From Rubrivivax sp. (lineage in GTDB: Bacteria > Pseudomonadota > Gammaproteobacteria > Burkholderiales > Burkholderiaceae_C), in the NCBI GenBank assembly GCA_026125665.1, contig JAHCKS010000045.1, positions 1 through 37,883 of the forward strand: a stretch of 37,883 nucleotides of DNA, in the 5' to 3' direction. A program made the translations under genes and the position numbers. Position 1 is the first letter of the stretch, and each line of letters opens with the position of its first letter. Below are positions 1 to 37,883 of this stretch, in pieces. Below the pieces are notes generated by a model. The model was not told where the DNA came from and did not search any database. It saw only the letters and a list, made by a program, of their open reading frames with translations.

Positions 1-1
1 G

Positions 2-628
2 GGCGCCGGTGACAAGGCCTTCTCGGCCGGCGGCGACCTCTCCTGGATCACCGGCATGGTCGGCAACGCGCAGACCATCAACAACGTGATGACGGAGGCC
101 TCCGACATCGTCTACAACGTCATGGCCTGCGAGAAGCCGGTCATCTCCGCGATCAACGGCGTGGCCGTCGGCGCGGGCCTCGCGGTGGCGATGATGGCCG
201 ACATCAGCATCATGGCCGAGGAGGCGAAGATCACCGACGGCCACGTCAAGCTCGGCGTCGCCGCGGGCGACCATGCCGCGATCTGCTGGCCGCTGCTGTG
301 CGGCATGGCCAAGGCCAAGTACTACCTGCTGACGGCCGAGTTCGTCTCGGGCAAGGAGGCCGAGCGCATCGGCCTCGTGAGCCTGTGCGTGCCGCGCGCC
401 CAGCTGATGGACAAGGCGATGGAGGTGGCCGACAAGCTGGCCGCCGGCAGCCAGCAGGCCATCCGCTTCACCAAGCGTTCGCTGAACGGCTGGATGAACA
501 TGGCGCGGCCGATCTTCGAAAGCTCGCTGGCGATGGAGATGCTGTGCTTCCTCGGAGAGGACGCGCCCGAAGGCGTGGCCGCGGTGAAAGAGAAGCGCGC
601 GCCGAAATTCCCCTCGGCCAACCGCTGA
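2..628 (+). CDS. Crotonase (enoyl-CoA hydratase/isomerase) family protein, 5' truncated
   Basis: The reading frame is open from the window edge, so the N-terminus is missing; about 208 residues remain of a usual 255-270. The CoA-binding/oxyanion stretch [10 protein letters not shown] lies at the very start, and the second oxyanion-loop glycines are in [16 protein letters not shown]. The typical crotonase C-terminus follows ([12 protein letters not shown] and a terminal KEKRAPKFP). The position that carries the first catalytic Glu in true enoyl-CoA hydratases (GGGxE) reads GAGLA, so ordinary hydratase activity is doubtful; isomerase, hydrolase or C-C lyase activity is possible. It ends 36 bp before an acyl-CoA dehydrogenase and probably shares its transcript. 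Family is certain, substrate unknown. Confidence 0.9.
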
Positions 629-664
629 AGCTTGGCCCCATCCACAGCCACTGCAGGAGCTCGC

Positions 665-1831
665 ATGGATTTCGCCCTGACGCAGGAACAGCGCATGGTC
701 TACGAGTACGGCGACCGCGCGTCGCAGCGCTTCGACCACGCCTACTGGAAGAAGTACGCCGAGAAGAGCGAGCGGCCGGCCGAGCTGTACAAGCAGATCA
801 CCGACGACGGCTTTCTCGGCATCATGGTGCCCGAAGCCTATGGCGGCGCCGGCCAGGGCATGACCGAGATGCTGCTGTTCATGGAAGGCCTCGCGAACAA
901 CGGCATCCCGCTGCTGAACCTGGTGGTCGGCCCGACGATGACGATGGGCCTGATGGCCAAGCACGCCAGCGAGGCCATGAAGCGCCGGCTGCTGCCGGGC
1001 GGCTGCGCCGGCGAAATCCGGTTCTGCTTCGCCATCACCGAGCCGAACGCCGGCTCCAACTCGATGGAGATCACCACCCTCGCCAAGACCGACGGCAAGG
1101 GCGGCTTCCGGCTCACCGGCCAGAAGGTCTTCATCACCGACGCCAACCATGCCGACTACGCGATGGTGGTGACGCGCACCACGCCGCGCGCCGATGTGAA
1201 GAAGAAGGCCGACGGCTTCACCATCTTCATGGTCGACATGAAGAAGAAGGGCATCAGCAAGACGCTGATCCCGGTGGCCTTCCCGGTGCCCGAGACGCAG
1301 TGGCAGGTGTTCTTCGACGACGTGACGCTGACCGAGGACGACGTGCTCGGCGAGGTCGGCAAGGGCTTCTCGATCCTGTTCGACACGCTCAACCCGGAGC
1401 GCATCATCCTGTCGGGCCTGTGCACGGGCATCGGGCGCTTCGCGCTGAAGAAGGCGGTGGCCTATGCGAACGACCGCAAGCTCTTCAACAAGACGCCGAT
1501 CGGCGCCTACCAGGGCGTTCAGCATCCGCTGGCCATCGCGCGGAGCGAGATCGAGATGGCCTCGCTGATGGCGCTGAAGGCCGCCTGGGCCTTCGACCAG
1601 GGGCAGCCGGCGGGCGAGTTCGCGAACATCGCCAAGTACGCCGCCGCGGAGGCCGGCATCCACGCCGTGGACGCCGCGATCCAGACCCACGGCGGCAACG
1701 GCTTCACGAAGGAGTACGGCATCTACGACCTCTACGGCCTGGTGCGGCTGCTGCGCACCGCGCCGCTGAACCGCGAGATGGTGCTGAACTACATCGCCGA
1801 ACACGTGATGGGGCTGCCGCGTTCGTATTGA
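665..1831 (+). CDS. Acyl-CoA dehydrogenase
   Basis: A flavoprotein of 388 residues that would introduce an alpha,beta double bond into an acyl-CoA and pass electrons to ETF. The ACAD N-terminal helical domain spans about 1-115. The FAD-binding ITEPNAGSN is at 124-132, followed by KVFITDANHADYAMV in the middle beta domain. The C-terminal helical domain has the conserved THGGNGF. The catalytic base is probably Glu245 in NPERI, the isovaleryl/long-chain-type position, because the usual C-terminal YEGT-type Glu is absent (LRTAPLNRE). The ATG at 665 is chosen over an in-frame TTG at 632 because it follows a GGAG box and starts the family-typical MDFALTQEQ. Substrate is not readable; a branched or cyclic acyl-CoA is plausible from context. 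Confidence 0.93.
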   Translation: MDFALTQEQRMVYEYGDRASQRFDHAYWKKYAEKSERPAELYKQITDDGFLGIMVPEAYGGAGQGMTEMLLFMEGLANNGIPLLNLVVGPTMTMGLMAKHASEAMKRRLLPGGCAGEIRFCFAITEPNAGSNSMEITTLAKTDGKGGFRLTGQKVFITDANHADYAMVVTRTTPRADVKKKADGFTIFMVDMKKKGISKTLIPVAFPVPETQWQVFFDDVTLTEDDVLGEVGKGFSILFDTLNPERIILSGLCTGIGRFALKKAVAYANDRKLFNKTPIGAYQGVQHPLAIARSEIEMASLMALKAAWAFDQGQPAGEFANIAKYAAAEAGIHAVDAAIQTHGGNGFTKEYGIYDLYGLVRLLRTAPLNREMVLNYIAEHVMGLPRSY

Positions 1832-1853
1832 GGGCTTTCGAGGAGTGCACACG

Positions 1854-2831
1854 ATGAACCGCTCGCGCCGCGACTGTCTGCTCGGCGGCATTGGCGCCGC
1901 ACTGCTGCCCTGGCGCGCGGCCGCGCAGGACGCTGCCTATCCTTCGCGCCCGGTGCGCTTCATCGTCGGCTTCGCCCCCGGGGGGCCGGCCGACAGCGTG
2001 ACGCGCCTGTTCGCCAGCCGGCTGCAGGCGCAGCTCGGCCAGACCGTGATCGTCGAGAACGTGCCCGGTGCCGGCAGCACGCTGGGCATCGCGCGGCTTT
2101 CGAAGATGGCGCCCGACGGCTATGCGATCGGCTTCGCGCACACGGCGTCGCTGAGCATCGGGCCGAGCCTGTACAAGAACGTGGGCTACGACCCGCTCAA
2201 GGACCTCACGCCGGTGGCCAAGGTCTGCGAGTACGTCAACTTGCTGGCGGTGCGCGCCGACAGCCCGTGGCGCAGCCTGGCCGATCTGCTCGCGGCAGCG
2301 CGCGCGCAGCCGGGCGTGCTGAGCTACGGCTCGGCCGGCATCGGGTCGACCAACCACCTGAGCGGCGAGCTGCTCGCGGCCAGGGCCGGCGTGAAGCTCA
2401 CGCACGCGCCCTACCGCGGCACGGCGCTGGCGATCAACGACCTGATGGGCGGCTCCTTGCAGTTCGTCTTCGACGCGCCCAACAGTGCCGGGCCGCTGGC
2501 GGCCGCCGGCAAGCTGCGCCTGCTGGCGACGACGGGGCACCGGCGCCACAAGCTGTACCCCGACCTGCCCGCGATCGCCGAGACCGTGCCCGACTACGAG
2601 TTTCGCGGCTGGATGGGCGTGGTCGCGCCGCCCGGATTGCTGCCGGCCGTGCAGCAGCGGCTGACGCGCGAACTGGAGCTGGCCGCCGCCGCGCCGGACA
2701 CCGGCGAGCGCCTCGCGGCGCTGGGCCTCGACGTGGCCTTCGGCGGGCCCCAGGAGATGTCGCGGGCGATCGCCGCCGAGCTGGCGCTGTGGGGCCCGCT
2801 CATCAAGTCCCTCAATCTGACGGTGCAGTAG
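1854..2831 (+). CDS. Bug/TctC-family periplasmic substrate-binding protein
   Basis: A tripartite-tricarboxylate-type receptor of 325 residues, close to the family norm. The N-terminus MNRSRRDCLLGG has a twin-arginine-like motif, a hydrophobic stretch and an AAAQ-type cleavage site near residue 25, so Tat export is possible. The Bug signatures follow: YPSRPVRFIVGFAPGGPAD, the VENVPGAGS loop, PDGY, and THAPYRGTALAINDLMGG in the middle. An AGGAG box 8 bp upstream supports the ATG at 1854 rather than the GTG at 1845. No TctA or TctB membrane partner lies in the window, as is common for Bug proteins in Burkholderiales. The ligand is unknown; Bug proteins usually bind carboxylates or related small molecules. 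Confidence 0.92.
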   Translation: MNRSRRDCLLGGIGAALLPWRAAAQDAAYPSRPVRFIVGFAPGGPADSVTRLFASRLQAQLGQTVIVENVPGAGSTLGIARLSKMAPDGYAIGFAHTASLSIGPSLYKNVGYDPLKDLTPVAKVCEYVNLLAVRADSPWRSLADLLAAARAQPGVLSYGSAGIGSTNHLSGELLAARAGVKLTHAPYRGTALAINDLMGGSLQFVFDAPNSAGPLAAAGKLRLLATTGHRRHKLYPDLPAIAETVPDYEFRGWMGVVAPPGLLPAVQQRLTRELELAAAAPDTGERLAALGLDVAFGGPQEMSRAIAAELALWGPLIKSLNLTVQ

Positions 2832-2880
2832 CACCGATGGGCCGCACCCGCTGCGCAGGTGCCCGCCCGGAGAGAATCCC

Positions 2881-3864
2881 ATGTCCTGGTCATCGCTTCG
2901 CTCCCTGGCGCTGCTGGCGTTGCTTGTGCCGTGCATCGTGCCGCTGGCGGCCCGCGCGCAAACGGCGGACTATCCCAACCGGCCGATCCGCATCGTCGCG
3001 CCCATCCCTGCAGGCGGCAGCACCGACGTGCTGACCCGCGACATCGCCCGCCGCCTGCAGGAGCGATGGGGCCAGCCGGTGGTGGTGGAGAACAAGCCGG
3101 GCAGCACCGGCGGCATCGGCGCGGCGCTGGTGGCGCGGGCGCCTGCCGACGGCTACACGCTGCTGCTGGTCAACTCGGGCCACGCGATCAACGGCCATGT
3201 CTATGCCAAGCTGCAGTACGACCCGGTGAAGGACTTCGTCCCTGTCGTGCACGCCACGACGATCGCGATGGGCGTGTTCGTGCATCCGTCGGTTCCCGCG
3301 AAGAACCTGCAGGAGTTCCTCGCGCTCGCGCGCAGCAAGCCGGGGGGCTTGAGCTTCGCCACGTCGGGCAACGGCGGCGCCGGGCACCTGGGCGGCGAGT
3401 CGGTGAAGGCCGCGACCGGGATCGACATGGTCCACGTGCCCTATCGCGGCAGCGCGCCGGCGATCGCCGACGTTGTCGCCGGTCAGGTGCCGGTGTCGAT
3501 GGCCGACGTGCCGCTGGCCGCGCCGCACGTGCGCACGGGCGCGCTGCGGCCGATCGCCCTGGCTTCCTCCAGGCGCTCCGCGGTGCTGCCCGACATGCCG
3601 ACCTTCGCCGAGCTCGGCGTGTCCGGCGTGGACTATTCGGTCTGGGTCGGCTACCTCGCGCCCGCCGGCACGCCCAAGGCGGTGGTCGACATGCTCAACC
3701 GCGAGATCGTGGCGATCCTCCGCGAGCCGGCGATGACCGCACGGCTGGTCGAGATGGGCTTCGACATCGTCGCCAGCTCGCCCACGGAGTTCGAGCAGAC
3801 GATCCAGGCCGACTACCAGCGCTACGGCGCGATCGTGCGTAAGGCGGGCATCAAGGTCGAGTAG
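2881..3864 (+). CDS. Bug/TctC-family periplasmic substrate-binding protein
   Basis: The second Bug receptor in tandem, 327 residues, 49 bp after the first. A Sec-type signal peptide (hydrophobic LALLALLVPCIVPLAARA, cleavage near AQTADYP) is followed by YPNRPIRIVAPIPAGGSTD, VENKPGSTGG, ADGYTLL and MVHVPYRGSAPAIADVVAG, all hallmark positions of the fold. It is clearly diverged from its neighbour, so the pair is not a recent duplication. It precedes an ABC receptor gene, so three periplasmic receptors of two families sit together before the livHMGF membrane and ATPase genes. No TctAB partner is visible. Ligand unknown. Confidence 0.92.
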   Translation: MSWSSLRSLALLALLVPCIVPLAARAQTADYPNRPIRIVAPIPAGGSTDVLTRDIARRLQERWGQPVVVENKPGSTGGIGAALVARAPADGYTLLLVNSGHAINGHVYAKLQYDPVKDFVPVVHATTIAMGVFVHPSVPAKNLQEFLALARSKPGGLSFATSGNGGAGHLGGESVKAATGIDMVHVPYRGSAPAIADVVAGQVPVSMADVPLAAPHVRTGALRPIALASSRRSAVLPDMPTFAELGVSGVDYSVWVGYLAPAGTPKAVVDMLNREIVAILREPAMTARLVEMGFDIVASSPTEFEQTIQADYQRYGAIVRKAGIKVE

Positions 3865-3908
3865 GCGCCCGCCCGTTCCCGACAACGACAGCAGCAGGAG
3901 ACCCGGCA

Positions 3909-5039
3909 ATGTGGCAAGTCATCGGAAGACTCGCGGCGACGTTCGCGTTCGTCGCTTCGGCGCAAGCGGCGCGCGCCCAGGACGTGCGCATCGGCGCGCT
4001 GTTCGCCATGAGCGGCACCCAGGCCACCTTCGGCGAACTCATGTCCAGCGGCGCGCAGCTCGCGGTGGACCACGCCAACGCCGACCGCGTGCTCAAGGGC
4101 AAGCTGAGCATGCTGGTCGAAGATACGCAAGGCACGCCGCAGAACGGCGTGATCGCGATCAACAAGCTCGTCAACGTCGAGAGCGTCCCCTTCGTGCTGT
4201 CCTCCTACAGCGGCGTGGCGAAGGCGATCGCGCCGATCGCGGCGCGCGCGAAGGTCGTCGCCGTCAACGGCGGCGGTGTCGGGCCGGACCTGGCGGAACT
4301 GGGGCCCTACTTCTGGAACGTCATCCCGCTCGCCAACTTCGAGGTGCGCGCCTTCGTGCCGTATGTCGTCAAGCAGCGCAACCTCAAGCGCATCGCGCTG
4401 CTGTACGTGGACGACCCGCTGGGCAACGGCATCCGCAAGGAGTTCGAGGCGGCCCTGCCCGGCGCCGGCGGCGAGCTCGTCGCAGCGCTGTCGGTGCCGG
4501 TGGCGACGCAGCAGTTCGCCGGCGTGGCCGCGCGCATCCGCGAGGCCAGGCCCGACCTCGTCTACATCGCCTCCTACGGCGCGCAGCAGGTGGCGGCGAT
4601 CAAGCAGCTGCGAGACAACGGCGTGACGCAGACGCTGGCCAGCTACGGCGCCTTCTCCAACCCCGAGATCCTCGCGCTGCCCGAGGCGAAGGGCGCGCTG
4701 TTCACCACCCAGCTGGTCGACACCGACGGCGGCGACGCCGTGACCAAGCGCTTCGTCGCCGACTACAAGGCCAAGCACGGCAAGGCGGCCAACGTCTACA
4801 CGATCAACTACTACAACATCGTGCGCGTGTTCGTGCTGCTCGCCGCCGAGCTGCAGAAGCAGGGCAAGCCGGTCACCGGCGAGAACCTGCTCGCGCAACG
4901 CTCCGCCACGCGGAGTTTCGACCTGGTCGGCGCCAAGGTCTCGTTCGAGGCCAACGGCACCGTCAACGCGCCGATCCAGATCAACGAGATCGGTGCCGGC
5001 GGCGTGGCCAAGGCGGTGGCGGTCGTGGCCACGAAGTGA
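3909..5039 (+). CDS. Branched-chain-amino-acid-type ABC transporter substrate-binding protein (LivK-like)
   Basis: A periplasmic receptor of 376 residues (Peripla_BP_6/leucine-binding fold). A short signal peptide ends near AQAARAQ, then the first strand DVRIGALFAMSGTQATFGE. Downstream FVLSSYSGVAKAIAPIA, RIALLYVDDPLGNGIRKEFE and the tail NAPIQINEIGAGGVAKAV are typical of LivK relatives. A CAGGAG box lies 8 bp before the ATG. It is the first of a contiguous livK-H-M-G-F set. Liv-type receptors in catabolic clusters often bind aromatic or alicyclic acids instead of leucine; the adjacent acyl-CoA ligase makes such a ligand likely here, but this is inference. Confidence 0.92.
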   Translation: MWQVIGRLAATFAFVASAQAARAQDVRIGALFAMSGTQATFGELMSSGAQLAVDHANADRVLKGKLSMLVEDTQGTPQNGVIAINKLVNVESVPFVLSSYSGVAKAIAPIAARAKVVAVNGGGVGPDLAELGPYFWNVIPLANFEVRAFVPYVVKQRNLKRIALLYVDDPLGNGIRKEFEAALPGAGGELVAALSVPVATQQFAGVAARIREARPDLVYIASYGAQQVAAIKQLRDNGVTQTLASYGAFSNPEILALPEAKGALFTTQLVDTDGGDAVTKRFVADYKAKHGKAANVYTINYYNIVRVFVLLAAELQKQGKPVTGENLLAQRSATRSFDLVGAKVSFEANGTVNAPIQINEIGAGGVAKAVAVVATK

Positions 5040-5052
5040 CGGCGGCCGCGCC

Positions 5053-5925
5053 TTGCTGCTGCTCCAGCTGCTCGTCAACGGCCTGCAGACCGGCGCCCTC
5101 TACGCCCTCACCGCTGCCGGCTTCTCGCTGATCTTCGGCACGACCCGGGTGTTCCACCTGGCGCACGGGTCGGCCTTCGTGATCGCGGCCTATGTCTTCT
5201 ACTCGCTCGCCGCTCGCGCCGGCGCACACTGGTCCCTGGCGCTGCTCGGCGCCGCCGCGGCAGCGGTGTTGTTCGGCGTGCTGCTCGACCGCGTGGTGTA
5301 CGCGCCGATCCGCCGCCACGAGGGATCGTTCTTCACCCTCTTCATCGCCTCGCTAGGCAGCGCGATCGTGGTGCAGAACGTGGTCGGCATCGCCTTCGGC
5401 CGCAGCGTCGTCACGGTGTCGACGCCGCTCAGCCGCAGCGCCGAGGTGTTGCCCGGCGTCTTCGTCGCGCCGCTGGCCGGCGTCGCCATCGGCTGCGCGC
5501 TCGTCTGCTTCTGGCTGCTGCAGCACTTTCTCGGCACCACGCAGCGCGGCGTGGCGCTGCGCGCGCTGGCCGAGAACGCCCAGCTCGTGCGCGCCTACGG
5601 CCTGCACCCGGCGAGGCTGTCCACGCTCGCCTTCGCGCTCGGTTCGCTGCTCGTCGTGCCGGCGGCGGCTCTGACGGTGGCCACCTCGGGCGCGAACCCG
5701 GCGATGGGCAACCACGTGATGCTGATCAGCCTGGCGGCCACCATCGTCGGCGGCGTCGGCAGCCTGCGCGGCGCGGCCTGCGCGGGCCTGCTGCTCGGCA
5801 TGGCCGAGAACCTGGCGCTGTGGCGGCTCGAGCCGCAGTGGAGCGAGGCGGTGACCTTCGTCGTGCTGCTCGGCTTCATCCTCGTGCGTCCGACCGGCTT
5901 CTTCGGCCGCGCGCACGCGCATTGA
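5053..5925 (+). CDS. livH: ABC transporter permease, LivH type
   Basis: An inner-membrane permease of 290 residues with about eight hydrophobic segments. The start LLLQLLVNGLQTGALYAL and the motif FGTTRVFHLAHG are characteristic of LivH, and the end (FVVLLGFILVRPTGFFG) is the usual one. The start is inferred: there is no ATG or GTG close to the family start, and a TTG at 5053 gives the exact LivH N-terminus, whereas a GTG at 4993 would add 20 arginine/tryptophan-rich residues overlapping the livK end. Gap to livK is 13 bp. It pairs with the LivM permease encoded 12 bp downstream. Confidence 0.92.
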   Translation: MLLLQLLVNGLQTGALYALTAAGFSLIFGTTRVFHLAHGSAFVIAAYVFYSLAARAGAHWSLALLGAAAAAVLFGVLLDRVVYAPIRRHEGSFFTLFIASLGSAIVVQNVVGIAFGRSVVTVSTPLSRSAEVLPGVFVAPLAGVAIGCALVCFWLLQHFLGTTQRGVALRALAENAQLVRAYGLHPARLSTLAFALGSLLVVPAAALTVATSGANPAMGNHVMLISLAATIVGGVGSLRGAACAGLLLGMAENLALWRLEPQWSEAVTFVVLLGFILVRPTGFFGRAHAH

Positions 5926-5937
5926 CCGGCCGCTCCC

Positions 5938-6815
5938 ATGCTTGCCTATCTCATCAACCTCGGCGTGCTGGTGGGCATCAACGCGGTGCTCGCGGTGACG
6001 CTCAACTTCGTGATGGGCTACGCGGGCATCTACTCGATCGCGCACGCGGTGTTCTTCGGCGTCGGCGCGTACACCGCGGCGTTCGTCGCGCTGCACCTGT
6101 CAGCATCGCTGTTCGTCACCCTGCCGCTGGCGATGCTGCTGGCCGCGGCGGTCTCGGTGGCGCTCGCCCTGCCGGCGCTGCGCGTGCGCGGCGAGTACTT
6201 CGTCGCCGCCTCGCTCGGGCTGCAGGTGATCGCCGTCACGGTGTTCTCGGAATGGAAGTCGGTCACCGGCGGCATCGGCGGCGTCACCGGCATCCCGCCG
6301 GCCGAGCTGTTCGGCCGCGCGGTCGCCGCGCCGGCCCAATTCCTCGTGCTGACCCTCGCCTGCCTCGGCGCGGTGATCGCGGCCACGACGCTGCTGCTGC
6401 GCTCGGCCTTCGGACGCAGCCTGCAGGCGCTGCGCGACAGCGAATCGGCGGCGCAGGCCGCCGGTAAGAACGTCGCCGCGATCAAGACGCTCGCGGTCGC
6501 CGTGTCGGCATCGCTCGCCGCGGTGGCCGGCGTGCTCTACGCGCACTACATCGCCTTCGTCAACGTCGAGAGCTTCACGCTCGACACCTCGGTGCTGCTG
6601 ATGGCGATGGTGATCATCGGCGGCACCGGCACGCTGCTCGGGCCGCTCGTCGGCGCCCTGCTGCTGATGCTGCTGCCCAGCCTGTTCAGCTTCATGAGCT
6701 TCCTGCCGCCCACCGAGATCAGCGCGGTGCAGCAGATCGCCTACGGCGCGACGATGGTGCTGCTGATGATCTTCCGCCCCGGTGGGCTCGTCGGCGGCAA
6801 CGCCAGGGCGCGGTC

Positions 6816-6819
<4 letters not shown>
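5938..6819 (+). CDS. livM: ABC transporter permease, LivM type
   Basis: The second membrane subunit, 293 residues with about nine to ten hydrophobic segments. It carries the LivM signatures NFVMGYAGIYSIAHAVFFGVGAY near the start, LRVRGEYFVAASLG, GGIGGVTGIP, and the cytoplasmic coupling stretch LRSAFGRSLQALRDSESAAQAAGKN. The C-terminus GATMVLLMIFRPGGLVGG is typical. Its stop codon overlaps the GTG start of livG (GTGA), indicating translational coupling. With LivH it forms the translocation channel of the first Liv system. Confidence 0.93.
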
Positions 6820-7573
<754 letters not shown>

Positions 7574-7577
<4 letters not shown>

Positions 7578-8311
7578 GCGGGCCGTCGCAAGCCGCGAAC
7601 GCGCCGCCGCTGCTCGCAGCGCGCGGCCTGGCGGCCGGCTACGGCGGGCGGCCGGTGCTCGACGGCATCGACCTCGAGCTGCGGCCGAACGAGGTGCTGT
7701 GCCTGATCGGCCACAACGGCGCCGGCAAGACGACGCTGCTGAAGGCGTTGTTCGGCCTCGTGCCGCTGGCGCGCGGCGACGTGCTGCTCGACGGCCGGGT
7801 GCTGGCGCGGCCGGCACCGGCGGCGCTGGCCGCGGCCGGCATCGCCTACGTGCCCGAAGGCCGCGGCATCTTCCCCGGCCTCACCGTGGACGAGACGCTG
7901 CGCCTCGCGCTGTGGGCCGCCGCCGTGCCGGTGGCCGAGCGCCCTGCCCGGCTCGACTGGGTGCACGACGTGCTGCCGCGGCTGCGCGAGTTCGGCGCAC
8001 GGCGCGCGGGCACGCTGTCGGGCGGCGAACAGCAGATGGTGTCGATCGGCCGCGCGCTGCTCGGGCGGCCGCGCTGCCTGCTGATGGACGAGCCGTCGAT
8101 CGGCCTGGCGCCCAAGCTGTTCCAGGACCTGCTGCGGCCGATCCGCGCGCTGCAGCAGGCCACCGGCATGTCGGTGCTGCTGGTCGAGCAGAACGTGCGC
8201 GAGGCGTTGAAGATCTCCGACCGCGTGCTGGCGATGAAGTCCGGCGCGATCATCCGCGAAGCGACACCGGCCGATCTGGCCGACAACGCGCGCCTGATGG
8301 AGTTGTATTGA
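7574..8311 (+). CDS. livF: ABC transporter ATP-binding protein, LivF type
   Basis: The second ATPase subunit, 245 residues. Walker A is GHNGAGKTT (His replaces the more usual Pro of GPNG), the signature LSGGEQQ is intact, Walker B is CLLMDEPSIGLAP, and the H-region is VLLVEQNV. YVPEGRGIFPGLTVDETL is a strong LivF identifier. The ATG at 7574 overlaps the livG stop (ATGA), and its stop overlaps the ligase start (TGATG). Coupling of a transporter to a CoA ligase gene in one transcript suggests import and activation of the same acid. Confidence 0.93.
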
Positions 8312-9915
8312 TGAGCGACCCGGCGGAACTGAATTCGCTGCTCGAGCGCCATATGGCGGAGCGCCCTCAGGCCACCGCGCTGGTCGACGGCGAACGGCGC
8401 TGGAGCTTCGCCGACTTTGACGGCCTCTGCGCCCGCACCGCCGCGTGGCTGGCCGAGCAGGGCATCGGCCCGGGTGATCGCGTCGCGGTGTGGCTGGTGA
8501 ACCGCGTCGAGTGGCTGGCGCTGCTGTTCGCGCTCGCCCGCCGCGGCGCGGCGATGATGTCGGTCAACACGCGCTTCCGCGAGGCCGAGCTCGCGCATGT
8601 GCTCGAGCGTTCGCAGGCGCGCCTGCTCGTGATCCAGCGCCGCTTCCGGCGCATCGACTTCGACACCATCCTCGACGCGATGGACGGCGCGCGCTTCACG
8701 CGGCTCGAACGCGTGGCGGTGCTGGACGCGGGCGCGGCGCGGCCGTCGCACGTGCTCGGCAAGCCCGCGGTGGCCTTCGACGCCGACGCGCTGCCGGCCG
8801 CCGACGACCAGGCGGCGCACCTCGCTTCGCCCGAGGCGCCGCTGATCTTCTTCACGACCTCGGGCACGACCTCGGGCCCCAAGCTCGTCGTGCACGTGCA
8901 ACGCAACCTGGCGCTGCACGCGCGCGACGTGGCGCGCGCGCTCGGCTTCGAGGGTGCGGGCCACGGCACGCTCGGCGCGGTGCCGTTCTGCGGCACCTTC
9001 GGCCTGACCGCCGCGCTCGCCAGCCTCGCAGCCGGCGTGCCGGTGGTGCCGATGCAGGCGTTCGACGCCGGCGACGCGGCGGCGCTGGTGCGGCGCCATG
9101 CGCTGACCCACATGTTCGGCACCGACGACATGCTGCGCCACATGCTCGAGCTCGACGAGGCGAGCGCCGCGATGCCCACGCTGAAGCTGGCCGGCTTCGT
9201 GCTCAACGAGGAACTGGCGCAGCGCGCGCTGGCGCGCGGCTGGCCGGTGGCCGGCCTGTACGGGTCGAGCGAGGTGCAGGCGCTGTTCTCGCTGCAGCCG
9301 CCGCAGTTGCCGCTGGCCGAGCGGCTGCTCGGCGGCGGCCGGCCCTGCGGCGCGCAGGCCGAGGTGCGCGCGCGCGACGTGGAGTCGGGCGAGCTGCTGC
9401 CACCGGGCGCGACCGGCGAGCTCGAGATCCGCTCGCCCACGCGCTTCGTCGGCTACCTGGACAACCCGGAGGCCACCGCGAAGGTGATCCGGCCCGACGG
9501 CTTCTTCCGCACCGGCGACATCGGCCGCGTGCGCGGCGACGGCAGCTTCGTGTTCGAGACGCGCACCGGCGACGCCATCCGCCTCGGCGGCTTCCTCGTC
9601 AGCCCGGTGGAGATCGAGGCGGTGATCCGCCAGCTGCCCGGCGTCGCCGAGGTGCAGATCGTCGGCGTGGAGCTGCAGGGGCAGCGCCGCGCCGCGGCCT
9701 TCGTCGTGCGCCGAGGCGGCGGCGATGCCGCGCCCACCGAAGCCGCCGTGATCGAGTGGGTGAAGGCGCGCATGGCGGCCTTCAAGGTACCGGCGCGCGT
9801 CTGGTTCGTCGAGTCGTATCCGGTGACGCACAGCGCCAACGGCGACAAGATCCAGCGCGGCAAGCTGCGCGAGATGGCCATCGAGCGACTGGCCGCCGAA
9901 GGCGGTGCCGCGTGA
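8311..9915 (+). CDS. AMP-forming acyl-CoA ligase (ANL superfamily)
   Basis: A 534-residue enzyme that would activate a carboxylic acid to its CoA thioester through an acyl-adenylate. The P-loop TSGTTSGPK is at 183-191, the adenylate motif YGSSE at 317-321, TGD at 401-403, the hinge region RLGGFLVSPVEIE at 424-436, and the adenylation-step lysine is probably Lys513 in GDKIQRGKL. The ATG overlaps the livF stop and the stop overlaps the GTG of the next gene, so it is translationally embedded in the Liv operon. The acid cannot be read from sequence. A cyclohexane-carboxylate-type, aromatic or branched acid fits the neighbourhood, since badH-badI homologues lie about 19 kb downstream. Confidence 0.93.
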   Translation: MSDPAELNSLLERHMAERPQATALVDGERRWSFADFDGLCARTAAWLAEQGIGPGDRVAVWLVNRVEWLALLFALARRGAAMMSVNTRFREAELAHVLERSQARLLVIQRRFRRIDFDTILDAMDGARFTRLERVAVLDAGAARPSHVLGKPAVAFDADALPAADDQAAHLASPEAPLIFFTTSGTTSGPKLVVHVQRNLALHARDVARALGFEGAGHGTLGAVPFCGTFGLTAALASLAAGVPVVPMQAFDAGDAAALVRRHALTHMFGTDDMLRHMLELDEASAAMPTLKLAGFVLNEELAQRALARGWPVAGLYGSSEVQALFSLQPPQLPLAERLLGGGRPCGAQAEVRARDVESGELLPPGATGELEIRSPTRFVGYLDNPEATAKVIRPDGFFRTGDIGRVRGDGSFVFETRTGDAIRLGGFLVSPVEIEAVIRQLPGVAEVQIVGVELQGQRRAAAFVVRRGGGDAAPTEAAVIEWVKARMAAFKVPARVWFVESYPVTHSANGDKIQRGKLREMAIERLAAEGGAA

Positions 9916-10751
9916 GAACCGGAGCCGGAGCCGATGCCGATACGGATGCCGGAGCCGAGGCGACAGGCGCGCCGCCATCGCTGGCGATCGACGAGGTCGA
10001 CGGCGGCGGCGCCATCGCCACCATCACGCTGCGCCGCCCGCGGGTGGCCAACCGGCTCGACCCGGCCGACCTCGCCGCGATCGTGGCGCATGTCGCGCAG
10101 GCCGATGCCGACCCGCGCGTGCGCGTGCTGTGCCTCGCTGGGCAGGGGCGCCACTTCTGCGGCGGCTTCCACATCGGAGCGATCGACCCCGCGGCCGACG
10201 GCGCGCCCGGCGCGCGGCCGAGCGACCGCTTCGAGGCGATGGCCGACGCGATGGAGAACGCGCGTGCCGTCACCGTGGCCGCGCTGCAGGGCGGCGTGTA
10301 CGGCGGCGCGGTCGATCTCGCGCTGGCGTGCGACTTCCGCATCGGCACGCCGGCCGTCGAGGCGATGGTGCCGCCGGCGCGGCTCGGGCTGCACTACCAC
10401 CGCGGCGGCCTCGAGCGCTTCGTCTCGCGGCTCGGCCTGGCGGCAGCCAAGCGGCTGCTGCTCGGCGTGGAGACGCTCGACGCCGCCGCGCTGCTGCAGG
10501 TGGGCGGGCTGGACCGCAGCGTCGCGCCCGAGGCGCTGGCCGCCGAGGTCGATGCCTATGCGCGCCACCTGGCTGGCCTCGCGCCGCTGGCGCTGCTGCC
10601 GATGAAGCGACACCTCAACGCGATCGCGCGCGGCCGGCTCGATGCCGAGGCAATCGCCACCGACATCGCGCGCGCCTGGGCCAGCGAAGACCTGCGCGAA
10701 GGCAGCAGCGCCTGGGCGGCGAAGCGGGCGCCGCGCTTCATCGGCCGCTGA
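9912..10751 (+). CDS. Crotonase family protein (enoyl-CoA hydratase/isomerase-like)
   Basis: A 279-residue protein beginning with GTG within the ligase stop (GTGA). An unusual low-complexity N-terminal tail (TGAGADADTDAGAEATGAP) precedes the core. Core signs are ATITLRRPRVANRL, GQGRHFCGGF for the first oxyanion strand, and AALQGGVYGGAVDLALACDFRIG for the second. The first catalytic Glu position is Asp (GGAVD) and the second reads PARLGLHY, so it is probably not a standard hydratase. The C-terminus ends in the usual WAAKRAPRF. It is the last gene of the tightly coupled Liv-ligase set; 144 bp of non-coding sequence follows with no clear promoter. Confidence 0.88.
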   Translation: MRTGAGADADTDAGAEATGAPPSLAIDEVDGGGAIATITLRRPRVANRLDPADLAAIVAHVAQADADPRVRVLCLAGQGRHFCGGFHIGAIDPAADGAPGARPSDRFEAMADAMENARAVTVAALQGGVYGGAVDLALACDFRIGTPAVEAMVPPARLGLHYHRGGLERFVSRLGLAAAKRLLLGVETLDAAALLQVGGLDRSVAPEALAAEVDAYARHLAGLAPLALLPMKRHLNAIARGRLDAEAIATDIARAWASEDLREGSSAWAAKRAPRFIGR

Positions 10752-10895
10752 CGGGTCCCGCAGCGGCCGCGGCCGCCGTCGCACCGACCCCGCGACCGGA
10801 GTTCCCGCCGACGTGACGCGGATCGATGCGTCGAGTTGCCGCGACAATAACGACCGCGCCGCGCGCCGGCCCGGACAACCTGCCCCGGAGATCCG

Positions 10896-12122
10896 ATGAC
10901 ACCGAGTCCTCCCGTCCACCCCGGCGCGCTCTCCGGCCTGCGGGTCGTCGACCTGACGCACGTGCTCGCCGGCCCGCTGGCCACGCAGATGTTCGGCGAC
11001 CACGGCGCGGATGTCGTGAAGGTCGAGCCGCCCGGCGGCGAGGTCAGCCGCAAGATGGGCCCGTCGACGAACGAGCACGGCTTCTCGTCGCACTACTTCA
11101 GCGTCAACCGCAACAAGCGCACGGTCGCGCTCGACCTGTCGCGCCCGGAAGGGGTCGACGTGCTGATGCGGCTGCTGGCCGATGCCGACGTCCTGATCGA
11201 GAACTTCAAGCCCGGCACGATGCGCGGCTTCGGCCTCGACTACGAGACGGTGCTCGCGCCGCGCTTTCCGCGCCTCATCGTCGCGCACATCAGCGGCTTC
11301 GGTGCAGACGGGCCGCTCGGCGGCCTGATCGGCATGGACCCGACGGCCCAGGCGATGTGCGGCTTGATGAGCTGGCAGGGCGAGCCGCAGGGTGCGCCGA
11401 TGCGCGCCGGCGCCTCCATCGTGGACATGCTGGCCGGCTTCTACACCGCCTCGGCGATCCTCATGGCGTTGCACGAACGCCATGCCTCCGGGCGCGGCCA
11501 GGAGATCGAGGTGACGCTGTTCGACTCGGCGTTCACGCTGACGCACCCGTTCACGGCCGACTGGTTCATGTCCGGCCGCGAGCCGGCACGCATCGGCAAC
11601 CGCCACCCGAGCGGCGCGCCGTACAACGTCTACCGCTGCCGCGACGGCCACCTGCTGCTGGCCTGTGCCAACGACAAGCAATTCCGCGCGCTGTGCGAGG
11701 TGCTCGGGCGCCCGGAGCTGGCCAGCGACCCGCGCTTCGTGGACGTGCGCCAGCGCTTTCGCAACCAGGATGCGATCGACGCCGAGGTGAATGCGCTGTG
11801 CGCGACACGCGACAAGAACGACATGGCCATGACGCTGCTCGCGGCCGGCGTCCCGGCCGGCCCGGTGCTCACCATGGGCGAAGCGCTGCGGCATCCGCAG
11901 GTCGCCGCGCAGCGCCTCGTCGTCGAAGACGCATCGATCGGCTTTCGCACCATCGGCTCGCCGATCCGGATGAGCCGCACGCCCCCGGCGCTGCACCAGC
12001 GCCCGGCGCGCTTCGGCGAGCACAGCCGCGAGGTGCTGCGCGAAGCCGGCTTCGCCGACGCCGAAATCGATGCGCTGATGGCGGGCCGGGTTCTGTTCGG
12101 CGAACCGGGCGCGGCTTCCTAG
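10896..12122 (+). CDS. CaiB/BaiF family (family III) CoA-transferase
   Basis: A 408-residue enzyme that would move CoA between acids, an alternative to ATP-dependent activation. The N-terminus GLRVVDLTHVLAGPLATQMFGD and HGADVVKVEPPGGE are diagnostic. The sequence continues with NRNKRTVALDL, LIENFKPGTMRGFGLDYE and the AGASIVDMLAGFYTA block. The expected catalytic aspartate is probably Asp148 in GMDPTAQAMCG. Length is normal. It is separated by 144 bp from the upstream operon and could have its own promoter. It converges with the minus-strand crotonase gene, leaving 31 bp between the stops. CoA donor and acceptor are unknown. Confidence 0.93.
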   Translation: MTPSPPVHPGALSGLRVVDLTHVLAGPLATQMFGDHGADVVKVEPPGGEVSRKMGPSTNEHGFSSHYFSVNRNKRTVALDLSRPEGVDVLMRLLADADVLIENFKPGTMRGFGLDYETVLAPRFPRLIVAHISGFGADGPLGGLIGMDPTAQAMCGLMSWQGEPQGAPMRAGASIVDMLAGFYTASAILMALHERHASGRGQEIEVTLFDSAFTLTHPFTADWFMSGREPARIGNRHPSGAPYNVYRCRDGHLLLACANDKQFRALCEVLGRPELASDPRFVDVRQRFRNQDAIDAEVNALCATRDKNDMAMTLLAAGVPAGPVLTMGEALRHPQVAAQRLVVEDASIGFRTIGSPIRMSRTPPALHQRPARFGEHSREVLREAGFADAEIDALMAGRVLFGEPGAAS

Positions 12123-12149
12123 CCACGCTGGCCGGCGGTTCGTGTGGCT
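12121..12149. terminator. Possible bidirectional hairpin between convergent genes
   Basis: AGCCAC at 12121-12126 can pair with GTGGCT at 12144-12149 across a 17-nt loop, placed between the stop of the CoA-transferase and the stop of the minus-strand crotonase. The stem is short, the loop long and no T-run follows, so the call rests mainly on its location. Confidence 0.25.
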
Positions 12150-12153
12150 GGTC

Positions 12154-12942
12154 TCAGCGGCCCAGGAACTGCGGCGGCCGGCGCTCGGCCATCGCCTTCA
12201 CGCCCTCCTTGAAATCCTCGGTCTTGAAGTGGGCGTTCTGCTCGATGCTCTCGTGCGCGACCGCCAGTCGAAACTGCTCCACGAAGCCGGCCCGCAGCGT
12301 GGCGCGTGTGGACTGCACGGCGATCGGCGACGAGGTGGCGATCTCTGCGGCCAGCTGAATCGCCCGCGTGCGCACCTGGTCCTGCGGCGCCAGTTCGTCG
12401 GCCAGGCCGATGCGCAGCGCCTCCTCGCCGCCGATGCGCCGCCCGGTGTAGAGCAGCAACCCCGCCTGCTGCTGGCCGACCAGCCGCGGCAGCGTGCAGG
12501 ACAGCCCGAACCCGGGGTGGAAGCCAAGCCGGTTGAAGTTGACCGAGAACCGTGCCTCGGCGCAGGTGACGCGGAAATCCGCCACCAGAGCCAAGCCCAT
12601 GCCGCCGCCGATGGCCGGGCCGTGCACCGCGGCAACCACCGGCTTGGCGCACGAGACCAGGCGGATTGCTTCGAAGTACAGCGGGTTCACCGCGCGCGGG
12701 CTCTTCTGCGGCGGGGTCGCGTCGCGGTTGGCGAAGTTGGCGCCGGCGCAGAACGCGCTGCCCTGCGCGCACAGCACGATGGCGCGGCATCTCGCGTCGG
12801 CGTCGAGACTCTCGAACGCGTCAGCGATGCCCTGAATCATCGGGATGTCGAAGTAGTTGTGCGGCGGGCGGCGGATCTCGACGAGCGCCACGTGGCCGTC
12901 GAAGTCGACGCCGACCACCGGCGTGTCATCGGTTTGACTCAT
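12154..12942 (-). CDS. Crotonase family protein (enoyl-CoA hydratase/isomerase-like)
   Basis: A 262-residue protein when started at MSQTDD (12942), which follows an AGGA box; an upstream in-frame ATG at 12981 would add 13 poorly supported residues. The crotonase pattern is clear: VALVEIRRPPHNYFD, SAFCAGANFANRD for the first oxyanion strand, VHGPAIGGGMGLALVADFRV for the second. The first Glu position is Gly/Met (GGGMG) and the second region reads FNRLGFHPGFG, so standard hydration chemistry is not supported. It is the second gene of a two-gene minus-strand unit behind a Bug receptor, 55 bp downstream of it. Substrate unknown. Confidence 0.88.
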   Translation of the reverse strand: MSQTDDTPVVGVDFDGHVALVEIRRPPHNYFDIPMIQGIADAFESLDADARCRAIVLCAQGSAFCAGANFANRDATPPQKSPRAVNPLYFEAIRLVSCAKPVVAAVHGPAIGGGMGLALVADFRVTCAEARFSVNFNRLGFHPGFGLSCTLPRLVGQQQAGLLLYTGRRIGGEEALRIGLADELAPQDQVRTRAIQLAAEIATSSPIAVQSTRATLRAGFVEQFRLAVAHESIEQNAHFKTEDFKEGVKAMAERRPPQFLGR

Positions 12943-12997
12943 GTCGGATGTTCCTGTCGGTAAAGAGGCACGGCGCGGCAACGAGCCCCGCCGTCAG

Positions 12998-13981
12998 TCA
13001 GTCGAGTTGAATGCGGTTCTTCTTGATGATCGCGCCCCAGCGCGCGGTCTCGGCTTTCGTGTACTCGGCCAGCTCCGCCGGCGTGCCGCCGCGCAGCACC
13101 GCGCCTTGCGCCAGCAGCTGCGCCCGCTGCGCCGGGTCATCGATGAACTTGCGCAGCTCCGCGTTGAGCTTGGCGATCACCGGCGCCGGCGTTCCGGCCG
13201 GGGCGAGCAGTTGGTACCACGTCATTGCCTCGTAGCCTGGGTAGGTCTCGGCGATGGCGGGCGCGTCGGGCAGGCTCGGGATGCGCTGCGGCGACGCGAC
13301 CGCAAGCGCCTTCAGCTTGCCGCTGCGCACGAACGGCTGCGGCTGCTGGAGCCCGTCGAACAGCAGCTGGATCTGACCGCCGAGCAAGTCGTTCAGCGCC
13401 GGGCCGTTGCCCTTGTAGTGCACGCTCTGCAACGAGATGCCGGCCGCCTCCTCGAGCAGCTTGACCGCGAGGTGCGGGGTCGTGCCGTTGCCGGGCGTGC
13501 CGATGTTCAGCTTGCCGGGATGGGCCTTGCAATAGGCAATCAACTCCTTGAACGTCGCCGCCGGCACCGAGGGGTGCGCGAACAGCACGTACGGCAGGTC
13601 GGCGACGCGGCCGATCGGCGCGAAGTCGCGTTCGGCGTCGTACGGCATCTTGCTGAACAGGAACGGATTGATCGTCGGCGCACCCGTGCCGAACACCAGG
13701 GTGTAGCCGTCGGGCGGCGACTTGGCGACCGCCGCGAAGCCGATGTTCGTGCTGGCGCCCGGCTTGTTCTCGACGACCACGGTCTGCCCCAGCGACTCGG
13801 TGAAGCGCTGCGCCACCAGGCGCGCCAGCGCATCGGAGAAGCCGCCGGCGGCGTACGGCACGATCAGCTTCACTGGTTTGTCGGGATAGGTCTGTGCGGT
13901 GGCAGCGGCCGCACACACGGTGAGCAACAGCAGGCTGGCGGCACGAAGCATGGAACGAAGCGGCAGAGCCAAGCGCTGCAT
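12998..13981 (-). CDS. Bug/TctC-family periplasmic substrate-binding protein
   Basis: A 327-residue receptor. The ATG at 13981 is preceded by GAGGAC; a second in-frame Met at residue 11 is possible. A Sec signal peptide (LRAASLLLLTVCAAAATAQ) leads into YPDKPVKLIVPYAAGGFSD, VENKPGAST, PDGYTLVFG, and VHYKGNGPALNDLLGGQIQ. It ends with the typical IIKKNRIQLD. It is transcribed first in a minus-strand pair with the crotonase, divergently from the crotonase at 14088, so the 106 bp between them should hold two promoters. No TctAB genes are present. Ligand unknown. Confidence 0.92.
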   Translation of the reverse strand: MQRLALPLRSMLRAASLLLLTVCAAAATAQTYPDKPVKLIVPYAAGGFSDALARLVAQRFTESLGQTVVVENKPGASTNIGFAAVAKSPPDGYTLVFGTGAPTINPFLFSKMPYDAERDFAPIGRVADLPYVLFAHPSVPAATFKELIAYCKAHPGKLNIGTPGNGTTPHLAVKLLEEAAGISLQSVHYKGNGPALNDLLGGQIQLLFDGLQQPQPFVRSGKLKALAVASPQRIPSLPDAPAIAETYPGYEAMTWYQLLAPAGTPAPVIAKLNAELRKFIDDPAQRAQLLAQGAVLRGGTPAELAEYTKAETARWGAIIKKNRIQLD

Positions 13982-14087
13982 GGGATGTCCTCAGGTCGGC
14001 GGAAGTCGGTGCTGGCAGCATCGTAGCCGACTACATTGGGGCGGTGCGCCGCATCGACGCGCGCTGGACAACCTCCGAGGAGCACAC
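13982..14087. promoter_or_regulatory. Divergent intergenic region
   Basis: This 106-bp gap must carry starts for the minus-strand Bug gene and the plus-strand crotonase. A small inverted repeat, GTAG-CCGA-CTAC, lies at 14023-14034, and a ribosome-binding GAGGAG precedes the crotonase ATG. I see no convincing -35/-10 pair and no copy of the AACAAYYGTTYG element found elsewhere in the window. Confidence 0.35.
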
Positions 14088-14876
14088 ATGCAGGAAGTCA
14101 TCGTCGAGAAACGCGACCGCATCGGCCGCATCGTCTTCAACCGGCCCGAGGCCAAGAACGCGCTCACGCCGCCCATGCTGGACGAGACGATGCGCGCCAT
14201 CGCCGCGTTCGAGCGCGACGACGACGTGCGCGTGCTGCTGATCACGGGCGCCGGCGGGTCGTTCACCTCGGGGGGCGATCTGAAGTTCCTGGCCGACATG
14301 ACGCAGAAGAAGCCGTTCGAGATCCGCGACTCGGTGTACACGTACTTCGCGGGCACCGCGAAGGCCATCAAGCTGTGCCGCAAGCCGACGGTCGCCGCCG
14401 TCGCCGGGCCGGCCGTCGGCGCGGGTTGCGAGTACGCCATCGCCTGCGACTTCCGCATCGCCGGCGAGTCCGCGGCCTTCTGCGAGACCTGGGTCAACAT
14501 CGGACTGATGGCGCCGCTGGGCGGCATGTTCCTGTTGCCGCGCCTGATCGGCCTGGGGCGAGCGACCGACATGCTGATGCGCGGCACCACGGTGCGCGGT
14601 GCGGAGGCCGAACGCATCGGGCTGGTCCACCGCTGCGTGCCCGATGCGCAGCTCGACGAGGCGGCAACCGAACTGGCGCACGAACTGGCGGCCGGCCCGC
14701 CGCTTGCGCAGGCCGCCATCAAGGAAGGCCTGCGTCGCGGCATGCAATCCAGCCTCGACGCCGAATGGGAGTTCAACCTCTACGCGCAGGCAATGCTGAT
14801 CCACTCCGACGATTACGCCGAGGCAATGCTTGCGCGCAAGGACAAGCGCCGGCCGGCCTTCCAGGGAAAGCGCTGA
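14088..14876 (+). CDS. Enoyl-CoA hydratase/isomerase family protein
   Basis: A 262-residue crotonase starting at MQEVIVEKRDRIG after a GAGGAG box. It has GRIVFNRPEAKNALTPPM, the first oxyanion strand GSFTSGGDLKFLADM, and AGPAVGAGCEYAIACDFRIAG, where the Glu of GCEY matches the first catalytic Glu of enoyl-CoA hydratases. The second Glu is replaced (WVNIGLMAPLGG). Of the crotonases here, apart from the BadI-like one, this is the most likely to hydrate or isomerise an enoyl-CoA. It ends 17 bp before the conserved promoter/operator of the PrpD operon. Confidence 0.9.
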   Translation: MQEVIVEKRDRIGRIVFNRPEAKNALTPPMLDETMRAIAAFERDDDVRVLLITGAGGSFTSGGDLKFLADMTQKKPFEIRDSVYTYFAGTAKAIKLCRKPTVAAVAGPAVGAGCEYAIACDFRIAGESAAFCETWVNIGLMAPLGGMFLLPRLIGLGRATDMLMRGTTVRGAEAERIGLVHRCVPDAQLDEAATELAHELAAGPPLAQAAIKEGLRRGMQSSLDAEWEFNLYAQAMLIHSDDYAEAMLARKDKRRPAFQGKR

Positions 14877-14893
14877 AGCCGCGGCGGCGGCAG

Positions 14894-14922
14894 CCTAACA
14901 ACCGTTCGGCCGATATACTGGG
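14894..14922 (+). promoter_or_regulatory. Site A: conserved operator with -10 box upstream of the PrpD operon
   Basis: The 29-bp segment begins CCTAACAACCGTTCGG, and 27 of its 29 bases recur at 28517-28545 before badH. The core AACAACCGTTCG (14897-14908) is followed by GCCGA and then a good -10, TATACT, at 14914-14919. The hexamer at the -35 position 17 bp upstream (CAGCCT) is poor. The same core-plus-5-bp-to--10 spacing occurs in the BVMO promoter (23110-23138). A regulator binding across the spacer is inferred. Confidence 0.7.
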
Positions 14923-14960
14923 GCCACAGGGTTCGCTGAGGCCGGTGAAGGACGACTCGC

Positions 14961-16364
14961 ATGGGCAAGGATGACGCGGCGACCATCGCCGAAACGCTCG
15001 CCGGCTTCGCCGCCGCGCTGCGGCCGGGCGACATTCCGCCGGCCGTCGCCGAACGGGCACGGCATCTGATCCTCGACGCGGTGGGCATCGCGCACGCGTC
15101 CACGCACTACGACTTCGCGCACCGCTCGTTGTCGGCCATGCAGGAGCTGTCGGCGGGCGGCGCCGACACGCCGGTGATCGGCCTGGCCGCGCGGCTCGCG
15201 CCGCGCGACGCGATGCTGATGAACGGCATCCTGGTGCACGGGCTCGACTACGACGACACGCACGCCGCGGGCGTGATCCACGCCACCGCCAGCACCTTCC
15301 CCTGCGCGCTCGGCACGGCTGCGCTCGCCGGTGCCGACGGCGAGGCGCTGCTCACGGCCTATGTCGCCGGCATGGAGGCCGGCGCGCGGTTGGCGTCGGT
15401 GGCCAAGGGCGGCTTCCACCAGGTCGGCTTCCATCCGACCGGATTGATCGGCGCGTTCGCCTGTGCGCTGGTCGCCGGGCGCCTGCTCGGGCTCAACGCG
15501 GCGCAGCTCGCCTGCGCACAGGGCATCGCGCTGTCGATGGCCTCGGGCAGCATGGAGTTCCTGCAGGACGGCGCATGGACCAAGCGCATGCACCCCGGCT
15601 GGGCGGCGGGCGCCGGGCTCACGGCCGCGACGATGGCGCGCCACGGCTTCGTCGGCCCCAAACAGGTCTACGAAGGCCGCTTCGGCCTGTTCAACAGCCA
15701 CCTCGGCGCGCTCGCACGCGACGGCGACCTGGCTCTTGCCACCGCCGGCCTGGGCGAGGTGTGGGAGCTGACCAAGGTCAACGTCAAGCCGCTGCCGGCC
15801 TGCCACTTCACCCACGCCTGTGCCGATGCGGCGGTGCTGCTGCGCGAACGGCACGGCCTGCGAGCCGAGCAGATCACGAGCGTGCGCGCGCTCGTGCCGG
15901 CCGAGGTGGTGAAGACCGTGTGCGAGCCGGTAGCCACGAAGAGGCGCCCGCAGAACAGCTACGACGCGCAGTTCAGCATCCCCTACATCGTCGCGACGGC
16001 GCTGATCCGCGGCCGCTTCGGCCTGGCCGAGCTCGACGAGGCGGCGTTGCGCGACGAGCGCACGCTCGCGCTCGCAGCCAAGGTCGAATACGAGGTGGAT
16101 GCGGATTCGCCGTTCCCGAAGTACTACTCGGGCGAGGTGGTCGTCACGCTGGCCGACGGGCGCGAGCTGCGCCACCGCGAGCATGTCAACCGCGGCGGCG
16201 AGGAGCGCCCGATCACGAATGCCGACGTGGTGCGCAAGTACGACGGGAACATGGCGCTTGTCGCCTCGCCGGCGCGGGCAGCGCGGGTGCGCGAGCGGGT
16301 GCTGGCGATCGGACGCGACGTTTCGGCGCTTGACGTGCAGGCCGGCCTTGCCGCGCGCGGCTGA
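14961..16364 (+). CDS. MmgE/PrpD family protein
   Basis: A 467-residue protein of the family that includes 2-methylcitrate dehydratase and cis-aconitate decarboxylase-type enzymes. Family marks are LILDAVGIAHAS near residue 40, LMNGILVHGLDYDDTH near 87, GFHPTGLIGAFACALVAGRLLGL, KRMHPGWAAGAGLTAATMA, and SYDAQFSIPYIVATALI. It opens a plus-strand unit with an acyl-CoA dehydrogenase 17 bp downstream and an MFS gene after it, and lies behind site A. Many PrpD homologues outside the methylcitrate cycle are uncharacterised; no prpB or prpC partner is here, so a role in propionate use is not supported. It may dehydrate or isomerise a hydroxy-acid intermediate. Confidence 0.9.
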   Translation: MGKDDAATIAETLAGFAAALRPGDIPPAVAERARHLILDAVGIAHASTHYDFAHRSLSAMQELSAGGADTPVIGLAARLAPRDAMLMNGILVHGLDYDDTHAAGVIHATASTFPCALGTAALAGADGEALLTAYVAGMEAGARLASVAKGGFHQVGFHPTGLIGAFACALVAGRLLGLNAAQLACAQGIALSMASGSMEFLQDGAWTKRMHPGWAAGAGLTAATMARHGFVGPKQVYEGRFGLFNSHLGALARDGDLALATAGLGEVWELTKVNVKPLPACHFTHACADAAVLLRERHGLRAEQITSVRALVPAEVVKTVCEPVATKRRPQNSYDAQFSIPYIVATALIRGRFGLAELDEAALRDERTLALAAKVEYEVDADSPFPKYYSGEVVVTLADGRELRHREHVNRGGEERPITNADVVRKYDGNMALVASPARAARVRERVLAIGRDVSALDVQAGLAARG

Positions 16365-16381
16365 CCCGGAAAGCTTCTTCG

Positions 16382-17533
16382 ATGAACCACGAGCTGCAAC
16401 AGGACGAAGCAATCCTCGACGCGATCGACCGCTTCCTGCGCGTCGAGGTCAGGCCGCACGTCAAGCGGCTCGAGCACGCGGACGAGTACCCCAGCGCGAT
16501 CGTCGAGCGCATGAAGGAGATGGGCCTGTTCGGCTGCATCATCCCGGTGGAGTACGGCGGGCTCGGCCTCTCGGCGGCGACCTACGCCGCGGTGGTGGCG
16601 CGCATCGCGTCGGTGTGGATGTCGCTGTCCGGCATCATCAACTCGCACCTCATCATGGCCGCCGCCGTGCTGCGCAGCGGCACCGAGGAACAGAAGCGCG
16701 CGTTCCTGCCGCGCTTCGCCACCGGCGAGCTGCGCGGCGGCATCGGCCTGACCGAGCCCGACGCCGGCACCGACCTGCAGGCGATCCGCACGCGCGCCGT
16801 GCGCGACGGCGAGCACTACGTCGTCAACGGCAGCAAGACCTGGATCACCAACAGCGGCCAGGGCAACTGCATCGCGCTGCTGGTGAAGACCGACCCGGCG
16901 GCCGAGCCGCGCCACCGCGGCATGAGCCTGTTCATCGCCGAGAAGGGGCCCGGCTTCGTCGTCTCGCGCAAGCTCGAGAAGCTCGGCTACCGCGGCATCG
17001 ACACCTGCGAGCTGCGCTTCGACGACTACCGCGTGCCGGCCTCGCGGCTCGTCGGCGGCGTCGAAGGCAGCGGGCTGCAGCAGGTGCTCGCGGGGCTGGA
17101 GCTGGGGCGCATCAACGTGGCCGCGCGCGGGCTCGGCGTGGCCACCGCGGCGCTGCACGACGCCGTGGCCTACGCGCAGCAGCGCAAGACCTTCGGCAAG
17201 CCGATCTGCGAGCACCAGGCCATCCAGCTCAAGCTTGGCGAGATGGCCACGCGCGTGGAAGCCGCGCGGTTGCTGGTGCAGTCGGCCGCGCGCGCATACG
17301 ACGGCGGCGAACGCTGCGACATGGAAGCCGGCATGGCGAAGTACTTCGCCACCGAGGCGGCGATGGACAACGCGCTCGAGTGCATGCGCATCCATGGCGC
17401 CTACGGCTACTCGCCCGAGTTCGACGTCGAGCGCTACTACCGCGACGCGCCGCTGCTGCTCATCGGCGAAGGCACCAACGAGATGCAGCGCATCATCATC
17501 GCGCGGCAGCTGGTGCAGCGCCACCCGGTGTGA
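16382..17533 (+). CDS. Acyl-CoA dehydrogenase
   Basis: A 383-residue FAD enzyme. The FAD/acyl motif IGLTEPDAGTDLQAI is at 121-135 and KTWITNSGQGNCIALLVKT at 152-170. The C-terminal domain has QRKTFGKPICEHQAIQ, the MRIHGAYGYSPEFDVER stretch, and IGEGTNEMQRIIIARQL with the probable catalytic base Glu363, the short/medium-chain-type position. This differs from the dehydrogenase at 665-1831, which uses the isovaleryl-type position, so the two are not redundant copies. A GGAA box precedes the ATG, and the stop overlaps the GTG of the MFS gene. Electrons go to ETF; no ETF genes are in the window. Confidence 0.93.
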   Translation: MNHELQQDEAILDAIDRFLRVEVRPHVKRLEHADEYPSAIVERMKEMGLFGCIIPVEYGGLGLSAATYAAVVARIASVWMSLSGIINSHLIMAAAVLRSGTEEQKRAFLPRFATGELRGGIGLTEPDAGTDLQAIRTRAVRDGEHYVVNGSKTWITNSGQGNCIALLVKTDPAAEPRHRGMSLFIAEKGPGFVVSRKLEKLGYRGIDTCELRFDDYRVPASRLVGGVEGSGLQQVLAGLELGRINVAARGLGVATAALHDAVAYAQQRKTFGKPICEHQAIQLKLGEMATRVEAARLLVQSAARAYDGGERCDMEAGMAKYFATEAAMDNALECMRIHGAYGYSPEFDVERYYRDAPLLLIGEGTNEMQRIIIARQLVQRHPV

Positions 17534-18720
17534 GCCGCGCGCCCGGCGTCGCGCGGCCGTTGGCGGCGATGCTGGCCGCGCAATCGCTGATGTCGGCCGC
17601 CACCGTCGCGCTGCCAGTGCTGGCGCCGAAGGCGGCGCCCGATATCGGCGCGCCGGTGGCCTGGGTCGGGCTCTTCGTCTCGCTCGTCTACGGCAGCAGC
17701 ATGGTCAGCGGGCTCGCGGCCGGCGCTCTCGTACGCCGCTGGGGCGCGGTCCGGCTGTGCCAGTTGTGCCTGCTCGCCGCCTGCGCGGGCCTGGCGCTGA
17801 TCGCCTCGGGGAGCCGCCTCGGCGTGGCGCTCGGCGCCGTTCTCATCGGTGCCGGCTACGGCCCGCTGAATCCGGCGAGTTCGCACCTGCTCGACCGATT
17901 CACGCCAGCGCATCGCCGGGCGACGATCTTCTCCATCAAGCAGACCGGCGTGCCGATCGGTGCCGTGCTGTCGGGGTCGATCCTGCCGACGCTGGCGCTG
18001 ACCATCGGCTGGCCGCCGGCGCTGTTCGCGCTCGGCGTTGTCTGCGTGCTGCTGGCCGTGCTGCTCCAGGGCCTGCGCGCGACCTGCGACGACGACCGCG
18101 TGCCGGGCACGCGGCTCGGCCTCGGCGATCTCGCGGCGCCGGCGCGGCTGGCGCACGCCGACCAGGCCGGCTGGCCGCTGGCCTGGAGCTCGTTCTGCTT
18201 CGCTGCGTTGCAGCTGTGCCTGGGGACCTACCTCGTCGCCTACCTGACGGGCGAACTCGGCTACGACCTCGTTCGCGCCGGCTTCGTTCTCGCGCTCACG
18301 CAGGCTGCCGGCGTCGCCGGGCGGCTCGTCGCCGGCGCGCTGGCTGACCGCGGCAGCGCACGGCGGGTCATGGGCGCGATGGGCTGCGCGATGGGCGTGT
18401 GCGCGCTGGCAAGCAGCCAGGCGCATACCTGGCCGGCGATCGCGCTGCTCGCGCTGTACGCGCTGTTCGGTGCCAGCGCGATCGGCTGGAACGGCGTCTA
18501 CCTCGCGGAAGTGGCCCGCCGCGCGCCGCCCGGTGCCGTCGGCACCGCGACGGCGGCCGCGCTGTTCGTCACGTTCGCCGGCGTGCTCACCGGGCCGGCG
18601 ATCTTCGGCGTGCTGCTGCAGTCCGGCCTGCCTTACGGCACCGCGTTCGTCACCGTCGGCGTGCCGGCGCTCGCCTGCGGGCTGTTCCTGCTGCAGCGCC
18701 GCGCCGAGGCTCGGGCCTGA
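17530..18720 (+). CDS. MFS transporter
   Basis: An inner-membrane carrier of 396 residues with about twelve hydrophobic segments. It begins at GTG 17530 inside the dehydrogenase stop (GTGA). The segment ALVRRWGAVRLCQ resembles the loop 2-3 motif of major facilitator proteins, GAGYGPLNPASSHLLDRFTPAHRRATIFSIKQTGVP is a typical mid N-half stretch, and GRLVAGALADRGSARRVMG is the equivalent motif of the second half. Its coupling to PrpD and acyl-CoA dehydrogenase suggests import of the same acid or export of a product. Substrate is unknown. It ends the site A operon; a decayed hydrolase gene follows. Confidence 0.88.
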   Translation: MSRAPGVARPLAAMLAAQSLMSAATVALPVLAPKAAPDIGAPVAWVGLFVSLVYGSSMVSGLAAGALVRRWGAVRLCQLCLLAACAGLALIASGSRLGVALGAVLIGAGYGPLNPASSHLLDRFTPAHRRATIFSIKQTGVPIGAVLSGSILPTLALTIGWPPALFALGVVCVLLAVLLQGLRATCDDDRVPGTRLGLGDLAAPARLAHADQAGWPLAWSSFCFAALQLCLGTYLVAYLTGELGYDLVRAGFVLALTQAAGVAGRLVAGALADRGSARRVMGAMGCAMGVCALASSQAHTWPAIALLALYALFGASAIGWNGVYLAEVARRAPPGAVGTATAAALFVTFAGVLTGPAIFGVLLQSGLPYGTAFVTVGVPALACGLFLLQRRAEARA

Positions 18721-18773
18721 AGCCGCAAGCGCTGCCCTGCACCCCACCCACCCATGGGGATCCGCGGCGTCGC

Positions 18774-19013
18774 CACCGCCTCGCGCACGCCGGCTTCCGC
18801 GCGCTCGTGCCCGACCTGCACCGCGGCAAGTTCACCGTCTCGAGGCCGAGGGGGCGCATCACCTGGTGAGCCACCTGAAGTTCGGCGAGGCCGCGGCCCA
18901 GGACGTGCGCGGCGCTGTGCAGTACCTGAAGGCGACGAGCAGCACGCGCGTCGACGTCTCCGGCTTGTGCACGGGCGGCGTGCTGACGCTGATGTCGCTG
19001 GCCGCCGTGCCTC
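18774..19013 (+). pseudogene. Dienelactone hydrolase-family remnant (frameshifted and truncated)
   Basis: The 382 bp between the MFS stop and the Rieske gene contain no intact gene but show a broken dienelactone hydrolase. In one frame from 18774, HRLAHAGFRALVPDLHRGK matches the alpha/beta-hydrolase PDL-G region. From 18842 the match moves to another frame: EAEGAHHLVSHLKFGEAAAQ, then DVRGAVQYLKATSSTRVDV and GLCTGGVLTLMSLAAVP, which includes the nucleophile motif (G-x-C-x-G-G) with its cysteine. The N-terminal part and everything after the nucleophile elbow are missing. A few residues are also lost at the frame change near 18838-18842. Sequence on both sides shows no further match by eye. Confidence 0.75.
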
Positions 19014-19102
19014 GGCCGCCATCTCGGCTGATCGCACGCAACGCGAACTCATGTCTTGACCGGTCTGAGGGCATCGGCCGGACCGACACGGTCGCGGCGC
19101 AC

Positions 19103-20257
19103 TCAGGCGGCCGCCACGACCGCACGGACGCTGCGCTGGTAGTGCGCCAGCGCCGGCTCGTTGCACCCATAGACGACGTCGCTGCGCGCGCCCGCGTTGA
19201 AGGCGAACTGCATGCCCTCGCAGGCCGGGAAATCCTCCTCGCACACCGTGCGGATCGTCAGGTCCATGTTGCGCGCCCAATGGCCGCGAGCGCTGTCGGT
19301 GTCGATCGGATCGGGCGCGTAGAAGTCGAGGTGCATCGCACACTCGCCGGGCCGGCCCGGCACCGGGAACACGCGCCAGGTCTCGACGTGATCGACCTGC
19401 ACGACGAACACGGTGTTCGGGAACAGCACGTAGACCAGCGTGTTGTGCGCGATCAGGTCCCATTGCTCCTCGGGCTGCGCGGCGAGCGCATCCAGGCTGC
19501 GGCGCGGCAGCACCTCGCGCAGATGCGGCCCGAAGGCGTCGAACAGGCACAGGTTGGCCTGGAACAGCGGCGCGACCGTCTGGCGGTGCAACACCGCCAG
19601 GTGGTAGGGCTCGAGGAAGGTGTCGATCGCCAGCTTCCAGTTCATCGCCCGGTTGATGAGCCGGGTCTCGTAGTGGTGGTAGCCGGCCAGTCCGAAGGAC
19701 GCGAGCTCGGCGTCGAGCTCGGCACCGAGATGCGCGGCGATGTCGATGGCGGGCGGCGCTTCGGGATCCGGCACCACCCAGATCAGCCCGTCGTGCTCGG
19801 CCGCCGGCAGCGGGCGCAGCCCGTGCGTGCACTTGTCAACGCCGGGAAAGCTGCGCTCGTCGGGTATGCCGCGCAGGCTGCCGTCGAGCCGGTAGGTCCA
19901 GCCGTGGTACGGGCACGCCAGCTTGCGGCGGTTGCCGGACCCGTGGGCGACACGCGCGCCGCGGTGCGCGCAAGCGTTGACGAAGGCGCCGATGCGCCCG
20001 TCCTCGCCGCGCACGATGAGGATCGGCAGCCCGCTCAGGTCGTGGGTCATGAAGTCGCCCGGTTGGCGCAGCTGGCAGGCGAGCCCCATCGCCAGTGGAT
20101 AACGCCGGAAGAGCACCGCCTGCTCGCGCGCCAGCCACTCGTGGCCGGCGTAGGCCGCGGCGGCGTTGCGCTCGACACTGGCGGCCGAGTCGGTGGTGCC
20201 GGCGCGCAGGTGCGCGAACACGCGCCGCATCAGCGCGATCTGTGTGTGCCTGTTCAT
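19103..20257 (-). CDS. Rieske non-heme iron oxygenase, large (alpha) subunit
   Basis: A 384-residue oxygenase. The Rieske cluster ligands are Cys96, His98, Cys115 and His118 (CAH-x16-CPYH). The catalytic iron ligands are probably His219 and His224 in EPYHLAVLH, with Asp342 in EEDFPACEGMQ. The electron-bridging residue before the first histidine is Glu216, not the Asp usual in ring-hydroxylating dioxygenases; Glu occurs in several Rieske monooxygenases. No ferredoxin, reductase or beta subunit gene is nearby, so electrons must come from elsewhere. It is divergent from an SDR gene 74 bp away. A GGGGAAG box precedes the ATG. The substrate may be an alicyclic or aromatic acid, or a quaternary amine-like compound; context favours the former. 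Confidence 0.9.
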   Translation of the reverse strand: MNRHTQIALMRRVFAHLRAGTTDSAASVERNAAAAYAGHEWLAREQAVLFRRYPLAMGLACQLRQPGDFMTHDLSGLPILIVRGEDGRIGAFVNACAHRGARVAHGSGNRRKLACPYHGWTYRLDGSLRGIPDERSFPGVDKCTHGLRPLPAAEHDGLIWVVPDPEAPPAIDIAAHLGAELDAELASFGLAGYHHYETRLINRAMNWKLAIDTFLEPYHLAVLHRQTVAPLFQANLCLFDAFGPHLREVLPRRSLDALAAQPEEQWDLIAHNTLVYVLFPNTVFVVQVDHVETWRVFPVPGRPGECAMHLDFYAPDPIDTDSARGHWARNMDLTIRTVCEEDFPACEGMQFAFNAGARSDVVYGCNEPALAHYQRSVRAVVAAA

Positions 20258-20331
20258 GGTCGGTTGCTTCCCCTATGCTGGCCGGATGGGCGTGTGTTCA
20301 TCGCCCGCGTGCAACGAACGAGGGCCACTTC
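20258..20331. promoter_or_regulatory. Divergent region between the Rieske oxygenase and SDR genes
   Basis: A 74-bp gap that should hold both starts. It contains AACGAACGA at 20313-20321, the same nonamer as in the BVMO/TetR operator at 23119-23127, but without the rest of that site. No clear -10/-35 pair is visible. A GAGGG at about 20320-20324 may serve the SDR start. Confidence 0.3.
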
Positions 20332-21087
20332 ATGCTCACGGACAAAGTCATCATCGTCACCGGCGCCGCGCGCGGCATCGGCCAGCGCTACGTGCTCGAC
20401 ATCCTGGCCGCCGGCGGCGCCGCCGTGGCAGCGGACCGCACCGCCTGCGACGAGACGCTCGCGCTGGCCGGCCCGCACCGCGAGCGCCTGCTCGCCCTGC
20501 CGCTCGACGTGGCCGACATGGCGTCGGCCAGCGCGACGGCGAAAGCGACGCTCGAACGGTTCGGCCGCATCGACGGCCTGGTGAACAACGCCGCGCTCTA
20601 CGCCACGCTGCACAAGGGCCGCTTCGACCAGCTCGACGAGGCCGAATGGGACGCCGCCATGACGGTGAACGTGAAGGGCATCTGGAACTGCTGCAGGGCG
20701 GTGCACGAGGCGATGCGCGCGGCCGGCGGCGGCAGCATCGTCAACATCACTTCGCTCGCCGCGCTCTACGGCATGCCCAACGCGCTGCACTACACCACCT
20801 CCAAGGCCGCCGTGATCGGCATGACGCGCGGCCTGGCGCGTGAACTGGGCCGCGCGTCGATCCGCGTGAACGCCGTCGCACCGTCTGCCGTCGCCACCGA
20901 AGGCACCAAGCAGTTCTTCGGCGCACGGCACGAGATCGCCCTGAAGGCCATCGCGGAAGGCCAGGCGATTCCGCGCAACCTGGACGCCGCCGATGTTTCC
21001 GGTGCCGTGTGCTGGCTGCTCTCCGACGCGGCGAAGTTCGTCACCGGCCAGACGATCGCGGTGGACGGCGGCACGGTCATGAACTGA
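20332..21087 (+). CDS. Short-chain dehydrogenase/reductase (SDR)
   Basis: A classical 251-residue SDR. The cofactor motif TGAARGIG is at 10-17, NNAA at 85-88, the catalytic Ser141 in NITSLAALYG, and Tyr154/Lys158 in YTTSK. The C-terminal FVTGQTIAVDGGTVMN is typical. Asp after the second strand (AADRTACD) suggests NAD(H). It would interconvert an alcohol and a ketone. Its stop region overlaps the end of the minus-strand BVMO gene by 11 bp (21077-21087). An SDR beside a Baeyer-Villiger enzyme suggests alcohol to ketone to ester or lactone, but they are on opposite strands, so co-regulation is unproven. Confidence 0.92.
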   Translation: MLTDKVIIVTGAARGIGQRYVLDILAAGGAAVAADRTACDETLALAGPHRERLLALPLDVADMASASATAKATLERFGRIDGLVNNAALYATLHKGRFDQLDEAEWDAAMTVNVKGIWNCCRAVHEAMRAAGGGSIVNITSLAALYGMPNALHYTTSKAAVIGMTRGLARELGRASIRVNAVAPSAVATEGTKQFFGARHEIALKAIAEGQAIPRNLDAADVSGAVCWLLSDAAKFVTGQTIAVDGGTVMN

Positions 21088-22999
21088 CCGCCTCGGCGAC
21101 GCGGCTGGTGTCGTAGTCGCCGAGGTCGGCATCGTGGGTCATCGCCCAGTAGTCCACCAGCCGCCACGGCAGCACCGTGAACACTCGGCCATGCCGGTTG
21201 CGGTAGTAGGTCGACATGCCCGGGTGCGACCAGATCAGGGTCTCGTGCTCCGCGTCGAAGCGGCGCAGGAAATCGTCGAGTACCTCCGGGCGCAAGTCGA
21301 TGGCGTCGACGCCGCGCTCGGCCATCTGCACCAGGCATGAGGTGATGTAGCGCGACTGGCACTCGGCCTGGAACGAGATGCTGCCGCCGTGGCCGAGTGA
21401 CGAGCCGGGTCCGACCATGCCGAAGAAGTTGGGAAAGCCGGGTACCGTCAGGCCGAGGTAGGCCGAGGGGTTGTCGTCGGCCCAGGCCTTGGCGAGCGTG
21501 CGTCCTCCGACGCCCGTGATGTTCAGCCGCGCGGCCATCTCGTGGAGTTTGAAGCCGGTGGCGTAGACGAGGATGTCAGCCTCGCGTCGCTTGCCGTCGG
21601 CCGTCTCCACGCCGTTGGAGGCGATGCGCCGGATCGGGTCGGTCACCAGTTCGACGCTCGGCTTCTTCAGCGTGCGGAACCAGCCGTTGTCCAGCAGGAT
21701 GCGCTTGCCGTACGGCGGATAGTCGGGCAGGCACTTGGGCACCAGGTCGGGCCGGTCGGCGAGTTCGGACAGGATGAAGTCCGTCATCTCGCGCCGATGC
21801 CGATCGTTGACCGCATTCACCGCGCGCTCGGGATGCGGCCAGTCGGGGTCCTTCTTCAAGGTCTTCAGCAGTCCGTCGCCGTAGCGCCAGAACATGTTGA
21901 AGCGGAACCAGGCCGCGTAATACGGCGCGTGGGCCAGCAGCCACTGCGCGCCGGGCTCGATGGGATCGGAGTAGCCCGGGATCGGCCGCGACCATTGCGG
22001 CGAGCGCTGGTACACGGCCACCGACTTCACCCGGTCGGCAATCTCGGGCAGCAACTGCATCACGGTGGCGCCGGTGCCGATCACCGCGACGCGCTTGCCG
22101 TCGACCTGCAGGCCCTCGGGCCACTTGGAAGAGTGGAAGCGCACGCCGGTGAAGTCGGCGGCGCCTTCGATGCGCGGTATCGACGGGTCGCTCAGCTGTC
22201 CGATGGCGCTGACGAAGAAGCGCGAGCGCACTTCCGACTCGCCTTCGGGTCCCTGCAGGCGCGACACCCACTGCCGGGCGTCGTCGTCCCAGCGGGCGCT
22301 CATCAGCCGCGTCGAGAAGCGGATGTGCCGGCGCAGGCCGACGGACTCGACCACCTGCAGCAGGTAGGTCAGGATGTCCTCGCGGCGCGAGAAGTAGCGC
22401 GGCCACAGGTAGCGCGGCCCGAACGACAGCGAATAGGCGTGGTTCGGCGTGTCGACGCCGCAGCCCGGATAGCGGTTCACGTTCCAGGTGCCGCCGATCT
22501 CGGTCGTCTTCTCGACGATGGTGAACGGCACGCCGAGCTCGGCCAGGCTGGCACCCAGCGCGATGCCGCAGACCCCCGCGCCGACGATCAGCACGTGGTC
22601 GTCGCGACCCGGCGGAAGGCTCTTGGCGTGGGCCCAGTGCACTCGGCGTGGCACCAGCGCCATCTCCTCGCGCGTGAGCCGCGCGTATTCGGCCGCGACG
22701 CTTTCGCCCAGGCACACGGACATCATGCGCTGCATCAGCTCGTCGCCCGGGTCGGGGATCGCCGGCGGCTCGCCGCGCCGCAGCACCTCGACCGCGGCTT
22801 CGCGAATGCGGGCCTGTGCCTCGGGCACCAGGCCGGCCGTCGGATCCGGAATGAGGTTCACGTCGCGCCGCGGGCGGAACGGCGGCTCGAGCCACGCCAG
22901 ATCGCCCGTCATGTGGACCAGCACCATGAGCAGCACGCGCAGGTCGGCGGCCTGCACGGCCTGTTCGATCTGGCGGGAGTCGAAGTCGGTTCGGGTCAT
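21077..22999 (-). CDS. Type I Baeyer-Villiger monooxygenase, HAPMO-like with N-terminal extension
   Basis: A 640-residue FAD/NADPH enzyme that inserts oxygen next to a ketone to make an ester or lactone. The FAD motif GAGVCG is at 140-145, the BVMO fingerprint FxGxxxHxxxWP is exact at 283-294 (FTGVRFHSSKWP), and the NADPH-site GTG is at 308-310. About 130 residues precede the first dinucleotide fold. That extension and the total length match 4-hydroxyacetophenone monooxygenase (640 residues as I recall), not cyclohexanone monooxygenase (about 540). It is divergent from tetR and has the best promoter in the window, overlapped by the proposed operator. Ketone substrate unknown: aryl, alicyclic and terpenoid ketones are all possible. 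Confidence 0.93.
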   Translation of the reverse strand: MTRTDFDSRQIEQAVQAADLRVLLMVLVHMTGDLAWLEPPFRPRRDVNLIPDPTAGLVPEAQARIREAAVEVLRRGEPPAIPDPGDELMQRMMSVCLGESVAAEYARLTREEMALVPRRVHWAHAKSLPPGRDDHVLIVGAGVCGIALGASLAELGVPFTIVEKTTEIGGTWNVNRYPGCGVDTPNHAYSLSFGPRYLWPRYFSRREDILTYLLQVVESVGLRRHIRFSTRLMSARWDDDARQWVSRLQGPEGESEVRSRFFVSAIGQLSDPSIPRIEGAADFTGVRFHSSKWPEGLQVDGKRVAVIGTGATVMQLLPEIADRVKSVAVYQRSPQWSRPIPGYSDPIEPGAQWLLAHAPYYAAWFRFNMFWRYGDGLLKTLKKDPDWPHPERAVNAVNDRHRREMTDFILSELADRPDLVPKCLPDYPPYGKRILLDNGWFRTLKKPSVELVTDPIRRIASNGVETADGKRREADILVYATGFKLHEMAARLNITGVGGRTLAKAWADDNPSAYLGLTVPGFPNFFGMVGPGSSLGHGGSISFQAECQSRYITSCLVQMAERGVDAIDLRPEVLDDFLRRFDAEHETLIWSHPGMSTYYRNRHGRVFTVLPWRLVDYWAMTHDADLGDYDTSRVAEAVSS

Positions 23000-23109
23000 C
23001 GCGGGATTTTGTGCAGAGATCGGGGCGCGCCGCCGGCGACGGCTGAAGTCCGATAACGGAACGCGCTCGCCCGACCCGGGCTTGACGAGAGTGCCTCGCG
23101 CGCTGCATC

Positions 23110-23138
23110 ATTAAACCAAACGAACGATTGTTTTTCAA
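23110..23138 (-). promoter_or_regulatory. Site D: BVMO promoter with TetR-type operator in the spacer
   Basis: Read on the minus strand there is a near-consensus sigma-70 promoter: TTGAAA (23138-23133), a 17-bp spacer, and TTTAAT (23115-23110). The spacer begins with AACAATCGTTCG, the same core seen at sites A and B, again 5 bp before the -10. On the plus strand AAACGAACGATTGTTT (23118-23133) is an imperfect inverted repeat. It lies about 20 bp upstream of the tetR start, so the regulator could control both itself and the BVMO gene. An A+T-rich patch here is striking in such G+C-rich DNA. Confidence 0.75.
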
Positions 23139-23153
23139 GCGATCATCGCCTCC

Positions 23154-23744
23154 ATGCCTGCCTTGAAGAGCGCACGCGCGCCACGTTCCGACAGCCGCCT
23201 GAGCGATCTGCTCGACGCCGCTGCGGCGCTGTTCGCGCAGCGCGGCTACGCGGCGACGTCGATGCGCGACATCGCGCTGGCGGTCAAGATGCTTCCCGGC
23301 TCGGTGTACTACCACTTCGCTTCGAAGGAGGAGCTGCTGGTGGCGGTCTACGAGGCCGGCGTCGGCGAGCTCGAGGCGGCGGTGCGCGCTGGCGTGGCGC
23401 CGGGCGACGCGCCTTGGCAGCAGCTCGAGTCGGCCTGCCGCGCCCACCTCGAGACCGTGCTGCGCAACAGCGACTACGCGCAGGTGCTCATCCGCGTACA
23501 CCCCGAGGACGTGCCCGACGCGGCCGAGCGGCTGCGCGGCCTGCGCGCCGGCTACGAGGACATCTTCCGCACGCTCGTCGCCGCCCTGCCCTTACCCGCC
23601 GGCACCGACCGCCGCACCCTGCGGCTGATGCTTCTCGGCGCGCTCAACTGGGCACGCGTCTGGTTCGATCCCGAGGGCCGCCAATCGCCGCGCGCGCTGG
23701 CCGCCAAGTTCATCTCTTTCCTGAAGGAAGCGCAGCATGCGTGA
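23154..23744 (+). CDS. TetR/AcrR-family transcriptional regulator
   Basis: A 196-residue regulator. The N-terminal helix-turn-helix domain is clear: LLDAAAALFAQRGYAATSMR then DIALAVKMLPGSVYYHFASK at about 20-58. The C-terminal ligand domain ends with LGALNWARVWFDPEGRQSPR and FISFLKEA, a layout seen in TetR proteins that sense acyl-CoAs or lipophilic acids. It starts the plus-strand mutase operon; its last 8 bp overlap the start of the B12-binding subunit gene. The divergent BVMO promoter with an operator-like site lies directly upstream. I infer that it represses its own operon and BVMO, and that sites A, B and C belong to its regulon. The effector may be a CoA thioester of the pathway. Confidence 0.92.
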   Translation: MPALKSARAPRSDSRLSDLLDAAAALFAQRGYAATSMRDIALAVKMLPGSVYYHFASKEELLVAVYEAGVGELEAAVRAGVAPGDAPWQQLESACRAHLETVLRNSDYAQVLIRVHPEDVPDAAERLRGLRAGYEDIFRTLVAALPLPAGTDRRTLRLMLLGALNWARVWFDPEGRQSPRALAAKFISFLKEAQHA

Positions 23745-24159
23745 ACGCCCCCCGAAGGTCATCGTCACCAAGATCGGCTTCGACGGCCACGATCGCGGCA
23801 GCCGCGTCATCGCGGCCACGCTGCGCGACGCCGGCATGGAAGTGATCTACACGCCGCCGTGGCAGGAGATCCCCACCGTCGTCAAGCTCGCCACCGAGGA
23901 GGACGCCGACGTGATCGGTCTGTCCTCGCTGGCCACCGACCACCTCATCGTGCCGCGCCTGATGGATGCGCTGCGCGCCGCCGGCCTCGGCGACGTGAAG
24001 GTGATCGTCGGCGGCATCGTGCCGGCCAAGGACGAGCAGATGCTGCTCGAAGCCGGTGTCTCGCGGGTGTTCCATCCGGGCACCGCGCTCGACGACGTGG
24101 TCACGTCCGTGCGCGAACTCGCCCGAAGCCGCCACGCCCGCCTGGGAGCTGCTGCATGA
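23737..24159 (+). CDS. B12-binding small subunit of an acyl-CoA mutase
   Basis: A 140-residue stand-alone cobalamin domain. The base-off/His-on motif DxHxxG is Asp16-x-His18-x-x-Gly21 in GFDGHDRG, so His18 should ligate cobalt from below. GLSSLATDH and [10 protein letters not shown] supply the other cofactor-tail contacts. As in isobutyryl- and 2-hydroxyisobutyryl-CoA mutases, the B12 domain is a separate protein, not fused to the TIM barrel as in methylmalonyl-CoA mutase. Its start overlaps tetR by 8 bp and its stop overlaps the large-subunit start (ATGA), so the two subunits are translationally coupled in the order small then large. Confidence 0.93.
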
Positions 24160-25838
24160 ACAAGCCCCTTCCCCACCTGGCCGACGCCGACCTGGCCAGC
24201 GCACGCCAGCGCTGGGAGCGCGAGTTCGCGGCCGGCGCGCCCGGCGCCACGACGCCGCGCAACCGCTCGGGCATCGGCGTGAAGCCGCTGTACACGCCGC
24301 ACGACTGGTCGGGCGCGGCCTACAGCGCGGACCTCGGTTTCCCGGGCGAGTACCCGTACACGCGCGGCATCTACCCCACGATGTACCGCGGGCGCAGCTG
24401 GTCGCAGCGCCAGCTCATCGGCCTGGGCGTGCCCGAGGACTACAACGCGCGCGTCAAGGAGTTGCTCGCCCTCGGCACCTCGGCGCTGTCGCTGATCCCG
24501 TGCAACTCGGTGTTCCGCGGCTACGACGCCGACGAGGTTCCGGTCGAGCTGCTCGGCACCTGCGGCACCGTCATCAACCACGTCGGCGACATGGAGCGCG
24601 CGCTCGACGGCGTGCCCATCGGCGAGCTGTCGACGGCCATGAACGACCCCTCGCCGTTCACGCTGCTGGCCTTCGAGCTGGCGGTGGCGCGGCGGCGCGG
24701 CGTGCCGTGGACCAAGATCACCGGCACCTCGAACCAGAGCGACTGCATCTCGCACTTCGTCGCCAACCACATGTTCTTCCGCATCGCGCTGCAGGGTGCG
24801 CGGCGCATCGCGGTGGACCACATCGCGTTCTGCAACGAGCAGGTGCCGGGCTGGAACCCGCTGTCCATCGTCGGCCAGCACATGCAGCAGGCCGGCGCCA
24901 CGCCGGCCGAGGCGATGGCCTTCACGCTGGCCTCGGCGGTGCAGTATGCCGAGGACTGCATCGCCCGCGGCATGGACCCCGACCGCTTCCTGCCGCGCTT
25001 CACCTTCTTCTTCGACATCTCGGTCAGCTTCTTCGAGGAGGTGGCCAAGTTCCGCGCCGGGCGGCGCATTTGGGCCAAGCTCTGCCGCGAACGCCTGGGC
25101 GCGCGCGACCCGCGCTCCTGGCGCTTCAAGTTCCACGGCCAGACCTCGGGCGTGGACCTGACGCGCCAGCAGCCGCTGAACAACATCGCGCGCGTCACAA
25201 CGCAGGCGATGGCCGGCATCTTCGGCGGCCTGCAGTCGCTGCACACCGACTCGTACGACGAGGTGTTCTCCACGCCCACCGCCGAGGCCGCCCGCATCGC
25301 CGTGGCGACGCAGAACATCCTGCGTGATGAAGCGCATCTCACCGACGTGATCGACCCGCTCGGCGGCTCGTACTACATCGAGTCGCTCACCGACGCGATG
25401 GAGCAGAAGATCGAGGCCATCATCGCCCTTGTCGACCAGGCCGGCGGCATGTACAAGGCGGTCGAGCAGGGCCTGGTGCAGAAGATGATCGGCGAGTCGG
25501 CCCTCGCGTTCCAGAAGCGCGTGGATGCCGGCGAAGAGGTCGTCGTCGGCGTCAACAAGTACGCGATCGAGGAAGACCCGTCCACCTACCCGGCGCTCGA
25601 CTACCCGGACCGTGCACGCATCGAGGCGCAGGTGCAGAGCCTGCGCGCTTTCAAGGCGCAGCGCTCGGCGTCCAAGGTCGACAAGGCGCTCGCCGCGCTC
25701 GCCGGCACGGCCCAGTCGAAGGACGGCAACGTGTTCGCGCAGGTGGTCGCCTCGGCCGAGGCCGGCGCCACGCACGGCGAGATCTGCGGTACGTTGCGGC
25801 GCGAGCTCGGCTTCGGCCACGTGCTCGCGATGGTCTGA
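24156..25838 (+). CDS. Large subunit of a B12-dependent acyl-CoA mutase, substrate class unassigned
   Basis: A 560-residue TIM-barrel subunit of the methylmalonyl-CoA mutase family. Recognisable blocks are [13 protein letters not shown] at 70-82, GYDAD at 122-126, [16 protein letters not shown] at 233-248, [26 protein letters not shown] and [12 protein letters not shown]. Aligned by eye with methylmalonyl-CoA mutase, Tyr89 becomes Leu87, Ala116 becomes Ile114, the carboxylate-binding Arg207 becomes Ala203 and Tyr243 becomes Gln241; His244 is kept as His242. The usual AFDLPTHRG is replaced by IPCNSVFRG. From memory, the isobutyryl enzyme has Phe/Gln at the Tyr89/Arg207 sites, and the hydroxyisobutyryl enzyme Ile/Asp at the Tyr89/Ala116 sites, so this fits neither. 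Loss of Arg207 argues against methylmalonyl-CoA. It follows the small subunit and precedes the MeaB fusion. Confidence 0.93.
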
Positions 25839-27076
25839 TGAACGCGCCGCCGGGTTTGGTCGAGTCGTTGTTGGCCGGCGACCGCCGCAGCCTGGCGCGC
25901 GCGATCACCGCGCTCGAGAACGACAGCGACAACGCGGCCGCCGTGCGCGCCTTGCTGGCGGGCCATGTGGGCCAGGCCCATGTCATCGGCGTCACCGGGC
26001 CGCCGGGCGGCGGCAAGTCGACACTGGTGTCTGCCCTGATCGGCCAGCTGCGCGCGCGCGGCCGTACGGTGGCGGTGGTGGCGGTTGACCCGTCGAGTCC
26101 GATCACCGGCGGCGCGGTGCTCGGCGACCGCATCCGCATGGCGGCGCACCAGGCCGACGCAGGCGTCTTCATCCGCTCGCTGGCGTCGCGCGGCCATCTC
26201 GGCGGGCTGGCCCGCTCGGCGGCGGACGTGGTCGATGCGCTCGACGCCGCGAACTTCCACACCATCGTCGTCGAGACCGTCGGTGCCGGGCAGTCGGAAG
26301 TCGAGATCACTCGCATCGCCGACACGCGGCTGGTGGTCTGCCCGCCGGGCCTCGGCGACGACGTGCAGGCGATCAAGGCCGGCGTGCTCGAGATCGCCGA
26401 CGCCTTCGTCGTGAGCAAGGCCGACCTGCCCGATGCGCAGCGCACCGAGCGAGAGCTGCTGGCGATGCTGGCGCTGCGCCGCACGGCCGGTGCGCGGCCG
26501 CCCGTGCTGCGCGCCGTGGCCACCTCCGGTGAGGGCCTGGCCGAGCTGTGCGACTGGATCGAGCAGCGCGAGGTGCGCGGCACGCGCTGCGCCGCGTCGG
26601 CCGCCGACCGGGCCGCCCGCCAGATGATCCGCCTTGCGATGGCGGCCGACGGCTACGGCCGCCACATGGGGCTGGAGGTGGTGACCGGGGGAGCCGGCTC
26701 TGCCGCCGTGCGCATGCGCGTCGGGCCGCAGCACCTGAACTTCAACGGCCGCTGCCACGGCGGGGCGATCTTCTCGCTGGCCGACATGGCGCTCGGCCTG
26801 GCCTGCAACTCGCACGGGACCATCGCCGCGCTGGTCGACGGCAACATCAGCATTTCCGCCGGCGCGAGCGAAGGCGACTGGCTCGTGGCGCAGGCCAGCG
26901 AAGTCTCGCGCACGCGCAAGCTGGCCGTCTACCGTGTCGACGTGCGCCGCGGCGCTGACGGCGAGCACGTGGCCTGCCTGTCGGGAACGGTCTACCTCAC
27001 CGGCCGGCCGGTGCTCGGCGAGCCGTCCGCCGGCGCGGCCTCCTCCGCAGCGCAGCATGCGCCGGCGGCTCGCTGA
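25838..27076 (+). CDS. MeaB-type G3E GTPase fused to a PaaI-like hotdog thioesterase
   Basis: One 412-residue frame with two domains. Residues 1 to about 250 form a MeaB/ArgK-type metallochaperone that loads and protects B12 mutases. Visible motifs are Walker A GPPGGGKST at 54-62, VDPSSPITGGAVLGDRIRM at 83-101, ETVGAGQSE at 146-154 and the base-recognition SKAD at 193-196 (Ser in place of the usual Asn). Residues about 260-412 are a PaaI-type thioesterase: FNGRCHGGAIFSLADMALGL at 302-321 with HGG at 307-309 and probable catalytic Asp316, then ACNSHG. The C-terminal dimerisation arm of normal MeaB appears to be absent, replaced by the hotdog domain. TGATG overlap with the mutase gene. No internal stop or restart suggests a join of two genes. 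Confidence 0.9.
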   Translation: MNAPPGLVESLLAGDRRSLARAITALENDSDNAAAVRALLAGHVGQAHVIGVTGPPGGGKSTLVSALIGQLRARGRTVAVVAVDPSSPITGGAVLGDRIRMAAHQADAGVFIRSLASRGHLGGLARSAADVVDALDAANFHTIVVETVGAGQSEVEITRIADTRLVVCPPGLGDDVQAIKAGVLEIADAFVVSKADLPDAQRTERELLAMLALRRTAGARPPVLRAVATSGEGLAELCDWIEQREVRGTRCAASAADRAARQMIRLAMAADGYGRHMGLEVVTGGAGSAAVRMRVGPQHLNFNGRCHGGAIFSLADMALGLACNSHGTIAALVDGNISISAGASEGDWLVAQASEVSRTRKLAVYRVDVRRGADGEHVACLSGTVYLTGRPVLGEPSAGAASSAAQHAPAAR

Positions 27077-27078
27077 CC

Positions 27079-27435
27079 GTGGCGCGACCGGACACCCGCG
27101 CCTGGAAGCGGGCGCTGGCCGCCGCCGAGGGCGGGCACGCCGACGGCAACATGCTGGAGGCCGCACGGGCCTCGGCACTGCTGCTGCTCGCCCGCAGCGT
27201 GGCGATGGGTCATTCCCGGCTTGCCGTGCTGCGCCTGCTTGCCGCCGCGAGGGTCGAAGCCGAGATCCCGAGTGGGCATTGGTCGTACTGCCAGGCGCAG
27301 GCGAACAGCAGCCCCGATTCGCAGATCCGCTCCGCCTACCTCGAGGCTGAACGGCTGCGCGGGGCGAAAACGCAAGGCGGGGCGCCGCGTCGGTTCACCG
27401 TGTCGGCGCTGGAAGGGCGACCGAACGGCTGTTAG
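27079..27435 (+). CDS. Unrecognised 118-residue protein in the mutase operon
   Basis: Begins with GTG two bases after the MeaB-thioesterase stop, which suggests translational coupling; an ATG at residue 25 is an alternative. The protein is soluble-looking and Ala/Arg-rich with a probable helical N-terminal half (ARASALLLLARSVAMGH, then LAVLRLLAAARVEAE). A more distinctive segment, GHWSYCQAQANSS, is followed by IRSAYLEAERLRGA. There is no signal peptide, clear membrane span or metal-site pattern beyond single His and Cys residues. I do not recognise a family. Its last codons and TAG stop lie inside operator-like site C. An accessory role for the mutase is a guess from position only. Confidence 0.65.
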   Translation: MARPDTRAWKRALAAAEGGHADGNMLEAARASALLLLARSVAMGHSRLAVLRLLAAARVEAEIPSGHWSYCQAQANSSPDSQIRSAYLEAERLRGAKTQGGAPRRFTVSALEGRPNGC

Positions 27436-27436
27436 G
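27421..27436 (-). promoter_or_regulatory. Site C: operator-like copy overlapping the end of the 118-residue gene
   Basis: Read on the minus strand, CCTAACAGCCGTTCGG matches the first 16 bases of site A with one difference. Unlike sites A, B and D, no -10 hexamer follows 5 bp downstream. It overlaps the final codons and stop of the small gene and lies about 97 bp upstream of the Bug receptor start at 27533. It may be an auxiliary operator for the Bug/badHI part or a roadblock within the operon; function is inferred. Confidence 0.5.
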
Positions 27437-27532
27437 TGCTTTCCATCATGGCCTGACCCCGGTGGGGCGCCTAGAGTGCAGCGCATGCCGTTGCCTCCCG
27501 TCGGCGCGCGCTTCGCTCGAGAGGAGATCGTC

Positions 27533-28501
27533 ATGCGCAGCTTCCTGATCGGCCTGTCCGTCTGCTTCGCGCTGCTCGCACCCGCGCACCCCCAGACCGC
27601 CGCGAACTACCCCAGCAAACCGATCCGCTTCATCGTGCCGTATGCCCCGGGTGGCAGCACGAGCTACGTCGCGCGGTTGGTCGGCGCCAAGCTGACCGAG
27701 GCCTGGGGCCGGCAGGTTCTGGTGGACAACAAGCCCGGGGCCAACACGGCGATCGGCTCCGAAGCGCTGGTCAGGTCACCACCCGACGGCTACACGATCT
27801 CGCTGGCCGCGTCGACCCACGCGACCGTGCCGCACCTCGTCGCCAACCTGCCCTATGACGCGCTGCGCGACTTCACGCCGGTGGCCAGCATGGTGACGAC
27901 GCAGCTGGTGCTGGTGGTGCATCCGTCGGTGCCGGCCAACACGCTGGCCGAGTTCATCGCGCTGGCCAAAGGCAAGCCGAACGAGCTCAACTTCGCGGCG
28001 GTCGGCACCGGCAGCTCGACGCACCTGGCCGGCGAGTACTTCAAGAGCGTGGCCGGTGTGAAGATGCAACATGTGCCCTACAAGGGCACCGCGCCCGCGC
28101 TCACCGACCTGATCGGCGGGCAGATCCAGCTCAACTTCGATACGCCGGTGACCTCGTTGCCGCACATCAAGTCGGGGCGGCTGAAGGCGCTCGCCATCAC
28201 CGGCAGCCGGCGCTTGGCGACACTGCCCGATGTCCCCACGTTTGCCGAGGCCGGATTGCCGGCCTACGACTTCCAGCTCTGGTTCGGCGTCATGGCGCCG
28301 GCGGGCACGCCGAAGCCTATCGTCGAGAAGCTGTCGGCGGAGATCGGCCGCATCCTGGCCCTGCCCGATGTCAGGCAGCAGCTCGCCGACCAGGGGCTCG
28401 ACGCGGCGTATCGCCCGCCCGCCGACTTCGACGCGCTGGTCCGGGCCGACCTCGACCGCTTCGGCAAGCTGATCAAGGCCGCTGGCATCAAGATCGAATG
28501 A
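27533..28501 (+). CDS. Bug/TctC-family periplasmic substrate-binding protein
   Basis: A 322-residue receptor. The ATG at 27533 follows GAGGAG with 6-bp spacing and opens a Sec signal peptide (MRSFLIGLSVCFALLAPAHPQ); an in-frame ATG at 27485 would place 16 residues before it and is less likely. Family blocks are YPSKPIRFIVPYAPGGSTSY, DNKPGANTA, PDGYTISLA, MQHVPYKGTAPALTDLIGGQ and the tail LIKAAGIKIE. It lies between the mutase operon and badH-badI, with site C before it and site B after it. This is the fourth Bug protein in the window and the only one inside the mutase/ring-cleavage segment, so its ligand may be the acid processed there. Confidence 0.92.
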   Translation: MRSFLIGLSVCFALLAPAHPQTAANYPSKPIRFIVPYAPGGSTSYVARLVGAKLTEAWGRQVLVDNKPGANTAIGSEALVRSPPDGYTISLAASTHATVPHLVANLPYDALRDFTPVASMVTTQLVLVVHPSVPANTLAEFIALAKGKPNELNFAAVGTGSSTHLAGEYFKSVAGVKMQHVPYKGTAPALTDLIGGQIQLNFDTPVTSLPHIKSGRLKALAITGSRRLATLPDVPTFAEAGLPAYDFQLWFGVMAPAGTPKPIVEKLSAEIGRILALPDVRQQLADQGLDAAYRPPADFDALVRADLDRFGKLIKAAGIKIE

Positions 28502-28516
28502 ACCGGATCCGGCCGA

Positions 28517-28545
28517 CCTAACAACTGTTTGGCCGATATACTGGG
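28517..28545 (+). promoter_or_regulatory. Site B: conserved operator with -10 box upstream of badH-badI
   Basis: The 29-bp segment begins CCTAACAACTGTTTGG and differs from site A (14894-14922) at only two positions, both C-to-T. The core AACAACTGTTTG (28520-28531) is followed by GCCGA and the -10 TATACT at 28537-28542. Conservation runs through the core, the 5-bp gap and the -10 and stops just after it, which marks it as a functional promoter element and not a chance repeat. The hexamer at the -35 position (CGACCT) is poor, so an activator or a weak promoter is possible. Confidence 0.7.
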
Positions 28546-28592
28546 CGCCTGTACCGCGCAGCGGGCGCGGACCCTCGACGAAAGGTGACCCC

Positions 28593-29387
28593 ATGGATCT
28601 GGAACTGAAGAACAAGTCGGTGATCGTCACCGGCGGTGGCTCGAACATCGGCCGCGCGATCGTGCTGGCCTTCGCCGGCGAAGGCGCCCACATCACCGTG
28701 GGCGACATCGACACCCAGCAGGCCGAGAAGACGGCCGAGTTCGCCACCAAGCTCGGCGCTGCGTCGGTGCAGGTCGTGAAGACGGACGTCACCAACCTCG
28801 AGCAGGTGCAGGCGATGTTCAAGGCGGCGAGTGACAAGCACGGCCGCGTGGATGTGCTGGTGAACAACGTCGGCTGGGACAACCTGATGTTCTTCACCCA
28901 GACCACGCCGGACTTCTGGCGCAAGGTGATCGACATCAACTACGTCGGCGTGCTCAACTGCACCAAGACCGGGCTGGATCTGATGGTCAAGCAGAACGGC
29001 GGCGCCATCGTCTCGATCAGCTCCGACGCCAGCCGCCAGGGCGAGCCGCGCGAAGCCGTGTACGGTGGCGTGAAGGCCGCCGTCAACAGCTTCATGAAGA
29101 CGATCGCCAAGGAAAACGGCCGCTACGGCATCCGCTGCAACGTCGTCTGCCCCGGCGTCACCATTCCCTCCACCTCCGATGAAGTCGGCGGCAACAGCAT
29201 GTGGACCAACGCCGACAGCATGTTCACGCCCGAGCAGATCGAGAAGGCCGCCAAGGCCATGCCGCTGCGCAAGGTGGGGCGGCCGCAGGACGTGGCCAAT
29301 GCGGTGGTGTTTCTCGCTTCGAGCAAAGCCGGTCACGTGACCGGCCAGGTGCTCAGCGTCTCCGGCGGCTACAGCATGATTGGTTGA
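28593..29387 (+). CDS. badH: BadH-like 2-hydroxycyclohexanecarboxyl-CoA dehydrogenase (SDR)
   Basis: A 264-residue SDR. TGGGSNIG is at 13-20, NNVGWD at 91-96, catalytic Ser143/144 in SISSDAS, Tyr157 and Lys161 in YGGVK. The WD after NNVG, SSDASRQGEPREAVYGGVKA and the ending TGQVLSVSGGYSMIG resemble BadH of Rhodopseudomonas palustris as I recall it. BadH oxidises 2-hydroxycyclohexanecarboxyl-CoA to the 2-keto compound with NAD. The next gene, 12 bp away, encodes a close BadI homologue, which strengthens the call. Asp38 after the second strand fits NAD preference. It is the first gene behind site B. A related ring size or a substituted ring as true substrate cannot be excluded. Confidence 0.82.
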   Translation: MDLELKNKSVIVTGGGSNIGRAIVLAFAGEGAHITVGDIDTQQAEKTAEFATKLGAASVQVVKTDVTNLEQVQAMFKAASDKHGRVDVLVNNVGWDNLMFFTQTTPDFWRKVIDINYVGVLNCTKTGLDLMVKQNGGAIVSISSDASRQGEPREAVYGGVKAAVNSFMKTIAKENGRYGIRCNVVCPGVTIPSTSDEVGGNSMWTNADSMFTPEQIEKAAKAMPLRKVGRPQDVANAVVFLASSKAGHVTGQVLSVSGGYSMIG

Positions 29388-29399
29388 AGGGGCGCACGG

Positions 29400-30185
29400 A
29401 TGGACTACACCGACATCGTCTACGAAGAGCGCGACCGGATCGCGACCATCGCGATCAACCGGCCATCGGTGATGAATGCCTTCCGCGGGCAGACGATCGA
29501 AGAGATGCTGCACGCCATGATGAAGGCAGGCTGGGACAAGAAGATCGCCGCCATCGTGATCACCGGCACCGGCGACCGCGCCTTCTGCACCGGCGGCGAC
29601 CAGTCGGCGCACTCCGGCCAGTACGACGGCCGCGGCACCGCCGGCCTGCCCATCGAGGAGCTGCACAGCGCCATCCGCGACGTGCCCAAGCCGGTGATCG
29701 CGCGCGTGCAGGGCTATGCGATCGGCGGCGGCAACGTCATCGCCACGCTGTGCGACATGACCATCGCCTCCGACAAGGCGGTGTTCGGCCAGGTCGGCCC
29801 CAAGGTCGGCTCGGTCGATCCGGGCTGGGGCACGGCCTACCTGGCCGCCGTCGTCGGCGAGAAGAAGGCGCGCGAGATCTGGTATATGTGCCGCCGCTAC
29901 GGCGCGCAAGAAGCGCTGGCGATGGGGCTGTGCAACATCGTCGTGCCGCACGACCAGCTCGACGCCGAGGTCGCCAAGTGGGGCCGCGAGCTGGTCGAGA
30001 AGAGCCCGACCGCTATCGCGATCGCCAAGCGGTCGTTCAACGCGTCCACCGAGCACATCCGCGGCATCGGCAGCCTCGGCATGCAGGCGCTCAGCCTGTA
30101 CTACGAGACCGACGAGTCGAAGGAAGGCGTGCGCGCCTTCCTCGAGAAGCGCAAGCCCGACTTCCGCAGCCGCTTCAAGGCGTAG
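29400..30185 (+). CDS. badI: BadI-like 2-ketocyclohexanecarboxyl-CoA hydrolase
   Basis: A 261-residue crotonase of the MenB/BadI branch. The blocks INRPSVMNAFRGQTIEEM and GDRAFCTGGDQSAHSGQYDG then RGTAGLPIEELHSAIRDVPK, VIARVQGYAIGGGNVIATLC and FGQVGPKVGSVDPGWGTAYL are nearly those of BadI as I recall it, far closer than to ordinary hydratases. BadI hydrolyses the C-C bond of 2-ketocyclohexanecarboxyl-CoA, a reverse-Dieckmann ring opening that yields pimeloyl-CoA for beta-oxidation. Length matches BadI (about 260). It follows badH by 12 bp in the same unit. Together they give the strongest pathway assignment in this window: cleavage of an alicyclic ring as CoA ester. Confidence 0.88.
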   Translation: MDYTDIVYEERDRIATIAINRPSVMNAFRGQTIEEMLHAMMKAGWDKKIAAIVITGTGDRAFCTGGDQSAHSGQYDGRGTAGLPIEELHSAIRDVPKPVIARVQGYAIGGGNVIATLCDMTIASDKAVFGQVGPKVGSVDPGWGTAYLAAVVGEKKAREIWYMCRRYGAQEALAMGLCNIVVPHDQLDAEVAKWGRELVEKSPTAIAIAKRSFNASTEHIRGIGSLGMQALSLYYETDESKEGVRAFLEKRKPDFRSRFKA

Positions 30186-30318
30186 CGCCGGGCACGCGGT
30201 CGCCGGCAGGCCCGCGACCCAGCGGAACGCCTGCAGGGCAGACGCGAGCGCGGCGCGCAGGCAACGCCGGCCCCGGCTTCTGCACCTCGGCAAGCGCGCG
30301 CGTCGTGTCCGTGTCGCC

Positions 30319-31260
30319 TCACGCCTCCTTCTCGGGCTGCGGCGGCGCGATGTTCGGGATGCCGGACATCAGCGTCGTCGGGACCGACTGGATGAGTTCG
30401 TCGACCGAGAACATGCCGGCGGCCTCGAACTTGCACAGTGCGCGCGCCTCGACGGGCTCGGCATACGTGTGGATCTTGCCCTTCTCGACGTGGAAGACCT
30501 GGCCGTTCACGTCGGCGGCCGCGTCGGTCGCCAGGTAGGCGACCATCGGCGCGATGAACTCGGGCCCGGGCATGGCCATGATGCTGTCGTACATCGCCTG
30601 GCTGACGAGGCCCATCTCCAGGCGCTTCTTCATGCCTTCGATGACCTTGTCGTTCATCGTCATGCGCGTCGCCGCCAGCGGACAGATGGCATTCGCGGTG
30701 ACGCCGAAGCGCCCGAGCTCGCGCGCCAAGGAGCGCGTCAGGCTGATGATCCCGCCCTTGGCCGCCGAGTAGTTGCACTGCCCGACCGAGCCCTTGAACG
30801 CGTCCGACGAGAAGTTGACGATGCGTCCCGAGCGCTGGCCGCGCATGACGCGCGACGCGTGGTGGCAGATGTTCCAGTGCCCCTTGAGGTGGACCGTGAT
30901 GACCGCGTCCCAGTCGTCCTCGCCCATGTTCCAGACCATTCGTTCGCGCAGGAAGCCGCCGACGTTGACGACGCAGTCGAGCTTGCCGTGGCGATCGACG
31001 CACTGCTTGACGATCTCGGCGGCCTGGTTGTAGTCCGTCACCGAGTTGTAGTTCGCGCTGGCGCGTCCGCCCGCGGCGGTGATCTCGGCGACGACGCCGT
31101 CGGCGACGGCGCGGTCCGAGCCCGCGCCGCTGCGGTCGCCGCCGGGGTCGTTGACCACGACGCTCGCGCCTTCTTTGGCCATCAGCAGCGCCACCGCGCG
31201 CCCGATGCCGCGTCCCGACCCTGTCACCACCACCGCCTTGCCTTGCAGATTGCCGCCCAT
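30319..31260 (-). CDS. SDR of the multifunctional-enzyme-2 (3-hydroxyacyl-CoA dehydrogenase) type
   Basis: A 313-residue SDR, longer than classical forms. VTGSGRGIG lies at 12-20, followed by the long VVVNDPGGDRSGAGSDRAVA loop typical of the dehydrogenase part of peroxisomal MFE-2 enzymes. NVGG is at 99-102, Ser151 in NFSSDAFKGSVG, Tyr164 and Lys168 in YSAAK. A C-terminal extension of about 60 residues (VFHVEKGKIHTYAEP onward) also fits that group. The ATG at 31260 has a GAGGAG box; the frame is open further upstream but without a better start. It converges with badI across 133 bp. It may oxidise a 3-hydroxyacyl-CoA. The 238-bp region upstream is shared with the divergent livK gene. Confidence 0.9.
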   Translation of the reverse strand: MGGNLQGKAVVVTGSGRGIGRAVALLMAKEGASVVVNDPGGDRSGAGSDRAVADGVVAEITAAGGRASANYNSVTDYNQAAEIVKQCVDRHGKLDCVVNVGGFLRERMVWNMGEDDWDAVITVHLKGHWNICHHASRVMRGQRSGRIVNFSSDAFKGSVGQCNYSAAKGGIISLTRSLARELGRFGVTANAICPLAATRMTMNDKVIEGMKKRLEMGLVSQAMYDSIMAMPGPEFIAPMVAYLATDAAADVNGQVFHVEKGKIHTYAEPVEARALCKFEAAGMFSVDELIQSVPTTLMSGIPNIAPPQPEKEA

Positions 31261-31412
31261 GGACTGTCTCCTCAGGAGTTTCCGTATCGACCGAACCGAC
31301 CGCCGGCTGCATGCCGGCGGCACGAGCGCTTTGACGCGCGGCGGACCGAGCCTGCCGGCCACGATCCGCACTGCAGGCGCGCCGTCCATCAGGGCAATCC
31401 TTAGGCCCCGCG

Positions 31413-31430
31413 CTAACAAGCGTCAGTTAG
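31413..31430. promoter_or_regulatory. Site E: inverted repeat in the divergent SDR/livK region
   Basis: CTAACAAGCGTCAGTTAG has outer arms CTAAC and GTTAG and a central CG, a TetR-operator-like layout. Its left part CTAACAAGCGT matches 10 of 11 bases of CTAACAACCGT in site A. It lies in the 238-bp gap (31261-31498) between the minus-strand SDR and the plus-strand livK, 69 bp before the livK ATG. No convincing -10/-35 could be assigned. It may bind the same regulator or a relative. Confidence 0.5.
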
Positions 31431-31498
31431 TCTAGGCGACCTGCCATGCGCGCCGGGCCCGAAGGCGCGAGCCTCGACGGAACCGCCAGGAGACTTCC

Positions 31499-32749
31499 AT
31501 GACCCGAAGCGCACCGCGATCGAACTCCCGCGCGCTGCTCACCGCGGCCTTGCTGCTCACTGCGGCCTTGCTGCTGGCCGCCCGCGCCGCCGGCGCGGCC
31601 GATCCGGCCACGATCTCCATCCCGGTCGTCACGCCGATGAGCGGCGCCACATCGGTGATCGGCCAGGATTCCGTGAAAGCCCTCGAGATCGCGATGCGGC
31701 ACATCGCCGAGGACGGCGGCGTGCTCGGGCGCAAGCTCGAACTGAAGATGGTCGATACGCAGGGCAAGCCCGACGTCATGCGCCGCGAACTCGAGCGCCT
31801 GGCGCGGCTGGAGAACGCGCCGCTGGTGCTCGGCTGCGAGGTCAGCGCCGCCACCGCCGCCGGCGCGCAGTTCGCCGAGCAATTCAAGGTGCCCTTCCTC
31901 AACTCGGCCGCCGTCGCCGCCGACATCCTGCAGCGCGGCTACGGCTGGTACTTCTCCGACCAGATCACCGGCGACGATGAGGCGCGCGCGGTCACCTCGT
32001 TCGTCGAATACCTGGCGTCGCAGAACGCCGGCAAGCCGCTCAAGCTCGGCTTCCTGTTCGAGGACAGCCCGCGCGGTGCAGGCACCATCGAGGCGTCGCG
32101 CAAGCTGCTCAAGGACAAGGGCATCGCGCCGGTCGTCGAAGTCTCGTACAACCGCGCCGAGCGCAATCTGCTGCCTCAGGTGAAGAAGGTCGAGCAGGCG
32201 GGCGCGGACGTCGTCGTCTGGGCCGGCTACACCGAGGACGTCGTCGCCGGCCTGAAGGCGATGCAGCAGATCAGCTTCACGCCGTACGTGGTCGGCATCG
32301 GCGGCGGCCCCGGCGATCCGCGCATCCCGACGCTGGTCGATCCGGCCTTCATCGAGAAGCTGCGCCTGAGCACGATCGACTACTTCAATCCTGACCTGCC
32401 GCGTGCCAGGCGGTTCGTCGAGGCCTATCAAAAGCAGTTCGGCACGCTGCCGAGCAGCTACGCGTCGCTGTGCTACCGCGGCGCCTACACCGTGTACGCG
32501 GCACTCAAGGCGGCGCTCGCGACCAAGGGCGGCAGCCTCGACCGCGAATCGTTGCGCGGTGCCCTGCGGGCGTTGAAGATTCCCGGCGAGGCCACGATCA
32601 CGCCGTTCGCATCGATCGAATTCGACGCCCAGGGGCGCAACGTCGGCGCGCGTTCGCTCGTCGCGCAGTGGCAGGACGGCGGCACGCGCAAGGTCACGGT
32701 CTGGCCAAAGGACGTCGCCGCGCGCGCGCCGCTGCCTGCGCAGCGCTGA
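31499..32749 (+). CDS. Branched-chain-amino-acid-type ABC transporter substrate-binding protein (LivK-like)
   Basis: A 416-residue periplasmic receptor (Peripla_BP_6 fold). The signal peptide has an unusual repeated hydrophobic core (LLTAALLLTAALLLAA) and likely cleavage near AGAADP. The mature part starts ATISIPVVTPMSGATSVIGQDSVK; later blocks include LVLGCEVSAATAAGAQFAEQF, KLGFLFEDSPRGAGTIEASRK and SYASLCYRGAYTVYAALKAA. An AGGAG box precedes the ATG. It is not a copy of the receptor at 3909-5039; the two share only family-level motifs, so the two Liv systems probably have different ligands. It leads a livH, livM-G, livF set. Confidence 0.92.
   Translation: MTRSAPRSNSRALLTAALLLTAALLLAARAAGAADPATISIPVVTPMSGATSVIGQDSVKALEIAMRHIAEDGGVLGRKLELKMVDTQGKPDVMRRELERLARLENAPLVLGCEVSAATAAGAQFAEQFKVPFLNSAAVAADILQRGYGWYFSDQITGDDEARAVTSFVEYLASQNAGKPLKLGFLFEDSPRGAGTIEASRKLLKDKGIAPVVEVSYNRAERNLLPQVKKVEQAGADVVVWAGYTEDVVAGLKAMQQISFTPYVVGIGGGPGDPRIPTLVDPAFIEKLRLSTIDYFNPDLPRARRFVEAYQKQFGTLPSSYASLCYRGAYTVYAALKAALATKGGSLDRESLRGALRALKIPGEATITPFASIEFDAQGRNVGARSLVAQWQDGGTRKVTVWPKDVAARAPLPAQR
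31534..31569 (+). repeat. Tandem 18-bp duplication in the signal-peptide coding region
   Basis: Two adjacent 18-bp units (31534-31551 and 31552-31569) differ at one base and keep frame, each encoding LLTAAL. The duplication lengthens the hydrophobic core of the LivK-like signal peptide by six residues. It looks like replication slippage. Confidence 0.85.
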
Positions 32750-32775
32750 AGCGGGCGTTGTCTTTCGAGCCGCGC

Positions 32776-33654
32776 ATGACGCTCGACCTCGCGCTGCAAG
32801 CCGCGGTCTCGGGCCTGCTGATGGGCGGCATCTACGCGCTCGTTGCGCTCGCGCTCGCCCTCGTCTTCGGCGTCATGCGGGTGCTCAACTTCGCCCACGG
32901 CGACCTGCTGCTGGTCGCGATGTACGGCACGGTCGTGCTCAACCAGGCGCTCGGCCTGCACCCCTATGCATCGACGCTGCTGCTCGTGCCGCTGATGGGC
33001 GTGCTGGGATGGGGGCTCTTCGCAGCGCTCATCCGGCCGCTGCTCGGCTCGAGTGCGCTGATGCAGGCGCAGCTCACGATCGGCGTGTCGTTCATGATCC
33101 AGAGCGCCGCGCTGATGATCTTCGGCGCCGATCTGATGAACGTGCGCACTTCGTTCGAGAGCAGCACGTTGCCGCTGGGTCGCGGCATCGTCGTCGGCGT
33201 GCCGCTGCTCGTGGCGTTCGCCGTGTCGGTGCTGGCGTGTGCCGCGGTCGCGTGGTTCCTCGCGCGCACGGAGACCGGCGTCCGCATCCGCGCCACCGCG
33301 CAGGACCCCGTGATGGCGCGGCTGTGCGGCGTGGCCGTGCCGAGGCTGCAGAAGATGGTGTTCGCGGCCAGCATCGCGCTGCTCGCCCTGGCTGCGGGCA
33401 GCCTGATGACCTTCTTCCACGTCACGCCCACCACCGGCGTGCAGTTCAGCATCCTGTCGCTGCTCATCGTGGTGCTCGGTGGCCTCGGCGACCTCAAGGG
33501 CGCGTTCGTCGGCGGATTGATGATCGGCCTGGCCGAGTCGCTGGCAGGCGCGGCGTTCGACAGCGCACTGGCGCCGGCGGTGATCTACATCCTGTTCGCG
33601 CTGACGCTGCTGTTCAGACCGCGGGGTCTGTTCGGGCGCGGGAGCATCGCGTGA
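32776..33654 (+). CDS. livH: ABC transporter permease, LivH type
   Basis: A 292-residue inner-membrane permease. LALQAAVSGLLMGGIYALVA and FGVMRVLNFAHGDLLLVAMY are diagnostic of LivH, as are the central LARTETGVRIRATAQDPVMA and VVLGGLGDLKGAFVGGLMIG blocks. The end FALTLLFRPRGLFGRG is typical. About eight hydrophobic segments. The ATG at 32776 matches the family start, 26 bp after livK; a TTG upstream is less likely. Its stop overlaps the GTG of the fused livM-livG gene. Confidence 0.92.
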   Translation: MTLDLALQAAVSGLLMGGIYALVALALALVFGVMRVLNFAHGDLLLVAMYGTVVLNQALGLHPYASTLLLVPLMGVLGWGLFAALIRPLLGSSALMQAQLTIGVSFMIQSAALMIFGADLMNVRTSFESSTLPLGRGIVVGVPLLVAFAVSVLACAAVAWFLARTETGVRIRATAQDPVMARLCGVAVPRLQKMVFAASIALLALAAGSLMTFFHVTPTTGVQFSILSLLIVVLGGLGDLKGAFVGGLMIGLAESLAGAAFDSALAPAVIYILFALTLLFRPRGLFGRGSIA

Positions 33655-35435
33655 CGCCACCGGGGCGCCGCGGCCGCCGCACGGAGGCGGCCCTCGCGCT
33701 GCTGCTGATCTGGTGCGTGGTCGGCGCCGCACTGCTGGGCGGCAATCCCTACTGGGTCAGCGTCGCCACCACGGTGCTGATGTGGGTGCACCTGTGCGTG
33801 GCCTGGAATGCGGTCGGCGGCATGGTCGGCCAGATCTCGTTCGGCAACGCCGCGTTCTTCGGCATCGGGGCCTACACCTCGACCTTCCTCGCGGCCAGGT
33901 ACGGCGTCAACCCATGGCTCGGCATGCTCGCCGGCGGCGCGCTGGCCGCCGCCGCGGGCTGGTGCGTCGGCTACCTGCCGTTCCGCTGGCGGCTGAGCCA
34001 TCTGGTGTTCGCACTGCTGACCATGGCGGCGGGATTCGTGCTGCAGTTCAGCGTCAACGGCATGCGTGCGCTCGGCGGCACGAACGGTCTGTACGTCAAC
34101 GCCCCGTCCTCGCTGTCCAACCTGCGCTTCGACCACCCGGCCGGCTATCTGTTGACCATCGCAGTCCTGGCGAGCGCGACCCTGCTCGTCGTTGCGCTGC
34201 TGTACCAAGGCCGCAGAGGCTACTTCTGGCGCGCCGTGCGCGACAACGAGGATGCTGCGGCCGCCGCCGGCGTCAGCTTGTTCCGGGTCAAGCAGGAAGC
34301 GCTCGCCGTAAGCGCATTCGCGACCGCCGTCGCCGGCACCTTCTATGCACAGCAGATCGGCTACATCGATCCGCATTCGGTGCTGGGCGTGGACGTGGCG
34401 ATCCAGATCCTGCTGTTCGCCGTGGTCGGCGGTGCCGGCACCCAGCTCGGGCCGGTCGTCGGCCCGCTCCTGCTGGTGCCGCTGGGCGAAGCGCTGCGCC
34501 TCGCGCTGGGCGGCGGCGCGGCGGCGGAACTGCACCATTTCGCCTACGGAGCAGCGCTCGTCGCGGTCATTCTGCTGTGGCCCGGCGGCGTGGTCGGCGG
34601 GGTGCGCAGGATGCTGCAGTCGCGTCGCCCCCCGAGGCCCGCCGACGCGCAGGGCTCCGAACCTGCGTCGGCCGTCGTCGGGCCGCCGCGTGCCCCGACG
34701 CCCATCGACAGCGACACACTGGTCGAGGTGGCGGGCATCGGCAAGCGCTTCGGCGGACTGCAGGCGCTGCACGACGTGTCGTTCACCGTTCGCCGCGGCG
34801 AGATCCTGGGGCTCATCGGACCCAACGGCGCCGGCAAGACGACGATGTTCTCGATCCTCGGGGGCTTCCAGCGGCCGAGCGCAGGCGAAGTGCGCTATGG
34901 GGGCGAACGCATCGACGGCTTGGAACCGCACGAGATCTGCCGGCGCGGCATCGCCCGCACCTTCCAGATCACGCAGTCGTTCCCGACCCTGACCGTGTTC
35001 GATACGGTGCTCACCGCGGCGCTGGTGCGTCACCGCATGGCGGCAGCCCTCGGGGTGGCGCAGGCCGTGCTCGTGCGCACCGGGCTGTGGGAAAGGCGCG
35101 CCGCCCTCTGCGCGGAGGTGACGCTGGCCGAACAGCGCCGACTCGAGGTCGCGCGCGCACTGGCCACCGGGCCGACGGTGCTGCTGCTCGACGAGTCGAT
35201 GGCCGGCCTCACGCCGCGCGAGACCGACGCCGCGCTGCGGCTGCTGCGCAGCCTGCGCGACGAAGGGCTGACCATCGTGCTGATCGAGCACGTGATGCGG
35301 GCGGTGATGAACATCTGCGACCGGCTCGTCGTGCTCGACGCCGGCCGCCTGCTCGCCAGCGGCACGCCGTCGGCCGTGGCGTCCGATCCGCAGGTGATCC
35401 GCGCCTACCTCGGCGCGGCTGCGCCGGGAAGATAG
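33651..35435 (+). CDS. Fused LivM permease - LivG ATPase
   Basis: A single 594-residue frame starting at GTG inside the livH stop. Residues 1 to about 320 are LivM: AWNAVGGMVGQISFGNAAFF at 51-70, the RAVRDNEDAAAAAGVS coupling loop, and LLWPGGVVGG at 308-317. A Pro/Ala-rich linker spans about 321-355. Residues 356-594 are LivG: Walker A GPNGAGKTT at 390-398, Q-loop RTFQI at 436-440, Walker B VLLLDES at 510-516 and IEHVM at 545-549. The signature reads TLAEQRRLE (491-499), not LSYGQQRRLE, and only about 50 residues separate Q-loop and signature where about 70-80 are usual. LivM-LivG fusions are known, but the ATPase part is atypical and might depend on the intact LivF partner. Confidence 0.92.
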   Translation: MTPPGRRGRRTEAALALLLIWCVVGAALLGGNPYWVSVATTVLMWVHLCVAWNAVGGMVGQISFGNAAFFGIGAYTSTFLAARYGVNPWLGMLAGGALAAAAGWCVGYLPFRWRLSHLVFALLTMAAGFVLQFSVNGMRALGGTNGLYVNAPSSLSNLRFDHPAGYLLTIAVLASATLLVVALLYQGRRGYFWRAVRDNEDAAAAAGVSLFRVKQEALAVSAFATAVAGTFYAQQIGYIDPHSVLGVDVAIQILLFAVVGGAGTQLGPVVGPLLLVPLGEALRLALGGGAAAELHHFAYGAALVAVILLWPGGVVGGVRRMLQSRRPPRPADAQGSEPASAVVGPPRAPTPIDSDTLVEVAGIGKRFGGLQALHDVSFTVRRGEILGLIGPNGAGKTTMFSILGGFQRPSAGEVRYGGERIDGLEPHEICRRGIARTFQITQSFPTLTVFDTVLTAALVRHRMAAALGVAQAVLVRTGLWERRAALCAEVTLAEQRRLEVARALATGPTVLLLDESMAGLTPRETDAALRLLRSLRDEGLTIVLIEHVMRAVMNICDRLVVLDAGRLLASGTPSAVASDPQVIRAYLGAAAPGR

Positions 35436-35437
35436 GC

Positions 35438-36142
35438 ATGCTCGTCGTCGAAGATCTTCGTGCGGGCTACGGCAACCTCGAGGTGCTGCACGGCGTGTCG
35501 CTGCGCGTCGATGCCGGCGAGGTGGTGGCGGTGCTGGGACCCAACGGCGCCGGCAAGTCGACGCTGCTGCGCACGATCTCCGGGCTGCTCGTCCCACGCG
35601 GCGGCGGCGTGCGCTTCGAGCAGCGCCCGCTGACCGGGCTGCAGACGCACGCGATTCCTCTGCTCGGCCTGCTGCACGTTCCCGAAGCGCGCCATGTGTT
35701 CGCGCAACTCACCGTCGAGGAGAACCTGATGGTCGGCGGCACGCCGCTGGCCGGCAGCGCCGAGCGCCGCGCGGCGATCGACGAAGTCTGGTCGCTCTTT
35801 CCGATGCTGCGCGACAAGGCGCGTGCCGCCGCAGGCTCGCTTTCCGGGGGCCAGCAGCAGATGCTGGCGATCGGCCGCGCCCTGATGGCGAAGCCCCGAC
35901 TGGTGATGCTGGACGAGCCCTCGCTCGGGCTGGCGCCGGTGGTCGTGGAGGAGCTGTATCTCGCGCTCGGCAAGCTTCGGCGGGCCGGTCTCACGATCCT
36001 GCTCGTCGAGCAGGACGTGCACGCCGCGCTGGACTTCGCCGACCGCGCCTACGTCCTCGAGAACGGAACCATCGCGCTGGAAGGCGCGGCCACCGCCCTG
36101 CGCGAGGACCGGCACGTGCGCGAGGTGTACCTCGGCCAGTAG
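35438..36142 (+). CDS. livF: ABC transporter ATP-binding protein, LivF type
   Basis: A 234-residue ATPase subunit. Walker A GPNGAGKST, signature LSGGQQQMLAIGRAL, Walker B RLVMLDEPSLGLAPVVVEE and LLVEQDVHAALDFADRAYVL are all intact. The LivF-specific LHVPEARHVFAQLTVEENL is present. It starts 2 bp after the fused livM-livG stop. With one canonical and one degenerate ATPase, this subunit probably provides the complete catalytic motifs of the heterodimer. It ends the second Liv system; TRAP genes follow 101 bp later. Confidence 0.93.
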   Translation: MLVVEDLRAGYGNLEVLHGVSLRVDAGEVVAVLGPNGAGKSTLLRTISGLLVPRGGGVRFEQRPLTGLQTHAIPLLGLLHVPEARHVFAQLTVEENLMVGGTPLAGSAERRAAIDEVWSLFPMLRDKARAAAGSLSGGQQQMLAIGRALMAKPRLVMLDEPSLGLAPVVVEELYLALGKLRRAGLTILLVEQDVHAALDFADRAYVLENGTIALEGAATALREDRHVREVYLGQ

Positions 36143-36167
36143 ACAGGACAACGTCGCAAGGACCACC

Positions 36168-36254
36168 ATGAACCCGCTTGCCATCGCCGCCGCCACCGGG
36201 CCTGCGCGCCCCGCGTTGCAGGCCACCGCGTACGGAGTCCGCGATGGGCGCTGA
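36168..36254 (+). CDS. Possible 28-residue leader ORF before dctQ
   Basis: An ATG with an AAGGA box opens a 28-residue frame (MNPLAIAAATGPARPALQ then ATAYGVRDGR) that overlaps the dctQ start by 11 bp in another frame. It could couple translation into dctQ, be the remnant of a lost TRAP receptor gene, or be chance. No family is recognised. Confidence 0.25.
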   Translation: MNPLAIAAATGPARPALQATAYGVRDGR

Positions 36255-36834
36255 AGCGGCGCCGCCTCGGCGCAGGCCGGCGCTGCAGGCGGCGCATCGA
36301 GCCATCTCCGCACTCGAGACGGCGTGCGGCTGGGGCGCGAGCGCCTGCCTGTTCGCGATCATGATCATCGTCTTCGCCGACGTGGCGATGCGCTACCTGC
36401 TGAACGCCCCGCTGGCCTGGTCGTACGACCTGATCTCGCTGTACCTCATGGTCGCCGTCTTCTTCCTCGCGCTGTCGGCGACGCAGCGCGACGGCCACCA
36501 CGTCCGCGTGGACATCCTGCTGGTGCGCTGGCAGCCGCGCGTCAGGCACGCCATGGAACTGCTCGGCAACGCCCTCACGGCGGTGGTCCTGTTAGCCATC
36601 GTCGTGCAGGGCAGCCTCAAGGTCCGGGACAGCTGGCAGGCCGATGCCGTCGTGGCCGGCGCGATCCCGTGGCCGACCTGGGCGACCGCGGTGTTCGTGC
36701 CCATCGGCGCGGGCCTGCTGCTGCTGCGGCTGCTCTTCTCGCTGGGGTCGCTCGCCGCGGCCATCGGCGACGGCTCCGAGGTCGCGGTCGGCACCACCGC
36801 CGGGGAGCAGGCCGGCACGGCCCCCGGGGCCTGA
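36244..36834 (+). CDS. dctQ: TRAP transporter small permease, DctQ type
   Basis: A 196-residue protein with four hydrophobic segments. The block IVFADVAMRYLLNAPLAWSYDL is the DctQ hallmark (membrane helix, then the R-Y-x-N-x-P-x-x-W stretch), followed by LALSATQRDGHHVRVDILLV. The ATG at 36244 follows GGAG; an upstream in-frame ATG at 36178 would add a Pro/Arg-rich stretch and is rejected. Its stop is one base before the dctM start. No DctP receptor gene is found upstream, so it may lie past the window end. Confidence 0.9.
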   Translation: MGAEAAPPRRRPALQAAHRAISALETACGWGASACLFAIMIIVFADVAMRYLLNAPLAWSYDLISLYLMVAVFFLALSATQRDGHHVRVDILLVRWQPRVRHAMELLGNALTAVVLLAIVVQGSLKVRDSWQADAVVAGAIPWPTWATAVFVPIGAGLLLLRLLFSLGSLAAAIGDGSEVAVGTTAGEQAGTAPGA

Positions 36835-36835
36835 C

Positions 36836-37883
36836 ATGCTCGCAGCCACCATCACCTTGCTGCTGCTCCTGCTGCTGGCCATCGGCACGCCGGTGGGCTT
36901 TGCGCTGGCCATCGCCGGCGCGGCCGGGCTGTATGCACTGGGCGGCCTGCGCATGCTGCTGGGCATCCTGGACACGGCGCCCTTGTCGGCCGCCAGTTCC
37001 TACGAGCTGATCACCGTGCCGATGTTCCTGCTGATGGCCGAGTTCGTGATCATCAGCGGCGTCGCGGACGATCTGTTCAAGGCCGCATCCGCCTGGGTCG
37101 GGCGCGTGCGCGGCGGTCTGGGCGTGGCCACCGCGTTCGCCGGTGCCGGCTTCGGCGCGATCTCCGGGTCGTCCACGGCTTCCGCGGCAACCCTGGCATC
37201 GACCAGCATCCCGGCGATGCTGAAGGCCGGCTACGAGCCCAAGCTGGCCTGCGGCGCCGTGGCCATCTCCGGCACGCTGGCCATGCTGATCCCGCCCAGC
37301 ATCGCGCTGGTGCTGTACGGCATCATCGCCGACGTGAGCATCGGCCGGTTGCTGATCGGCGGCGTCGTGCCCGGCCTGCTGGTGACGCTGGCGATTGCGC
37401 TCACCGTGATGCTGCTGGTCTGGCAGGACCCTTCCCGCGCGCCGCGCGGGCGTGCGTACAGTTGGCGCGAGAAGTTCAGTTCGCTGCGCGTCGTCTGGCC
37501 GATGCTCGTGCTGTTCACGGGGGTCACCGGCGTCATCTACCTGGGCGTCGCCACGCCCACCGAGGCTTCGGGCATCGGCGCCTTCGGCGCGTTCCTGATC
37601 GCGCTGCTGCGCGGCAAGGCGCACTTCAGCGCCACCCGCCACGCGCTGCTGCGCGCCGCGCAGACGACCTGCATGATCATCATGATCATCCTCGGCGCAC
37701 ACGTCTTCGGCTACTTCTTCACCCTGACGCAGACCACGCAGCAGTTCGTGGCCGCGGTCGGTGGCTGGCCGGTCGACCGCTGGCTCATCATGGCCGCGAT
37801 CATCCTGATCTACCTGGTGCTGGGCTGTTTCATGGATCAGGTCGCGATCCTGATCCTGACCGTGCCCGTGATGCTGCCGTTGA
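36836..37883 (+). CDS. dctM: TRAP transporter large permease, DctM type, 3' truncated by the window
   Basis: The frame opens at ATG 36836 and is still open at the window end, giving about 349 of roughly 430 residues. It begins MLAATITLLLLLLLAIGTPV, then AFAGAGFGAISGSSTASAAT, a family hallmark, followed by PAMLKAGYEPKLACGAVAIS and the LAMLIPPSIALVLYGIIADV block. VATPTEASGIGAFGAFLIAL and VLGCFMDQVAILILTVPVML are likewise typical of DctM. It is the ion-coupled translocation channel for carboxylic acids, paired with DctQ. The closing bases TGA of the window are not in this frame. Confidence 0.93.
   Translation, partial: MLAATITLLLLLLLAIGTPVGFALAIAGAAGLYALGGLRMLLGILDTAPLSAASSYELITVPMFLLMAEFVIISGVADDLFKAASAWVGRVRGGLGVATAFAGAGFGAISGSSTASAATLASTSIPAMLKAGYEPKLACGAVAISGTLAMLIPPSIALVLYGIIADVSIGRLLIGGVVPGLLVTLAIALTVMLLVWQDPSRAPRGRAYSWREKFSSLRVVWPMLVLFTGVTGVIYLGVATPTEASGIGAFGAFLIALLRGKAHFSATRHALLRAAQTTCMIIMIILGAHVFGYFFTLTQTTQQFVAAVGGWPVDRWLIMAAIILIYLVLGCFMDQVAILILTVPVMLPL

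Follow-up and report, generated by a model that had tools for sequence, protein, structure and literature searches.

Acids with a quaternary alpha carbon, such as pivalate and many naphthenic acids, resist beta-oxidation. A native two-subunit pivalyl-CoA mutase (PCM) from Xanthobacter autotrophicus Py2 was reportedly characterised by Kitanishi et al. in 2015, which together with a 2012 study by Cracan and Banerjee forms background to a pivalyl-type reading of the mutase described here. Our literature search found no publication on a native pivalyl-CoA mutase, and we presume, by elimination, that Xaut_5043/Xaut_5044 on plasmid pXAUT01 of strain Py2 is the PCM of 2015: the same plasmid encodes Xaut_5021, ~21 kb from Xaut_5043, a homologue of 2-hydroxyisobutyryl-CoA mutase (HCM) that is HCM-like by its residues, so that Xaut_5043/Xaut_5044 would be the PCM of this strain. 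The fused isobutyryl-type mutase IcmF also interconverts pivalyl-CoA and isovaleryl-CoA, as stated in two articles (PMC10481361, PMC9974510).

Here, we analysed a stretch of 37,883 nucleotides from Rubrivivax sp. (hereafter, the window), whose mutase locus shares with the presumed PCM a 65% identical large subunit, a separate B12 subunit, an upstream TetR gene, adjacent MeaB and thioesterase genes, and the residues at three substrate columns (numbered as in MutB of P. shermanii), namely Leu at Tyr89, Asn at Arg207, and Gln at Tyr243. The two loci differ in that the window MeaB is fused to the thioesterase and that BadH- and BadI-like genes stand beside the window operon, whereas the Xanthobacter locus has ligase and Liv genes directly downstream. 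HcmA (PDB 4r3u) and its homologues in Methylibium and Xanthobacter (Xaut_5021) have the same two-subunit layout with MeaB in the operon and are 37–38% identical to the window mutase, but HCM rows read Ile, Asp, Gln, Tyr, and His at columns 89, 116, 207, 243, and 244, where the window mutase has Leu87, Ile114, Asn204, Gln241, and His242. IcmF (30–32% identical) likewise combines the mutase fold with a MeaB-type chaperone, but as a single fused chain, and reads Phe, Ala, Gln, Tyr, and His at these columns. Methylmalonyl-CoA mutase (MCM) shares the B12 chemistry and the catalytic His244, whereas the window mutase is without Tyr89, Arg207, and Tyr243. The MCM and ethylmalonyl-CoA mutase (ECM) rows have Tyr, Ala, Tyr, and His at columns 89, 116, 243, and 244, with Phe at column 89 in the MutB row, which was taken from the Y89F mutant entry 5req; the one ECM row (L125), labelled ECM from its length and residues, has Tyr89 and Arg207 where the window has Leu87 and Asn204.

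The mutase locus and its host genome

The host of the window is a soil- and water-type bacterium, represented by a 6.28-Mb draft genome with a completeness of 88.6%, and a Burkholderiales metagenome-assembled genome (MAG) from groundwater was 97.75% identical to the window over 21.7 kb (locus L018). The mutase ORF had been placed exactly in an initial annotation of this DNA, and the separate B12 subunit with DxHxxG noted there is encoded by the ORF before it (Table 1); Pfam MM_CoA_mutase spans residues 37–552 of the 560-aa mutase with 565.6 bits. The genes are tightly packed, the mutase start overlapping the end of the B12-subunit gene by 4 bases and its end overlapping the start of the MeaB-thioesterase gene by one base. 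Three further mutase genes were found in the same genome: one on contig C263 is 68% identical to the window mutase and stands in the same operon, one on contig C18 is a long, single-chain, MCM-like gene that we took as MCM, and one on contig C199 is IcmF-like.

Table 1 Features of the mutase locus, with positions in the window
Feature	Position	Strand	Evidence
TetR-family regulator, opens the conserved operon	23154..23744	+	Pfam TetR_N 67.3 bits
B12-binding small subunit, 140 aa, DGHDRG = DxHxxG	23737..24159	+	Pfam B12-binding 90.1 bits; TIGR00640 133.6 bits, above cut-off
B12-dependent acyl-CoA mutase large subunit, pivalyl-CoA-mutase-like clade	24156..25838	+	Pfam, alignment, tree
MeaB G-protein chaperone and PaaI-type hotdog thioesterase, one frame	25838..27076	+	MeaB 269.3 bits, 4HBT 43 bits
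SDR dehydrogenase, top NCBIfam match BadH	28593..29387	+	211.4 bits, under the 431.2 cut-off
BadI-type 2-ketocyclohexanecarboxyl-CoA hydrolase	29400..30185	+	TIGR03210 469.1 bits vs cut-off 467.6
ABC transporter substrate-binding protein, branched-chain type	31499..32749	+	Pfam Peripla_BP_6 182.6 bits
ABC permease and ATPase, one frame, branched-chain type	33009..35435	+	Pfam BPD_transp_2 and ABC_tran; LivG model 205.7 bits, under the 362 cut-off

Upstream of the operon (19103–22999) lie genes for a Rieske oxygenase (−), an SDR (+), and a flavin monooxygenase of 640 aa (−); at a threshold of 50% identity, the Rieske oxygenase has homologues in 6 of 87 clade loci and the flavin monooxygenase in 2 of 87. 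Further upstream (14961–17533), MmgE/PrpD-family and acyl-CoA dehydrogenase genes were detected, and their clusters at 50% identity or more recur near the operon in a distant clade member, Pseudosulfitobacter (L017), as called by a simple ORF caller that misplaces some genes in GC-rich flanks.

Family placement and substrate-column residues

Relatives of the window mutase form a sharply separated group of 61–100% identity, while the other mutases that the plasmid search listed reached ~43% at best. In that search (tblastn against 72,556 plasmid records), 426 records matched, at least six of them at 61–77% identity and the rest, among the 40 of 426 listed, at ~43% or less; a genome scan found 279 contig stretches encoding a relative, of which the best 80 were examined. 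In a 38-row tree, all 23 clade rows formed a single group (support 100/100) on a long stem, apart from MCM, HCM, IcmF, and another unnamed clade, and the clade including Xaut_5043 was recovered in 200 of the 200 bootstrap trees counted. This tree, which has long MCM and clade branches that were flagged by a warning, was built without the rows of ECM, Sphingobium_Y, and Streptomyces canus; in a quick 55-row tree with 37 clade rows, the single ECM row (28% identical to the window mutase) fell outside the clade on a long branch. The clade is real and well bounded, and its residues at the substrate columns are an unusual combination.

Xaut_5043 (64.6% identical to the window mutase) sits inside the clade, and the window's branch lies outside the inner Xaut_5043 branch in the 38-row tree. 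The initial annotation had described a substrate pocket that matches no characterised class, which is probably wrong given that a single 100/100 clade unites the window mutase with a protein of the strain reported as the source of PCM; the pivalyl enzyme had been named there for comparison, but without residues. At seven columns of the putative pocket, the window reads LINVFNQ and Xaut_5043 reads LLCGFNQ: Leu, Asn, Gln, and Phe are shared, whereas Ile replaces Leu, Asn replaces Cys, and Val replaces Gly. The initial annotation had named a position inside a characterised clade, with identical pocket residues, as what would speak against a new class; this was found for the clade and for four of the seven columns but not for the other three, with the PCM identity of Xaut_5043 presumed. 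The roseobacter rows carry the window's seven-column set except for Tyr in place of Phe. The clade most likely represents the pivalyl-CoA mutase family, which would make the window mutase an added member of a known family and not an unmatched class.

Most residue assignments made earlier by eye stood up in the MAFFT alignment, including Leu87, Ile114, and Gln241 at the Tyr89, Ala116, and Tyr243 columns, the radical-chemistry histidine (His242 at His244), the strand IPCNSVFRG aligned with AFDLPTHRG of P. shermanii MutB, and the reference residues Tyr of MCM, Phe of the isobutyryl type (IcmF rows), and Ile and Asp of HCM. The pairing of Ala203 with Arg207, however, was off by one, as it came from a gapless alignment that overlooked a one-residue insertion (GTSNQSD vs GTI-QND). 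Asn204 occupies the Arg207 column in both MAFFT and profile-profile (hhalign) alignments, and the residue following Ala/Cys pairs with Arg207 in all 1105 global pairwise alignments (85 of the 91 clade rows against 13 references). Since Asn204 and not Ala203 stands at this column, the pocket is better described as uncharged than as plainly apolar; "apolar" was an overstatement with Asn and Gln present. An uncharged pocket points to a non-carboxylated, branched acyl-CoA, and the original suggestion of a branched substrate is probably right.

The 91 clade rows have Leu at column 89 (91), Ile (81) or Leu (10) at column 116, Asn (90) or Leu (1) at column 207, Gln at column 243 (91), and His at column 244 (91). 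The Leu/Asn/Gln set occurs in none of the MCM, ECM, HCM, and IcmF reference rows. Loci that repeat the same genes, and one Sphingobium copy out of two, were dropped from these 91 rows, which are still not independent because the near copy L018 and other close relatives were retained. Moreover, loci were picked in the genome scan by two peptide motifs, VGQHMQQ and W[ST]QRQLIG, which include Gln241 and Leu87, so that the constancy of these two residues in the 80 loci is partly by construction; Asn204 was not selected in this way, and the same Leu and Gln occur in rows from pattern-free protein searches (six plasmid records, the host's own paralog, G147, G123, and G090).

The residues and the tree bear on two alternatives. 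Some clade relatives are annotated as methylmalonyl-CoA mutase, but an ordinary methylmalonyl- or ethylmalonyl-CoA mutase seems extremely improbable: Tyr89 and Arg207 are missing from 91 of 91 clade rows, an MCM-like single-chain gene is already present on contig C18, and the MCM equivalog model gave 443.4 bits where its cut-off is 876, although a large subunit by itself could scarcely score that high. A different natural substrate among branched or hydroxylated short-chain acyl-CoAs, similar to isobutyryl-, 2-methylbutyryl-, or 2-hydroxyisobutyryl-CoA, appears quite unlikely as well. HCM is the solved structure closest by sequence (377.9 bits), and Asn204 and Gln241 could hold a polar group, but the Ile/Asp of HCM and the Phe/Gln of IcmF are missing and the tree places the window mutase outside both groups, the isobutyryl references being three fused IcmF rows without two-subunit ICM. 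Residues and tree agree with the initial annotation that the enzyme is not an MCM, IcmF, or HCM, and the residues agree that it is not an ECM.

Operon conservation and the predicted reaction

The conserved operon consists of TetR, B12 subunit, mutase, and a dedicated MeaB that is often fused to a hotdog thioesterase. Among 87 clade loci (window excluded; 14 of these stretches are shorter than 9 kb), 82 have the B12 subunit no further than 300 bases from the mutase, 73 have MeaB at a distance of up to 1 kb, and 70 have a TetR homologue at up to 1.2 kb. The MeaB-thioesterase fusion was found in 38 of 76 MeaB-bearing loci when all 88 loci including the window were searched; in some other clade loci, MeaB and thioesterase are separate neighbours.

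Genes that would handle an external acid recur beside this operon. In 17 of the 87 loci, a CoA ligase sharing 50% identity or more with the Diaphorobacter one lies no more than 5 kb from the mutase, and Liv-type transporter genes lie near the mutase in 14–16 of the 87; the records concerned are beta-, alpha-, and gammaproteobacterial, along with a number of MAGs that carry other labels. Such linkage would be predicted if an acid were taken up from outside and activated, and the arrangement looks like uptake, activation, and rearrangement of such an acid.

We infer from the family, clade, column residues, and operon described above that the window enzyme probably belongs to the pivalyl-CoA mutase type of adenosylcobalamin-dependent acyl-CoA mutases with two subunits, acting on an alpha-quaternary acyl-CoA. 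Following the established chemistry of adenosylcobalamin-dependent acyl-CoA mutases, homolysis of the Co-C bond would yield a 5'-deoxyadenosyl radical, which would abstract hydrogen from a methyl group on the fully substituted alpha carbon; the CoA-thioester carbonyl would migrate to the resulting CH2 (1,2-shift), and the tertiary radical would be quenched by hydrogen return. Pivalyl-CoA (2,2-dimethylpropanoyl-CoA) would in this way be converted to isovaleryl-CoA, a product that would be open to ordinary beta-branched acyl-CoA enzymes. The exchange of the Tyr/Phe ring for Leu87 and of Arg/Gln for Asn204 would make space for a third alpha substituent and take away the charge that binds a carboxylate. 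MeaB would serve in cofactor loading and repair, and we would guess that the fused thioesterase may release CoA from stalled esters. The host could probably consume otherwise undegradable branched acids through a B12 mutase that moves the acid group off the fully branched carbon, and the conserved operon would point to candidate genes that take up and activate the acid, load the cofactor, and rescue CoA. With 279 stretches encoding a relative (best 80 examined), this chemistry may be far more widespread than the one enzyme reportedly characterised.

Carboxylase genes near some clade mutases offer a hint about the product. MCC-type and geranyl-CoA carboxylases both act on beta-methyl acyl-CoAs. 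On near-identical loci of Sulfitobacter and Pseudosulfitobacter plasmids, the operon is followed by a thioesterase, a second TetR, and then carboxylase, crotonase, and acyl-CoA dehydrogenase genes. The carboxylase beta subunit scored 586–612 bits with five chains (two MCC, an AccD1 acetyl-/propionyl-CoA carboxylase, one propionyl-CoA carboxylase, and one carboxyl transferase), 525–527 bits with three more MCC chains, 428 bits with geranyl-CoA carboxylase, and at most 261 bits with other PCC-type chains, and the biotin carboxylase had nearly equal scores with MCC and PCC. The best chain for the acyl-CoA dehydrogenase was a general acyl-CoA dehydrogenase (310 bits, vs 226–231 bits for isovaleryl chains), and the crotonase was equally unspecific for an isovalerate route. 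In one Ramlibacter, the mutase neighbour on the opposite strand is geranyl-CoA-carboxylase-like (570 bits vs 450 bits for the next MCC). MCC- and geranyl-type neighbours would suit beta-methyl-branched products such as isovaleryl-CoA. Nevertheless, such carboxylases are common: the host genome has seven copies of at least 40% identity (best 64%), and carboxylase linkage was found in 3 of the 87 loci (two of them near-copies) against ~1.5 expected from these own-genome copies, an excess not clearly beyond chance. We therefore read the linkage as a hint at most and rejected it as general support for, or proof of, the product.

The BadH/BadI-linked branch and other mutases

A ring substrate is hinted at by the genes downstream of the window operon. 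The window's branch might act on an alicyclic alpha-quaternary acyl-CoA, e.g., 1-methylcyclohexanecarboxyl-CoA; dehydrogenation and hydration of the product would then allow its oxidation by the BadH-like SDR and the opening of its ring by BadI. The seven-column differences from Xaut_5043 together with the BadI linkage make a cyclic substrate possible. BadH and BadI homologues (at least 90% identical) lie 1.6–6.8 kb from the mutase in all eight loci whose mutase shares 86% identity or more with that of the window (L018–L024 and L048), with varying genes between the mutase and the pair. Further, the window BadI is above its curated cut-off (Table 1) and is a second copy, the stronger one (480.4 bits) being on another contig of the host genome (G000 contig C196:45577-46353).

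Several observations weigh against this alternative. A homologue of the BadH-like SDR at 50% identity or more was present in 8 of 87 loci, and the BadH/BadI linkage was absent from all 79 others, 52 of which reach 7 kb past the mutase (as do 60 of the 87 overall); the linkage is thus limited to one close group and can be explained by common descent. The window BadH match is under its cut-off, no AliB-type dehydrogenase above its cut-off was detected in the 88.6%-complete host genome, and neither BadH nor BadI was found in the 15 kb examined for the paralogous mutase of the same genome. Our literature search found no publication on a mutase for cyclic quaternary acids. Overall, a cyclic substrate that is passed on to BadH and BadI is possible but rather unlikely for the window's branch, with the pivalyl-type reading preferred. 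If the cyclic route were true, naphthenic-type or terpenoid acids resistant to beta-oxidation would be entered by B12-radical chemistry that feeds a dedicated second BadH/BadI pair, and the BadI-linked branch would be informative about a shift of the family towards cyclic acids.

Two other kinds of mutase with unusual columns were observed outside the clade. On plasmid pMSHV of Sphingobium herbicidovorans (L113:3968-5689), a mutase ~34% identical to that of the window has Val89, Glu116, Val207, Ala243, and Gln in place of the catalytic His244, and it is accompanied by B12-subunit and MeaB genes with a cytochrome P450 and a ferredoxin nearby. Another mutase clade, in Paraburkholderia and Diaphorobacter (L112:2899-4524 and L012:26686-28311), keeps Tyr89 and Arg207 and has Ala for Tyr243, in the gene order regulator (KdgR or IclR type), enoyl-CoA hydratase, mutase, B12 subunit, and CoA transferase; the Diaphorobacter gene lies ~11 kb from a pivalyl-type mutase.
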